This document shows, piece by piece, positions 1 through 64,000 of a DNA stretch of 64,000 bases. Position 1 is the stretch's first letter. Every line of letters starts with the position of its first letter. The notes below the pieces were generated by a model, which saw nothing but the letters and a program-made list of their open reading frames with translations, searched no databases and was not told the origin of the DNA. Source of the stretch: Thermoproteota archaeon (GTDB taxonomy: Archaea > Korarchaeota > Korarchaeia > Korarchaeales > Korarchaeaceae); the NCBI GenBank assembly GCA_027491785.1, contig JAOZGJ010000101.1, positions 101,007-165,006 on the forward strand, written 5' to 3'. The translations under genes and the position numbers were made by a program.

Positions 1-353
1 TTAGACCACATCTTGCAATCTGCTGACAAGATCAGTTTATTTAACGTGCCGAGTATGTCTATTTCATATCTCCTACTATCGAAGGAAAATCTGATCCCCT
101 TCAATGCCTTCATCCCTGATAGCTGGAATCCTCTCAGACAGAGGTCTTCAAATTTCCTCCAGTCTAGGAGTGCTGCGGCTTTCTCAGGGGAAAGACCTAC
201 TCTAATTAAAGCTAGAGCGGTTGCTACAGGATCATTAATAGGATCTCCCCCTACTTCGTCCTTCAGGTAAGAGAGAAGGTCTTCAGGAACTAATTCCCAA
301 TCGCCACTGACCAAAGCATAAAGGCTCTTCTCAGCTAGCTTCTTAAGGTCCAC
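1..353 (-). CDS. N-terminal part of a PD-(D/E)XK-like predicted nuclease, truncated by the window edge
   Basis: Open minus frame running off the left edge from GTG at 353: VDLKKLAEKSLYALVSGDWELVPEDLL...KFEDLCLRGFQLSGMKALKGIRFSFDSRRYEIDILGTLNKLILSADCKMWS. The EIDIL...ADCK pattern resembles the PD-(D/E)XK core. Not in the ORF track. Confidence 0.55.
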   Translation of the reverse strand, partial: MDLKKLAEKSLYALVSGDWELVPEDLLSYLKDEVGGDPINDPVATALALIRVGLSPEKAAALLDWRKFEDLCLRGFQLSGMKALKGIRFSFDSRRYEIDILGTLNKLILSADCKMWS

Positions 354-546
354 TTCTTTATGATAATCGTTAGATAATATTTACATTACGTTCCTCATGA
401 TTAAGGAGCTAGGGATATATGCTCACTGGGAGGACATGGATATGAGGGTAAGAGTTGAGATGATCATCAGTCCCGCAAACCATTTGACGATACAGAGCGA
501 ATGTTTGTATCTCGTGAGGAAAAGTTGATTACTTTTACCTTGTGAG

Positions 547-957
547 GTGAGCGTTTTGAAGGTATATTCTTCATCCTTCTCTATTAGCACTAAGGGAGAG
601 ATAGATTTTGTGGATGTAACGGAGAGAGTTGATGGAATAGTAAGGAAAAGCGGGATAAATGAGGGCCTAGTGTTGCTATTCGCCCCTCACGCGACAGGAG
701 CTATGATAATAAACGAGAACGATCCTTCTTTGTTAGAAGATCTAAAGGATCTATTGGAAAGAATTATTCCAAGAGATGGTTATAGACATCCGTTTAATGC
801 GCATTCCCACCTCAGATCTATCCTTATGGAACCTAGCAAGGTTATTCCAGTAAGCAAGGGAAGGCTGAGCCTCGGCACATGGCAAAGTATAATATGGGTG
901 GAAGTTGACACGCGCCCCAGAAAGAGGACGATTCTCGTTACTGTCCTTGGGGAGTAG
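547..957 (+). CDS. YjbQ/UPF0047 family protein
   Basis: GTG start; APHATGAMIINENDPSLLEDL and GRLSLGTWQSIIWVEVDTRPRKRTILV are YjbQ family signatures. Confidence 0.9.
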   Translation: MSVLKVYSSSFSISTKGEIDFVDVTERVDGIVRKSGINEGLVLLFAPHATGAMIINENDPSLLEDLKDLLERIIPRDGYRHPFNAHSHLRSILMEPSKVIPVSKGRLSLGTWQSIIWVEVDTRPRKRTILVTVLGE

Positions 958-2230
958 ATGGCTCCTCAACGTAGAGAGCAAATAGTAGCAGGCTGAGGAA
1001 TCCTATAGCTGCGCTCACTGAAAATGAAAGAGCGACTCCTGGTAATGCTATTCCGAATAAGGATATCTCCCTAAGAGCGTACTGCTGATATAGCTGACCA
1101 CCAACTATGGGACCTAACACCGCGCCAATATTAAAGGTAGCCTGTACCGTTCCAAAAACCTTTCCTCTAATTTCTCTGGGTGAAATATCGGCTTGTAGTG
1201 CTCTAAAGGGTGGAATGTACACATTAAAGGCTATAGATCTAAGCGTGGAGAGAAAAGTTAGGCTCTCTATATCTCTTGCTATGGGGATAATTGCTGTCAT
1301 CAATCTTGAGAAAGCTCCTGCCGTTATCACGATGCCCTTCCTACCAATTTTATCGCTTAATCTCCCGCCAGGGTATGCGGCAGCCAACCCTATTATCCCC
1401 GAAACGGTGGTGACTATTGCTATGGCGGAGGGATCTGATGATATGAATTGCATTATGTAAAGGCTCATTATCGGGGCTATGAACCCCATAGCAAATCCAT
1501 TGGCCAATCCCATGACGTATAAAGTATTTATGCTTCTTCTAATAGATTTTGGAAGCTTTATATTGATAGAAGCCTGTTTCCTTCCCTCTAATGCTTTACC
1601 ACGTTCTTCCCTCAATAGGAAGGAAAACACTATGGATATGGCGGACATTACGGCGAGACCAAGGAAGGGGAATTTAAGGGCCCATTCTAGATCCCTTATG
1701 CCGAGCGTATATATCCCGATCTTATACAATGCGACTCCAACAGCAGGTCCTCCTATCATGGCCAAATTAGATGATGTCATGTAGATGGCCATAGATCTCC
1801 CTCTCATCTCGCTAGGTACGCTATCCATGAGTAGGGCTTCAGCCACTGGCCATACCATGGCAGATGCGATGCCTTGTAGCCCCCTTATTAGATATAAGTG
1901 GTAGACGCTAGAGGACAGTATGTAGGCATAAGCTAGAACCGAATATATGACTGAACCGGATATTATCAGTCTCTTTCGTCCCAGTTTATCGCTTAATGAT
2001 CCAAAATACCTGGCAAATATCGCTCGGGTTAGCATGAAAGCTGACATCATAAATCCATACTCTAAAGCGTACTGGGAAGCCTGTTTTATGACTCCGAGTT
2101 CCTCTGGAAGCTCGCTTATCCCTCCTTCTAGATATACAACATAGTATGGAAGTATCGGGGATATTGCCCCGAAGCCAAGCGATATGACAAATCCGATTAT
2201 CGAGAGTATTAGGATGTTCCGCTTTTCCAT
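938..2230 (-). CDS. MFS transporter (multidrug or sugar efflux type)
   Basis: 12-TM-like protein with GSLSDKLGRKRLI and GRLSDKIGRKGIV loops; likely start is the ATG at 2230 (MEKRNILILS), not the longer ORF start. Confidence 0.88.
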   Translation of the reverse strand: MEKRNILILSIIGFVISLGFGAISPILPYYVVYLEGGISELPEELGVIKQASQYALEYGFMMSAFMLTRAIFARYFGSLSDKLGRKRLIISGSVIYSVLAYAYILSSSVYHLYLIRGLQGIASAMVWPVAEALLMDSVPSEMRGRSMAIYMTSSNLAMIGGPAVGVALYKIGIYTLGIRDLEWALKFPFLGLAVMSAISIVFSFLLREERGKALEGRKQASINIKLPKSIRRSINTLYVMGLANGFAMGFIAPIMSLYIMQFISSDPSAIAIVTTVSGIIGLAAAYPGGRLSDKIGRKGIVITAGAFSRLMTAIIPIARDIESLTFLSTLRSIAFNVYIPPFRALQADISPREIRGKVFGTVQATFNIGAVLGPIVGGQLYQQYALREISLFGIALPGVALSFSVSAAIGFLSLLLFALYVEEPSTPQGQ

Positions 2231-2309
2231 CGTAATGCCCCTTTTTGCATGCTCTCGAAGGAGGCCTTTACTGTGCAGGGAGTTCCGTATATTATTATTT
2301 TTAACTGAT

Positions 2310-2330
2310 GGTGCTACAACTCGTAGCACC
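2310..2330. promoter_or_regulatory. Perfect 8-bp inverted repeat GGTGCTAC-AACTC-GTAGCACC upstream of the MFS gene
   Basis: Exact inverted repeat, next to an A/T-rich TATA-like stretch (minus strand, about 2288-2302). Confidence 0.5.
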
Positions 2331-2460
2331 AGAGGTGAATTATATGGGGGATCTAGTTTGGCTTTAAGCCCTTAGATCTAGTTTTGTCTTACTTCAGAAA
2401 GAATACGAAATTTGTAGATATCCCTAAGCAGTGTAGCAGGGCTATTCGAGGTGAAGCTCT

Positions 2461-3747
2461 ATGATCAGGATAGATCTACCTCAAGAGGATATTCCGAGAT
2501 ATTGGTACAACATCGTATCAGATTTACCTGATCTTCCACCTCCGATTCATCCGGTTACCAAAGAGCCCTTGGGACCGAAGGATTTCTATCCAATATTCAC
2601 GAGAGAATGTGTTAACCAAGATTTCTCCAAGGAGAAATATATAGAGATACCCGATGAACTTAGAGAGTTCTACATTAGGATAGGAAGACCAACTCCTCTT
2701 TATAGAGCTAGGAGGCTCGAGAATTATCTTAGGACACCGGCTAAGATATACTATAAGAGAGAAGATGTGACACCAACTGGCAGCCATAAGTTAAATACTG
2801 CAATTGTTCAAGCTTTCTGTGCCGCTAGAGAAGGATTAGAGTTCCTGACGACGGAGACAGGTGCAGGTCAGTGGGGAAGTGCCTTATCCTATGCCACAGC
2901 CATGATGGGAATAAGGGCCCTTGTGTTCATGGTAAGAATATCGTACATACAAAAACCTTACAGGAAGCTTGTAATGAAACTTTATGGTGCAGATATAGTC
3001 CCTTCTCCCAGTGACAAGACCGAAGTTGGTAGGAAGTACCTGGAAAGGGATCCAAATCACCCAGGTTCGCTGGGAATAGCCATTAGCGAGGCTATAGAAA
3101 CAGCTATAAATAATGAGAAGGCCAAATATTCGTTAGGAAGCGTGTTAAATCATGTACTACTTCATCAGACAATAATAGGTCAGGAGGTGAAGAAGCAATT
3201 CGAGCTGATTGACGAGAAACCTGATATACTCATAGGATGTGTTGGTGGAGGGAGTAATTTCGCCGGCTTCACGTTCCCATTCATAGAAGAGATCTTGAAT
3301 GGTAGGGAAGAATATGATGTAATCGCGGTTGAGCCTAAAGCTGCACCATCCCTGACTAATGGAGAGTACAGGTATGATTTTGGTGACAGCGCCGGCATAA
3401 CACCTCTCATAAAGATGTTTACTTTAGGACACGACTTCGTCCCGCCTCCAATTCATGCCGGCGGGCTTAGGTATCACGGAGCTGCCCCTACGGTCAGTCT
3501 GCTGAAATCAAAAGGAGTCATTAGATCCGTTACCTATACTCAAGAGGAGACTTTCGAAGCTGGTAGGATTTTCGCAATGACTGAAGGTATAATACCGGCT
3601 CCTGAGACAACGCATGCTGTTAGGGCAGCTATAGATGAAGCATTGAAGGCAAAGGAGAATGGAGAAGAAAAAGTAATAGCATTTAACTTCTCTGGCCATG
3701 GATTACTTGATCTCAAGGGGTATGAAGACGTATTGAAGATTTCCTAG
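2461..3747 (+). CDS. trpB2: TrpB2-type tryptophan synthase beta-like PLP enzyme
   Basis: 428 aa; [19 protein letters not shown]-lysine motif, [20 protein letters not shown]; long TrpB2-like N-terminus. Confidence 0.92.
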
Positions 3748-3778
3748 GCATCCCCATCTAATCCTAATCTATTCCCAT

Positions 3779-4714
3779 TTATTTCGGGATAATTCTGGTG
3801 CCAGTCTTTCCTTCTAAGGCTTCTATCACCTTATCTAGGCTGGTTATTATTGCGACATTACCTGTTCTCTCTACAAATCTCATAGCTGCCTTTACCTTAG
3901 GCCCCATATTTCCAGGAGGGAAATGACCCTCATCATAGTATGTTTTAGCTTCCTCCAAGGTCATTACATCTATAAATCTCTGATCTGGCTTCTTGAAGTT
4001 TATAGCGACCTTCTCTACATCAGTCAGTATCATGTAGATATCAGATCCTAAGGAGGTAGCTAGTCTCTCTCCAGCTAAGTCCTTATCTATAACGGCATCT
4101 ACCCCCTCTATCTCTCTCTCGTCAACTACTGGTATTCCCCCACCACCTGATGCTATGACCAATATACCGGCATTCACCATCCTCCTTATGGCTTCTATCT
4201 CTACTTGAGCGATGGGATCCGGAGATGGGACTACTCTCCTCCAACCCTTTCCTACATCATATTTCATCGTCCATCCCAATTTTTCCTTCTCTTTAGCGAC
4301 ATCTTCAGGGTACCATGGCCCTATGAACTTGGTAGGATTATGGAATGCCTCATCGTTTCTATCGACAAGCACCTGTGTGACTATCGTGGCCACGGGTTTA
4401 TCTATACTAGCAGCTCTCAGCTCGTTGATCAGTGACTGCTGGATCATATAGCCAATTAATCCTTGGCTCATCGCACCGCAGGTATGTAATGGCATGGGAG
4501 GAACTTGGGATGCGCCTGCCTCCTGCTGTAGGAGTATAGCTCCTACCTGAGGACCGTTTCCATGGGTCACCACTAGATCGTACCCTCTCCTTATTAACTC
4601 GACTAGTTGCTTACTAGTCCTCCTAGCATTGGCTAGTTGCTCCTCAAAGGTTCCTTTTTGGCCGTATTGTAAGAGGGCATTGCCTCCGAGGGCTACCGTG
4701 ATGAGCTTCTTCAT
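3779..4714 (-). CDS. arcC: Carbamate kinase
   Basis: VALGGNALLQ, VVTHGNGPQVG, ASGGGGIPVV, DKDLAGERLA, GNMGPKVKAA. Confidence 0.95.
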   Translation of the reverse strand: MKKLITVALGGNALLQYGQKGTFEEQLANARRTSKQLVELIRRGYDLVVTHGNGPQVGAILLQQEAGASQVPPMPLHTCGAMSQGLIGYMIQQSLINELRAASIDKPVATIVTQVLVDRNDEAFHNPTKFIGPWYPEDVAKEKEKLGWTMKYDVGKGWRRVVPSPDPIAQVEIEAIRRMVNAGILVIASGGGGIPVVDEREIEGVDAVIDKDLAGERLATSLGSDIYMILTDVEKVAINFKKPDQRFIDVMTLEEAKTYYDEGHFPPGNMGPKVKAAMRFVERTGNVAIITSLDKVIEALEGKTGTRIIPK

Positions 4715-4749
4715 CGATCACACTCTCCCCAAAAAATAGAAGGAGAAGC

Positions 4750-5691
4750 TTATCTTATGAGGGCCGCAAGGATCGCAGCTTCAGTCCACAGCCTATTCTC
4801 AGCTTGATCGAATACTACCGACCACTTGCCCTCTATTACCTCCTCTGTCATTTCATTTCCCCTGTAAGCGGGCAAGCAGTGCATGAATATAACGTGCTCC
4901 TTAGCCAATCCCATTATTTCAGGGGTAACTGTGAATGGAGCGAAGTCTTTCTTCCTCTTCTCCTTAGTTTCTTCTGGTTTACCCATGCTCCACCAAGTGT
5001 TTGCGTATATCACATCAGCTCCTTTTACTGCTTCCCTGATATCATGTACTATTTCTAGTTTAGTTCCTCTTCTAGAGGCCTCTTGCTCAGCGAATTTCCA
5101 TATATCCTCTAAGGGCTCGTATCCCGGAGGAACAGCAAGCGTAAGATCCATACCAAAGACAGGAGCTGTCGCTATAAGCGAATGAGCTACGTTCCAAACA
5201 TCACCTGTATAGACAAGCTTAAGGCCTTCCCAGTAGCCAAATTTCTCTTTTATGGTCATAAGATCAGCCATTGCTTGACATGGATGTTCCTCGTCAGAAA
5301 GTGCGTTTATTACGGGGTTCCTCATATACTTCGCATACTCTACGATCTCCTCCTGACCGAAGGTTCTTATCACGAGAGCATCGTAGTATCTGTCCAGCAC
5401 TCTAGCTGTGTCCTTTAGGGGCTCTCCCCTCTTAAGTTGAAGTTCATCCGGCCTCATGTAAACAGAAAAACCACCTAATCTGTGCATAGCCATCTGAAAT
5501 GAGTTTCGGGTTCTAGTGGAAGGCTTCTTGAAGAGAAGAGCCACCGCCTTCCCTTCCAGAGGTTTAACTTTTATACCAGAATACCACATTTTCTTAAGAT
5601 CCATGGACATTTGAATCAGATATTCTAACTCCTCCCTAGTGAAATCCCTAGTTGTTATGAAATCTCTTCCCCTTAAATTAAATAATGCCAT
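4750..5691 (-). CDS. argF: Ornithine carbamoyltransferase
   Basis: FKKPSTRTRNSF carbamoyl phosphate site, HPCQAMADL, FMHCLPAYRGNEMT. Confidence 0.94.
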   Translation of the reverse strand: MALFNLRGRDFITTRDFTREELEYLIQMSMDLKKMWYSGIKVKPLEGKAVALLFKKPSTRTRNSFQMAMHRLGGFSVYMRPDELQLKRGEPLKDTARVLDRYYDALVIRTFGQEEIVEYAKYMRNPVINALSDEEHPCQAMADLMTIKEKFGYWEGLKLVYTGDVWNVAHSLIATAPVFGMDLTLAVPPGYEPLEDIWKFAEQEASRRGTKLEIVHDIREAVKGADVIYANTWWSMGKPEETKEKRKKDFAPFTVTPEIMGLAKEHVIFMHCLPAYRGNEMTEEVIEGKWSVVFDQAENRLWTEAAILAALIR

Positions 5692-5940
5692 CAAAATCAC
5701 CTCTGAGATGTATATGATGGGGATAGTTTAGCTAAAGAACTTTTCTAAGTTTATAAGCACTTGGAGATATAGAAGTTAGAAAGAAAAGTAATGTTATAGT
5801 GCTACGCGACCAGATATCTTTGCTTATTTTAATTCGATAAAGAGCTATTATTTCTCGGTTATACTAAGTTAAATATATCTTTTTTGGAAAAAAGTTTGCT
5901 AGAGAGTTTTATAGCGATTTATCACATACCTAGAGGATGA

Positions 5941-7218
5941 ATGTTTAAAAGTAAGCTAGTAAGCTCCTCAGTAGGGGAGTGTATGACTCTCGGTAAGGGT
6001 GCTATTATTGGTATTATCGTGATCGTGATCATAATCGCTGCAGCAGCTATACTCTTAGCTCAGACTGGACCAGCTCCTACAAAGACTACGCAAAAGACTA
6101 CCGCTTTTAAGGGAACAGTTAAAGTTGGCCTTATAGCTCCTCTAACTGGAGGTTTAGCTGAACATGGTCTCGATATGAAACAAGCAGCCATTCTAGCTGT
6201 TGACGAGATAAATTCCCAGGGCGGTATTCTAGGTAAGAAAGTGGAACTTATAATAGAAGATACGGCTTGCAATGCCAACCAAGCTACTTCAGCAGTACAG
6301 AAGCTCCTTACACAAGATAAAGTATATGCTGTATTTGGTGAATACTGCTCTACTGTAACGCTAGCTGTTCAACCAATGATCATGGAGGCTAAAAAACTTC
6401 TCTTCGTCCCCGTCTCAGTAGCTACTAAGATAACAGAGCAGGGCTACAAATATACCTTCAGGACATGCGCCAATCAATGGATGCAGACTACTCAGAATGC
6501 TGATTGGGTAGTAGAGCATCTCAAGCCTAAGACCGCTGCAATGCTAGGAGTGAACGATGATTATGGGAGAGAAGGCCTTAAGATCTGGGGTGACAGGGTC
6601 AAATCCAAGGGCGTAAAGGTACTTGCTGAGGAGTACTTTGATTATGGAACAACTGACTTCACGTCCCAACTCTCTAAAATAAAGGCCGTAAATCCGGATG
6701 TTATATTCGTCGTGGCTAACATAAGAGATGCCGCTAACATTCTTAAGCAAGCCCATGAGATTGGTCTCTATAAGCAGTTTGTTATGCTGGGTGGTGTGAC
6801 CAGCGATGAGTTCCTTAAGCTGGCAGATGATGATGCTCTAGGGCTTGTTCACGTGAGCTACTTTGAACCTACATCCAAGAGACCAGTTGCGGTAGAGTTT
6901 GTCAAGAAATTCAAGGCTAGATGGGGAAGAAACCCCGCTATGTATGCCGCAGGTGTATGGGACGCATTTCTTGCATTCAAGAAGGGTGTAGAGAAGGCAG
7001 GCACATGGGACGTTGATAAAGTAGCAGACGCAATAAGGTCCCTCAGATTTGAAGGAGCCCAAGGTACAATATACTTTGATAAGAATGGTCAGGCCCAGAC
7101 CAAAGTTCTCCTAGTACAAGTACAGAAAGTTGGAGGAGAACTTAAGAGAGTGATACTGTATCCACCAGCAGATAAGCAGGGAGAGTATATACCTCCTGAA
7201 AAGCTTTACAAGGGCTGA
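5941..7218 (+). CDS. livK: Branched-chain amino-acid-type ABC transporter substrate-binding protein
   Basis: TM/signal segment then KVGLIAPLTGGLAEHGLDMKQAAILAVDEINSQGGILG; followed by four transporter genes. An alternative start is the ATG at 5983. Confidence 0.9.
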   Translation: MFKSKLVSSSVGECMTLGKGAIIGIIVIVIIIAAAAILLAQTGPAPTKTTQKTTAFKGTVKVGLIAPLTGGLAEHGLDMKQAAILAVDEINSQGGILGKKVELIIEDTACNANQATSAVQKLLTQDKVYAVFGEYCSTVTLAVQPMIMEAKKLLFVPVSVATKITEQGYKYTFRTCANQWMQTTQNADWVVEHLKPKTAAMLGVNDDYGREGLKIWGDRVKSKGVKVLAEEYFDYGTTDFTSQLSKIKAVNPDVIFVVANIRDAANILKQAHEIGLYKQFVMLGGVTSDEFLKLADDDALGLVHVSYFEPTSKRPVAVEFVKKFKARWGRNPAMYAAGVWDAFLAFKKGVEKAGTWDVDKVADAIRSLRFEGAQGTIYFDKNGQAQTKVLLVQVQKVGGELKRVILYPPADKQGEYIPPEKLYKG

Positions 7219-7279
7219 TTACCTTACTCACCTTTTCTATTTTATTTTCATAAGCTTAGACTAGGGGAAGGGGATATAC

Positions 7280-8197
7280 TTGATAGTACAGCTAACGGAG
7301 CTTATAGAGCAGGTGCTCTTCGGGCTGATGATAGGAGGAATTTATGGAGTGATAGGCGTTGGCTTAACGATGATATTCGGTGTGATGAGGTTCAGCAATT
7401 TCGCCCATGGGGAATTTTACATGTTAGGAGCCTACTTCACATATACCTTGGTAATACTCTTAGGAGGGGATCCCTATCTACTAGCACCCTTAGCAGCTAT
7501 AGCTGTTGGCATAGTAGGTATAATCCTAAATAAATTATTGTTTAAATCTTTATATAGGGAATTAAAAGAAATAAAAGGCGCTGCTGCTTTTTACTTTCAG
7601 GATCTAAAATTCATCATGTTAACCATCGGTATTTCAATACTATTTGTAGATCTCGCACTAGTCCTTTGGGGTCCTATACCAATGTCTATACCCAGTTCTC
7701 TGACGAGAGTTGATATTAAGCTACCAGGAGACTTATCCTTTAGCTTAGCAAGATTATTAGCATTTGTTATCGCCATAGTAACCATGGTAGGTCTTTACAG
7801 TTTCTTAAAGCTAACTAAGACAGGTAGGGCAATAAGAGCGACTGCTCAAAATCCATCTGCCGCCATGCTCGTCGGTGTTAATGTCTATAAGATCTACGAT
7901 ATAACAATGTTCCTTTCTACCGGCTTGGCAGCTTTAGCTGGGGGTATTCTCGGACCTATCTATAACGTTTACCCGACGATGGGACTTGACGTTGTCGCAA
8001 TAGCGTTTGTCGTGGTGATAACAGGTGGTATGGGCAATATAATCGGTAGTATGCTTGCTGGTTTCCTTATTGGATTAGCCGAGAGTTTAGGAGGCCTTTT
8101 CTTGGGAACAGAATACAGAGAGGTTGTCGCCTTCGCGATAATGATCCTAGTACTATGGATCAAGCCTGAGGGGATACTAGGTGGAGGGAAGAAGTGA
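7280..8197 (+). CDS. livH: Branched-chain amino acid ABC permease, LivH family
   Basis: TTG start; GGIYGVIGVGLTMIFGVMRFSNFAHGEFYMLGAY. Confidence 0.93.
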   Translation: MIVQLTELIEQVLFGLMIGGIYGVIGVGLTMIFGVMRFSNFAHGEFYMLGAYFTYTLVILLGGDPYLLAPLAAIAVGIVGIILNKLLFKSLYRELKEIKGAAAFYFQDLKFIMLTIGISILFVDLALVLWGPIPMSIPSSLTRVDIKLPGDLSFSLARLLAFVIAIVTMVGLYSFLKLTKTGRAIRATAQNPSAAMLVGVNVYKIYDITMFLSTGLAALAGGILGPIYNVYPTMGLDVVAIAFVVVITGGMGNIIGSMLAGFLIGLAESLGGLFLGTEYREVVAFAIMILVLWIKPEGILGGGKK

Positions 8198-9156
8198 TGC
8201 TCGGAGTTACCAAAGAAGTGCTCCTTCAATTGGCTAAGTATTATGTAATAGCGGGAATATTATTGATACCTATCCCCCTAGCTGGAGATTACGTCACTCA
8301 TGTATCAATCTTGATACTCCTATATGCTGCAACAGCAGCGAGCTTAGACATATTAGTTGGGTACACTGGCAGGTTATCTTTAGGCCATGCTGCATTCTTT
8401 GCCATAGGAGCTTATACATCGACCTTATTAGCTATGAATTGGGGAGTAAGCCCGTGGATAGGCATATTTATCGGAGGGATCATGGCTTCCATCTTCGGAT
8501 TGATTCTAGGAGTGCCCTCTCTTAAGTTAAGAGGTCCTTATCTAGCCATATCCACACTTGGTTTTGGTGTCATAGTATGGCTCATGTTAATTAACTTAGG
8601 GTGGTTAACTAGAGGTCCCCTTGGAATTCCCGATATACCCCCTCTTCCAGGTATAGGGCCATTAGATTTCAGGATCAAGGCTTATTTCTACTATGTTGCG
8701 CTGATATTTGCCTTAATAAGCATTTTTCTCATGCATTTATTAACAAAATCCAGAGTCGGAAAAATCCTCATGTCCATAAGGGAGGATGAAGAAGCTGCCT
8801 TGTCCGTTGGTGTAGACGTACCATCGTTCAAGGTATATGCATTCCTCATAGCAACATTCTTTGCTGGTATTTCGGGAGGCCTGTATGCCCACTATCTTAG
8901 ATACATCAGTCCTGGGTTGTCCACTCTAAGCGAATCAATATATATACTGTCCATGGATATCATCGGAGGATTTGGTACTATAGTTGGTCCTGTGATGGGT
9001 GCTGCTGTACTTTCGCTGCTTCAGGAGCTGTTACGTCCATATTTGGAGTACAGATATCTCATCTATGGCTTGCTCATAATACTCGTCATGAAATTCTTCC
9101 CCTCAGGGATCTACGGAATGGTGGAATTGATTGCTAGGAAGGTGAAAGAAAGATGA
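8194..9156 (+). CDS. livM: Branched-chain amino acid ABC permease, LivM family
   Basis: YTGRLSLGHAAFFAIGAYTSTLL; 4-nt ATGA overlap with livH. Confidence 0.93.
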   Translation: MMLGVTKEVLLQLAKYYVIAGILLIPIPLAGDYVTHVSILILLYAATAASLDILVGYTGRLSLGHAAFFAIGAYTSTLLAMNWGVSPWIGIFIGGIMASIFGLILGVPSLKLRGPYLAISTLGFGVIVWLMLINLGWLTRGPLGIPDIPPLPGIGPLDFRIKAYFYYVALIFALISIFLMHLLTKSRVGKILMSIREDEEAALSVGVDVPSFKVYAFLIATFFAGISGGLYAHYLRYISPGLSTLSESIYILSMDIIGGFGTIVGPVMGAAVLSLLQELLRPYLEYRYLIYGLLIILVMKFFPSGIYGMVELIARKVKER

Positions 9157-9893
9157 TCTTGGAGGCTAGAGGTGTAACTAAAAGGTTTGGTGGATTAGTT
9201 GCTGTCGATAATGTGAGCTTTTATGTAAAGGAAGGCGAAATTTTCGGGATAATAGGGCCTAATGGAGCTGGGAAGACTACCCTCTTCAATGTAATAACAG
9301 GTTTTTATGAGCCCGATGAGGGCAGGATATTCTTCATGGGGAATGACATAACTGGCAAAAAGCCTCATAAGCTAGCAAAACTTGGCTTAACTAGAACTTG
9401 GCAGATAGTTAAGCCTTTCTTAGGGATGAAAGTGATAGATAATGTCTTAGTTCCCATATATGCAACTAAGGGAATAGTCACTGGATTGGATGAGAGAGAT
9501 GCCATAGAAAGAGCTGAGGAGATATTAGATTTCGTTGGTTTGCTTCATAGAAAGGAGAATTTGGCGGAGACACTCCCTCATGGGGAGAGAAAGCGGTTGG
9601 AGATAGCTCGTGCACTAGCAACTGAGCCAAAGATGTTGATGTTAGACGAACCAGCTGGAGGCTTAACACCTAAGGAGATGGATGAAGTCATGGAAGTAGT
9701 TAAGAAGGTAAGGGATTCTGGCGTCACAATCACGATAATAGAACACAACATGAGAGTGATAATGAATATTTGCGAGAGGATAATGGTGCTTAATTTTGGG
9801 GAGAAGATTGCTGAGGGAACTCCTGAGGAGATATCCCGGAATGATGACGTGATAAAAGCCTATTTGGGGGAGAGGTTTCATGCTAGAAGTTAA
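9153..9893 (+). CDS. livG: ABC transporter ATPase, LivG family
   Basis: Walker A GPNGAGKTTLF, GLTRTWQIVKPF, LPHGERKRLEIARALA, LMLDEPAGGL. Confidence 0.94.
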   Translation: MILEARGVTKRFGGLVAVDNVSFYVKEGEIFGIIGPNGAGKTTLFNVITGFYEPDEGRIFFMGNDITGKKPHKLAKLGLTRTWQIVKPFLGMKVIDNVLVPIYATKGIVTGLDERDAIERAEEILDFVGLLHRKENLAETLPHGERKRLEIARALATEPKMLMLDEPAGGLTPKEMDEVMEVVKKVRDSGVTITIIEHNMRVIMNICERIMVLNFGEKIAEGTPEEISRNDDVIKAYLGERFHARS

Positions 9894-10587
9894 GGAGTTA
9901 TCTGCTGCTTACGGTAAGGCTATTGCCCTTAAGAGTGTATCTCTTAAGGTAAATAGAGGGGAGATAGTTTCCCTAATTGGAGCTAATGGAGCGGGAAAAA
10001 CAACGACGCTGAGGGTCATTACGGGCATTATCAGGCCCCTTAGGGGAGAAGTAATATTCAAAGGAAAATCTCTAGTGGGCATGGAGCCGTATCAAATTGC
10101 CTCCATAGGGATCATACACGTTCCCGAAGGAAGGGGGCTCTTCCCTAACATGACTGTAAGGGAAAATCTGGAGATGGGTGCTTTCCTTAGGAAGGATAAG
10201 GATGGCATAGAAAGGGACCTGGATTTCGTTTTCTCTTTATTCCCTGTATTAAAGGAAAGAGAAAAGCAGCTGGCTGGTACATTAAGTGGCGGTGAGCAGC
10301 AGATGCTAGCTATAGGCAAGGGATTAATGGGGGATCCTACTCTCATGTTATTAGATGAACCCTCTCTTGGGCTCGCTCCTATGCTTGTGGATAAGATATT
10401 CGATACCATTACGCAGATAAACAAGGAGAAAGGTACCACTATTCTCATTGCAGAGCAAAACGCCTATATGGCTTTAAGCATATCCCATAGAGCATATGTC
10501 ATTGAAAACGGTAGTACAGTGATGGAAGGCAGTGGAGAAGAGTTATTAGGTAATGAGCATGTTAGAAAGGCATATCTGGGAATGTAA
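9880..10587 (+). CDS. livF: ABC transporter ATPase, LivF family
   Basis: GANGAGKTTTLRVI, HVPEGRGLFPNMTVRENL, LSGGEQQMLAIGKGL. Confidence 0.94.
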   Translation: MLEVKELSAAYGKAIALKSVSLKVNRGEIVSLIGANGAGKTTTLRVITGIIRPLRGEVIFKGKSLVGMEPYQIASIGIIHVPEGRGLFPNMTVRENLEMGAFLRKDKDGIERDLDFVFSLFPVLKEREKQLAGTLSGGEQQMLAIGKGLMGDPTLMLLDEPSLGLAPMLVDKIFDTITQINKEKGTTILIAEQNAYMALSISHRAYVIENGSTVMEGSGEELLGNEHVRKAYLGM

Positions 10588-10596
10588 GCATGCTAG

Positions 10597-12033
10597 CTAG
10601 GCTATTACACTATACCTTTCTATTATTTTTTCTAGACTAAGAACCTCTACTTCCATCCCCCTTAAAGTTCTTAGATATTTGGCTGCCTTTGTTGAATTAG
10701 TTGTTACTTTCTTTATGCCCATATCCTCTAAAGGAGAAACAACCATGCACGTATCTGCCCATACTTCGGCGCCAAACTTCTTAAGTATGTAAATCAATTT
10801 GGATCTTTCTATCTGAGAAAGTACGGCTCTAGAAGTATAAAGCCAGAATCTTGTAGTTGCAATACGGCTGCTTACCAGTGAAGCTATTCTCTTAAATTCG
10901 CTGAGAGAGAGGTGAGGGCAGCCGATTACCACTAGATCTGATCCCCCTTCAAAGGTGCTCAGCTCTTCTAATATAGTCCTTAGATCGTTTAAGCTAACTC
11001 TTACGGCCTTAGCTGGCTCCTTAAATGTGTTAGGAGTTACTCTGGGTATATGAAAGATCTCTATTGAGCCGGATGCAGCACCAGCAGCAGCTAATGCCTT
11101 TAATTCGGGAGTAGATGCTTCTTCTATCCCTCTATATAAGGGAACGGAGTTAGGATATTCCCTTCCAACAAAATAAGCTAGCGCATAATAGTCAACTAGC
11201 CTGTTTAAATCTCCTTCCAACTCTACAGTTATGGTGGGCTCCCGATTTTTATCTAAATGCTTTCCATACAATGGGGTATAGCCTGTAGCTGCGGCTATTA
11301 TCGTCTTTGTTCCTCCCTCTCTGTTAGTTCTAGCTCCAATTACGCTATTTATGAATGAGACAGCACTAGATTCTCCCCAAGACACATGTTCTCTATAGTG
11401 AGGGAGGTTTCCTGCTAGATAGGGGGTACATGTAAACGAGGGTATTGCTCCCATATTCATTAGAGATTCGACTATGCCTATCTGCCCCTCAGCGAATTTC
11501 TCTGGTACACCCATCTCCCTCCACTTATAGAGATCCATCCCCAAGGGGTTTGTTGTAGCAGTTACCCTGAACCTAACCTTATCCTCAATATCCTTAAGCC
11601 ATCGTTTTCCCGCTTCTCCTATAGTGGCATATGAAACCCCAGATATGTGTGCTGAATATATCCTTACGAACCCTTCAGCATCAGATATAGATGCCTCTCT
11701 CTCTAAATACCTCTTAAACTCCTCTCTGGTACTCTCATCTTCCAATCTAACTTCCTTAGCCCCTTTAATTTCTACAGGAATTCCAGCCAGTTCAGCGCTT
11801 ATAGTGATGCTGTCAGGCTCTTCTAATATTATTTTAGCAGGAGCTGTTCCATACATTTTGAGGGCAAAAAATGTATATGCACCAACTGTTGATCCTATTG
11901 AATGGGGAACATAGATTATTTTACCTGATAGGCTCTCTCCTCGCTGTGGATGATCTCGCTGTATGATCTTACCTGTCTTAACATCTATCCCATCAAGCCA
12001 AGAGATGGGTGCCGTTAACCTGAGTTCATTCAA
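10597..12033 (-). CDS. Aconitase X with fused swivel domain (DUF126 + DUF521); candidate phosphomevalonate dehydratase
   Basis: N-terminal DUF126-like swivel (GKIIYVPHSIGSTVGAYTFFALKMYGTAPAKIILEEPDSITISAELAGIPVE) continuous with DUF521-like (TCTPYLAGNLPHYREHVSWGESSAVSFINSVIGARTNREGG; TNSTKAAKYL). Confidence 0.85.
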   Translation of the reverse strand: MNELRLTAPISWLDGIDVKTGKIIQRDHPQRGESLSGKIIYVPHSIGSTVGAYTFFALKMYGTAPAKIILEEPDSITISAELAGIPVEIKGAKEVRLEDESTREEFKRYLEREASISDAEGFVRIYSAHISGVSYATIGEAGKRWLKDIEDKVRFRVTATTNPLGMDLYKWREMGVPEKFAEGQIGIVESLMNMGAIPSFTCTPYLAGNLPHYREHVSWGESSAVSFINSVIGARTNREGGTKTIIAAATGYTPLYGKHLDKNREPTITVELEGDLNRLVDYYALAYFVGREYPNSVPLYRGIEEASTPELKALAAAGAASGSIEIFHIPRVTPNTFKEPAKAVRVSLNDLRTILEELSTFEGGSDLVVIGCPHLSLSEFKRIASLVSSRIATTRFWLYTSRAVLSQIERSKLIYILKKFGAEVWADTCMVVSPLEDMGIKKVTTNSTKAAKYLRTLRGMEVEVLSLEKIIERYSVIA

Positions 12034-13112
12034 ATTTCAGTAAACCTCCTGACTGTATCCATATCAATACGCTTTATAAGAGCCATTAATAGTTTTATAG
12101 CGGCCTCTACATCATCGGGAGACATTATAGAGCTATGAGAATGTATATGTCTGGTAGGTACTCCTAGAACGATCGAGGGAACTCCGTATTTGTGTAGGTG
12201 TACCCTGCCAGCATCTGTTCCTCCTCTTACTGCTGATAATTGATATGGTATGTTCTCCTCCTCTGCTATATCTATCACGAACTCCTTGAGCCTAGCGTTA
12301 GGGATCATGCTCCTATCCCATGTAAGTATTGAAACACCTTCTCCCATTTTACTAGGAGCTTCACTAGGTGAAACACCTGGAGAATCACCAGCTATATCAA
12401 CATCGACCGCTATGAAAACATCGGGATCAACAACGTCTGCTGCTGTTTCTGCCCCTCTTAAACCGACTTCCTCTTGAACAGTAGATACAGCGTAATATGT
12501 ATTAGGATGGCTTATCTCTTGTTCCTTCAATCTCTTTAATGTCTCCATAACTATAAAAGCTCCTATTCTATCATCAAAAGCCTTTCCTAGCCACGCTTTT
12601 CCATTTCTAAGGACTTCAAAGGGCGATAATGGTGCTACTGGGTCCCCTATCCTTATACCCATCTCTTTTATCTGATCCTTATTCTTAGCTCCGACATCTA
12701 TATAGAGATCCTTGAATTCAAGAGGCTTTTTCCTCTCCTCAGGAGTCATTAAATGAGGAGGTTTACTTGTAATGACTCCAACATAATCTCCCTTCTTTGT
12801 TCTTATTATGACCCTATGAGCCGGTAGTGTTGTCGTAACCCAACCGCCTAGTGGTTCAAATCTCAGGAAGCCATTATCTTCTATGGAAACTACTATGAAT
12901 CCGACTTCGTCGGCATGCCCCGAGGCCATTACCCTCGGTCGATCGCTAATGCCTACCTTCTTCAGTATAAGGGATCCCAGTTTATCTGAAAGGACTTCGT
13001 CGGAGTATGGAGAGTATCTATCCTTTAACATCTTTAACGGTTCTATTTCAAATCCAGATGGGCCAAAAGCTTCGGAGAACCTTGAAAAGAAAGATACAGC
13101 TTCGTCTTCCAT
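12030..13112 (-). CDS. M42 family metallopeptidase (aminopeptidase / endoglucanase-like)
   Basis: EAFGPSGFE, ASGHADEVGFIV, KAFDDRIGA, STVQEEVGLRGA, VRGGTDAGRVHLHKYGVPS. Confidence 0.92.
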   Translation of the reverse strand: MEDEAVSFFSRFSEAFGPSGFEIEPLKMLKDRYSPYSDEVLSDKLGSLILKKVGISDRPRVMASGHADEVGFIVVSIEDNGFLRFEPLGGWVTTTLPAHRVIIRTKKGDYVGVITSKPPHLMTPEERKKPLEFKDLYIDVGAKNKDQIKEMGIRIGDPVAPLSPFEVLRNGKAWLGKAFDDRIGAFIVMETLKRLKEQEISHPNTYYAVSTVQEEVGLRGAETAADVVDPDVFIAVDVDIAGDSPGVSPSEAPSKMGEGVSILTWDRSMIPNARLKEFVIDIAEEENIPYQLSAVRGGTDAGRVHLHKYGVPSIVLGVPTRHIHSHSSIMSPDDVEAAIKLLMALIKRIDMDTVRRFTEI

Positions 13113-13171
13113 ATGGATTGATCTTCCGACAGATAAATAACTTTATCCTAGGTTACTTGTTTAGATTTCTA

Positions 13172-14191
13172 ATGAGCGAGAAGGAGCCTGGAATCTACAT
13201 GGCCTCGGAGATAAAGGAACAGCCAGAAGCTGTCAGAAGAACATTACTAGAGGCGAAATCCGAAGCCTCCTTGGCTGCCCAATATCTCCTGAATAGGTTC
13301 ATCTACACGACCGGTAGCGGGTCCAGCTATCATGCATCGCTCGTGTTAAACAGAACTTTGATGAGAATAGCAGGATCCAAGGTAACCTCCATACCTGCTT
13401 CTGAACTACCTAATTGGATTCCGTCTGATCTTAAGAACTCAGCTTTAATAGCGTTCTCGCAAAGTGGGGAGAGCAAGGATGTCATAATAGCGGTGAATGA
13501 ATTCAGGAAGAGAGCTCCAAATGACCCCATCATATCAATAACAAACACGGAAAATAGCACTTTAGCCTCTATATCCGATATCACGATATTGACTAGAGCT
13601 GGAAGGGAGAAAGCTATCGCAGCAACTAAGAGTTATACTGCACAACTAGCCGCATCTATCCTGCTTTCCCTTGAGCTAGCTAAGATAAAGGGATTAGATA
13701 TACAACTACTTGAAGGAGAGTTATTAAAGCTACCTAGCAAAATGAATCAGGTAATCTCCAATATAGATGTTATAGAGGATATAGCGGGTAGAATAAAGGA
13801 TAAAATAGTTGGTTTTGTTCTTGGTAAGGGGCCTAATTATCCAACAGCTCTAGAGGCAGCCCTCAAGCTCAGGGAAACATCGAACCTTCATTATGTTGGC
13901 TATGCTGCCAGAGAGTTCCTCCATGGGCCTATACAGCTCGTAGCTATGGGAACTCCTGTTATCTTCCTGAACTGGACTGAGATAACCGAGGTCATTGAGA
14001 AAGTCGAATCCTTTGGAGGAGAAATAATCAGAGTAGGAGATAAGGGCGAGATTCCGGTTCCTTACACGGCATATGAGCTATCTCCCCTCTTGATGGTGAT
14101 ACCTATGCAACTGTTATCCTATAGGTTATCCCTTTTAAGAGGGTTGGATCCGGATAAGCCGGAGAAGCTATCAAAGGTGGTGACCGAATGA
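13172..14191 (+). CDS. Tandem SIS-domain sugar-phosphate isomerase/deaminase (GlmS isomerase-like, no glutaminase domain)
   Basis: GSGSSYHASL, AFSQSGESKDV, ATKSYTAQLA, LGKGPNYPTALEAALKLRETSNLH, EFLHGPIQLV. Start trimmed to the ATG at 13172. Confidence 0.85.
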   Translation: MSEKEPGIYMASEIKEQPEAVRRTLLEAKSEASLAAQYLLNRFIYTTGSGSSYHASLVLNRTLMRIAGSKVTSIPASELPNWIPSDLKNSALIAFSQSGESKDVIIAVNEFRKRAPNDPIISITNTENSTLASISDITILTRAGREKAIAATKSYTAQLAASILLSLELAKIKGLDIQLLEGELLKLPSKMNQVISNIDVIEDIAGRIKDKIVGFVLGKGPNYPTALEAALKLRETSNLHYVGYAAREFLHGPIQLVAMGTPVIFLNWTEITEVIEKVESFGGEIIRVGDKGEIPVPYTAYELSPLLMVIPMQLLSYRLSLLRGLDPDKPEKLSKVVTE

Positions 14192-14841
14192 AACTCCTTC
14201 TGCTAGAAATAGATAATGTTTTGTATGATTCCAATCTCCTGAAGGGCGTAGCTAGGGAATGGGCTCTTACCGCTATGAAGGAAGCAGGCTTCCCAGTTGA
14301 TTATGATACAGCAATGAGCGTTCTGAAGGAAGTGATAAGGGAGAAAGGAGAGGACTATCCCTACCATTTTAATGAGCTCATGTTGAGGCTTGGATTGAAA
14401 GAGGATTATAGGGTAATTGCAGCAGGTGTAATAGCTTACCATGATGTTAAGAGAGCCTTTTTAAAACCTCTTCCAGGTATAATCGATGCGATATTAGCGG
14501 CAAGGGAATCAGGCTTGAATATAGGGGTAATCTCTAGAGGAGATCCTGTGAAGGAGTGGGAAAAGGTAATAAGGCTAGGAGTTCATCACCTCATCCACTC
14601 ATCTTGGATAGGTCCTCACTTTTCATTAAAAGACGTATTCTCCGATGGATTTGATCCAAAAAAGACGATATTGATCGCTAATAGTGATAAAATAGTTAGG
14701 GAAGCTAAGGAAATGAATGTGAAATTTCTAGTGCTTTTAACGGAAAATGGAGCTGAGGTTATCGAAGAGGGTAGGAGTAAGGAGGTATATGAGACTTGGC
14801 GAATAGGAACTGCTGTAAGAAACCTTTTAAGAAGGCTATAG
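14188..14841 (+). CDS. HAD-superfamily hydrolase
   Basis: LLLEIDNVLYDSNLL motif I position (variant), PLPGIIDAILAARESGLNIGVISRGDP; ATGA overlap with the upstream gene. Confidence 0.7.
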   Translation: MKLLLLEIDNVLYDSNLLKGVAREWALTAMKEAGFPVDYDTAMSVLKEVIREKGEDYPYHFNELMLRLGLKEDYRVIAAGVIAYHDVKRAFLKPLPGIIDAILAARESGLNIGVISRGDPVKEWEKVIRLGVHHLIHSSWIGPHFSLKDVFSDGFDPKKTILIANSDKIVREAKEMNVKFLVLLTENGAEVIEEGRSKEVYETWRIGTAVRNLLRRL

Positions 14842-15284
14842 TTGGAGGGGCCTTCGACAGATTTCACAAGGGGCATAGGATCCTCATAGATACCGCTATA
14901 AGACTAGCTGATAGTATCTTAATAGGATTGGCAGATGGTCCCTTACTCACTGCGAAACCCTTTAAGGAGAAAATAATGCCCTACGAAGAAAGGAAGGCTC
15001 TTATTTATAACTACCTAAAGGAAAAGAATATACCATTTAATATTGTTAAAATAATTGAACCAATAGGTCCCGCTGGTACCGATGAAGAGGCGGATGTCAT
15101 AGTGGTATCACCAGAGACTTATGAGAGGGCCCTGATGATAAATGAGGAAAGGGCTTCAAACGGTCTTAAGGAGCTATTTATTGTAGTTATACCGACTATA
15201 ATGGCCGAGGATGGAAAACCACTCAAATCCCATAGGATAAGAGCCGGTGAGATAGATTCCGAAGGCCGCCTTATGGGGAATTAA
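14796..15284 (+). CDS. coaD: Archaeal phosphopantetheine adenylyltransferase
   Basis: KKAIVGGAFDRFHKGHRILIDTAIRLAD, a nucleotidyltransferase HxGH-type motif; archaeal PPAT length. Confidence 0.9.
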   Translation: MANRNCCKKPFKKAIVGGAFDRFHKGHRILIDTAIRLADSILIGLADGPLLTAKPFKEKIMPYEERKALIYNYLKEKNIPFNIVKIIEPIGPAGTDEEADVIVVSPETYERALMINEERASNGLKELFIVVIPTIMAEDGKPLKSHRIRAGEIDSEGRLMGN

Positions 15285-15308
15285 TGCGCTAAATTTTTCT
15301 TCTAATAG

Positions 15309-15337
15309 ACAAGCCTAGCTTTGGTGTTGAGGCTTGT
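15309..15337 (+). promoter_or_regulatory. Leader/promoter hairpin ACAAGCCT-N13-AGGCTTGT at the start of the 2-oxoacid oxidoreductase operon
   Basis: Perfect 8-bp inverted repeat; the 3' arm covers the GAGG and the TTG annotated start (15334). Confidence 0.5.
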
Positions 15338-16482
15338 ATGTCGAGCCAGGAATTCACCTAATGCAGGGTGATGAGGCAATAGTAGAGGGCTCACTGATAG
15401 CAGGATGCCGATTTTTTGCCGGTTATCCTATAACACCTGCAACGGAGATCGCTGAGAGAATGTCACGGAGGATGCCTCAAGTAGGCGGGATCTTCATCCA
15501 GATGGAAGATGAGCTGGCTTCTATAATGGCGATAATAGGTGCCTCTTGGGCTGGAAGAAAGGCCATGACAGCTACTAGTGGCCCAGGATACTCTCTCATG
15601 CAAGAAGGATTGGGATATGCGATAATTACAGAGGTTCCCATAGTGATAACCGATGTGCAGAGAGGTGGTCCCTCAACAGGACTTGTTACTTTGCCTTCTC
15701 AGGGAGATGTGATGCAGGCAAGATGGGGAAGCCATGGGGACTATTCAGTAATAACTTTAGCCCCCTCGAGTGCCCAAGATATGTTTGATCTCTCAATTAA
15801 AGCCTTTAATTTGGCAGAGCAGTATAGAAACCCTGTAGTGATAATGGCAGATGAAGTTATAGCCCATGTGCGTGAGCCTGTGAAGGTCCCCTCCCTTGAT
15901 GAGATAGAAATTGTAGAGAGAAGGAAACCTAAAGTCCCTCCTGAAGAGTATATACCTTACTTGCCTGATCCGGGTGAGTGGGTAGCTCCCATGCCAGCTT
16001 TTGGTGATGGATATAATGTACTAGTGGAAAGCGTGATGCACGATGAATTCGGTCATAGAATAGGGACTAACCATGTTGCAGCTGAGAGGATGATAAAGAG
16101 GCTGTATTATAAGATAGAGAAGAACGTTGAGAAGATAGCTATGTATGAGAGGAGATACTTAGACGATGCCGATATAGCGGTAGTGGCATACGGATCTACT
16201 GCCAGAACCGCTTTAAGGGCTGTGAGGGAGGCTAGGAAGCTAGGGATAAAGGCAGGATTGATAAGGCTCATCACGCTCTGGCCATTTTATGATAAACTCA
16301 TTGAAGAAACTGCTTCCCAAGTTAAGGCCTTCGTGGTTCCTGAGATGAACATGGGTAAAATAGTTAGAGAAGTTGAAAGAGCATCGAAAGGTCAAGCTAA
16401 GGTAATACCTGTACCTAAAGTAGGTGGTGTTCTCCATCATCCGGATGATATTTTAAATGCCATAAAAATGGCTGAGAGGTGA
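15334..16482 (+). CDS. korA: 2-oxoacid:ferredoxin oxidoreductase alpha subunit (KorA type)
   Basis: MQGDEAIVEGSLIAGCRFFAGYPITPATEIAE, SGPGYSLMQEGLGYA. True start may be the ATG at 15361. Confidence 0.9.
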   Translation: MYVEPGIHLMQGDEAIVEGSLIAGCRFFAGYPITPATEIAERMSRRMPQVGGIFIQMEDELASIMAIIGASWAGRKAMTATSGPGYSLMQEGLGYAIITEVPIVITDVQRGGPSTGLVTLPSQGDVMQARWGSHGDYSVITLAPSSAQDMFDLSIKAFNLAEQYRNPVVIMADEVIAHVREPVKVPSLDEIEIVERRKPKVPPEEYIPYLPDPGEWVAPMPAFGDGYNVLVESVMHDEFGHRIGTNHVAAERMIKRLYYKIEKNVEKIAMYERRYLDDADIAVVAYGSTARTALRAVREARKLGIKAGLIRLITLWPFYDKLIEETASQVKAFVVPEMNMGKIVREVERASKGQAKVIPVPKVGGVLHHPDDILNAIKMAER

Positions 16483-16486
16483 TTTT

Positions 16487-17329
16487 ATGCTATCCGATTC
16501 GGATTTTGAGCATATACTAGCTAAGAAGTATATGAGAACCGAGATAATGCCGCATGCTTTTTGTCCAGGATGCGGGCTTGGGATAATCGAGAGGATAATC
16601 CTTATGGCATTTGAGGAGTTAGGACGGGAGGAGTGGGAGAAAACTGTCTTTGTCTCAGGAATAGGGTGCTCTGGATGGACTCCTCTATACTTCAGGAGAG
16701 ATGCAGCCCATACATTGCATGGTAGGGCCCTAGCTTTTGCTACGGCACTTAAAGTATCGAGACCTGACCTAAACGTAATCGTTGTAATGGGAGATGGAGA
16801 CAGCATGGGAATTGGAGGTAACCATTTAATTCATGCAGCAAGGAGGAATATCGACCTCACAGCAATAATAGCGACAAACATGTTATATTCTCTGACAGGA
16901 GGACAGATGGCCCCAACGACCCCAGAGGGAGCTAGGACCCAGACCACACCTTATGGCAATATAGAGCCGAACTTCAATCTGATGGAACTTCTTAAGGCAG
17001 CTGGAGCGACCTACTTAGCTAAATGGACGACATATCATTTTATTCAAGCCAAAAACAGCATAAAGAAGGCCATAAAGCATAAGGGATTCGCAGCTGTAGA
17101 GATAGTCTTTCAATGTCCGACGTTCGCTGGAAGATACATCCTGAACAAACCTGATCCTAGGGACATGATGCAGTGGTTTAAGGAGAATTCCATACCCCTA
17201 AGCTTAGCTAAGAACAAGAGTCCAGAAGAGCTGAAGGGGAAGATAATCGTCGGTGAATATCTCCAGAGAACAGATAGAAAAGAGTATACTGAAAGGCTCA
17301 AGGAATTAGAGGCAAGGGCTAGGAGGTGA
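16487..17329 (+). CDS. korB: 2-oxoacid:ferredoxin oxidoreductase beta subunit (KorB type, TPP-binding)
   Basis: HAFCPGCGLGII, GIGCSGW, VMGDGDSMGIGGNHLIHAARRN, NMLYSLTGGQMAPTT. Confidence 0.92.
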   Translation: MLSDSDFEHILAKKYMRTEIMPHAFCPGCGLGIIERIILMAFEELGREEWEKTVFVSGIGCSGWTPLYFRRDAAHTLHGRALAFATALKVSRPDLNVIVVMGDGDSMGIGGNHLIHAARRNIDLTAIIATNMLYSLTGGQMAPTTPEGARTQTTPYGNIEPNFNLMELLKAAGATYLAKWTTYHFIQAKNSIKKAIKHKGFAAVEIVFQCPTFAGRYILNKPDPRDMMQWFKENSIPLSLAKNKSPEELKGKIIVGEYLQRTDRKEYTERLKELEARARR

Positions 17330-17673
17330 TTGAAATGGCTTCTCCGGTCAAGGTGCAGCAGATAGTAGTCAGCGATAAACTATGCAAGGGATGTTACCTC
17401 TGTATATGGGCATGTCCTTGGGATGTATTCGAAATAAGCGAGGAAAGGAATTGGAGAGGAGTTAAGAAACCGGTAGCGGCGAGGATAGAGCAATGCAGAG
17501 CATGCAGGTTATGTGAATGGTACTGCCCAGACTTCGCTTTACAGATAATAGTTAATGAGAAGGAGGAGGAAGAAATTAGGGAAGTTGAGGAGAAATACGA
17601 GAAGCCATGGTTTGGTAGATTGAATAAGAGAGACGAGATAGTTAGTAAGGGGGTGTGGTGGCTTGAGGATTGA
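17326..17673 (+). CDS. korD: 2-oxoacid:ferredoxin oxidoreductase ferredoxin-like delta subunit
   Basis: Two 4Fe-4S motifs: CKGCYLCIWACPWDVF and CRACRLCEWYCPDFAL. Confidence 0.9.
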   Translation: MIEMASPVKVQQIVVSDKLCKGCYLCIWACPWDVFEISEERNWRGVKKPVAARIEQCRACRLCEWYCPDFALQIIVNEKEEEEIREVEEKYEKPWFGRLNKRDEIVSKGVWWLED

Positions 17674-18223
17674 GGTAATGCTATCTGGATTTGGAGGACA
17701 AGGTGTTGTGCTATCTGGTGCCGTTTTATCCCAGGCGTCCGTGTTGAGCAGTTACTATGCTGCCGCTACATATACCTATGGACCTGAAGCGAGATTAGGG
17801 TCAACCAGATCAGAAGTAGTGATATCTGATGAGGAAATAGATTATCCTAAAGTGATAAGTCCAGATTACTGGATAGCTTTGAATCAGATGTCTCTAAATA
17901 CCTTCTCTAAGAGATATCCCCTCGACAAAACCGTAATCTTAGCTGATTCTTCAATGATAAAATATTTCGACCCTGTCGAGGGAAAGGTCAGGGCTATCCA
18001 CAAAATTCCAGCCACAGATGAAGCGGAGAGATTGGGAAATAGATTGGTTGCCAACATGCTCATGTTAGGAGTATTCGTTACAGTAACTGGTATGATTCCA
18101 GTAGAGAACCTGAAAAAAGCAATAAGGATGATGGTAAAACCTCAATTCATAGAACTTAACTTGAGGGCCGTAGATAGGGGGAAGGAAATAGGTAAGTCTA
18201 TCCTAAAGAGAGTAAAGGTTTAA
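17663..18223 (+). CDS. korC: 2-oxoacid:ferredoxin oxidoreductase gamma subunit
   Basis: MLSGFGGQGVVLSGAVLSQA...YGPEARLGSTRSEVVISDEEIDYPKV. Confidence 0.92.
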   Translation: MRIEVMLSGFGGQGVVLSGAVLSQASVLSSYYAAATYTYGPEARLGSTRSEVVISDEEIDYPKVISPDYWIALNQMSLNTFSKRYPLDKTVILADSSMIKYFDPVEGKVRAIHKIPATDEAERLGNRLVANMLMLGVFVTVTGMIPVENLKKAIRMMVKPQFIELNLRAVDRGKEIGKSILKRVKV

Positions 18224-18246
18224 GCTCACCTCCTCCCCTTTCCTCT

Positions 18247-18313
18247 AGAGGACCATGATGAGCATTCGGCAAGAGGGCAGATATGGCCCAGAAGAGGGTC
18301 AGCTGAGTCCTCT
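18247..18313 (+). ncRNA. Candidate box C/D sRNA (kink-turn RNA)
   Basis: Stem AGAGGAC (18247-18253) / GTCCTCT (18307-18313), 3-nt bulge CAU, box C ATGATGA (18255-18261), box D CTGA (18303-18306), 41 nt between boxes; intergenic. Confidence 0.6.
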
Positions 18314-18327
18314 GGGAGGATGATTTA

Positions 18328-19035
18328 TTGCTTCCGCTTAAGGATGAGAATCCAAGTCCAATAACACCATGGATTAATTACATGCTCATACTTACCAACA
18401 CCATAGTTTTCCTCTTGGAGGTGCTGAGCGGTCCGGAAGGATTTCAGCAGATAATAATGAATTACGGTTTCATACCTTCCTTAGTTTTGGAAGATCCTTC
18501 CTCTAACCTCTATAGAATGCTAACGTCTATGTTCCTTCACGGTGGGTGGCTGCATCTCCTTGGGAATATGCTGTATCTCTATATATTCGGTGATAATATA
18601 GAAGCAGCATTCGGTCATATTAAATACTTATTCTTTTATCTCATATCTGGAACGGCAGCTAATCTCATGCACATGTTTATTCTCCCCGTGTTTGGTATAC
18701 CTATGAATATTCCAGCTATTGGAGCTTCTGGAGCTATCAGTGGAGTTTTAGGAGCTTATTTCGTATTCTACCCCAGAGCTAGGATCATGACGGCCCTAAT
18801 GATATGGTATTTCATAACAGTGGAGCCGATACCCGCCAAATATTACATACTATTCTGGTTCATATGGCAGTTAATACCAGGACTACTAGCGGGAGAGTCA
18901 ACGGGCGTTGCATATTGGGCTCATATAGGTGGTTTCTTGACAGGGCTGATAATAGCGTATCCCTACAGGCATAGGGTCCGCTATCTCAGAAGACTTTGGA
19001 TGATGAGGGACTATTACCATGGAAGTACATGGTAA
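18328..19035 (+). CDS. Rhomboid-family intramembrane serine protease
   Basis: HGGWLHLLGNMLYLYIFGDNIE, GASGAISGVLGAY (catalytic GxSG), YWAHIGGFLTG (catalytic His). Confidence 0.93.
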   Translation: MLPLKDENPSPITPWINYMLILTNTIVFLLEVLSGPEGFQQIIMNYGFIPSLVLEDPSSNLYRMLTSMFLHGGWLHLLGNMLYLYIFGDNIEAAFGHIKYLFFYLISGTAANLMHMFILPVFGIPMNIPAIGASGAISGVLGAYFVFYPRARIMTALMIWYFITVEPIPAKYYILFWFIWQLIPGLLAGESTGVAYWAHIGGFLTGLIIAYPYRHRVRYLRRLWMMRDYYHGSTW

Positions 19036-19630
19036 TGCAAGAGATCTAGCAGAAGTGATGAGGATAGCTTATGAAAGGGGATTAACTACCGGCGCAGGTG
19101 GAAATGCGAGTCTAAGCGTTGGATATGGAATTCTAATAACTCCCTCAGGCAAGTTTAAGGGAAGGCTGGAGGAGAATGACATCATACTAATTAATGAGAA
19201 GGGAGATGTTATAAGAGGAAAGGGAAAGCCGAGCTCTGAGTGGAAGATGCATGTTTTGCTCTATAAAAGGAGGAGAGATATAAAAGCTGTCTTACATTGC
19301 CATCCTCCTATTGTAACAGGCCTAACCAATGCTGGTATAATTCCACCTCCTGCTGAGCTCAACAGGGTTAATGCATGGACGGAGGAAAGCCATTTATTGC
19401 TAGGTTCAGAGGTTAGAGTGATAGATAGAAGGCCTTTTGGCACATTAGAACTAGCTAACGCTGTTTCGGATGCATTGGCCGATGGGTCTTCTAATGCAGT
19501 AGTTATAAAGGGTCATGGTGCTGTGGTTGTAGGTTCAGATCCATGGGCCGCTCTCTCTGCCATGGATTCCTTAGTTGAGCTCTACACCATCAATTTTCTC
19601 ATGTGGCTTTCGAAGAGGTTCTCCCAATGA
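19019..19630 (+). CDS. Class II aldolase/adducin family protein (fuculose-phosphate aldolase-like)
   Basis: GLTTGAGGNASLSV, LHCHPPIVTGL, VIKGHGAVVVG. Confidence 0.9.
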   Translation: MEVHGNARDLAEVMRIAYERGLTTGAGGNASLSVGYGILITPSGKFKGRLEENDIILINEKGDVIRGKGKPSSEWKMHVLLYKRRRDIKAVLHCHPPIVTGLTNAGIIPPPAELNRVNAWTEESHLLLGSEVRVIDRRPFGTLELANAVSDALADGSSNAVVIKGHGAVVVGSDPWAALSAMDSLVELYTINFLMWLSKRFSQ

Positions 19631-20978
19631 TCCATGGTCTTCCAACACCTACATAAGCCTTGCCATCTGGTACTGAATCCACTTCTATCACATGTCTTCC
19701 ATCTACAACCAACGATAGGCTTGGATTCATTTCTAAGAGTTCTGTGAGTGTCATCCTGTAAATCGAGTGATCAGTCGATATTACTGCTACATTGACTCCC
19801 TTTAAAGCCTCTTTAAGGTCCTCTGTTAAATTAACTCCCAGAGATGACAGCATTTCATCATATCTTATCAAGGGATCATGAACGCTCTTGACCTTTATCT
19901 GAGCATTAAACAGAGCTTTAATTAGATCATAGGTAGGGGAGAGCCTTGAATCAGCAATATCTCCCCTGAAAGCCAATCCCAAAATAGCTACTACTGGATC
20001 ATCTATGCCCAACCTCTTGGATCCTTCCTTCACGAGACCAGCCACTACCCTAGGCATATCCTCGTTTAACTCCCTAGCAGTCCTTACTAGATGAAGCTGG
20101 ATTCCGATTGAACTTGCCTCCCATATGAGAAATCTAGGATATATGGGTATGCATAGTCCTCCAACTCCGGTTCCCGGTTTATGGAGATGGGAGTACGGCT
20201 GACTATTAGCTGCTCGTCGGACTTCATCGTAGTTTATTCCCATTCTCCTAGAAAGATCAGCTAGCTCGTTGGCTAGAGCTATATTCACGTCTCTATATAC
20301 TCCCTCGGCCAATTTCTCAAATTCTGCTACTATATCGCTTGATACTTTTATTACTCCCTTTTTTGCGATAAATGAGTAAAGGACCGCTGCTACATTCGTG
20401 CTCCTCTCATCTATACCACCTACTATCTTAGGGTATGATTCCACTATGTCCCTCAGGGCTCTTCCCTCGGATATCCTCTCGGGACTATAAGCTAACCCAA
20501 AATCCTTGCCAGCTTTCAGCCCGCTGCTCTCCAATATTGGTTTGAGAACGCTTCTCGTTGTACCTGGAGGAACACTACTCTCTAATATAACTAGATCGCC
20601 TTTCTTGAGTCCCATCGCTATAGAACTAGCTGCTGATTCCACTGCACTCAGATCGGGCTCCCCGTTTCCTCTCAATAAGGTTGGTACTGCTATTATCTTA
20701 ACATTTGAATCCCTCGATGCCTTAATTCCATCAGTAGTAGCAGTTAACCTCCCATCTCTCTTAGCCACTTTAAACACATCCTCCAAGCAGGGCTCATTTA
20801 TTGGAGATCTTCCTTCCATGAGATTCTCTACTTTCCCTTCATCTATATCTACTCCTATTCCTTTAGCACCAGCTAGCAGCCAAGCTGCTAAAATGGAGGA
20901 GCCAACAAATCCCAATCCATAGACTGATACTACTAGCTCTCCTCTACGGAATAGCTTCCTTATTTCCTCCTCGTTCAT
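19599..20978 (-). CDS. Nucleotide-sugar (UDP-ManNAc/UDP-glucose-type) 6-dehydrogenase
   Basis: [36 protein letters not shown], catalytic [13 protein letters not shown]. Start trimmed to the ATG at 20978. Confidence 0.9.
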
Positions 20979-21039
20979 GAATATGAGGTTCATCCTCGAT
21001 CTAGTGTTGAAATTATTTATTTACTTTAAAGTAATAGAC

Positions 21040-21795
21040 ATGGTGAGACGAATGAAGAGAGTGGCTACAGGCATACCCGGTATGGACGAACTCCTTAATG
21101 GAGGAATACCAGAAAGAAATGTGGTTTTACTTTCAGGAGGGCCAGGAACTGGTAAAACAATATTTGGGCTACAATTCCTCTATAATGGGCTAAAGAACGG
21201 TGAAAGCGGGGTCTATATAGCTTTAGAAGAGCATCCGGTTCAAGTTAGGATAAATATGTCTACTTTCGGTTGGGATCCTAGACCTTATGAGGAGCAGGGT
21301 AAGTTAGCAATAGTAGATGCCTACACCGGAGGAATAGGAGGAGCCGCTAGGAGGGAGAAGTACGTAGTAACAGACCCGGAGGATGTGCATAGCCTAATCG
21401 ATGAGATGAAGAGAGCGATAAGCGATACCAGTGCTGTCAGAGTTGTTGTCGATTCTGTCACTACCCTCTACCTGACGAAGCCCGTTGTTGCTAGAAAAAC
21501 AGTTTTGCTCCTGAAGAAAGTGCTTTCTGGTGTCGGAACAACTTCCATCTTAATAAGCCAAGTAGGAGTTACAGAAAGAGGATTTGGAGGGCCTGGAGTA
21601 GAGCATGCTGCTGATGGAATCATAAGGCTCGATCTAGATGAGTGGGATGGGGAGCTCATAAGGAGCCTGATAATTTGGAAGATGAGGGGAACGGCGCATT
21701 CCATGAAGAGGCATCCCTTTGAGATTACAAATAATGGAATAGTGATACACCCCGATAAAGTAGTTAAAAGGAGGAGCATTATTTTAGAGGAGTGA
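21040..21795 (+). CDS. KaiC/RadA-superfamily ATPase
   Basis: [42 protein letters not shown]. Start trimmed to the ATG at 21040. Confidence 0.9.
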
Positions 21796-21853
21796 ACCGA
21801 TGTTACAGAGGTGAGCGCTGATAGAGTCCTTAAGAGATCGCATAAAATCATCA

Positions 21854-22651
21854 TTGGATCAGTACGTAGATAGGGCTAGAATTGCTATTAATGAACTCTT
21901 GGATAAAGAATCCAATACACCTTTCTATCATCCTTTAAAGGAATTCTTGAAAGGAGGAAAGAAGGTCAGGCCGGCATTACTGCTCCTTACCTACGATGCA
22001 TGCAAGGGCGTAGCGGAGGATCCTGGTCCCGCTGCGGCTGCAATTGAGTTAATACATACGGCTTCATTAATACATGATGACCTGATCGATAGGAGTTACT
22101 TAAGGAGAGGAAAAAACTCCTTTCATGTGAAATATGGTTTTGAGATGTCTATTCTCATTGCTGATTTCATACTTTCTCTGGTTTTAGATATAGCCAACAG
22201 ATATAGCAACAAAAGGGTAGGGGAGATACTTGCAAACACCTCAAAGAGAATGTCCGTAGGAGAGATGATGGAAGTCCAAGCTTTAAAGGACGGCAGGGCT
22301 CTATCCCTTGATAGGTACCTAGAGATCTTAAAACTCAAGACAGCTGTCTTATTTGAAGCTGCATCTTCGTTAGGCGCTGTAATAGCTGGCAAGCTAGATT
22401 TAGAGAAAGATTTAGGTCTCTATGGCCTCTATTTAGGTGTTGCATATCAGATAAAGGATGATTTACTAGATTGGGGGAATAAAGGAGAGTTAACGTCCCT
22501 TCTTAAGGGTGATGAGGTACAGGATCTTCTAGAAGGCATAGCTATTAATTTAGCAGAGGAGGCTGTGAGTAAGCTAGATGTCCTTCAGGATTCACCTCAG
22601 AAAAATATTCTTAGAGATATAGCGCTCTTCTCAATAAATAGGGAAGAGTAA
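21854..22651 (+). CDS. Polyprenyl (GGPP/GFPP) synthase
   Basis: GGKKVRPALLLLTYDA, LIHTASLIHDDLID first Asp-rich motif, YQIKDDLLDW second Asp-rich motif. The N-terminus may extend upstream of this TTG. Confidence 0.92.
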   Translation: MDQYVDRARIAINELLDKESNTPFYHPLKEFLKGGKKVRPALLLLTYDACKGVAEDPGPAAAAIELIHTASLIHDDLIDRSYLRRGKNSFHVKYGFEMSILIADFILSLVLDIANRYSNKRVGEILANTSKRMSVGEMMEVQALKDGRALSLDRYLEILKLKTAVLFEAASSLGAVIAGKLDLEKDLGLYGLYLGVAYQIKDDLLDWGNKGELTSLLKGDEVQDLLEGIAINLAEEAVSKLDVLQDSPQKNILRDIALFSINREE

Positions 22652-22653
22652 AT

Positions 22654-23376
22654 TCACAACAGAGAAATTATTTGGTAAATGGATGGGGCTATTACAACAA
22701 GCCATGTTATTAAGGCCGCAATTAGTGATTTACCTCTGTTCATCTCAAATCCCTGCCTACATGCGGAATATATTATGCCTAGAGTCCATATAGAAATCAA
22801 AAGGCTCAGTGTTGATTGCTGCAATACTATCTCAATAGGTAATCCTACTCCTCCAAAGGAAGCCTGTCGGGGAGATATACTTATCGTCCAAGTAATAGGG
22901 GGCATGATCAACCCTAGTCCGAAAAGGAACAGTCCATAGATAATAGAGGGTACATTACTTAAGCCTACTATCATGAGAGAAGAGGAATATTTGCCAGAAC
23001 TTCCAAGTAGCTTGACTAGAATAAAGAGCACGAGAGCTATTACAGCCTGAAGGATCAGACCTGAAATGAAAGATTCTAAAAACAATATAATTGGATTTTT
23101 AATGAATAATTCCATCATTCCCTTTACCACAGTGGCGGTTTCCTCAGGTATATTCCCTCCCACACTTATTTCTATATTTAAATTTCTTAACATTGAATAG
23201 TTTCCTATTGCTACGAAAGCAGAGCTAATAAGGAGAATTATCAGCCAATACTTTAACTTTGGACTTATAGATATCCCCTTAAGCACTTCGGAGCTGAATC
23301 TTAAGGGCTGCAGGATGTAATCCTTGAGTGAATAGGGCATTTCCTCTGATGGTTCCTCCTCTATTTCAAATCCCAT
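22654..23376 (-). CDS. Yip1-like multi-TM membrane protein
   Basis: Five hydrophobic segments, LVKLLGSSGKYSSSLMIVGLSNVPSIIYGLF; start trimmed to the ATG at 23376 preceded by GAGGTGA. Confidence 0.65.
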   Translation of the reverse strand: MGFEIEEEPSEEMPYSLKDYILQPLRFSSEVLKGISISPKLKYWLIILLISSAFVAIGNYSMLRNLNIEISVGGNIPEETATVVKGMMELFIKNPIILFLESFISGLILQAVIALVLFILVKLLGSSGKYSSSLMIVGLSNVPSIIYGLFLFGLGLIMPPITWTISISPRQASFGGVGLPIEIVLQQSTLSLLISIWTLGIIYSACRQGFEMNRGKSLIAALITWLVVIAPSIYQIISLL

Positions 23377-23447
23377 GAGAGTCACCTCATTATTACTTAT
23401 ATGATCGTACCATAAAGTTAATTTTACCATATAAGGAGATAGGTAGT

Positions 23448-23524
23448 GGTCCACGCAATGAGGAGAGCGAACATCAACGAATCCTCATGGAGATGAAGTT
23501 CCCAGCTCACACCGAGCGTGGACC
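23448..23524 (+). ncRNA. Candidate box C/D sRNA (kink-turn RNA), predicted guide to 23S rRNA
   Basis: Perfect 9-bp stem GGTCCACGC/GCGTGGACC, AAT bulge, GAGG (box C variant ATGAGGA) opposite CCGA (box D variant); CCCAGCTCACA directly upstream of CCGA complements UGUGAGCUGGG. Confidence 0.7.
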
Positions 23525-23609
23525 TCAAGTCTCTGGGCTTAAGGAATATTTGAGAACAATTTCTATCGAGGACCAATTTTATTAATACGTAATACCCTCG
23601 GTTTCTTGA

Positions 23610-23719
23610 GCCGGGGTAGCTCAGCCTGGTTAGAGCACCGGACTCATAAGCGAGTCAGGGGGCTCACGGTGCTCTGCTGGGAAATCCGGGGGTCCCGGGT
23701 TCAAATCCCGGCCCCGGCA
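23610..23719 (+). tRNA. tRNA-Met(CAT), elongator-type, with a 35-nt intron at 37/38 (23649-23683)
   Basis: Acceptor GCCGGGG/CCCCGGC, D arm, T arm CCGGGTTCAAATCCCGG, anticodon stem CCGGA/TCCGG, spliced loop CTCATAA; perfect bulge-helix-bulge (UAA, CUCA:UGGG, AAA). Confidence 0.92.
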
Positions 23720-23725
23720 CTAAGC

Positions 23726-24136
23726 TCAAGGTTCATTATCAGGTATTAGAGGGATATTTCTCTCCTTCGCCTTGGCTCTCAGTTTTGTATCAAATGTCGC
23801 AATAGGAACACCTTGCTCTTCCGCTATCAGCAGTATTAGCTCATCCTCCCAATCCAAAGGATCCTCTATCATCAGAGAATCTAACACATCGTCTACGGAA
23901 TTATAAATAATACGCGTTCTCCCATCTAGTAAATACCTCAGCAAGAGATCCCTTGATCCTTTAATCCCCAAATCGATTCCTCTACTAAACCAGAATAGCT
24001 CTATTATGGATATGAAAGGTATCATCCAAGTTTCTAGAGAACCGAGAATTCTTTTAGCCCTTTCATGCTCATCAGTATCTTCAAAATATGCGTATATCAA
24101 CACATTAGTGTCGATGATGGCCCTCTTTGATTTCAG
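23726..24136 (-). CDS. vapC: PIN-domain (VapC-like) toxin/RNase, probable CTG start
   Basis: LKSKRAIIDTNVLIYAYFEDTDEHERAK...DWEDELILLIAEEQGVPIATFDTKL. The ORF track starts at an internal GTG, omitting the IIDTN catalytic Asp. Confidence 0.82.
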   Translation of the reverse strand: MKSKRAIIDTNVLIYAYFEDTDEHERAKRILGSLETWMIPFISIIELFWFSRGIDLGIKGSRDLLLRYLLDGRTRIIYNSVDDVLDSLMIEDPLDWEDELILLIAEEQGVPIATFDTKLRAKAKERNIPLIPDNEP

Positions 24137-24333
24137 AGAGTGGCACCTCTCCTTATGTAGTAATCTATCCCCTCAGGTAAGAGAGCTTTATTGAGTTTGG
24201 AGGATATTTGCATTTTCATGGGTATTAATAGCATCGAACCATCTCTGCTTACTTCTAACAGGTAAGCTTTATGGGGAGCATACCTGCTAGGGATAACCAA
24301 GTGCTTTTTACGAACTAGAATCTTTCTTATCAG
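24133..24333 (-). CDS. vapB: Putative VapB-like antitoxin (start uncertain)
   Basis: Small ORF directly upstream of and overlapping the PIN gene; AbrB-like HLVIPSRY...LLEVSRDGSMLLIPMKM. The longer ORF start (24399) lies inside tRNA-Pro and is rejected. Confidence 0.6.
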   Translation of the reverse strand: MIRKILVRKKHLVIPSRYAPHKAYLLEVSRDGSMLLIPMKMQISSKLNKALLPEGIDYYIRRGATL

Positions 24334-24349
24334 ACAATCCCCCCCTAGA

Positions 24350-24423
24350 TGGGGCCGCCGGGATTTGAACCCGGGACCTCCGGCTCCCAAGGCCGGCATC
24401 CTACCTAGCTAGACCACGGCCCC
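24350..24423 (-). tRNA. tRNA-Pro(TGG)
   Basis: GGGGCCG/CGGCCCC acceptor, CCGGC-CTTGGGA-GCCGG anticodon arm, CCCGGGTTCAAATCCCGG T arm. Confidence 0.93.
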
Positions 24424-24452
24424 ATTGATAGTGTAGGCTATAGATAAAATTT

Positions 24453-24821
24453 TCATGGTTCGGATGTTTTGGCGGTCCCACACTTTAATCCTGATATGAT
24501 GCCTCTCTCAAACATAATTGAAATTTCTACCTTATCATCCGGGATCCCTAGATTGATAAGAAGGTTATCTCCTTTCTTTAGGACGGTGCCTATCCTCTTT
24601 ATGGATATTATCTCATCACCCTCCGTAATACTGACATAGAATATTCTAGTCCCATCCCCATAGTTGATTAATTTGAGGAATGCCCTATCACCCTTACAGA
24701 CGAGTGAAGCCTTGAGACTTGACTTAAATTTTGAGATGGAGTAGTATGAGAGGATTAATGCGAAAAATGCCGCAACAAGCAACACTATTATCATCACTAT
24801 GCTTTTATTTTTCGCTTTCAT
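24453..24821 (-). CDS. Hypothetical single-TM protein with beta-rich exterior domain
   Basis: 122 aa, N-terminal IVMIIVLLVAAFFALILSYY; overlaps the next gene. Confidence 0.5.
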   Translation of the reverse strand: MKAKNKSIVMIIVLLVAAFFALILSYYSISKFKSSLKASLVCKGDRAFLKLINYGDGTRIFYVSITEGDEIISIKRIGTVLKKGDNLLINLGIPDDKVEISIMFERGIISGLKCGTAKTSEP

Positions 24822-25218
24822 GCGATTTTATCCTCTTAGAAAACCATTTAGGTTCTCCAGAGAGCTTGATCAGTGGAAATGTCATGCTACCAGCAGATAG
24901 AAAATTTGAAAAGCTGAATTGCTCTCCACTCTCATCAGCTTTATATACGAGGAAACTTCCCGTTTCATCACCTTTATAGACCACATAAGAGAATATATCG
25001 GGTTTCTCTGCCCCATAATTATTGGCAAATGTACCTATAATCCTCTCGTTCAGGGACTCACTCCAAAATTCGATGATAACCGTGATGGAATTAGATGCAG
25101 CAGCGAGCCTCAGTAAGTCAAGTAATGAATTAACCTTGAAGAGTTCAAGCTCCCATTGACATTCCTCCTTATCTTCTGGATCCATTAAGCTACACCACAG
25201 TTTACCTCTGTAACGCAT
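24805..25218 (-). CDS. Hypothetical protein
   Basis: 137-aa ORF, co-directional with the flanking genes and overlapping 24453..24821 by 17 nt. Confidence 0.5.
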   Translation of the reverse strand: MRYRGKLWCSLMDPEDKEECQWELELFKVNSLLDLLRLAAASNSITVIIEFWSESLNERIIGTFANNYGAEKPDIFSYVVYKGDETGSFLVYKADESGEQFSFSNFLSAGSMTFPLIKLSGEPKWFSKRIKSHESEK

Positions 25219-25231
25219 TATAACCTTTTAT

Positions 25232-25957
25232 TTAGCTCTCTGGAAGTCCAGAAGTATAGAGAGATTTAACCATCTCAGTTACTACTCTGAGCATCTTCCT
25301 CTCTGATACATATAGGCCCTCCTCCAAATCGGCATCAGATAATAGGGCTGCTTTCTCACTTACTATAGCAAAAATTTTAGGATTACCAAACCTTACGTCT
25401 TTAGGGCCAGGTATCTCTATTCCCTCATAGGATTCATGATCGTCCACTAATAGACTTACCTTTACATTAGGGAACTTCTTAGGTAGAGCCTCCTTGTTCT
25501 TACTAGATAAGATAAGGATGAGGAACTCTCTGGAGCTATTTATCAATATCGGTACAATTTTCCCCAATAAATGTCCATTCATAGGAAGTACGATCTCACC
25601 TATCATCCATAAGCCCTCCGACATCTCCAGATAGGAGATCTTCTTTAGAATGGAAACCTTCCTTAATGTTTCTTCTATAACCTTGTCAAATAGAAGGGAA
25701 GATAGTAACTCAGGTGGTGGAGCAGAGAAACGCATTGGCCTTCTGGGATCTATGGTAACGAGATTAGCTTCAGCTAGTGAGTATAGAGCCGAATATATCT
25801 TCGTTCTAGGGATACCTGTTACTGAGCTTATTTCGCTCGCCTTCATAGGAGTTCTAGCTAAGCTTAGATATGCAAGAACATCAGATTCATAATTGGAGAA
25901 ACCCAGCTCCCTGAGAATTCTTTTCATGCCGACTAGTGTTTTGTCCTCCTTGATCAT
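25232..25957 (-). CDS. TrmB-family transcriptional regulator
   Basis: LRELGFSNYESDVLAYLSLARTPMKASEISSVTGIPRTKIYSALYSLAEANLV winged helix. Confidence 0.85.
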   Translation of the reverse strand: MIKEDKTLVGMKRILRELGFSNYESDVLAYLSLARTPMKASEISSVTGIPRTKIYSALYSLAEANLVTIDPRRPMRFSAPPPELLSSLLFDKVIEETLRKVSILKKISYLEMSEGLWMIGEIVLPMNGHLLGKIVPILINSSREFLILILSSKNKEALPKKFPNVKVSLLVDDHESYEGIEIPGPKDVRFGNPKIFAIVSEKAALLSDADLEEGLYVSERKMLRVVTEMVKSLYTSGLPES

Positions 25958-26277
25958 TACTTAGATTCCACCATCTCAGCTATGATCTTACCCTCCATTA
26001 CCCTTCGAACTCTAGCAATCACGGTTAATCCCGGATCAGCAGCCCCTACAATGATAACAGTTCTTCCCCTATATGTCCCTTCTCCTTCCCCTCGTCTGTT
26101 AACTGATTGAACCAGTACTTCTATTATATCGCCTGGTTTTATTGAGGGTGCTCTTCCTTCAATCTTATCGAACTTTGTAACATAAAGGGTTCCTCTGGCT
26201 TTTCTTCCTAGTCTCCCTTTCCAACCCCGGGAGGAGCTACTCTCTTTTGGATTCCTTCTGGGCATGTTATTCCCCAA
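25957..26277 (-). CDS. TRAM-domain RNA-binding protein
   Basis: IKPGDIIEVLVQSVNRRGEGEGTYRGRTVIIVGAADPGLTVIARVRRVMEGKIIAEMV with basic N-terminus. Confidence 0.85.
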   Translation of the reverse strand: MGNNMPRRNPKESSSSRGWKGRLGRKARGTLYVTKFDKIEGRAPSIKPGDIIEVLVQSVNRRGEGEGTYRGRTVIIVGAADPGLTVIARVRRVMEGKIIAEMVESK

Positions 26278-26334
26278 CGCTTTTGTTTCATATGTATTTT
26301 CTAACTTAAAAATACTTTTCTCTTTTCTAAAGGA

Positions 26335-27720
26335 TCAGTCTAGAACAACGAGTCCCATCACATCCATAACATTGGTCAGGGTAGGACCCGTGATTATGGT
26401 ATCTCCTAACCACGAGAAAAACGTATGGGAATCGTTATTCCTCAAGAAACTCTCTGGCTTTAGCTTCTCCTTCAGAGCTCTCTCTAGCGTGTGACCATCG
26501 CATATAGCTCCAGCTGCATCGGATACTCCGTCTATACCATCGGTTCCTATGGACCCTAGAGCCACTCCCTCAAGTCCAGAGAGTTGCCTTACTGCTCCAA
26601 GTACAAGTTCTTGATTTCTTCCCCCAATGCCTTGGCCTGTGACTGTTACTGTTGTTTCACCTCCTAAGATCACAGCTGCTGGTGGGGAGATTGGTATTGC
26701 ATCCCTCGCTATGGAAGATGCTAAACCCGCTAAGAATTTTCCAATATGTTGAGCTTCCCCTTGAACTCTAGCTCCCAGAGACAGTGTGTTATAGTCCATT
26801 GAGGTTAGAGTTCTCTCGGCAGCCTGGATCGCTCTCTTATTATTTGCAACCACTACATTAATAACTCTGTCAAATATCTCATCACCTGGCTTGGGCGTTT
26901 CGGGGATTTCCCCCCTCAAGCCATCTTTTATTGTCCTGATAACGGACTTTGGCATCCTATCTATTAGCGAATAATTTTCCAAGACGTCCCAAGCATCTTC
27001 AAAGGTTGTTTCATCTGGAGCTGTTGGTCCTGATGCTATAGAGTCTAGAGGATCACCAATTACATCGGATATTATTAAGGATACCACCGTGGCTGGATAA
27101 GCAGCTTCAGCCAACCTCCCTCCCTTTATCATAGATACATGCTTCCTGACAGAATTTATCTCCCTAATATCAGCACCACTTAGAACTAAGAGCCTATTCA
27201 TTTCCCTCAGATCCTCGAGGGTTATGCCCTTCATCGGATATTCCATAAGGGCAGATCCTCCTCCAGATATCAGAGTCAATACTAGATCCCCTTCGCTAGC
27301 CTCTTTGGCAATCCTAAGGATCTCTTTCGCGCCTGTTATGCTTCCCTCATCTGGTAGAGGATGCCCTGCCGGATTTAGTTTTATTTTAGATAGTCTAGCT
27401 ACTTTATCTGTTTTAGCTGGGACATTAACAAATCCTTCCCTTACTTTGCCTCCTAACTTATCTTCAACAGCTTTAGCCATCATACTCCCGGCTTTTCCGG
27501 CACCAATTACATATAAATCATTAAAAGATAATACTTTGATAGAGGAAGTGCCAAAGAATATTTCCTCATTGGACAATTTATTCGATACAACTTTATATGA
27601 ATCAACAGATGCTATGGCCTTATCAAAAGCCATTAAGAGAGATCTCCTCGCATCTTTGTCGACCCTTGTAGCTCCGTTATCTATTAAATCTTCCGCATTT
27701 TTTATATAAATAAAGGTCAT
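26335..27720 (-). CDS. Glycerate 2-kinase (DUF4147/MOFRL)
   Basis: VIGAGKAGSMMAKAVE, NPAGHPLPDEGSI, LISGGGSALME, SGPTAPDETTF, GTDGIDGVSDAAGAI. Confidence 0.92.
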   Translation of the reverse strand: MTFIYIKNAEDLIDNGATRVDKDARRSLLMAFDKAIASVDSYKVVSNKLSNEEIFFGTSSIKVLSFNDLYVIGAGKAGSMMAKAVEDKLGGKVREGFVNVPAKTDKVARLSKIKLNPAGHPLPDEGSITGAKEILRIAKEASEGDLVLTLISGGGSALMEYPMKGITLEDLREMNRLLVLSGADIREINSVRKHVSMIKGGRLAEAAYPATVVSLIISDVIGDPLDSIASGPTAPDETTFEDAWDVLENYSLIDRMPKSVIRTIKDGLRGEIPETPKPGDEIFDRVINVVVANNKRAIQAAERTLTSMDYNTLSLGARVQGEAQHIGKFLAGLASSIARDAIPISPPAAVILGGETTVTVTGQGIGGRNQELVLGAVRQLSGLEGVALGSIGTDGIDGVSDAAGAICDGHTLERALKEKLKPESFLRNNDSHTFFSWLGDTIITGPTLTNVMDVMGLVVLD

Positions 27721-28946
27721 GGGTATTCCCTCCTTCTCCTACCTACTTCCTCTCCCTCTGAATTAAACCTAATATATCCAAAAGATATACCACTTACTTC
27801 TCCATTATATCTCGTCAATACCTCAATTTCTCCACTCTTAGGACTTAAGGAAGTTATGATCCCCACCCCAGCATATAACTTGCCTTTAAGGAGGCCCACA
27901 TATAGTCCATCATAATACCTTAATGGAGCAATTTTCACATCTTTTTTCAGTAGATTAGACATCATTATGCATTTTTCCCTATTTACTGGAGCTTCTGTGA
28001 GTACAATAAGCATATCAGGTGATTCTTCTACCCAGAGAACTTTAACCCCCAGTAGATCCTCCAAGAATGGCGCGTATTCACTTTTCTCTCTCCCTGTATA
28101 TATAAATGTATTTTTAAGGCAAACATTCTCCAACTTAAACCTTCTAATACGGCCATTTTGTAAATATTTCCTAACTAGGGCCTTCCTGGCGCCTATCCTG
28201 TAAGGCTGGCTCTTAATGCCATAAACGGGGGAGTCCACCCTCTTAACTTCAATTTCCTTCGGAATATTCTTAATTATATGGTCTAGGTCATGCTTTTCCC
28301 TTTCAATGGCTATTACTATGTCAGGTTCGGTGAATTCTATCTTGAAACTCTTAAGAACCCTGGCAGACCCTCCATCTACGAATCCTGTTGTATTTATGAG
28401 AATCGTGTCTGTTTTAGATTCTTTGAGAGCATCTAGAATACCTTTCATCATAGGTAGGAAATGGCCTATAGGCGTTTTGTCTCCTATAAAATACATAAAA
28501 TCTGGTTCTAATAACTTTGTATGAATTACTGGGAAATCTAAATATTTTAAAGATATAACGCCAGGTGGTCCCAAGTCTGATTGACCTATATCTGAGTTCA
28601 GCAACGTTACAGGATCACCACTGCTGGTTATCTTATTAGCTAAGTACAGTATGGATGAGCTCTTTCCCGAGTCTGTCCTCCCTAAAAACAGAGCTTTCTT
28701 CCCCACCAGATAACTAGGTAAAGATGTCCACCAGGGAGGAATTGGGTCTCTTAGCCTAGTATAATGTCCATTTACGTCTATCGTAGAGGCAACTCTTGCT
28801 GTTATTAACAGATCTACTCCCTCTAGTAAAACACTAGCTTCTTCGGCAATTTTTCCCCATACCTCAACTTCTCCAGTTACTGTACTAAATGAAGCTGGAG
28901 ATCTCAGTATAATGCCTTCTCCCTTTGAGAGGGTAATCCTATCCAT
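27717..28946 (-). CDS. Clp1/Grc3-type polynucleotide 5'-hydroxyl kinase
   Basis: KALFLGRTDSGKSSSILYLAN P-loop, NSDIGQSDLGPPGVISL, INTTGFVDG. Confidence 0.85.
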   Translation of the reverse strand: MDRITLSKGEGIILRSPASFSTVTGEVEVWGKIAEEASVLLEGVDLLITARVASTIDVNGHYTRLRDPIPPWWTSLPSYLVGKKALFLGRTDSGKSSSILYLANKITSSGDPVTLLNSDIGQSDLGPPGVISLKYLDFPVIHTKLLEPDFMYFIGDKTPIGHFLPMMKGILDALKESKTDTILINTTGFVDGGSARVLKSFKIEFTEPDIVIAIEREKHDLDHIIKNIPKEIEVKRVDSPVYGIKSQPYRIGARKALVRKYLQNGRIRRFKLENVCLKNTFIYTGREKSEYAPFLEDLLGVKVLWVEESPDMLIVLTEAPVNREKCIMMSNLLKKDVKIAPLRYYDGLYVGLLKGKLYAGVGIITSLSPKSGEIEVLTRYNGEVSGISFGYIRFNSEGEEVGRRRREYP

Positions 28947-29093
28947 TTATGGATTCAGTAAGCTGATCTTTTTAAGAATCACTAGGTTATCACATCGGCA
29001 GATCCTAACTGATTATTTACCTATCTATTCCATTCAACCCTCTGAGGGAGTGATTTCTTATATGTATTTTTCCACTTTAGACAGGCGGACAAG

Positions 29094-29834
29094 ATGATCG
29101 ATGTAGTTATAAAAATAGGCTGTTGTGGTTTTCAGACATCTAAAAGTAAGTATTTTGAGAATCTCAGGTTAGTAGAAGTCCAGAAGACTTTCTATAGACC
29201 ACCTAGGCTTAGTACATTAGATAGATGGAGAAAAGAGGCACCTGAGAATTTCGAATTTACGGTAAAAGCCTGGATGGCCTTAACCCACGATCCTAAGAGC
29301 AGGATATGGGATAAGACTGGTTTACCGCGGGAGGAGGGATATGGCTTACTAAAACCAACAACGAAGAACTTTTATATATGGGAGGAGTTTAAGGAAGCAG
29401 CTAAAAGATTAGATGCTAAAATTATAGTATTCCAGAGCCCTCCCTCTTTTAAAGCCACAAAGGAGAACGTAAGTAATGTTGATCGCTTTTTCTCCTCTAT
29501 AAAGGGAGAGTTTGAAATAGTATGGGAAGTTAGAGATGAAAGTTGGTTCTCTAGTGAAGAGTTTCCTCTTATTTTAGAGAAACACGAGATATCTCACGTT
29601 GTTGATCCATTTTACGAGACTCCAGTTTATGGTGAGATCAGGTATTATAGATTGCATGGAAGTAGAAAGGGCAAGAAAATATTATATTCATATAAATATA
29701 CCAAGAGAGATCTCTCTAATTTAATTAATCTGATAAAAAAGTTTCTATTAAAGGAGAACTATGTTCTCTTCAATAATTCCTATTATAGTTTTGAGAATGC
29801 CCTACAGTTAAAGGAAATGATTCAATCTAGGTAG
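29094..29834 (+). CDS. DUF72 family protein
   Basis: KIGCCGF, VEVQKTFYRPP, FTVKAWMALTH, WEVRDESWF, YYRLHGSRKGKKILYSYKYT. Confidence 0.85.
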   Translation: MIDVVIKIGCCGFQTSKSKYFENLRLVEVQKTFYRPPRLSTLDRWRKEAPENFEFTVKAWMALTHDPKSRIWDKTGLPREEGYGLLKPTTKNFYIWEEFKEAAKRLDAKIIVFQSPPSFKATKENVSNVDRFFSSIKGEFEIVWEVRDESWFSSEEFPLILEKHEISHVVDPFYETPVYGEIRYYRLHGSRKGKKILYSYKYTKRDLSNLINLIKKFLLKENYVLFNNSYYSFENALQLKEMIQSR

Positions 29835-31105
29835 TACCACCCTTCCATCTTACGCCAATCCCAAGTGATGCCTTCTCCTATGGCCATACCATATACTATG
29901 GTCCCTCTCCAAACGCTGAATTGGGGATCTGAAACCATTTTAGGTCGAGTTTCTAAACCTATCGATTTCATCATTAGCCTCAATTTGGTAGAAGAATCCG
30001 TTGCTATCCCTTCAAGGCCCTTAGGTACAGTCCAGTTAAAGGCCCCTCCAGACAGTATAATGTTTCTTGATATGGAAGACTGCAGCTCTACAGGGGTTTT
30101 AGAGATAGATAGTTTAATCGCCTCTGCTAGACTGGTATCACCGGGAACTATCTCCCCTCCGACTAGTGTATCCTTTGGTGGTGTGAATCCTCTAGAATAA
30201 TAGCTCTCAAATATTTCATGACTTGGATTAAAGAAGAATTCTCCTATCAGGAATCTCTGCCAAACCTTTTCTCCCATATCTATTTCAACGGTAGTACCGG
30301 GTATCCTGAATACTGATTGAAGAGCACTTGGATGCTCTTTAGCCCAATTAACAGCCTTCTCCAAGTCTATAGGAAGTAGCCCTACGGACTCCTTAAATAT
30401 CCTAACGAATTTCTCCTCTCTAGCGAGATCAGGATATCCTATATCCCTCAAAATTTGAGCAGCAATTCTATCAGAGTCGCTTCCACCTCTATTTAGTGGT
30501 ATTAGTGCGGCTTTTATAACATCCCTGCTTATCGGCGTTATTTGGGTATTCCCATGCCCTGCTTCAACAACAACGCATGTGATGGCCTTCTCAGATATTG
30601 CAACTGCAAGGGGCTGAGGTATTATAGTAATAGCTCTTACTAGGCTTTTCCCTTCTTCTTGGTGTACTTCCCTATGTATTTCGAAGAGTTTCTCGTACAT
30701 GTAAGTAGGCGCCTGGGCGGCTAGTGCGGCCACTACATAAAACCCATTGAAGGGAACTCCTGTTGTATCTGTTCCTCCAGGATAATACTTGAGGAGTCCG
30801 TATCTTACAAGCTCCTTTATGACCTTCCATCCTCTTTCATCGTTCCTATCCACTATTCCATTCCTCATAGGGTAATAAAGCCTAGAAAGGTCAGCCCTTG
30901 ACTCTAGATACTCTGAAACATCGTTCCCTACTACAACCTCCTTAGCCTCAACTCCTCTTATCTCAGCAGAGATCTTTGAGACTTTAGGAAAGTAGCCTCT
31001 ATTTTCAGTCATATCCGGCCCTGTTTTCATTAACCACCAAGGGCCAAACTTATAATAAGATGTGCCGAAATCGGATCCAAAGACCGGTTTACTCGTGACC
31101 GACAA
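29822..31105 (-). CDS. Crenactin (archaeal actin homologue)
   Basis: GSDFGTSYYKFGPW, YPMRNGIVDRND, IPQPLAVAISEKAITCVVVEAGHGNTQITPIS, LNRGGSDSD, NIILSGGAFNW, DPQFSVWRGTIVYG. Confidence 0.93.
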   Translation of the reverse strand: MSVTSKPVFGSDFGTSYYKFGPWWLMKTGPDMTENRGYFPKVSKISAEIRGVEAKEVVVGNDVSEYLESRADLSRLYYPMRNGIVDRNDERGWKVIKELVRYGLLKYYPGGTDTTGVPFNGFYVVAALAAQAPTYMYEKLFEIHREVHQEEGKSLVRAITIIPQPLAVAISEKAITCVVVEAGHGNTQITPISRDVIKAALIPLNRGGSDSDRIAAQILRDIGYPDLAREEKFVRIFKESVGLLPIDLEKAVNWAKEHPSALQSVFRIPGTTVEIDMGEKVWQRFLIGEFFFNPSHEIFESYYSRGFTPPKDTLVGGEIVPGDTSLAEAIKLSISKTPVELQSSISRNIILSGGAFNWTVPKGLEGIATDSSTKLRLMMKSIGLETRPKMVSDPQFSVWRGTIVYGMAIGEGITWDWRKMEGWYYLD

Positions 31106-31724
31106 TCTTTAGCACCTTCCTAAGTTTTATTAGATCTTCTGCCTTTATTATTTCTGCAGGATCTACCTTCCCCGTATAGTAATCTACCTTAACACCTTCA
31201 GCTATTAGAAGAGATGCCTTTATTATAGAACCGTAGCTATAGCCACCTATCTTCAGGTCGCTCCTTATCACCCTATGGCAAGGTATTATGAGAGGGAAAG
31301 GGTTCTTCGATGCGTAAGTTCCAGCGGCCCTCGGGGAGGTCCCTAGAGCTCTGGCTAATTCTCTATAGGTTGTAACTTTACCTCTAGGGATGGATTTCAT
31401 TAATAGTAGGGCATTCCAAAACTTTTCTCTGGGATGAGGGGCCAGTTTCACATCATATGAGTCGGGATCTAGTCCTAAGAAAAGCCTATCAACGTAGCGA
31501 GCTATATCAGTAGCTATCGGTATGTGATACTCTGAGATGAGTTCTATAGAGCTACCCCAAGTAGAATAGCAGGTGGCCCTCAAATCCGCTTCAGCGTCTC
31601 TTTTTGATGATAACGGTATTGTATTGCAGTATAATTCTCTTCCATTCAGTCCTATGCCTATATATCTTCCATCTATCTCTTCGATGACGTATCTAATCAC
31701 TTCACTGGCCACCTGCACCACCAT
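31089..31724 (-). CDS. ogt: O6-methylguanine-DNA methyltransferase
   Basis: IPRGKVTTYRELARALGTSPRAAGTYASKNPFPLIIPCHRVIRSD with active-site PCHRV. Confidence 0.94.
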   Translation of the reverse strand: MVVQVASEVIRYVIEEIDGRYIGIGLNGRELYCNTIPLSSKRDAEADLRATCYSTWGSSIELISEYHIPIATDIARYVDRLFLGLDPDSYDVKLAPHPREKFWNALLLMKSIPRGKVTTYRELARALGTSPRAAGTYASKNPFPLIIPCHRVIRSDLKIGGYSYGSIIKASLLIAEGVKVDYYTGKVDPAEIIKAEDLIKLRKVLKIVGHE

Positions 31725-31776
31725 GTTAATGGGTTAGGTGCGCTATTTAAAGGGGAATATAGCCCCCTTTACCCGT

Positions 31777-32817
31777 ATGGAACTAGTTAGAATAGATGGA
31801 AGTTATGGAGAAGGTGGAGGATCTATCCTGAGATATGCTCTATCCCTCTCCGCGATAACGCTGAAACCTGTAGAGGTATTCAATATAAGAGCGAGGAGAG
31901 ATAGACCCGGGCTAAGACCACAACATTTGAATGCTGTGAGGGCTTTAGCTAAGCTAGTCGGTGCTCATGTTGAGGGTGATCAGATAGGCTCCAAAAGAGT
32001 GATTTTCATCCCTCGACATAGGAGATCTGGGAAATTTGAAGTAAATATAGGTACCGCAGGAAGCATAAGTTTGATAGTACAGGCCCTTTTACCCGCCAGC
32101 ATCAATTCAGGTGGAGAAGTGAGTTTCTTGATCAGAGGGGGAACAGATGTACCTATGGCTCCTCCTATAGACTACATGAAGGAAGTGTTCCTGAGAAATA
32201 TAGCTCTCATGGGAGCCAAAGTAGAGATGAATATCTATAGAAGGGGCCATTATCCAAAAGGAGGAGGGATAGTTGAGATGAGGGTAACTCCCTCTAGATT
32301 AAATCGTTTAGTCAAGATTAGACGAGATGAGGTCCAAAAAGTCAAGGGAAGGGCTCATGCTGTTAAGCTTCCTAAGCATGTAGTTAGTAGAATGGCCAGA
32401 TCGGCATCTAAGGTCCTCGCAGAAAGGGGATTTTTAGTTGATATAGAGGAAGAATGGTCAGAAAACTCTCATCTAGGACCTGGAGCAGGAATAGTCTTAT
32501 GGACTGAGAGTTCTCCAGTTATAGGTTCTGATGATCTTGGAAAGAGGGGAAAACCTAGCGAAGAAGTTGGTAAAAATGCTGCTCTTAAGCTGCTTATGGA
32601 GCTAGATACTGGAATGGCTCTAGACGAGCATTCAGGAGATATGATAATACCCTACTTGGCTATGGCTTCTGGAAGATCTAGAGTAGGCATATCGAGGCTT
32701 ACCTTGCATGCTGAAAGTAATATATGGTTAGTGGAGAAATTTCTACCGGTTAAGTTTAAGGTGGAGGGTGGACTTGGTAAGCCCTCTATAGTGGAAGTAG
32801 AAGGTGCAGGTGTCTGA
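31777..32817 (+). CDS. rtcA: RNA 3'-terminal phosphate cyclase
   Basis: IDGSYGEGGGSILRYALSLSAIT, RPGLRPQHLNAV, RGGTDVPMAPPIDY, KGGGIVEMRVTP. Start trimmed to the ATG at 31777. Confidence 0.94.
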   Translation: MELVRIDGSYGEGGGSILRYALSLSAITLKPVEVFNIRARRDRPGLRPQHLNAVRALAKLVGAHVEGDQIGSKRVIFIPRHRRSGKFEVNIGTAGSISLIVQALLPASINSGGEVSFLIRGGTDVPMAPPIDYMKEVFLRNIALMGAKVEMNIYRRGHYPKGGGIVEMRVTPSRLNRLVKIRRDEVQKVKGRAHAVKLPKHVVSRMARSASKVLAERGFLVDIEEEWSENSHLGPGAGIVLWTESSPVIGSDDLGKRGKPSEEVGKNAALKLLMELDTGMALDEHSGDMIIPYLAMASGRSRVGISRLTLHAESNIWLVEKFLPVKFKVEGGLGKPSIVEVEGAGV

Positions 32818-32819
32818 TA

Positions 32820-34526
32820 TTGGAGTATAGCGAGGAATTCATGAGAAAAGTAGAACTTGTAGCATCCAAAGCAGGCTTAAGTATAGAAGAGGTTCTTCAG
32901 AGGATAGAGCAGTATGTCCAGGAGATGAAGGGATTAGTAAAGCCTGATGGTGCTCTTTCCTTGGTAGCTAATGAGCTGGGTATTAGCTTATCTCTCTCAA
33001 GCGAGACACCTTCTCAGCTAGTGATAAAAATAAGTAGGTTAGTGCCTGGTATGAGGAAGGCTACTGTCCAAGGGAAGATCGTGAGGATGTACGGCGTTTT
33101 AGAGTATGTCAATAGAAGTGGAGAACTTTCTGAAAGAGTTGAATTCAAGTTAGCTGACGAGACAGGACTGATAGATGTTATTGCTTGGTCCAAAAGCGTA
33201 GTTGAAATGGTTAGGAGAGGAGAGCTCAAAGAAGGAGTTGTTATAAGGGTAAGTAACGCGAGAGTGTCGGAGAGATTTGGAAAGATCACGCTTCATTTGG
33301 ACTCCAGCTCAGATATAGAGATACTTGCATCTGGTTACGAAGACATAAAGGTTTTAGAGAGAAAACCCTTGAAAATTAGTGAAATTTATGATAAGGAGGG
33401 ACAGGAAATAGATTTCAGGGGAACTATTCTAAGCATTTTTCCGGTATCAGAGTTCACGAGAGAAGATGGAAGTATAGGTAAGAGAAGTTCTTTGCTAGTA
33501 GAAGATGAGGAAGGAGATACCATAAGAGTAGTTTTATGGGGAAATAAAGCTAAAATGTCCGACGAATTGACTGAAGGATCTATTATTCTATTCGAAAATA
33601 TTAGGGTAGTTGTCAGAGAAGAATCAGTGGAGCTTCACAGCACTCCTCATACAAAACTCAGGATAATAAAGGAGGGTAAGGGAGAAAAAAGGGAAATAGA
33701 AGCCAATGTTTTGTATAAATTCCCCATAGAGGAGATAGGAATAGCCAAAAAGAAGGTATTCTTAGATCTCTTAGTGGAGATCGATGGAGAACTTGATATA
33801 CTTAGGATCTGGGACGATTGGGTGAACCTCCTTAAGGAAGAGAAGCCCCCGTTCAAGATCAAAATAGGCCCCATATACAGGGGGGAGGATGGCATTCTCT
33901 CACTTAGTAAGTCAGGCGAAGTGGAGGTTCTGGGGAGGATAGGGGAAGAAGTATCACTCAATCCTAATATTGGAAAACTAGCTAAGAAGGTAAAATATAG
34001 AAGAATGTGGATAGGAGAATCGTCAGATGGTTTAAGAGAGTTCAGAGGTACTATAACATATCTTTCTGAATTAGCGAAGGTGTCTTTTTATTGCCCTAAA
34101 TGTGGATCACGTGTTAAATCCGAGTATGGGCATTTTTATTGCCCTAAATGTGGAGAGATTGAGGATGCCATTCCTCTCCTATATTTAAGCTTTATTTTGG
34201 ATGATGGAACCGGAGTAGCTAGAGTTATAGCATTTAGGGAGAAAGCTGAGTCTATTTTAGGAATGACAACGGATGATGTCATTAGGAGATCGAATGAGTT
34301 GGGAGAGGCAACCTATTCCATTCCCACAGAGCATGTGATCCCTAATTTAATGGGGAAGGAAGTTATAGTTAGGGGGAGAGCTACTTATCTAGAAAGCGGT
34401 ATAGTAAAGCTAATTCTCGATGATATTGAGGATGTTATCCCTGAACAAGAAGCTAGAGAGTTATTAAGGGAGATAAGAGAATCGTGGCTCTCAGGAAGTG
34501 GGAAGTTTGAGGATAATAATGGATGA
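32820..34526 (+). CDS. RPA-family ssDNA-binding protein with multiple OB folds and zinc ribbon
   Basis: VQGKIVRMYGVLEYVNRSGELSERVEFKLADETGLIDVIAWSK OB fold, repeated; FYCPKCGSRVKSEYGHFYCPKCGEIE. Confidence 0.9.
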   Translation: MEYSEEFMRKVELVASKAGLSIEEVLQRIEQYVQEMKGLVKPDGALSLVANELGISLSLSSETPSQLVIKISRLVPGMRKATVQGKIVRMYGVLEYVNRSGELSERVEFKLADETGLIDVIAWSKSVVEMVRRGELKEGVVIRVSNARVSERFGKITLHLDSSSDIEILASGYEDIKVLERKPLKISEIYDKEGQEIDFRGTILSIFPVSEFTREDGSIGKRSSLLVEDEEGDTIRVVLWGNKAKMSDELTEGSIILFENIRVVVREESVELHSTPHTKLRIIKEGKGEKREIEANVLYKFPIEEIGIAKKKVFLDLLVEIDGELDILRIWDDWVNLLKEEKPPFKIKIGPIYRGEDGILSLSKSGEVEVLGRIGEEVSLNPNIGKLAKKVKYRRMWIGESSDGLREFRGTITYLSELAKVSFYCPKCGSRVKSEYGHFYCPKCGEIEDAIPLLYLSFILDDGTGVARVIAFREKAESILGMTTDDVIRRSNELGEATYSIPTEHVIPNLMGKEVIVRGRATYLESGIVKLILDDIEDVIPEQEARELLREIRESWLSGSGKFEDNNG

Positions 34527-35151
34527 CCGAGAACCGGGGATTATAGAGATACTTCTGAGGAAATATGGCGCTCTAGTAGATAAGAGGAGGATAGAGATAG
34601 CTGATTATTTGATTGGAGAGGATGTATGTGTAGAAAGGAAATCACTGAACGATTTTATAAGGTCAATCTATGATGGGAGACTCTTTGACCAGATAGAACA
34701 GATGAAAAATGGCTGTAATATAATCATTGTGTTAGTAGAGGAGCCATACTTCCATATAAGGCCTAATTCTAAGCTTCATTATCTCGGAGCCCTTTCCTCC
34801 CTAGCTCTCAGGGGTGTTTCTGTTATGCACGTTACATCTCCCGACGATACAGCCAGATTTCTCTTTTATTTGGCTAAGAAGGTAGAAGGAGAAAAGCCAT
34901 CGATAATCCCAGTGAAGAGAAGGAGGAGACCTAAATCATGGGAGGAAGCTTTCGCTGTATTAACTAGCTTTCCAGGTATAGGGCCTAAATCTGCCGAGAA
35001 ACTCCTCAAGAGATTCGGCACATTAAATGACGTATTTAATGCTGATTTCTTTAGCCTTAAGAGAGTAATAGGAGAGGCTAAGGCTAAAAAGCTAAAGGAG
35101 GTGATTAATACACCTTTCAGGCGAGTTAAGGAGACAAGGTTGGAAGATTAA
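34498..35151 (+). CDS. Short XPF-type ERCC4 nuclease (nuclease + HhH, no helicase)
   Basis: IIMDDREPGIIEILLRKYG, VERKSLNDFIRSIYDGRLFDQIEQM, LTSFPGIGPKSAEKLLKRFGTLNDVF. Confidence 0.93.
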   Translation: MGSLRIIMDDREPGIIEILLRKYGALVDKRRIEIADYLIGEDVCVERKSLNDFIRSIYDGRLFDQIEQMKNGCNIIIVLVEEPYFHIRPNSKLHYLGALSSLALRGVSVMHVTSPDDTARFLFYLAKKVEGEKPSIIPVKRRRRPKSWEEAFAVLTSFPGIGPKSAEKLLKRFGTLNDVFNADFFSLKRVIGEAKAKKLKEVINTPFRRVKETRLED

Positions 35152-36446
35152 GGATATAAACGTGTGGGCGTTCTCGGGAAGGGTATTGCGTTTCTTATAT
35201 GAGGTAGGCCAGCGATCCATCTAATTGTCCTCTCTATCCCAAGACCAAATCCGGAGTGAGGTACGCTCCCGTACCTTCTCAGATCCAGATACCACTTGTA
35301 ATCCTTAGGATCTAAGTTCTCCTCTCTCAACCTCATCAAAAGCTCCTCCTCAGAATCTATCCTCTGGCCACCACCTATTATCTCACCAATACCCTCTGGA
35401 GCCAGTAGGTCAGCGCAGAGTACAACATCCGGTCTCTTAGGATCGGGCTTATGATAGAAGGCCTTAGCCTTCTTAGGATATCTAGTAACAAATACAGGTA
35501 AGTCAAATTCCAATGAAATAGCCCTTTCAGTCTCCGTTCCTAGATCATCTCCCCATTCGATGGATGCGCCTTTCCTCTTAGCAATCTCTATAGCCTCATC
35601 ATATGTTATTCTAGGAAATCTGTCATCTGGAGGTTCGAATTTTCTATTCATGGCCTCTAAAATATGACCTGCTCTCTCTACGACCTTCTGGGAGATATAT
35701 CTAACAAGAGATTCTGCCACTTGCATCATTCCATCCAGATCAGCCCATGCCATCTCGGCTTCAGCATGCCAAAATTCAGTTAGGTGCCTTCTGGTCCTAG
35801 ACTTCTCTGCCCTGAAGCTGGGTTGTATTGTATAAACATTTTCAAAGGCAAATATGGCAGCTTCAAGGTAAAATTGGGAGCTTTGCGTTAAATACGCTTT
35901 CTTACCGAAATAAGGAACTTCAAAGAGCGTAGCCCCTCCCTCTACTGCAGCACCAACGAATGTGGGTCCTTCAACTCTTACAAATCCATTCTTTATGAAC
36001 CATTCTTCTGCTGCTCTCATTGCCTCTCTCCTTATGAGGAGCGCATTTCTCATCTTTGTAGTTCTAATGTGAAGGTGCCTGTTATCTAGGAGGAACTCCT
36101 CACCTGAATCGGGTTTTATAGGGAAGTCGTGAGATTTTCCTGCTATTTTGATCTTCGAAGCAAGTACCTCTACTCCTGTTGGAGATCTAGGATCCCTTCT
36201 TAATCTACCTTCAATTATTAGAGAAGATTCTATGCCTGCTTGCCTAGCGTTCTCTAGGTCTTCCTTAGATACGTATTCATCCTTGGCAACCACTTGAACG
36301 ATTCCCGTTGAATCTCTGACCCTTAAGAAGACCACTCCTCCAAGCTCGCTTTTTCTATAAACCCATCCTGCTATTTTAACTAATTCACCCTCCTTAAGTC
36401 CTTGAAGCTCTTCTATGAAATGAGTCCTTTCACCGAATTTCCACAT
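35148..36446 (-). CDS. asnS: Asparaginyl-tRNA synthetase (AspS/AsnS class IIb)
   Basis: VYRKSELGGVVFLRVRDSTG, SSQFYLEAAIFAFENVYTIQPSFRAEKSRTRRHLTEFWHAEAEMA, GSVPHSGFGLGIERTIRWI; start trimmed to the ATG at 36446. Asn versus Asp specificity not proven. Confidence 0.85.
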   Translation of the reverse strand: MWKFGERTHFIEELQGLKEGELVKIAGWVYRKSELGGVVFLRVRDSTGIVQVVAKDEYVSKEDLENARQAGIESSLIIEGRLRRDPRSPTGVEVLASKIKIAGKSHDFPIKPDSGEEFLLDNRHLHIRTTKMRNALLIRREAMRAAEEWFIKNGFVRVEGPTFVGAAVEGGATLFEVPYFGKKAYLTQSSQFYLEAAIFAFENVYTIQPSFRAEKSRTRRHLTEFWHAEAEMAWADLDGMMQVAESLVRYISQKVVERAGHILEAMNRKFEPPDDRFPRITYDEAIEIAKRKGASIEWGDDLGTETERAISLEFDLPVFVTRYPKKAKAFYHKPDPKRPDVVLCADLLAPEGIGEIIGGGQRIDSEEELLMRLREENLDPKDYKWYLDLRRYGSVPHSGFGLGIERTIRWIAGLPHIRNAIPFPRTPTRLYP

Positions 36447-36514
36447 GAGGGAAACACCTATGTAACGCATTAAGTAGGGAATAAAAATATGCAAAGGCAT
36501 AGATCCCGAGGTCT

Positions 36515-37840
36515 ATGGAGTTTAGATGTGCATTAGAAAGGCTGAGGAATGAAGGGTTGTTAGAGGTAGTGGACAGTCCTGCATCTGTAAAGTACGAAAT
36601 TGCTGCCTACCTTAAGAGATTAGATGGGCATAAGGCAGTCCTGTTTGAAAAACCCCTTCTGATGGATAGCAGAAGTAGTCCGTTCAGAGTTGCTGGAGGG
36701 ATTGCCACCTCTAAAGACACACTATCTGTATCTTTAGGCTTAGATAAAGTGAGAGAATTGAGAAATAGGATCAAAAAGGCTCTAAAAAATCCTATAAAAT
36801 GGAGAGAAAGTGAGCCTAAATGGATTAAAACTAATATGACAATTCAGGATCTTCCAGTGCTTAAGCACTACGTTGGGGAGCCGGGACCATACTTGACCTC
36901 TTCTATAGTTATTTTCAGAGATGATAGCGGAGTTTTCTCTTCATCGTATCATAGAATGATGCCTATCTCCGACAAAAGGCTCGTTTTAAGAGCGGTAGAA
37001 GGAAGGAAACTTAATAGAACAATAGAAAATTATGAGAGAAGAAAAAGAGAGCTTCCTGTCGCAGTGTCGATTGGCAGCCCGGTAGAGGTAATTATAGCTT
37101 CCGCCGTTCCGGCGGAGAACATAGATAAGATTCAATTGGCTGGTGGTATCTCAGGATATCCTGTAGAAATGTCCCGTTGTGAAGACGTAAATGCTTGGGC
37201 ACCCTCATCATCAGAAATAGTATTATGTGGTAGGATACTTCCAGAGGTAAGAGCTCCTGAGGGGCCATTTTATGAGATATTAGGAAAGGATATTAGAAGG
37301 ATGCAGCCTGTCTTAGAGATAGACAGCGTCTATGTGAGAGAGGATCCAATTTACCAAGCAATATTGCCCGCGAGTAGGGAACATGAAATATTAATGGGCC
37401 TGCCAGTAGAGCCCTTAATTGAGGATAGGGTGAGTGAAGTAGTAGATGTCGTCGATGTTTCTATGACCCCTGGTGGTGCTGGCTGGATAGAGGTAGCTAT
37501 TTCCATAAAGAAAACTGAGCATGATCAGCCTACTTTAGCAGGTCTAATGGCAATATCAGCTCATAAGAGCTTGAAGAGGGTCATTATAGTAGATGATGAT
37601 GTTGATGTATCGGATTACATAGAAGTACTAAGGGCTGTATTACAGAGGGCGCACATTCCAGATGACTATAAGATATTATCTGGGATCAAAGGCTCCTCCC
37701 TAGATCACAGTAATTTGAGAGAAATTTATCTCGATGGTGAAAGTCATATGATAAGGCTCCCTCAGGGTAAGATGATAATAGATGCCACTAAGAAAGGCCC
37801 AAAGGAACTTATGGAGAAACCGAAGAACCCTTATATCTAA
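36515..37840 (+). CDS. UbiD-family decarboxylase (candidate anhydromevalonate phosphate decarboxylase)
   Basis: YHRMMPISDKRLVLRA, VSIGSPVEVIIASAVPA, ECMV-region-like CEDVNAWAPSSSEIVLCGRI, EGPFYEILG. Confidence 0.85.
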   Translation: MEFRCALERLRNEGLLEVVDSPASVKYEIAAYLKRLDGHKAVLFEKPLLMDSRSSPFRVAGGIATSKDTLSVSLGLDKVRELRNRIKKALKNPIKWRESEPKWIKTNMTIQDLPVLKHYVGEPGPYLTSSIVIFRDDSGVFSSSYHRMMPISDKRLVLRAVEGRKLNRTIENYERRKRELPVAVSIGSPVEVIIASAVPAENIDKIQLAGGISGYPVEMSRCEDVNAWAPSSSEIVLCGRILPEVRAPEGPFYEILGKDIRRMQPVLEIDSVYVREDPIYQAILPASREHEILMGLPVEPLIEDRVSEVVDVVDVSMTPGGAGWIEVAISIKKTEHDQPTLAGLMAISAHKSLKRVIIVDDDVDVSDYIEVLRAVLQRAHIPDDYKILSGIKGSSLDHSNLREIYLDGESHMIRLPQGKMIIDATKKGPKELMEKPKNPYI

Positions 37841-37911
37841 CTCAAAGTTCACATGAAGCATGAAGTTTATTTATCTGGTTGCTCGCTCATAAACGGGGGT
37901 AAAGAAGTAAA

Positions 37912-39018
37912 TTGCCTAGATACAAGGCAATGACTGGACTAGTAAAGACGAATGTGCATGATCATAACATGTACGCTATAAGGATGAGGGAATTAGAGTC
38001 ATTACTCAATGCTCTGGGCTATAAGGTAATAGATAGGGTAGTGCAAGTTAGACCAAAAGAAGCAGTAGATTTCATGTTTGGCAAGGGAAAGGTTGAAGAA
38101 ATAAGAGAGAGGGTGAAAAAGTTAGATCCCGATGTATTCGTCGTATATAATACTCTCTCTAGCAAGCAAAAGTGGAACTTAGAGAGGAGATTAGGAATAG
38201 AGGTGATTGATAGATATGATGTTACCTTGATGATCTTTAGGGAGGCAGCGAGCGATATACTTTCAAAGCTTCAAATAGAACTCGCTACTTTAGAAAAAGC
38301 TTTTCCATATGCTAAGCTATCAGCTTCGATAAAGTATAGAAAGATGAAAGCAGGATTTAGAGGAGGTGGAGAGTATGCTTACCATAAGCAAGTCAGAGCC
38401 ATACAGAAGAGAATGAAGATATTAAAAAGGAAGATAGGCAAATTAAGCGCCCAAAAAGAACTGGAAATTATAAGGAGATTAGATAAAGGAGCGAGCATAG
38501 TTGTATTGACCGGTTACTACAATGCCGGTAAGACTAGTCTATTTAACGCTTTGACCGGCTTCGATAAGCCAGTTAGTGATACTCCATTTACAACTCTCTC
38601 AAGCAAATATGGTGGTATAGAGGGACTAAACGTTTACGTGGTAGATACTATAGGGTTTGTTCTAGACCTAGATCCCAGATTGATTGCCTCCTTCCAACTT
38701 AATCTGCTAGATATAAAGTACTCTCAAAAGCAAGTGTTAGTTGTAGATATATCTGATAAGCCAGATTTAGTAAGGGTTAAGATTAATGAGAGCTTAAAAA
38801 TCCTTAATAGCTTAGGAAAGGATAGGGATAGCTTTATCATTGCCGCTAATAAGATAGATCTATTAGAAGATTATCAATACTCTCTGAGGGAGGATGTCCT
38901 CAGAGAAACATTGGGAGATAATATACCTATAATTCCTATATCAGCCAAGAGAGGCACAGGAATTAAGGATCTAGTCAAGGAAATAGTAGGAAGGCCAGAG
39001 ATCCAATTAGCGGAGTAG
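37912..39018 (+). CDS. hflX: HflX-family GTPase
   Basis: FGKGKVEEIRE, GFRGGGEYAYHKQVRAIQKRMKILKRK, GYYNAGKTSLFNALTG, DTIGFVLDLDPRLIASF, NKIDLL. Confidence 0.92.
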   Translation: MPRYKAMTGLVKTNVHDHNMYAIRMRELESLLNALGYKVIDRVVQVRPKEAVDFMFGKGKVEEIRERVKKLDPDVFVVYNTLSSKQKWNLERRLGIEVIDRYDVTLMIFREAASDILSKLQIELATLEKAFPYAKLSASIKYRKMKAGFRGGGEYAYHKQVRAIQKRMKILKRKIGKLSAQKELEIIRRLDKGASIVVLTGYYNAGKTSLFNALTGFDKPVSDTPFTTLSSKYGGIEGLNVYVVDTIGFVLDLDPRLIASFQLNLLDIKYSQKQVLVVDISDKPDLVRVKINESLKILNSLGKDRDSFIIAANKIDLLEDYQYSLREDVLRETLGDNIPIIPISAKRGTGIKDLVKEIVGRPEIQLAE

Positions 39019-39070
39019 TTTCATATTCGAAATGTTTTTATTCTTTAAAATATAACGCTTCAAGATCGTT

Positions 39071-39634
39071 ATGGCATACTCGAGGGAATTGAGTAAGTGC
39101 GTCGCAATGACGGCGATCTTAGGTGCCTTAGGTAACGTATTAGCGCTTATGTCCATGATTCTAGGGAACATACATCCGCAGATAGCCATAGATCTTTCCC
39201 ATCTAGCCACCGTATTAGCAGCCTATATGATGGGTCCCCTATGGGCAACTCTCGTCGGCGCTCTAATTTCTATAGTACCTTTCATCAGATTTGGGCTGAT
39301 GGGTGGGCTAGGCCCAATTGCCGAATCTCTCATATTCCCAGGTAAGGCCTTAACAGGTCTATTTACAGGTCTGCTGGCTAAGAGAGTGAAACATCCCATG
39401 GTAGCTTTAGGCATGGGATACATTCCTGAATCCATTTTCACTTGGTTAAGCTTTAAGATATGGATTCCCATTCTAGCGCCACAGTCCGCTGGATGGCTAA
39501 CTGATGCGATTATCTACGGGATATTAATCAAGGCATGGATTGAGATCCTATCTATCGGGGTGGCATCCGAGTTCATCCTTCCTAAGGTAAGAAATGTGAT
39601 ACCCAATAGCTTTATAGACCAATTTAGCAACTAG
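39071..39634 (+). CDS. ECF transporter S-component-like membrane protein
   Basis: Integral membrane protein with IAIDLSHLATVLAAYMMGPLWATLVGALISIVPF...FPGKALTGLFTGLLAKR. Confidence 0.65.
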   Translation: MAYSRELSKCVAMTAILGALGNVLALMSMILGNIHPQIAIDLSHLATVLAAYMMGPLWATLVGALISIVPFIRFGLMGGLGPIAESLIFPGKALTGLFTGLLAKRVKHPMVALGMGYIPESIFTWLSFKIWIPILAPQSAGWLTDAIIYGILIKAWIEILSIGVASEFILPKVRNVIPNSFIDQFSN

Positions 39635-40453
39635 ATAGGCGTCTGATCTAATACCTGGACATGGAGAAAACTCCACAAAGTCCATACCTATAACCTCTGT
39701 TTTTCTCATGATATTCCTCATCAACTCAATTAATTCTGCATAAGTGAGACCCCCTGGCTCAGGAGTACTCACACAGGGAACTTGAGGTGGATCCAGTACG
39801 TCTATATCCACGCTTAGATATACTTTTTTTCCTTCTATGGAGTCTAGGACCCTTAGAATGTTGTTCTCAATTCTTTTTATTATTTTGACGTTTTTAGTAT
39901 TATTTATTTCATGCTTTTCTTCCCATCCTAAAGTTCTGACTCCATAAATTATCACCTGTCTAATTATCTCGCTCGCCCTCTTTGATACCGTTGCATGGGA
40001 TATTTTCCTCCCTCCATAACTGTCATAGAAATCCGCGTGGGCATCAAGAATTATAAGCGCATCCATCTCATCTTTCAGTGCAGATATGCCTCCCAAGGAT
40101 ATAGTGTGCTCCCCTCCTAGTAAGATAGGAACTTTCCCATCCTCTTTGATCTCAGTAACGATCCCCTCAACTAACTTAACCATGCTCTCTGGGGTCAATT
40201 CCAAGGTCGATATTTCTGGCATAGTATAGATGCCCGCTTCTAATGGGATACAGTTTAACTCAAGATCGAATGGATCAAGGTATCCTGAAGCTTCTATAAT
40301 GGATAGGGGTCCGAATCTTGCCCCAACCCCCCACGAGGAAGTTGAATCGTAAGGAACGCCTACCACAACATAGTTAGCTTCTTCATAGCTTGTAGAAGAA
40401 GATAAAAAACTATAGGGAACTATATCTCTCTCACGATGCTTCAATTCTATCAC
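39548..40453 (-). CDS. speB: Agmatinase/arginase (ureohydrolase) family
   Basis: LLGGEHTISLG, ILDAHADFYDSYGG, LSVDIDVLDPPQVP, EPGGLTYAELIELM. Confidence 0.92.
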   Translation of the reverse strand: MIELKHRERDIVPYSFLSSSTSYEEANYVVVGVPYDSTSSWGVGARFGPLSIIEASGYLDPFDLELNCIPLEAGIYTMPEISTLELTPESMVKLVEGIVTEIKEDGKVPILLGGEHTISLGGISALKDEMDALIILDAHADFYDSYGGRKISHATVSKRASEIIRQVIIYGVRTLGWEEKHEINNTKNVKIIKRIENNILRVLDSIEGKKVYLSVDIDVLDPPQVPCVSTPEPGGLTYAELIELMRNIMRKTEVIGMDFVEFSPCPGIRSDAYLVAKLVYKAIGYHISYLRKDELGCHPDR

Positions 40454-40620
40454 CTATTATCTAGACATTCCCTAGTCTTCACTGAAATGTGGAAAGGCAT
40501 CTTGGTTAGCTTACGCTGCCATAATGGTTACCATACCAGATTAGTATATGTTACATTTTTAAATAGACAGCAGCATAAGAAGTAGTAGTCCCTTTACGGG
40601 CAGTGCAAGAGGTGAGCTGT

Positions 40621-40875
40621 ATGGTAACGAGAAGAGTTGGTGTTCCTATGACTGATCGGGTACTTGAATTCTTGGAAGAGAAGAGGCCTGGTCTCAAGGC
40701 CAATGTATGGAAAATTTTCTATCCAATGAGGGAGGAGCAGCCCATAGAAGTTAGTGTGAAACCTGGCTCCTTGGCTGGCGAAACCCTCGAGCTTGAGTTT
40801 GAAGGCAAGCGACTCGTCGTTAGAGAGGAGACGGTCGAGAGAAGGCCTGCTAGAACTGGAACGGGGGCTTACTGA
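40621..40875 (+). CDS. Hypothetical 84-aa protein
   Basis: MVTRRVGVPMTDRVLEFLEEKRPGLKANVWKIFYPMREEQPIEVSVKPGSLAGETLELEFEGKRLVVREETVERRPARTGTGAY; preceded by GAGGTGAGCTGT, followed by a hairpin. Confidence 0.65.
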   Translation: MVTRRVGVPMTDRVLEFLEEKRPGLKANVWKIFYPMREEQPIEVSVKPGSLAGETLELEFEGKRLVVREETVERRPARTGTGAY

Positions 40876-40880
40876 GCCCC
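40864..40880 (+). terminator. Terminator-like hairpin GGGGCT-TACTG-AGCCCC
   Basis: 6-bp perfect GC-rich stem at the stop codon of the 84-aa gene, followed by T/A-rich sequence. Confidence 0.5.
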
Positions 40881-40906
40881 TATAAATCCTTATTTTAGTT
40901 AAAGCT

Positions 40907-40918
40907 TATTTGCAAATA
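40907..40918. promoter_or_regulatory. 12-bp perfect palindrome TATTTGCAAATA upstream of the second oxidoreductase operon
   Basis: Exact palindrome, extendable to GC..GC with one mismatch, in the intergenic promoter region. Confidence 0.45.
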
Positions 40919-40977
40919 GGCTTTTTGCTTAACAATGTTTATAGGGGATTTCTCACAATTTTTTATGGTGCCTGTTG

Positions 40978-41253
40978 ATGGGCCTAGAGACCCCCATTAT
41001 TGTACCCGTATCTAAGCCATCCAAAGGATCGGCTGGTAGGACTGGACTGTGGAGAGTAGAGAGACCTGTAGTAAATGAGGACAAGTGCATCAAATGCTGG
41101 TTATGTTGGCTATACTGCCCAGAAGATGTGATCTCCGAAGGTGAAAACGGCTTTCCTCAGATAGATCTAACTTTCTGTAAGGGATGTGGCGTATGCGCTG
41201 ATGTGTGTCCAGTTGATGCAATAAGAATGGTGAAGGAGGAGATGAGAAAATGA
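40978..41253 (+). CDS. porD: Pyruvate/2-ketoacid:ferredoxin oxidoreductase delta subunit
   Basis: Two 4Fe-4S motifs CIKCWLCWLYCPEDVI and CKGCGVCADVCPVDAI. Confidence 0.9.
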   Translation: MGLETPIIVPVSKPSKGSAGRTGLWRVERPVVNEDKCIKCWLCWLYCPEDVISEGENGFPQIDLTFCKGCGVCADVCPVDAIRMVKEEMRK

Positions 41254-42479
41254 GCGTAGAGGGTGGATGGGAGATCATAACCGGAAATCATGCGGCCGCT
41301 ATAGCAGCTAAGCTAGCTAAGGTTAAGGTCGTAGCGGCATATCCAATAACTCCTCAGACTACAATAGTTGAGTATATCGCTTCTTTTGTAGAATCTGGAC
41401 ACATGGATGCGGAGTACATAAGGGTAGAGAGTGAGCACAGCGCTATGGCCGCTGTTATAGGAGCTTCAGCAGCAGGTGTCAGGACATTTACTGCGACAGC
41501 AAGCCAAGGCTTGCTGTTAATGTCCGAAGTTGTCCACTGGGCAGCTGGTTCCAGACTTCCCATAGGAATGGCTATCGTTAATAGGGCGGTAGGTCCACCT
41601 TGGAGCATACACGTAGATCATCAAGATTCGATGTCTCAGAGAGATACGGGCTGGCTTCAGATGTATATATCGTCAAATCAGGAGGTACTTGACACCATAC
41701 TTATGATGTATAAGGTAGCGGAGCATCCAGATGTACTTCTCCCATTCATGGTATGCCTCGATGGATTTGTCCTAAGTCATACATACATGCCGGTTAATAT
41801 ACCCAGCCAAGAGGAAGTTGATGAATTCTTGCCCCCTTATAATCCACCTCACTGGAAACTCGATCCGAGTTCACCCATAACCTTCGGAAATCTTGCATTA
41901 CCCGATGAATATCAGGAAATGAGATGGTCTATGGACCTGTCAATGAGAAGGGCCCTCGAACTAATAGAAGATGTAGCTGAGGAATTCTCCCGCAAGTTCG
42001 ATAGGTACTATGGAGGAGCTACTTGGAAATATAAAACTCAGGATGCGGATTACATCATAATAACATCAGGAACGATGGCTTCCGAGGCAGAAGTGGCGGT
42101 GGATAATCTCAGGGGAGAGGGGATAAGGGCAGGTCTGCTAAAGATAAGATCCTTCAGACCTTTCCCTCATAGGGATGTCATGGAGACATTACAGGACAAG
42201 AAAGGTGTTATAGTAATAGATAGGAGCATATCTTTCAGCTCTGGTGGGCCCATAGGAATAGAGGTCAGATCCTCCCTCTATAATTTATCAGGTAAACCTC
42301 CAGTTGCTAACTATATAACGGGACTTGGTGGTAGGGATGTGACCTACCAAGATATAATGGCCATACTGAAGGATGGTATTGGAAGGATAACTTCTGGAAG
42401 ATTGAGAAGACCATATTACTGGTTCAAGCTCAAGCCCGAGTACGAGAAGGTTGAGCTTTCCGAGGAGGTGATGATATGA
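41250..42479 (+). CDS. porA: Pyruvate/2-ketoacid:ferredoxin oxidoreductase alpha subunit
   Basis: GNHAAAIAAKLAKVKVVAAYPITPQTTIVEYIASF, ESEHSAMAAVIGASAAGVRTFTATASQGLLLMSEV. Confidence 0.92.
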   Translation: MSVEGGWEIITGNHAAAIAAKLAKVKVVAAYPITPQTTIVEYIASFVESGHMDAEYIRVESEHSAMAAVIGASAAGVRTFTATASQGLLLMSEVVHWAAGSRLPIGMAIVNRAVGPPWSIHVDHQDSMSQRDTGWLQMYISSNQEVLDTILMMYKVAEHPDVLLPFMVCLDGFVLSHTYMPVNIPSQEEVDEFLPPYNPPHWKLDPSSPITFGNLALPDEYQEMRWSMDLSMRRALELIEDVAEEFSRKFDRYYGGATWKYKTQDADYIIITSGTMASEAEVAVDNLRGEGIRAGLLKIRSFRPFPHRDVMETLQDKKGVIVIDRSISFSSGGPIGIEVRSSLYNLSGKPPVANYITGLGGRDVTYQDIMAILKDGIGRITSGRLRRPYYWFKLKPEYEKVELSEEVMI

Positions 42480-43363
42480 CGCTAACGATTCATGATTTGA
42501 GAAAGAGAAGCGGTTCTTATCTACCTGGATCAGCAGGGTGCCCCGGTTGTGGTGCAACGCTGGCTTTTAGAATAGCCTCTAGGGTATTGGGCCCCAACAC
42601 CGTTTATATAGTACCAGCATGCTGCTTTAGTGTCATACAAGCGCCTTACCCTAAAAGCGCAATATCATCTCCTTTATATAACATAGCCTTCGCTGCCGCA
42701 GCAGCTACAGCTTCCGGTGTATATAGGGCCTATAAAACTTTAGGGAAGGATACGAATGTCGTGGTATGGGCAGGAGATGGAGGAACTGTGGATATAGGTA
42801 TACAGGCTTTATCGGGAGCTGCTGAAAGGGGAGAGAACATAATATATGTGTGCTATGATAATGAGGCCTATATGAATACGGGAATTCAGAGGTCTGGAGC
42901 TACTCCTCTCAAGGCTTGGACCAAAACTACGCCAACTGGAAAGAGAGAGATGCCAAAAGATATGCCAATGATAGTTGCTGCCCATAGAGTTCCCTATGTA
43001 GCGACAGCTAGTGTTGGATACCCATTTGATCTAGCTAACAAGTTTGAGAAAGCGAAGAGAATGAAGGGGTTCAAATATATCCATATATTCTCTCCCTGCC
43101 CACCAGGTTGGAATTCTCCTGTTAATAAAACGGCGGAAATAGGTAAACTGGCTGTTGATACCTATTTTTGGCCCTTATATGAGGTAGAAAATGGAAAGTT
43201 GAGGATAACGGTCAAGCCTAGAAAACGACCTATAAAGGAATTCCTGAATCTTCAAGATAGGTTCAAAGGGCTCTCAGATGAAGATATTGAGTTATTAGAG
43301 AAGGTAGTTATGGAAAAATGGAACTTTCTCCTTCACTTAGAGAAATCTGAACGAATATTCTAG
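42476..43363 (+). CDS. porB: Pyruvate/2-ketoacid:ferredoxin oxidoreductase beta subunit
   Basis: SAGCPGCGATLAFRIASRVLG, WAGDGGTVDIGIQALSGAAERGENIIYVCYDNEAYMNTGIQRSGATP. Confidence 0.94.
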   Translation: MTLTIHDLRKRSGSYLPGSAGCPGCGATLAFRIASRVLGPNTVYIVPACCFSVIQAPYPKSAISSPLYNIAFAAAAATASGVYRAYKTLGKDTNVVVWAGDGGTVDIGIQALSGAAERGENIIYVCYDNEAYMNTGIQRSGATPLKAWTKTTPTGKREMPKDMPMIVAAHRVPYVATASVGYPFDLANKFEKAKRMKGFKYIHIFSPCPPGWNSPVNKTAEIGKLAVDTYFWPLYEVENGKLRITVKPRKRPIKEFLNLQDRFKGLSDEDIELLEKVVMEKWNFLLHLEKSERIF

Positions 43364-44922
43364 ATCTCTGTGTTATCTTCACTTTCAATCTCGCTTTTTT
43401 TCCTTTTTCCACTTCTTAATGCTATTACCAGACCAATTGGTATAGCTAAGGTTAAAGCATCGATCATTAATCCTATAAAAATCAATAGCAATGAGATAAG
43501 GGCGCTCTCCCTCGTTTCTTGCCTGTTAATTATATTTAATGCCTCTCTGGAAGTCGGATTGAACCAATAAGTTGATTTAGCATACCTTTCAGCTGTCTGT
43601 ATAAGCTCTAGCGTTTCTTTATCGAGAGATTTCACCTCTATTCCATATGATTTGAAGAATCCGGAGACATCCTTACCAGCTGCCTTACTAAGATACTTAA
43701 CGAACTTAGAGAGGTCATTGACAACGACTCTATCCTCTCTGACGTATGAGAAGAACTTCTCATACGCATCTGGTCCACCGAATCTCTCTGCGAAGTTCCT
43801 GATTAAGATCTCGCTAGCTGCGTAGTAAAGTCCTGGATTACCCGGAAGCCCACCTCCATGCCATCCGACTAAAAAGCTGAAATCTCCTCCTGTTTGAGCC
43901 ATTACTGCCTCCACATTAATCTCCTCTGGTACTTTATATCCTAAAGCCTTCTCAACTATGACTTCGCTCAAATATTGAGCTAATCCTTCATGAGCCCACC
44001 TGAGATCTACACTAAGACCAGCAACCTGCATATATTGATGAAGGAGTTCGTGAACGAATGTAGTTGGGAGCTCATAGTATGGCATCCTGACCAGCATCAT
44101 ATTCAGATTTATCTCCCCTTGAGTAATGACGTCGGATGTATACCTAGGGCCCGTGTATCCCAATGTTGTTATTTCCTCCATTGTAGCCGGAACAAAGAGC
44201 TTCACCTCTATGGGAATCTCTTCATTAACGGATGTGTATTTCTCTATTAAGGGAAGAGTTGCTTTGTAATACTTTGTAATGTTCTCAATGACATCTTGAT
44301 ATCTAGAGGGGTATTTCACCTTCAGTTTCCCTATATCCTCCTCCCTGAATTTTTGGCCTCCATGCACGTTGAATGATATCAGAATCCTCATGGTATTATT
44401 CGTAGCTCCATTTAACTCGTACCTGACCAAGTTAAACCCGCCTTCTTTTACCATTTCATATCCTTTTGGTTCTATTCCTTTAGGGACAAACTTACCAGGG
44501 AGTTTAACTATAACTATTGCATCGTCTTCAGGGTCAAAAGCTATCTGAGTAGAGAAGAATGCGCCGTTAGGCTCTACTATAAGGGCTCCAAATCTGTAGC
44601 TCCATGTTATTAGGACCTCAGTCCCAGGTGCATATGAAAACGTGAGATTGGAGTAGAAATAATAGGAAGTGTTCCTGATTAGATTACGATTTTTTATAGA
44701 CCCAGATATCACTGATATGTTATAACTCTCAAACTTAGGAACAAGAACCCATGTAAAGCCAGAGCTATTGGATTCAAATCTCGTGGTTACATTAATCCAA
44801 CCACTGTCTCTAACAGTATATGTGTAGATAAAGAGTCCTTTACTTCCCCTTTGAGCTGCATAGACAGGCAGACTTGGGACGATCAGCAGGATAATGAGTA
44901 TCAGCGAGCCCTTCCATTTCAT
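43360..44922 (-). CDS. Membrane-anchored gluzincin metallopeptidase (HExxH)
   Basis: Signal sequence; TFVHELLHQYMQVAGLSVDLRWAHEGLAQYLSE; C-terminal TM segment. Confidence 0.75.
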   Translation of the reverse strand: MKWKGSLILIILLIVPSLPVYAAQRGSKGLFIYTYTVRDSGWINVTTRFESNSSGFTWVLVPKFESYNISVISGSIKNRNLIRNTSYYFYSNLTFSYAPGTEVLITWSYRFGALIVEPNGAFFSTQIAFDPEDDAIVIVKLPGKFVPKGIEPKGYEMVKEGGFNLVRYELNGATNNTMRILISFNVHGGQKFREEDIGKLKVKYPSRYQDVIENITKYYKATLPLIEKYTSVNEEIPIEVKLFVPATMEEITTLGYTGPRYTSDVITQGEINLNMMLVRMPYYELPTTFVHELLHQYMQVAGLSVDLRWAHEGLAQYLSEVIVEKALGYKVPEEINVEAVMAQTGGDFSFLVGWHGGGLPGNPGLYYAASEILIRNFAERFGGPDAYEKFFSYVREDRVVVNDLSKFVKYLSKAAGKDVSGFFKSYGIEVKSLDKETLELIQTAERYAKSTYWFNPTSREALNIINRQETRESALISLLLIFIGLMIDALTLAIPIGLVIALRSGKRKKSEIESEDNTEI

Positions 44923-44989
44923 TTCATGATACCGAAGACAGAGAGGATGAATGTCTATTTAACTTAACCGGCCTTAGTTAGGGGATTGT

Positions 44990-46309
44990 ATGGAGATATT
45001 AATAAGAGGATTGAGGTACATAGTAACCCAAGATGACCATAGGAGAATACTCAAGAACTCAAGCATCCTAATTAAGGAAGGTATAATAGAATCCGTGGGA
45101 AAGGCCGATGGACATGCAGATTACATAGTCGATGGAAGGCGCTTCATAGCAATACCCGGCTTAATCAATACACATGCTCATGTTCCGATGACTCTATTTA
45201 GAGGAGTAGCTGACGATATGGAGCTATTCCCGTGGCTACAGGAAAAGATATGGCCAATGGAGGCTAATTTAAAGCCTTACCACATAAAGGCGGGTACAGA
45301 ATTGGGAATATTGGAAGCTGTGAAGACTGGTACCACGACCCTTTTCGATATGTACTTCTTCGAAGATGTAATAGCCGAAGTATTTACGAAGTTCGGTGTT
45401 AGAGGGGTGTTAGCTGAGGCAATATTGGATTTTGGAACACCCGAATGTAAAGACGCTGATACATGCATAAACATAGCAGATAGATTCGTTGAGAGATGGA
45501 GGGGTCATCAGTTAATTAAACCTGGATATGGACCTCATGCTCCATATACGGTTTCCCCAGAGAGGCTTAGGTGCATTTCGGAGAGGGCCTCCGATAATAA
45601 TTCCTTGATACAAATACATCTGGCTGAGACTGAAAGGGAGGTAAATGAAGTGAAGGAGAGAACTGGAAAGAGGCCTATAGATTTAGCCATGGATACGGGA
45701 ATATTAGGTCCTAAAACTATAGCAGCACATGTAGTATGGCCTTCTGAGAGAGAGATAGAGCTGCTTGCCCAGAGTGGAGTTCTTGTATCTCATAATCCTG
45801 TAAGTAATCTAAAACTAGCTTCTGGCTTTTCTCCCGTACCTGATATGATTAGTAGGGGTGTTAAGGTATCCTTAGGGACGGACGGGCCTGCGAGTAATAA
45901 TTTGATGGATCTAATGGAAACCATTAAGGTAACTGCTCTCATCCATAAAGCCGTAAAGAAGGATCCCACAGCGATGCCTGCTCAGCTAGTATTTGACATG
46001 GCAACAAGGATACCTGGTGATTTACTAGATTGGAAAATAGGGAGGATAGAACCAGGATTTGAGGCAGATATAGTTCTATTAGATACGAAATTACCATGGT
46101 GGACTCCACTCCATTCAGTCATTTCCCACCTAGTTTACTCTGCTAGGAGTACTGACGTAAAGTATGTGCTAATTAGAGGCAACTTGATAGTGGAAAATGG
46201 TATATTCACTAAAAAAGATGAAGATGAAATCATGATGGAGGCTGAAAAAGCGTCATTAGATCTATTAGACAAATCTGGTGTGAGTTCCATGCTTAAGAGC
46301 ATGGATTAA
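44990..46309 (+). CDS. Amidohydrolase (SAH/MTA deaminase type)
   Basis: IPGLINTHAHVPMTLFRGVADDMELFPWLQEKIWPME, IHLAETEREV, SLGTDGPASNNLMDLMETIK. Confidence 0.9.
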   Translation: MEILIRGLRYIVTQDDHRRILKNSSILIKEGIIESVGKADGHADYIVDGRRFIAIPGLINTHAHVPMTLFRGVADDMELFPWLQEKIWPMEANLKPYHIKAGTELGILEAVKTGTTTLFDMYFFEDVIAEVFTKFGVRGVLAEAILDFGTPECKDADTCINIADRFVERWRGHQLIKPGYGPHAPYTVSPERLRCISERASDNNSLIQIHLAETEREVNEVKERTGKRPIDLAMDTGILGPKTIAAHVVWPSEREIELLAQSGVLVSHNPVSNLKLASGFSPVPDMISRGVKVSLGTDGPASNNLMDLMETIKVTALIHKAVKKDPTAMPAQLVFDMATRIPGDLLDWKIGRIEPGFEADIVLLDTKLPWWTPLHSVISHLVYSARSTDVKYVLIRGNLIVENGIFTKKDEDEIMMEAEKASLDLLDKSGVSSMLKSMD

Positions 46310-46864
46310 GTGAGCATAGCTAGGTATAACTATGCTACAGGTAAGATTTAGGCTCTTAACGAAGTCTAATGATCTAGCTCCTTCTATCTCAACAAATTCG
46401 CCTAATTCAGATACATTATCTAGGGAAATAATTAAATCCAGATCCTCAACCATTATGTTAGTTCTGTTCTTCTCTACTATGTTTTTCACATAAAATCCCC
46501 TCTTCTTCAGTTCTGTAATGAGTTCTTCTTCACTATCTGGGCATTTAAGTTTTAATCCTATCCTAGAGAGGGCTTTATTACAGTTATTGCTTCCTAGAGA
46601 GCCTTCTATCTCTTCTCTGATCTTTTCTCCTCCGAGTTTCCTTTTAGGACCTTTGTATGCGACGATTACATGCCCATTAACTTCTCTGATCCTTAAAACT
46701 CTATCCGAGAGAAGTAAATTGCATTCATTGTCATCTAGATAGAGGTCTCTCTGTATTTCCTTGCCTACAGTTCTGTACCTAAGTCCTCTCCTCCTCAGTA
46801 ATTCCAGGAAATAGGAGTGACTTATCTTAACCTTTACCTCTATTTCTAAACCCAAGGGGCTCAC
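46265..46864 (-). CDS. CYTH-domain protein (class IV adenylate cyclase/ThTPase-like)
   Basis: LEIEVKVKIS (ExExK), QRDLYLDD, DRVLRIREVNGHVIVAYKGPKR, ISLDNVSELGEFVEIEG. Confidence 0.88.
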   Translation of the reverse strand: MSPLGLEIEVKVKISHSYFLELLRRRGLRYRTVGKEIQRDLYLDDNECNLLLSDRVLRIREVNGHVIVAYKGPKRKLGGEKIREEIEGSLGSNNCNKALSRIGLKLKCPDSEEELITELKKRGFYVKNIVEKNRTNIMVEDLDLIISLDNVSELGEFVEIEGARSLDFVKSLNLTCSIVIPSYAHLIHALKHGTHTRFV

Positions 46865-46893
46865 CTTAAATGGAAAAGGCGGCGAAGCCCTAA

Positions 46894-46978
46894 TGCGGGG
46901 GGAGGGATTTGAACCCTCGCACCCCTAAGGGAGCGGATCTTAAGTCCGCCGCCTTTGTCCTGGCTCGGCCACCCCCGC
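46894..46978 (-). tRNA. tRNA-Leu(TAA)
   Basis: GCGGGGG/CCCCCGC acceptor, GCGGA-CTTAAGA-TCCGC anticodon arm, long variable arm, GAGGGTTCAAATCCCTC T arm. Confidence 0.93.
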
Positions 46979-47040
46979 CAATTTAGGTTTAGCTATATGG
47001 CTTTTTATAATTTTCCAACCCTTGGACAAGGGGTGCTCAA

Positions 47041-47385
47041 GTGAGCCAGCGAGTGAGGGTAGCCAGCTCTCCAATAGCGGTTACTGATGATGAGGTATTA
47101 GCCCTTGGATTTGAGATGATAGGGATACCAGCTAAGGTAATAAATGGAAGAAGAAACTTACTTAAGTTCTTTAGGGATCATGAGGCAGAATTGCCCCACG
47201 TAGTATTCATGAACGAGAGAGCCGCAAATGAAATAGCTGATTATAGGCAAGACCTGCTTAGGAGGGGAAAAGTTTATCCAGTGTTTGCGATAGTACCTGA
47301 CATGGAAGGGTCCAGAGGAACTAGATTGAAAGAGCTGGCTTCTCTGCTTGCAAGGGCTCTTGGTAGTGAAGAATTGAAGTTTTGA
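47041..47385 (+). CDS. atpF: A-type ATP synthase subunit F
   Basis: VTDDEVLALGFEMIGIP...PVFAIVPDMEGSRG; first gene of the ATPase operon. Confidence 0.85.
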   Translation: MSQRVRVASSPIAVTDDEVLALGFEMIGIPAKVINGRRNLLKFFRDHEAELPHVVFMNERAANEIADYRQDLLRRGKVYPVFAIVPDMEGSRGTRLKELASLLARALGSEELKF

Positions 47386-47391
47386 GGTGAT

Positions 47392-47673
47392 ATGATGCCT
47401 AAATTAGTTGAAGCAATTATGGAGGCTGAAAAAGAGGCAGCTAGGATAATTGAGGAAGCTGAGGAGGAGGCTAAGAGGATAATTGAGGAAGCCAAGGCCT
47501 CTCCTGTAGAGGTCAAGCTTTCTGACGATGTGGATAGCGAGATTCAGGAGATAATAGAGAAAGCAAAAGCAGAAGCGGAAAGACTGAGGAACAGTGCAAC
47601 GGAGAAGATGGATCTTCTAGTTGATGAAGTAATTAAGGAGGTGCTGGAAGGTGAGTGGGGAGGAAGTAGTTAG
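47392..47673 (+). CDS. atpH: A-type ATP synthase subunit H (peripheral stalk)
   Basis: Charged coiled coil with hendecad-like AARIIEEAEEEAKRIIEEAK, between F and E. Confidence 0.8.
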   Translation: MMPKLVEAIMEAEKEAARIIEEAEEEAKRIIEEAKASPVEVKLSDDVDSEIQEIIEKAKAEAERLRNSATEKMDLLVDEVIKEVLEGEWGGSS

Positions 47674-48292
47674 CATAGATAAGAATTCCGAGGCGATAGT
47701 TGAAGCCATTTTGAAGATGGCCGAGGATAAAGCGCGTGTCATTACAAGGGAAGCTGAGAGGAGAGCTAGGGAGATTATAGAATCAGCGAGGAGAGAGGCT
47801 GATAGCATAATAAAAGCAAAAAGAGAGCAACTTGAAAGAGAGATGAGGGAGGAGATAGCCAGAAAGAGAAGCGCAGCTGAAGTATTAGCCAATCAGCTCA
47901 TACTGAAAACAAAAACAGAGCTTTTAAATGAACTATTTAGAAGAGTGAATCAGAGGCTCGCAGCCATAGCTGAGGGCCAGGATCCTAATTGGAGCTATGA
48001 GGAGCTTCTGGTCAAGTATTCCATTGAGGGAGCTAATGCCCTAGGAGAGAAGAGGGTATATCTGATGGGAAGGGAGAAGGATAGAAAATTACTGGAGAAA
48101 GTCTCTAGAGAGCTGAACAAGATGAATGTAGAAGCTCTAGTAGATGACATGGCAATGCCGATAACTGGCGGTGTCGTTGTTAGAAATGAGGGAGATACGG
48201 TAAGGTATTATAACACGTTTGATGGAAGATTCAGAGCGTATAGAGAGGCTAAAGAGATAGAAATCATTCAGAGGCTATTTGGGGAGGTGTAA
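47651..48292 (+). CDS. atpE: A-type ATP synthase subunit E
   Basis: Coiled coil plus C-terminal GGVVVRNEGDTVRYYNTFDGRFR. Confidence 0.9.
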   Translation: MSGEEVVSIDKNSEAIVEAILKMAEDKARVITREAERRAREIIESARREADSIIKAKREQLEREMREEIARKRSAAEVLANQLILKTKTELLNELFRRVNQRLAAIAEGQDPNWSYEELLVKYSIEGANALGEKRVYLMGREKDRKLLEKVSRELNKMNVEALVDDMAMPITGGVVVRNEGDTVRYYNTFDGRFRAYREAKEIEIIQRLFGEV

Positions 48293-48294
48293 TT

Positions 48295-50079
48295 TTGTCC
48301 GAGCTTGTTTATGAGAGGGGAGTTATAGTCCACATAAAGGGCCCCGTCGTGGAAGCAGATGGGATGAGAGGGGCTAGGATTAGGGAAGTCGTTTATGTAG
48401 GAGAGGAGAAGCTTATAGGAGAAATTGTCAGGATAGAAGGAAATAGAGCTGTCATACAGGTCTATGAGCCGACAGGAGGAGTAAAATCCGGAGAGCCAGT
48501 TGAGAGAACTGGTGAGCCTCTATCAGCCGAACTAGGTCCTGGCTTATTGGGTTTAGTTCTTGATGGTTTAGGAAGGCCGTTAGAGGTCGTTGCGGAGAAG
48601 GCTGGAGGTCCCTTCATAACTAGAGGCATAAAGGCACCTACTCTCCCAAGAGACAAGAAGTGGCATTGGACACCTAAGGTAAAGGCGGGAGAGGAGGTAA
48701 TAGCAGGAGATGTCCTAGGTACAGTTCCAGAAGGATCTATAACCCATAAGATAATGTTACCTCCCACGATAGAAAAAGCCCGCATTTTAGAAATAAGGTC
48801 TGAAGGAGATTACACCATAGAAGAACCTATAGCTGTAGTGGAGCATATAGGAGGCAAGGAAGAGGTGAAGATGTACCATAAGTGGCCCGTTAGGAATCCA
48901 AGACCCTTCAAGGAAAAGCTGGCCCCCGTTGAATTACTGGTCACAGGACAGAGAGTAATTGATACATTCTTTCCGATAGTGAAAGGAGGTACTTCTGCTG
49001 TACCTGGAGGATTTGGAACGGGGAAGACCGTTACCCTTCATCAGATCTCCAAGTGGGCAGATGCTGATGTCGTCGTTTACGTTGGATGTGGCGAGAGAGG
49101 TAATGAGATGACGGATCTACTTCACACATTCCCTAAACTCGTTGATCCTAAGAGTGGCAGACCCCTTTTAGAGAGAAGCATCCTAATAGCTAATACCAGT
49201 AATATGCCAGTACCAGCTAGAGAAGCGAGCATTTTCATGGGAATAACTTACGCTGAGTATTATAGGGACATGGGACTCAACGTTGTACTTACCGCCGATT
49301 CCACTTCGAGATGGGCTGAGGCTCTGAGGGAATTAAGCTCCAGATTAGAGGAGATCCCCTCTGAGAGAGGATATCCTGCATATCTTCCAGATTATATAGC
49401 ATCTTTCTATGAAAGAGCCGGTAGAATAAAGGTGAAAGGGAATAGGGATGAACTAGGATCAGTAGCTGTAATAGGTGCCGTAAGTCCATCTGGTGGAGAC
49501 TTAAATGAGCCAGTTACTCAGCATACTATGAGATTCGTAGGCGCTTTTTGGGCATTGGATAAAGACCTTGCATTTAAGAGGCATTTTCCATCTATAAACT
49601 GGCTAAGAAGCTTTTCAAAGTACATTAGTGGGCTGAGAGATTGGTGGATAAAGAATTCAGGGCATGATATGATGTCTTATAGGGAGAAGGCCATGGCCCT
49701 ACTCCAAAGATCGTCCAGCCTAGAGGAAGTAGCTAGAGTTGTCGGAGAGGCTGCTCTTTCCGATGAGAACAGATTAGTCCTATTATCTTCGGAATTAATA
49801 AAAGAAGGCTTTCTAGTGCAGAATGCATATCATGAGGTTGATACCTACTGCTCTCCGAAGAAGCAAGCCCTCCTATTGAAGACCTTGTTGGAGTTCTATG
49901 ATAGAGCTAAGCCCATGATCGATGCTGGAGTGCCCATGTCAAGGATCTCTGAAATGAAGTCTTTAGGCAACCTAAGGAGGCTGAAGTTCGTCCCTGAGGA
50001 AAAGTTTGAGGATGCAGTTAAGGAGGCTATCTCTCAGCTGGAGGCTGAGATATCCTCTCTAATTGCGGAGGTGAGGTAA
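48295..50079 (+). CDS. atpA: A-type ATP synthase catalytic subunit A
   Basis: [51 protein letters not shown]. Confidence 0.97.
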
Positions 50080-50080
50080 T

Positions 50081-51502
50081 GTGTCTATATACGGTCTTAC
50101 CTATAAGGGTATAGATCAAGTTAAGGGCCCTCTAGTTATAATGAGGGGAGTTCCTGGGGTAGCTTATGAGGAAGTAGTTAGGATATACTCTGAGAGTGGA
50201 AGGGAATGGTTTGGTCAGGTGCTTGAGGCTGGGAGAGATAAAGTAGTAATACAGGTGCTTGGAGATACTGAGGGATTGGATTCCAATGTCATGGTAAAGT
50301 TCACTGGTTCCACACTGAAGATGCCTGTATCTGATGAGATGCTGGGCAGGGTCTTCAATGGTGCCGGTGAGCCTATCGATGGGGGCCCTAAAATCAGAGC
50401 TGATGAGTATAGGGATATTAATGGCGCTCCCATAAACCCAGCTAAGAGGGATTACCCGGATGAGTTCATAGAGACGGGTCTCTCATCTATAGATGGGATG
50501 CTCAGTTTGATTAGAGGACAAAAGCTACCAATATTCTCAGAGTCGGGGCTGCCTCACAATGAAGTTGCCGCTCAGATTGCTAGGCAGGCAGTAGTACCAG
50601 GTAAAGCAGAGAGGTTTTCAATAGTTTTCGCGGCTATTGGTTTGAAGTACGATGATGTCTTATTCTTCAGAAGGCAATTTGAGGAGTTTGGAGCACTTAG
50701 CAGATCGGTATTGTTTTTAAACTTGGCAAATGACCCGGTAATAGAGAGGATCACTACCCCAAGGGTCGCTTTAACTGCAGCGGAGTACTTAGCTTTCGAT
50801 TTAGGTATGGATGTTCTGGTAATAATAACAGATATGACCAATTATTGTGAGGCATTGAGAGAGCTTAGCTCGGCTAGAGAGGAAGTTCCAAGTAGGAAGG
50901 GATACCCTGGATACATGTATAGTGACCTAGCAAGTATCTATGAGAGAGCAGGCAGGATCATAGGCAGGCCTGGATCGATAACGTTTATGCCCATATTAAC
51001 TATGCCTGGAGGTGATTTAACTCATCCGATTCCAGACTTAACAGGTTATATTACGGAGGGTCAGATATTCTTAGATCTAGATCTATACAACAGAGGAATA
51101 TATCCGCCCATAAATGTATTACCTAGCCTCAGTAGGCTGATGAAGGATGGTATAGGACCGGGTAAGACCAGGGAAGATCATAAGGAAGTATCTGATCAAT
51201 TATACGCTGCATACAGCCAAGGTACGAAAGCTAGGGAGCTAGTGCAGATAGTAGGGGAGGCTGGTTTAAGCTCAAGGGAAAAGCTTTATCTCGAATTCGC
51301 TAGGAGATTTGAAAGCGAATTCGTGGCTCAAGGCTTTAGAGAGAGGAGGAACATAGAGGAAACATTGGATATAGCTTGGGATATATTGTCGATCCTGCCA
51401 GAGTCAGAGTTCACAAGGATAAGCGAGAAGACCATAAATAAGTTCCATCCAAAGAAGAGAGCCGAGGCTAGGGTTAAGGGGTCAGAATTAAAGGGTGAAT
51501 GA
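50081..51502 (+). CDS. atpB: A-type ATP synthase subunit B
   Basis: [70 protein letters not shown]. Confidence 0.97.
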
Positions 51503-52121
51503 GGTGAGTTTCCGCTCTGTGGGGAGGATTCTCCCCACTAAAGGTTTTCTAATAAGGCTAAGGGAGAGGGCCCACCTACTGAGGTCAGGAGTTGATGCCC
51601 TTAAGATGAAAAGAGATCAGCTGGTTAAGGAAAGCCAGAGCCTTCTTCCAGACTTAAAGAAGAGATCAGATATCGAAAGGAAGTTAGAATATGCATATAA
51701 GATGCTTAGGCTTGCTTATGCCGCAGCTGGCCCGGATGAAATGAGAAAGGCGGCCTTACTAACGATGCCCTTGCTGACGGAGATGAAAGTTAGGAGTGTT
51801 ATCGGTGTTGAAATTCCGGAAATAACAACAAGGGAGTTCGGATTAGCGAGTTCTCCCTCACTTAATGCCGTTGTAATAGCTGCTGCGAGAAAGTTTTCAG
51901 AAGCCATAAAAGAAATGATGCCTCTCGTCAACTCCGAAGCCAAATTTGAGAGAATAGCCGAGGCTCTAGCTGATACAATGAGAAAGGTGAATGCTTTGGA
52001 GAAGATAATAATTCCAGATCATGAAGCTGCTATCAAGTATATAGAGGAGGCACTAGAGGAAGACGCCCTTGAAGAGTTCCTTAGGGTGAAGAAGTATAGA
52101 CAAATAAAGAGAGGAGAGTGA
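51495..52121 (+). CDS. atpD: A-type ATP synthase subunit D
   Basis: [30 protein letters not shown]; position in the operon. Confidence 0.93.
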
Positions 52122-53164
52122 GCATGTTAAGGGGCGCCAAAGAGAAATATTTAGTAGTTAGGACTCATGGACTTACTTCTCATTTAATAGATCCTAGCGA
52201 AATAAGATCTTGGGTCTTCATAGAGGACGAAAAGGCCCTTTTTGATAAGATATCTGCTACAGAATATGCTGGATTCTTTGAGGGATCAGAGGATCTCTTA
52301 GATGTTGTCAAAATAGAAGAAGCTTCAATAAGAGTAAACTCGATAAGAGCAAGGAGAATAATGTCTCTATCAAGAGGAACGAGGATAGAGGATCTAGTAC
52401 TGGCTTTTATGAGCAAATATGACATAGAAAACCTTAGAAGGATAATTTTCTCATTATTATACGGAAGAAAGGAACAAGAGTTGAGGCTCTTACCGGTCAG
52501 ATTCGGTACTTTGGATATCGATAAGCTATCCAAAGCTCAGAGTTTTGAGAATCTTCTGGATATGATAGAGGATAGAAAGGTTAGCAATATAATCTCCTCG
52601 TGGCTATCAAGCGAGAGGGATGTAGCAGAGCTTGATCTCCTAATGGATAGATATTATTTAGATAAGATGCTCGGACATTTGAAGGAACTAAAAGTAGGTA
52701 AACAATCTCCAGTATACCAATTGGTTTACTCATACACTGAGAATTTCTTCCTTAGGACTATACTGAAGTCAAAGTATCTTCAGATAAACAAAAATATAAT
52801 TTCTAGGGCATTTGCTAAGTTACCCTTTAAAAGAATCTTATCTATATCAGAAAAAGTGGAAGATTTAAATAGCTTTTTAGATGAGCTCGTGAACTTAGCC
52901 CCATATAGATCAGTTTCCATTGAGATAAGGGACGCTATAAAGGATGTAGGTGAGCCCTGGGTTATAGAGCACGTTATAGGAAAGAAGACCTACTTAGATG
53001 CCCTCAGAATATCTCTTAAGGGATCTATGACCATTGCTTACATACTTATGTATCTAATAACATCGGAATGGGAATCTCAGAGTATAAAGACGGTACTGTT
53101 GGGCAGGATGAGTGGTGTAAACCCTGAGATATTATATAATTTACTTTCTCCTCCCACTCAATAA
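52118..53164 (+). CDS. atpC: A-type ATP synthase subunit C (AC39 family)
   Basis: 348-aa helical protein, position after D, DIENLRRIIFSLLYGR. Confidence 0.88.
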   Translation: MSMLRGAKEKYLVVRTHGLTSHLIDPSEIRSWVFIEDEKALFDKISATEYAGFFEGSEDLLDVVKIEEASIRVNSIRARRIMSLSRGTRIEDLVLAFMSKYDIENLRRIIFSLLYGRKEQELRLLPVRFGTLDIDKLSKAQSFENLLDMIEDRKVSNIISSWLSSERDVAELDLLMDRYYLDKMLGHLKELKVGKQSPVYQLVYSYTENFFLRTILKSKYLQINKNIISRAFAKLPFKRILSISEKVEDLNSFLDELVNLAPYRSVSIEIRDAIKDVGEPWVIEHVIGKKTYLDALRISLKGSMTIAYILMYLITSEWESQSIKTVLLGRMSGVNPEILYNLLSPPTQ

Positions 53165-53231
53165 TTAATTTTTATTTTTCATTTTTAAATGCCAAAGAGT
53201 TGTATGATGTAATTGCTTAAAATAGTAAGAG

Positions 53232-53250
53232 GGGGAGTTCTTATCTCCCC
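53232..53250. terminator. Hairpin GGGGAG-TTCTTAT-CTCCCC between convergent ATPase gene blocks
   Basis: 6-bp GC-rich perfect stem between the stops of atpC (+) and atpK (-). Confidence 0.5.
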
Positions 53251-53586
53251 TTATATTATCAGGAATGCCACCAGTAGACCATATACTGCAACTCCTTCAG
53301 CGAGACCTCCCAATATGAGGACCTGAGTGAATGCATTTGGATTTTCGGCTAGTAATGCGCTTCCACCAATAGCAACCCCATATAGACCTATTCCAGCTCC
53401 TATAGTACTGCCTAATACTGCAAGAGCAGCTCCAACATATTTAAGCCCTCCTTCTGCTGGTGCGGCATTTCCTGGTGATGCAGCAGCTACGGTCATTATT
53501 GATAGAGGAAGCAGTAGTAGAGGAAGACCTAGGATTAGGTAAGTGAGCAACTTCTTGGTCTTTAAACTCATCATACGACCACCCAT
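53251..53586 (-). CDS. atpK: A-type ATP synthase membrane rotor subunit K (c)
   Basis: Two TM helices plus leader, GGLKYVGAALAVLGSTIGAGIGLYGVAIGGSA...LILGGLAEGVAVYGLLVAFLII. Confidence 0.92.
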   Translation of the reverse strand: MGGRMMSLKTKKLLTYLILGLPLLLLPLSIMTVAAASPGNAAPAEGGLKYVGAALAVLGSTIGAGIGLYGVAIGGSALLAENPNAFTQVLILGGLAEGVAVYGLLVAFLII

Positions 53587-53653
53587 GATATTCTAGAAAT
53601 CTCTTGGAGACCCCTAGTTGAGGGGATGAGACTAATAAAAAAGTTGTCATTAT

Positions 53654-56062
53654 TCAGGATAGGATCGGACCCAAGAGTTCAGACACTCTCTTAAACTGCC
53701 TACCGGAAGCCCTGTAGAATTTTGTGAAGAACTCGTAGAACGTTAACCTAGTAGCTTGAATGAAGGAGAGCAACCCTTCTAGTCCCATGACCGCTATATT
53801 TACGAATATAAATGATCCCAGAGCAACAGGTGAGAGGAGGAGATTTATATTGCTTAAGCTAAATATCTCTTGGCCAGCTATTAGTTGAGCTGCAAGCACT
53901 CCAAAAACCTCATGTATGACAGCAAATGCAGCAAGCCTCACATATGAAAGCGAATTGCTAAGTAGAGCTAATGTACCTTCTAGGGCTACAGCTATTAGCT
54001 CCGACATACCTTCGCCAATACCATGTCCCTCTCTCACGGATCTATAGATGGGCGAGACCATCGTTATTAGAAGGAATATGCCCATTGAGAGGAACAACGG
54101 ATCCTTCGCTATGAGATTTAATTGAGCTCTATCCCAAGTTACTGCGAGTACTGCACCAAGATACATTATAACCGTTGCTAGGCCTTTATATTCAAATATA
54201 GCAGCAAATAGATCTCCTTCAATGAATTTATTTATTGTATTTACAATGAAACCTACCTCCATCTCCAAGGCTCCAAAGAGCAGCGAAACCACTATAAGCT
54301 GCATTGTATCATGTAACGGGCTTATTATCGGTTTTAGCACTTCTACAAAGAAGAACATTCCATACAGATACCCGAAGAACATTGATGCGATTCCTGAGTA
54401 AATTAGTAGGCCTCCTAGATCTTTCATGCTTCCCCTGAACTTCTTGTAAAGGTAAACACCTAGGAGAAGCGTCGATAAGCCATGTCCCATATCGCCAAAC
54501 ATCATGCCAAACATTAAGGGAAAGAATATCGCAGTGAGGATCGTGGGGTCTAGCTCGTAAATAGACGGCATACCATACAATTTATGAGTTAGTAGTGTGA
54601 TAGGCTTCATTATATTGGGCATCTTGATCTTGGAGGGGGCTTTATCTTCCTTAACCTCCTCAAATTCTACAGCAACATACCTTCCTAGATTATCTCTTAA
54701 GGATTTATCTAACTCATTTCTCCTCTTTTGAGGAACCCATCCAGATATAACTGCTATTTCCTCCCCTACATAGGTCATAGTTCTGAGCTTTTGAACTAGA
54801 GCCTTTGGTTTAAGTTCCAATGCCAACGAAGCGAGAACATGCATTTTACCCTTTATATTAGCGAGGGATTTTTTCAATTCATCTTTCAACCTTAAGACTT
54901 CTTCCTTCTCACTCAAACTCTTTAGTTTCTCTATTTCCTCGCTAAGCTTGCCTCTTTCAGCTATTAATGGTTTAGCATTCTCTATTAACTCAGAAACTCT
55001 CTGTTCAGCTTCTCCAGCTGATACCTCTCTCATAGAAAGTAGAGCGTCTCTCAATTCTATGAATGATTCTCTGACCTTCGTGGCAATTTTCTTGGCAGAA
55101 ACTAAGGCTTCCCTTATACTGATCTCTGATTCCTTCACATTGTCCTCCAATTGAGCTATTTGCTGTGTAATCTTAGCTATTGCTGGTTCTCTTTCTGCTA
55201 GCAATGGAGTCAGCTCTGGAACCTTCTTCATTGAATCCCGCATCTTGCTCCACATGCTCTCCACTGCTTTTAGCTCTGATAGCTTGTCTCTTTTCGTCAT
55301 ATACTCATATATGTCTTTTCTAACACCCTCTAAAGCCTCTATGAGATCGTCCATACCAAGTTTGATTCCCTCTAATTTCTCCCTATCCGGTATATCCTCT
55401 TCTATACCATGTATTTTGGCTTTTATCTCGTTTAATAGCTCAAGAGCGTTCTTTATTATCTCATTCACATCATCTATTGACATAGAGGTATCTAGTGAAG
55501 CGTTAACCAAGGACGATACCCTTAGAAGACCTCTATCCACTTCGAGCAGGACCCTCCCTAGTCTGAGCTTGGCTGGGTTTTCTTCCGTTACTTCAAGAGC
55601 AGCAGCATAATATTCCCTGATTTTCATTTCTAAATCAGAAAGTTTGGATTCTAGTTCCTCGAATCTGCGAATTCTTTCTTTTAACAAGGACTTAGCCTTC
55701 TTAGCCAGCTCTATCTCCTTTTTAATGGAGAGATATTTTCCTACAAGATCATCGAGCTCTGATATAACCTTCTTGTAATCCTCACTTAGAGACGCTCTTT
55801 CTGATTGCGCTTCAGCTAAAATTTCCTCAATGGGAATGCCCGTTAAGGAACTCGCTCTCTCTAGAGCTCTAACTATATTTTCATAAGCCTCCAATTCAGG
55901 TGTTTCAATCCCCTCTGGTGGCTTTACACCAGGTAGTCCCTCGGGAGGCTCTACGTGAACATCATCAAACTCCATTAGAGTCTTGGCCATACTATCTACG
56001 TGCGGTTTCGTTGTGTATGCATAGAACCGGACTACCTTCTCAGGCTTGAGCATGTAGGTCAC
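53654..56062 (-). CDS. atpI: A-type ATP synthase subunit I (a)
   Basis: 802 aa; FFPLMFGMMFGDMGHGLSTLLLG, LSYVRLAAFAVIHEVFG. Confidence 0.95.
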   Translation of the reverse strand: MTYMLKPEKVVRFYAYTTKPHVDSMAKTLMEFDDVHVEPPEGLPGVKPPEGIETPELEAYENIVRALERASSLTGIPIEEILAEAQSERASLSEDYKKVISELDDLVGKYLSIKKEIELAKKAKSLLKERIRRFEELESKLSDLEMKIREYYAAALEVTEENPAKLRLGRVLLEVDRGLLRVSSLVNASLDTSMSIDDVNEIIKNALELLNEIKAKIHGIEEDIPDREKLEGIKLGMDDLIEALEGVRKDIYEYMTKRDKLSELKAVESMWSKMRDSMKKVPELTPLLAEREPAIAKITQQIAQLEDNVKESEISIREALVSAKKIATKVRESFIELRDALLSMREVSAGEAEQRVSELIENAKPLIAERGKLSEEIEKLKSLSEKEEVLRLKDELKKSLANIKGKMHVLASLALELKPKALVQKLRTMTYVGEEIAVISGWVPQKRRNELDKSLRDNLGRYVAVEFEEVKEDKAPSKIKMPNIMKPITLLTHKLYGMPSIYELDPTILTAIFFPLMFGMMFGDMGHGLSTLLLGVYLYKKFRGSMKDLGGLLIYSGIASMFFGYLYGMFFFVEVLKPIISPLHDTMQLIVVSLLFGALEMEVGFIVNTINKFIEGDLFAAIFEYKGLATVIMYLGAVLAVTWDRAQLNLIAKDPLFLSMGIFLLITMVSPIYRSVREGHGIGEGMSELIAVALEGTLALLSNSLSYVRLAAFAVIHEVFGVLAAQLIAGQEIFSLSNINLLLSPVALGSFIFVNIAVMGLEGLLSFIQATRLTFYEFFTKFYRASGRQFKRVSELLGPILS

Positions 56063-56133
56063 CTTTTTTGATGTCCGATAGGTTCACCTCCGTTTATTAA
56101 AAATGATTACATTCATTAATAAGCGAAAGGAAC

Positions 56134-57498
56134 ATGAGACTTCTAATATCTGTAGGTACTAGACCAGAGATCATAAAAATAGCTCCTGTGTATGAAGCTC
56201 TGACTCGAACTAAGGATGCAGAATTGCTTCTAATCCACACAGGACAGCACTACGACTGGGAAATGAGTGATGTATTCTTCTCCGAGCTGGGTATTAGAGA
56301 ACCAGATATTAATCTAGGTATTGGATCAGGAAGCCAAGTTGTACAAACATCCAGCATTATAAAAGAGATCGGGAAGGTCATTAAGAATTATGAGCCTGAA
56401 GCAACAATGGCGGTTGGAGACACTAATTCCGTCTTAGGGACAGCTATAGCATCATCAAAGCTCGATGTACCATTCATACATGTCGAGTCAGGATTAAGGA
56501 GTTATGATTTTACTATGCCAGAAGAGATTAACAGGAGGGTTGCTGACCACCTAGCTTCCCTCAATTTTTCCCCTACTGTCAGATCCTTCTCAAACTTAGC
56601 TGAGGAGGGCTATCCCCCTCTAAGAATCGTACTTAGTGGAAATACCATAGTTGACGTGGTCAAGAAGATGATGGGGACTATACAGAAATCTCCTATCATC
56701 AGGGATCTGGGGATAGATGAAAACGAACCTATCATGACAGTAACCGTACATCGTAGAGAAAACGCAGATTATGAACATAGAATGCTGGGAATAGTGAAAG
56801 CTCTAGAGGAGTTGAGCGAATTAACTATAGTTTGGCCAGTTCACCCCAGAACTCTTAAGAGACTCAAGGAGTTTGATCTACTTGATAAGCTTAAATCGAT
56901 GGAACATTTGGTTGTCACGGAGCCTTTAGGATATATAGAGTTCTTAAAGCTCCTTTCATCTTCGGAGGTAGTCGCTACAGATTCGGGAGGGGTCCAAGAA
57001 GAGGCAGTTACATTAAAGAAACCCTGTGTAATACTTAGAGATAATACTGAAAGGCCTGAGCTAGTGGAAATGGGATTTGGTAGTATTGCAGGTACAAATC
57101 CATCTGCGATAGTCTCAACCGTGAGGGACTTCCTATACAGAGAGGGATTGAAGAGTAAGCTAGAGGAGCTGCCTAATCCCTTTGGTGATGGCAGGGCTGC
57201 GGTACTCATTGTTGAAATGCTGAGGAGGATATGGGATTTGAAAAATTTGAGGCAGGAATCCCCTAGATTTAGAGGGGGATCTCCCCATTACGTATCTATC
57301 AAGGTCTCAGAAAGAATTGAGGGAATGACTGTATCTAGGCTCAAGGAGGTAACTGGTTATGATGTCATAACATTGTATGATGTCATGGGAAGATCTATAG
57401 CCTTCGACCTATCTACTCCACTGGTAAGGGGAGAAATTATCAGGTTGAGAGGGGATCCTTACAACTTCGATAGATTAAGGAAGTTAATTGGGAGGTGA
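56134..57498 (+). CDS. wecB: UDP-N-acetylglucosamine 2-epimerase with C-terminal TrkA-C-like extension
   Basis: GTRPEIIKIAPVYEAL, HTGQHYDWEMSDVFF, VESGLRSYDFTMPEEINRR, TDSGGVQEEAVTLKKPCVILRDNTERPE; extra ~70 aa ERIEGMTVSRLKEVTGYDVITLYDVMGRSIAFDLSTPLVRGEIIRLRGDPYNFDRLRKLIGR. Confidence 0.92.
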   Translation: MRLLISVGTRPEIIKIAPVYEALTRTKDAELLLIHTGQHYDWEMSDVFFSELGIREPDINLGIGSGSQVVQTSSIIKEIGKVIKNYEPEATMAVGDTNSVLGTAIASSKLDVPFIHVESGLRSYDFTMPEEINRRVADHLASLNFSPTVRSFSNLAEEGYPPLRIVLSGNTIVDVVKKMMGTIQKSPIIRDLGIDENEPIMTVTVHRRENADYEHRMLGIVKALEELSELTIVWPVHPRTLKRLKEFDLLDKLKSMEHLVVTEPLGYIEFLKLLSSSEVVATDSGGVQEEAVTLKKPCVILRDNTERPELVEMGFGSIAGTNPSAIVSTVRDFLYREGLKSKLEELPNPFGDGRAAVLIVEMLRRIWDLKNLRQESPRFRGGSPHYVSIKVSERIEGMTVSRLKEVTGYDVITLYDVMGRSIAFDLSTPLVRGEIIRLRGDPYNFDRLRKLIGR

Positions 57499-57743
57499 TT
57501 CTGTTGGATCCCTTAGGGATAATAGGCATCATCTTTATTGTAGCTGGTGTTCTGCTTATCCTCATGGCCCTACTTCTACCCCAAAAAAAGTTTGGGGATT
57601 ATGGCGTTGGAGGTATTATATTAATTGGGCCTATACCCATAATATTTGGTAAAAATTTGAAGACATCTCTCCTTATTATTTTAATAATTGTCTCTCTCCT
57701 GCTGATGATACTAGTAATTGCGATGATGGGTGCATGGCCATGA
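57495..57743 (+). CDS. DUF131-like small integral membrane protein
   Basis: Two TM segments flanking GGIILIGPIPIIFGKN. Confidence 0.75.
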   Translation: MILLDPLGIIGIIFIVAGVLLILMALLLPQKKFGDYGVGGIILIGPIPIIFGKNLKTSLLIILIIVSLLLMILVIAMMGAWP

Positions 57744-58030
57744 GTGAACCTTATGATGAGAAGATAATTGTGAAGGCTTTTCTCCTCTTTTTAGGCGTCT
57801 CCCTCATAATAATGGGCTTCTTTGCCCTCACTTTATCCCAAGTTGCTACCCAAACCACTCGACCCAGTCAAGGAGGGAGCTTTATAGTTATAGTAGGGCC
57901 GTTCATACTAGCGATGGGAAGGAACATTTCTCCTCTTCTTACAGCAATATTGGTGATCATCTCAATAGCTTTTATTCTAATTTTGGTATACCTTTCTAAG
58001 AAATTCATTGGTGGTATTCAATGGGGCTAG
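57734..58030 (+). CDS. DUF131-like small integral membrane protein (paralogue)
   Basis: Two TM segments flanking GGSFIVIVGPFILAMGRN; tandem with the previous gene. Confidence 0.72.
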   Translation: MAMSEPYDEKIIVKAFLLFLGVSLIIMGFFALTLSQVATQTTRPSQGGSFIVIVGPFILAMGRNISPLLTAILVIISIAFILILVYLSKKFIGGIQWG

Positions 58031-58647
58031 AGATATTCCTATCGCTTGACTTGATCTCTTTAGGTGAGGCCCTTAGGATAGCTAGGCTAGCAGTAAGGGC
58101 TGGCTTTAAGGAGATGGAGGCCGGAACTCCTCTTATAAAATCCGAGGGAATTGCATCAGTTAGATATCTGAGGAGGGAGTTCCCTGAAAGCAAGATTTTT
58201 GCAGATATGAAGACGATGGATACCGGTGCACTAGAGGCAGAACTGGCCTTTAAGGCCGGGGCAGATATCATGAGCGTGATGGCTGTGGCTCCAAATGAAA
58301 CTATAAAAGAAGCTGCTAGAAAAGCCGATGAAATGAAAAAAGAGGTGCTAGTTGATACTTTAGGCCTAAGGGATGTTACATCTAGAATCAGAGAGTTAGT
58401 AGATATAGGTATTCATAGGATCTGCCTACATAGAGGGATAGATGAGGGAGTATTTAGAGAGTACGACCTATTAGATAGATTGAAGGAAATGGATGTTAAG
58501 GTAGGTGTAGCTGGTGGTATAGATACTTCCACGATCTCCGATGTTGCAAGGAGAGCGGACTTCGTTATGGTAGGGAGAGCGATAACTAAGTCAGATAATC
58601 CAGAAAGAGCTGCAGAAAGCATATTAAGAGCCGCCGGTTTACTTTAA
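58021..58647 (+). CDS. 3-hexulose-6-phosphate synthase (OMPDC superfamily)
   Basis: LSLDLISLGEALRIA, GTPLIKSEG, FADMKTMDTGALEAE, GVAGGID, VMVGRAIT. Confidence 0.88.
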   Translation: MGLEIFLSLDLISLGEALRIARLAVRAGFKEMEAGTPLIKSEGIASVRYLRREFPESKIFADMKTMDTGALEAELAFKAGADIMSVMAVAPNETIKEAARKADEMKKEVLVDTLGLRDVTSRIRELVDIGIHRICLHRGIDEGVFREYDLLDRLKEMDVKVGVAGGIDTSTISDVARRADFVMVGRAITKSDNPERAAESILRAAGLL

Positions 58648-61544
58648 TGAAGTTTTTTCCTTCTTCTCTTCCTCTTTGAGGTAATTTTCCTCTTTATGGC
58701 CTCGGTCTCTATTTTGGCTAGCATTGCAAGGAACTCATCATCAAGATGAGGGTGCTTTGATAACAATTCTTCTATATCTACAGAGCTAACACCTCTAGCA
58801 GCAATGGCGACTATTGCCGGAACACCGTATTTCTCAGCTAATATTCCAAATTCATAGATCTTATTTGCTAGTTCCCAATTACCAACAGAAGGCCTTCCCT
58901 TAGCTTTAGATTCATTTACATATTCCTTGGCTTCTGCAGCCCAGTAACCTGTTACTGCAGCGATTCTCCTGCTCCCACATATCGGGCATCTAGGCAATTC
59001 ACCTAAATCAAGTAGGCTTGATACTGTCATATCCATGCTCCACTTCCAGCAGCTGGAGCATACTAGAGTCATTTGCTGAGATAATATTCTATACTTGAAG
59101 TTCTCTAGTAATTTCTTATTTAGTTCTGATGGGGGAATTAGCTCAACTGGAATACCAGATCTTTCCAATCCGAGAACAGATAGGGGACTAGGACCTTTTA
59201 CTTTCGATAGAACTACACTTACCTTACCATCCCTTATATCCCTGAGAAGTAGGGATGTTGATTCTACATCGAAATCTTTAGTTAACGTCTCTCTTAAGGC
59301 TTCCAAGTATATTGGTGTTTTCTCATATGCCATTGCTAGTTTTCTTAAGCTTATCACTTTGGAACTAGCGCTGCTTCTCACCAGACCCATCCTCTTAGCG
59401 ACTTGAAGAAGCCTTACTCTGAAGAAAGAGCTCTGTTCTATGGATTTCATAATCAAGGATCTAGAGTCCTTCTTGAGGAGTCTACTCAAGGATTCCTTAG
59501 CTGCTTCTCCCCCTACCCCTAAGATTGAGATCCTATATGGATCCTCAGCAACTCTAACTCCCACCTTAAAATCTCGGGATATCACGAAGGCTATAGCCCT
59601 AGCTAGTGTTCTATTAACTAAACTACCTTGCATTGAATGGATGATCGCCCCTGAGCCGTGTACCTCCTCCACTACTATCCTTTTATCTGTAGGTAAGGGA
59701 TATCCTCTGTCCATATGATCTTTTAAATAATCAAGGGATCTCTCCAGATCTTCTTCTCTCGCCACTTTATATATCGATAGTAATCTCCTAATGAGTCTGT
59801 CTACCTCCCCTTTTCTATAAGCCTCTTCAAATGCTCTCCTTATACTACCTACTTCTAGAGCTGTTTCCCTAGATACAGGAAGCTGCTCCCCGATCCAGCT
59901 AGGAATGGATCCTGCAGGGTCGAAGACTTGTTCTACGTATATTCTACCAGCTTCTATTCTACTAACACGCCATACTGATCCTCTAAAAACGAACTTTACG
60001 CCTGGATGGAGATATTCTAGGACGAAAGCTTCATCCAATTGACCTATGTAAAAACCTGTCATTTCATCGATAACTGGATAAGATGCTGTATCTGGTATGG
60101 TGGAGATGTTACTGAAGAAATACTCATGAGCTAAGGATCCTCCATATCTCTTCAAGGAATTTTCCAAGTCGTCATACCATAAAATTCGAGGCCATGCTCT
60201 AGACATGAAAGAAAATAGCTCCTTCACCTCTTCTAGGCTAATATCCCTATAGGGCCATGCTCTCCTTATTATATCAACTAGATCTGCTAGCTTTATATTA
60301 CCTTCCCTTATCAGTAGCCCTATAGTACTATGATAGAGAACGTCATAAGATCTCTTTAGAGGTCTGGGACTCTCTATATCTCCCTGTAGGGATCTCCTAG
60401 CTAGAACTATGGATTCTAGATAGTCATCTGGATCTTGGGCCACTATAATTCCTTTAGCTACTCTCTGAGGTCCATGTCCGGATCTACCTACTCTCTGAAG
60501 AAGTTTCACAGCTTGACGAGGAGATCCGTATTGTATAACCATATCTACGTATCCTACGTCTATTCCAAGCTCTAAGGAGCTTGTACTTACTACAGCGGAC
60601 AATTCACCTCTCTTAAGAAGAGATTCGCTCTCTACTCTAGCATCCTTTGATAGCGAGCTATGATGCACATGAATTTTAAGCTCATCGGAGAGTTTCTTCA
60701 TTCTGTATCCAAGAGCTTCGGCCATAGACCTAGTGTTAGTGAAGACTATTGCGGATTTCACTTCCTTAATCAACTCAGCTAGTAATCTAACTCTAGCTGC
60801 GGTCTCAGGTTCTAATAAAAGTGATTTGGATAGGTGTATATCCTTCTCCCCTATCTTAGGATAAACGATCTGTATATCCATACTTCTACTCTCTCTTGAG
60901 AGTAAGAGTTTTCCGCTTCTTTCGTTAGTGAAGTATTTGAGTGCAAGTTCTGGATTTCCGAGAGAAGCTGAGAGCATTACTCTCTGAAATTCGCTTTCAG
61001 TAAGTCTTCTAAGGATTTCTAATGATAGAGAGAGCTGTACTCCTCTCTTATCATCTACTAACTCATGAACTTCATCTATTATGACATACTTAACGTATTT
61101 GAGCCATTTAGATATTTTGGGACCTGTTAAAATTATTAAAAGAGTCTCTGGCGTTGTAATAAGCACATCGGGTGGACTTTCCGCCTGCCTCGCTCTCTCA
61201 CTTCTCGGCGTATCCCCATGCCTAACTCCCACTGTTATGTTACAACTTTGCGACCAGTATGAAATCCTCCCTTCTAGGTCCCTGTTAAGCGCCCTCAGGG
61301 GTGTGATATAGAGGAGTTTAAATCCCTTACTTTCTCTTTTTTCCCTCATCATTCTAGTTATAATAGGCCAGAGAGCAGCTTCTGTTTTTCCCGAACCAGT
61401 GGGAGAAGCTAGTAGGACGTTTTCACCCCTTAAAATGCGAGGAATAGCTAATTTTTGTATCTCGGTCAACCGATATATCTCTTTATTTATTATAGCTCTT
61501 TTCAGGCAATCCGGAAATATATTTAACAATTTATCATAATTCAT
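58644..61544 (-). CDS. Lhr-family superfamily 2 helicase
   Basis: LASPTGSGKTEAALWP, DEVHELVDDKRG, SSLELGIDVGYVDMVIQYGSPRQAVKLLQRVGRSGH; C-terminal CSSCW...CPICG. Confidence 0.93.
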   Translation of the reverse strand: MNYDKLLNIFPDCLKRAIINKEIYRLTEIQKLAIPRILRGENVLLASPTGSGKTEAALWPIITRMMREKRESKGFKLLYITPLRALNRDLEGRISYWSQSCNITVGVRHGDTPRSERARQAESPPDVLITTPETLLIILTGPKISKWLKYVKYVIIDEVHELVDDKRGVQLSLSLEILRRLTESEFQRVMLSASLGNPELALKYFTNERSGKLLLSRESRSMDIQIVYPKIGEKDIHLSKSLLLEPETAARVRLLAELIKEVKSAIVFTNTRSMAEALGYRMKKLSDELKIHVHHSSLSKDARVESESLLKRGELSAVVSTSSLELGIDVGYVDMVIQYGSPRQAVKLLQRVGRSGHGPQRVAKGIIVAQDPDDYLESIVLARRSLQGDIESPRPLKRSYDVLYHSTIGLLIREGNIKLADLVDIIRRAWPYRDISLEEVKELFSFMSRAWPRILWYDDLENSLKRYGGSLAHEYFFSNISTIPDTASYPVIDEMTGFYIGQLDEAFVLEYLHPGVKFVFRGSVWRVSRIEAGRIYVEQVFDPAGSIPSWIGEQLPVSRETALEVGSIRRAFEEAYRKGEVDRLIRRLLSIYKVAREEDLERSLDYLKDHMDRGYPLPTDKRIVVEEVHGSGAIIHSMQGSLVNRTLARAIAFVISRDFKVGVRVAEDPYRISILGVGGEAAKESLSRLLKKDSRSLIMKSIEQSSFFRVRLLQVAKRMGLVRSSASSKVISLRKLAMAYEKTPIYLEALRETLTKDFDVESTSLLLRDIRDGKVSVVLSKVKGPSPLSVLGLERSGIPVELIPPSELNKKLLENFKYRILSQQMTLVCSSCWKWSMDMTVSSLLDLGELPRCPICGSRRIAAVTGYWAAEAKEYVNESKAKGRPSVGNWELANKIYEFGILAEKYGVPAIVAIAARGVSSVDIEELLSKHPHLDDEFLAMLAKIETEAIKRKITSKRKRRRKKLH

Positions 61545-61694
61545 CTAGTTTTTTCACCATTTATAGGCTTTTTATCCTCCTTCCGGCCAGTGATAGGTTA
61601 TGCGAGGTTAATAAGCTTTTTTAACTCGGTTATAACTTCATACATGGGTAGTCCCAGTTATAGTTCTGAGAAACCCAAGTGAGAGGTGATATAT

Positions 61695-63338
61695 ATGTCC
61701 GTTGCTGGAGGAGCTGGAGGAGGCGAAGGAGCTGGAGCTATTCCTGTTCTCATATTGAAGGAAGGAACTTCTAGAACTAGGGGAAGAGAGGCACTCAGGC
61801 TAAATATTACAGTAGCTAAAGCTATAGCTGATACTATTAGAACATCACTCAGTCCGAAGGGCATGCAGAAGATGCTAGTCGATCCATTTGGAGATGTGAT
61901 AATAACGCATGATGGCGCTACCATAATGAAGGAGATAGAAGTAGAGCACCCAACTGCTAAGATGATGGTGGACTTAGCTAAATCTCAGGAACAGGAGGCA
62001 GGGGACGGCACTACCACTGTCGTCCTCCTAGCTGGTGAGCTGCTAGCCAAAGCAGAGGATCTCTTAGATATGGGTATTCATCCTACAGTTATAATATCCG
62101 GATACAGAAAAGCTACAGAGAAGGCTATTGAGTATCTGAATGAAATCTCCATGAAGGCTCAATGGAATGATAAGGAGCTACTAAAGAAGATAGCCAAGCT
62201 TGCTATGAGCAGCAAGTCTGCAAGAGTTGCCCAAGACTATCTAGCTGATCTAGTAGTTGACGCTGCTTTACAAGTTGTTGAAGAGAGAGATGGAAAGAGA
62301 ATCGTTGATCTCGATAATATAAAGCTTGAGAAAAAAGAGGGTGGCTCTCTCTTCGATACTAAGCTGATCAGAGGGATAGTAATAGATAAGGAAGTAGTAC
62401 ACCCCAGAATGCCTAGGAGGATCGAGAACGCTAAGATAGCATTGATAGAGAGTGCCCTTGAAATAAAGAAACCTGAGTTATCTTCTAAGATAAGAGTTAC
62501 CTCTCCAACTCAAGTAAAGGGATTCCTTGATCAAGAAAAGCAGATGCTAGCTGAATTAGTGGAGAAGATAGCCGCTACTGGCGCCAACGTAGTGTTCTGC
62601 CAGAAGGGAATAGATGATATTGCCCAGCACTTCCTAGCTAAACACGGTATACTGGCAGTCAGGAGAGTAAGGAAGTCAGACATGGAGAAACTAGCGAAGG
62701 CTACAGGAGCTAAGATAGTTGTTAACGTCAAGGAAATATCAGAAAAAGATCTAGGCTACTCTGAGCTTGTTGAAGAGAGGAGAGTTGGAGAGGATAAGAT
62801 GGTCTTTGTAGAAGGCTGCAAGGATCCAAGGGCTGTGAGCATACTGATAAGAGGCGGAGAAAAGCAGATGATAGATGAGGCTGAGAGGAATCTTCATGAT
62901 GCTTTAAGTGTCGTCAGGAACGTTATAGAGGATGAGAAGATCGTTGTAGGAGCAGGTGCATCATGGATAGACCTAGTGCTTAAGTTAAGGGACTATGCTG
63001 TACAGCTAGGCGGCAAAGAACAGAACGTTATAGAGAAATTTGCAGAGGCCATAGAGTCCATACCTAAGACTTTAATAGAGAATGCCGGCCATGACCCGAT
63101 AGTGAAATTAGCTGAGCTTAGGAAGGCCCATGCGGAAGGTAAGAGAGAGTATGGATTCAATATATTCACAGGGGAAATAGAGAATATGTATGAAAAGGAT
63201 GTGATAGAGCCAGAGAGAGTTATAAGAAGGGCAATAGAATCTGCCTCTGAGTTTGCCACTACGCTCCTCAAGATAGATGACATAATAGCAGCAGCAGGTA
63301 AGAAGTTTGAGCCTGGAAAGGGTAAAGGTGCCGAGTAA
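61695..63338 (+). CDS. thsA: Thermosome (group II chaperonin) subunit
   Basis: RTSLSPKGMQKMLVDPFGDVIITHDGATIMKEIEVEHPTAKMMVDLAKSQEQEAGDGTTTVVLLAGELL. Confidence 0.97.
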   Translation: MSVAGGAGGGEGAGAIPVLILKEGTSRTRGREALRLNITVAKAIADTIRTSLSPKGMQKMLVDPFGDVIITHDGATIMKEIEVEHPTAKMMVDLAKSQEQEAGDGTTTVVLLAGELLAKAEDLLDMGIHPTVIISGYRKATEKAIEYLNEISMKAQWNDKELLKKIAKLAMSSKSARVAQDYLADLVVDAALQVVEERDGKRIVDLDNIKLEKKEGGSLFDTKLIRGIVIDKEVVHPRMPRRIENAKIALIESALEIKKPELSSKIRVTSPTQVKGFLDQEKQMLAELVEKIAATGANVVFCQKGIDDIAQHFLAKHGILAVRRVRKSDMEKLAKATGAKIVVNVKEISEKDLGYSELVEERRVGEDKMVFVEGCKDPRAVSILIRGGEKQMIDEAERNLHDALSVVRNVIEDEKIVVGAGASWIDLVLKLRDYAVQLGGKEQNVIEKFAEAIESIPKTLIENAGHDPIVKLAELRKAHAEGKREYGFNIFTGEIENMYEKDVIEPERVIRRAIESASEFATTLLKIDDIIAAAGKKFEPGKGKGAE

Positions 63339-63600
63339 GTTGGAAGAGGACGGTGGTCTACTGGGACCGAAGAGGCTCACCAAATTTGAGAAAATACGAA
63401 TAATATCCATCAGAGCCCAGCAGATCGCTTCCGGTTCTCCTTTATTTTTAAATGAGAGTGAGATACCTGAGGGAGTAACAGATCCCGTTGAGCTTGCTAA
63501 ATTAGAGATAAGGAAGGGTAGGCTACCTCTTATACTAGAGAGAAAACAAGGAGAGAAGATATCCTTGTTAGATCTGAGAGAACTCCTTAAGGAAGAGTAA
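63307..63600 (+). CDS. rpoK: RNA polymerase subunit K (Rpb6-like); start uncertain, GTG at 63328 possible
   Basis: RLTKFEKIRIISIRAQQIASGSPLFL...DPVELAKLEIRKGRLPLILER. Confidence 0.93.
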   Translation: MSLERVKVPSKLEEDGGLLGPKRLTKFEKIRIISIRAQQIASGSPLFLNESEIPEGVTDPVELAKLEIRKGRLPLILERKQGEKISLLDLRELLKEE

Positions 63601-63690
63601 CTTTTTTAATTGCTGAATGCCTATTGAGATACAGCTCGCCCTCCAGGCTCCCCAGTGAAAGAGGCGGGCCTTAGTAGGAAAAGAGGTGAT

Positions 63691-63978
63691 ATGGAAATGG
63701 TGGCTGAGGAAGGAATTGTCTATGTTGGTAAGAAGCCTGCTATCAATTACGTTATGGCTACTACCCTCCAGATAAATAGAGGTGTAAAGAAGATCGTCTT
63801 AAAGGCCAGAGGAAGATCCATATCTAGAGCAGTAGATGTTGCTGAAATTACAAGGCTCAAGTATTTCCCTGGTAAGATAAAGATCACCGATCTCAGGACA
63901 GGCACTGAAGAGATAATAGACGAAAACGGTAGCAGGAGAGATATAAGCGTTATAGAGATAGAGCTCACCCAAGTGTGA
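63691..63978 (+). CDS. albA: Alba chromatin protein
   Basis: VYVGKKPAINYVMATTLQINRGVKKIVLKARGRSISRAVDVAEITR. Start trimmed to the ATG at 63691. Confidence 0.94.
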   Translation: MEMVAEEGIVYVGKKPAINYVMATTLQINRGVKKIVLKARGRSISRAVDVAEITRLKYFPGKIKITDLRTGTEEIIDENGSRRDISVIEIELTQV

Positions 63979-63983
63979 GCCCG

Positions 63984-63997
63984 GGGGGAGAACCCCC
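63984..63997. other. GC-rich hairpin GGGGG-AGAA-CCCCC after albA
   Basis: Perfect short stem at the window edge; terminator or start of another element. Confidence 0.4.
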
Positions 63998-64000
63998 TCA

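Follow-up and report, generated by a model that had tools for sequence, protein, structure and literature searches.

Positions 23448-23524 (+ strand) of the window, the 64,000-nt stretch of DNA analysed here, most probably (probability roughly 0.93) encode an archaeal double-guide box C/D sRNA for methylation of A2577 and of G2553 (or U2552) in 23S rRNA, as judged by comparison of related genomes. The sRNA gene, its structure, its guide-target pairing and the co-evolution of guides and targets are supported in silico. A box C/D sRNA had been proposed in the preliminary description of this DNA, and the comparative evidence from stem, boxes and guides upholds that identity; the second guide had been missed. 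The features of the locus are as follows.

23418..23436, +: AT-rich, weakly TATA-box-like stretch, ~12-30 nt upstream of the stem, seen by eye
23448-23524, +: box C/D sRNA (predicted), intergenic, 77 nt
23448..23456, +: 5' arm of the 9-bp terminal stem (GGTCCACGC), from sequence reading and covariation
23457-23459, +: bulge AAU, followed by GAGG (23460-23463), from sequence reading
23458..23464, +: C box AUGAGGA, of which the AUGA part is kept in relatives
23467..23475, +: D' guide GCGAACATC against 23S GATGTTCGC (A-loop, helix 92), matched in relatives and with a compensating change in genus g5
23477..23480, +: ACGA, the likely D' box, 12 nt downstream of box C, supported with moderate confidence by the alignment and by a canonical CCGA in this position in g5
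23490..23496, +: GAGATGA, the likely C' box, GATG being invariant in 15 alignment rows (moderate confidence)
23501..23510, +: D guide CCCAGCTCAC against 23S GTGAGCTGGG, the D+5 nucleotide (23507, U) facing A2577 in E. coli numbering
23512..23515, +: D box CCGA, which is CTGA in relatives with U at 3b and also in G002
23516..23524, +: 3' arm of the terminal stem (GCGTGGACC), from sequence reading and covariation
23610..23719, +: downstream intron-containing tRNA-Met (CAU) gene (Rfam RF00005, 60.7 bits; anticodon from the sequence)

Locus and predicted fold

Direct reading of the locus gives the order GGTCCACGC-AAT-GAGG...CCGA-GCGTGGACC, exactly the 9-bp stem, AAT bulge and GAGG facing CCGA that had been described. 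The 77-nt fold was calculated at -31.7 kcal/mol (z = -4.7), a value equalled by none of 200 shuffles. The sRNA overlaps the reverse ORF 22654-23454 by 7 nt only, at the GTG start end of that ORF, which also has a later ATG. The locus had been called unannotated, and no Rfam family reached its gathering score in the region. In a permissive scan (4227 families) all seven of the matches listed were C/D-box families, the best being archaeal CD-box sR17 (RF01144; 17.8 bits, E 0.021); membership of that family was rejected on the gathering score of 36 and on its differing guides, the likeness being one of archaeal CD-box type. The sRNA escaped a strict C/D search of the window; with relaxed settings it was picked up, along with one other good candidate. 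Single guide matches from the relaxed scan were not taken as evidence, because control runs with reversed or complemented rRNA also gave 4-7 hits. A fibrillarin gene (PF01269, E 2e-87) and L7Ae-family genes (PF01248, two hits) were found to be encoded in the family search.

The gene order from sRNA to tRNA-Met is common to all g1 loci examined, with a distance of 53-124 nt between box D and the tRNA gene. The homologues in genera g2, g4 and g5 are located away from tRNA-Met, and the sRNA is therefore not a tRNA leader. The tRNA-Met gene itself was detected by Rfam and missed by ARAGORN. AT-rich elements of the same weak kind, again picked out by eye, lie upstream of the g1, g2 and g4 homologues.

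Conservation and stem covariation

In a DNA search of 41 genomes, most members of the genus and one genome outside it yielded homologues; the matches L016-L020 were set aside as chance. A covariance model was built from 15 homologues and then run on 29 genomes of the phylum, 21 of which contained the sRNA family, including members of g2, g4, g5 and family f3. The homologues span five genera and two families of the phylum. No homologue was found with the covariance model in G007, G017, G019 or G021, which are mostly incomplete bins.

The letters of the terminal stem are rewritten between groups (GGYCCACGC, GGGGGC and CGGCGGCGC) with pairing kept, and six of the nine pairs show changes on both sides. 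The stem covariation score is 0.473 compared with 0.187 in shuffles, none of 500 shuffles reaching it. The GA of box C and the GA of box D are invariant in the relatives, as in a terminal k-turn. Covariation in related genomes had been named as a check on the sRNA in the preliminary description, and the stem and the boxes, which change together, both bear it out. An apical UCC/GGA helix, an alternative to the k-loop, is kept in the main clade, reads CCC/GGG in G018 and is absent elsewhere.

Guides and their rRNA targets

Target pairing was assessed on the rRNA of relatives because no 23S gene was found in the window's genome bin by family search. Eight close relatives with full or partial 23S were used (G001, G008-G010, G012-G014 and G020). 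The D guide CCCAGCUCAC pairs over 10 bp with GUGAGCUGGG in relatives' rRNA, and the 10-bp pairing of CCCAGCTCAC with GTGAGCTGGG is present in all eight. A match of 11 nt had been claimed; it is real in the relatives' 23S at a length of 10 bp, the A adjoining box D facing C2573. The assignment of this guide to the peptidyl-transferase segment of 23S was borne out, since GTGAGCTGGG was found in the relatives and the guide follows its changes, and A2577 was likewise recovered as the D+5 target when counted between U2552 and C2606, the anchors named in PMC4644070. Another exact GTGAGCTGGG in the window's own genome (C78:4898) reads as protein-coding sequence and was rejected as rRNA. A limited literature search returned nothing relevant on A2577 methylation in archaea.

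The second guide, GCGAACAUC, forms 9 bp and targets the A-loop (U2552/G2553); in the same eight relatives the upstream guide CGAACATC pairs over 8-9 bp with GATGTTCG(C) of the A-loop. If the D' box is ACGA, D'+5 is G2553, one nucleotide from U2552, and in g5, with its clear D' box CCGA and a D' spacing displaced by one nucleotide, D'+5 is U2552. The internal boxes are degenerate in the window's clade (ACGA/GAGAUGA) and clear in g5 (CCGA/GUGAGGU with a 3-nt loop), and it is this degeneracy that limits the D' box to moderate confidence. The pair CTCA/AGATGA had been suggested for D'/C'. However, CTCA varies freely among the relatives (CCCA, CTTA, CTAA and others), which speaks against it as D', whereas ACGA and GATG are kept, making ACGA the more likely D' box. 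The C'-D spacing is 15 nt compared with the usual 10-12 nt.

The two target sites are 24 nt apart in 23S, with the A-loop upstream of the A2577 segment. Among 4000 shuffled guide pairs none matched both sites within 100 nt, whereas a 10-bp match of the D guide by itself turned up in 181; thus the single D match on which the preliminary description relied is only moderately improbable by chance, and the pair of matches far more so. In g5 the 23S (G022 and G019) reads GATGCTCG and GTGAGTTGGG, both targets being substituted, and the guides of G022, CGAGCATC and CCCAACTCAC, restore both duplexes; G023 has the same guides. G025, from another family, combines unchanged targets with matching guides. 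In G018 a changed A-loop letter faces an unchanged guide, so that the duplex with the A-loop contains a single A.C mismatch. The lengths of 10 bp and 9 bp against relatives' 23S, with co-variation in g5, are in line with the ~10-12 nt looked for in a guide adjoining D or D'. In G011 the 23S contig (L082, C48) carries g5-like letters and the sRNA is g1-like. This contig, g1-like at first and then closer to g5, is probably chimaeric or recombinant, as its downstream half is 94% and its upstream half 89% identical to G022. The 23S match of G010 (L039, C1:1328189-1331736) spans 3.5 kb compared with ~3.0 kb, which suggests an intron or insertion.

Three other explanations were weighed against these data. 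We consider it unlikely that the D guide alone is active, with D'/C' a dead half and the A-loop match conserved for some other reason. The non-canonical ACGA (ACAA in G005) and the mismatched G018 sRNA, which lacks a clear D' box, would fit such an arrangement, but the D' guide is invariant in most of g1, changes with the A-loop in g5 (CGAGCATC against GATGCTCG) and is the same in G025. There is also a slim chance that the C/D sRNP scaffold serves mainly as an rRNA chaperone, keeping helix 92 away from the 2574-2583 strand during assembly, with weak or absent methylation at one or both sites. Chaperoning by C/D sRNAs has been proposed for double guides (PMC4644070), and the degenerate D' box and unusual C'-D spacing are consistent with it; against this, box D and the GA/AG pairs are invariant and D+5 at A2577 is unmismatched wherever sRNA and 23S are both known, the doubtful G011 excepted. 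A non-RNA hairpin in a promoter or leader, with a chance likeness to C/D boxes and 23S, could be imagined from the position near the start of the reverse ORF and upstream of the tRNA gene, but is very improbable given the compensatory stem changes, the co-variation of the boxes and of guides with targets at two sites, and the g2, g4 and g5 homologues lying away from that gene.

Exchange of the k-turn pair 3b.3n

The window's boxes, AUGAGGA and CCGA, each differ by one letter from the consensus RUGAUGA/CUGA and represent a paired change. U.U strongly predominates at 3b.3n in the k-turns of archaeal box C/D RNAs (PMC5689011). In the relatives this pair is U.U, G.U or G-C: in the alignment a C box with U at 3b (GAUGAU) is accompanied by a CUGA D box and one with G (AUGAGG) by CCGA. 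The canonical GAUGAU C box is present in G005 and G010-G013. G002 combines AUGAGG with CUGA, giving a G.U pair that is a plausible intermediate between U.U and G-C. U.U is also found in g5 and in G025, a more distant genome. In the LSU tree G018, with G-C, is sister to G020, with U.U, and the main g1 clade also has G-C, which requires at least two independent switches between U.U and G-C. By this comparison, 3b.3n in the k-turn of the window's clade has changed from U.U to G-C, the form of U4 snRNA. The replacement of U.U by G-C with both boxes deviating together, already noted from the window alone, therefore recurs in independent lineages. In g5 (L074 = G023, L076 = G022) the GAGG/CCGA G-C form is found in the internal D'/C' and not in C/D.

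The G-C switch is not a lineage-wide rule, because another C/D-type sRNA in the window keeps canonical boxes.

18245-18317, +: another conserved sRNA of C/D type, whose boxes are the canonical AUGAUGA/CUGA and whose stem covaries

It has a 10-nt match (ATTCGGCAAG) to 23S and homologues in 15 of the 16 genus genomes searched; the G003 copy has the C box AUGAGGA with CUGA.

A G-C pair at 3b.3n, as is typical of U4 snRNA, blocks ion-induced folding of the k-turn, although L7Ae can still fold it (PMC4382518). The exchange might conceivably be functional, making folding and RNP assembly strictly L7Ae-dependent (since a U4-type k-turn cannot fold in metal ions alone) or altering Nop5 recruitment, with selection repeatedly toggling the pair; we regard this as doubtful.

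Comparison with known RNAs

Like other archaeal box C/D sRNAs (PMC4644070, PMC7994747), the window sRNA has a stem, a C/D k-turn, a probable internal D'/C' and two guides to rRNA sites less than 100 nt apart; it differs from them in its AUGAGGA/CCGA boxes in place of RUGAUGA/CUGA, its long 9-bp stem and its 15-nt C'-D spacing. The window's lineage was not found in the surveys of PMC4644070 and PMC7994747 as far as these were searched, and the main text of PMC4644070 makes no mention of the A-loop and A2577 as a target pair. The peptidyl-transferase region is a methylation hotspot, and methylation of U2552 is predicted in five archaea (PMC4644070). Nanoarchaeum equitans sR10 is likewise a double guide, with its D' guide directed at the A-loop nucleotide U2826 (E. 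coli U2552), but its D guide is directed at U2880 (E. coli C2606) and not at A2577 (PMC4644070). An sRNA in a Methanopyri-labelled MAG (L096, JAADCQ010000010.1, 4188-4212 and upstream) shares with the window sRNA the D guide, ATCCCAGCTCACA ahead of CCGA, and the predicted target; it differs in its D' guide and its short stem, and the two sRNAs possibly converged on one rRNA site.

The k-turn in the 5' stem-loop of U4 snRNA likewise has G-C at 3b.3n. There is a strong bias towards G-C or G-U in U4 k-turns, which do not fold in metal ions but do so on the L7Ae/15.5K protein (PMC4382518). No U4 match for the sRNA was obtained in the permissive Rfam scan, and only the k-turn resembles U4. Its letters AAUGAGG/CCGA presumably agree with those of human U4. 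The U4-like k-turn in a methylation guide with two box pairs is convergent, and no homology is claimed.

Proposed function and significance

In archaeal C/D sRNAs L7Ae binds both k-turns, followed by Nop5 and fibrillarin, and the guide selects the target nucleotide that pairs with its fifth position upstream of D or D' (PMC4644070). In this class it is common for the two targets of a double guide to lie close together (262 of 489; PMC4644070). Once transcribed, the double-guide sRNA would form a k-turn from its terminal stem and boxes C/D that binds L7Ae, which would then recruit Nop5 and fibrillarin. The D guide would pair with the helix-93-side segment GUGAGCUGGG and direct 2'-O-methylation of A2577, and the D' guide would pair with the A-loop, 24 nt upstream, for methylation of G2553 or U2552. 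By the rule of five nucleotides upstream of D and D', both modifications would lie beside the A-site tRNA end. If the two guides pair with their neighbouring strands at the same time, this may also help this part of the peptidyl-transferase centre to fold.

The sRNA adds to a well-known class; what sets it apart from routine members is co-evolution with rRNA at two sites and an exchange of the k-turn pair that has happened more than once. In an archaeal lineage that has been little studied, it provides a well-supported candidate methylation guide for two places in the peptidyl-transferase centre, the A-loop and A2577, and at both of them guide and rRNA target can be seen to co-evolve. The family is also a natural series of U.U, G.U and G-C at the k-turn position that biochemists found decisive for folding, and the importance of the conserved U.U pair in box C/D RNAs is therefore testable with these natural 3b.3n variants.
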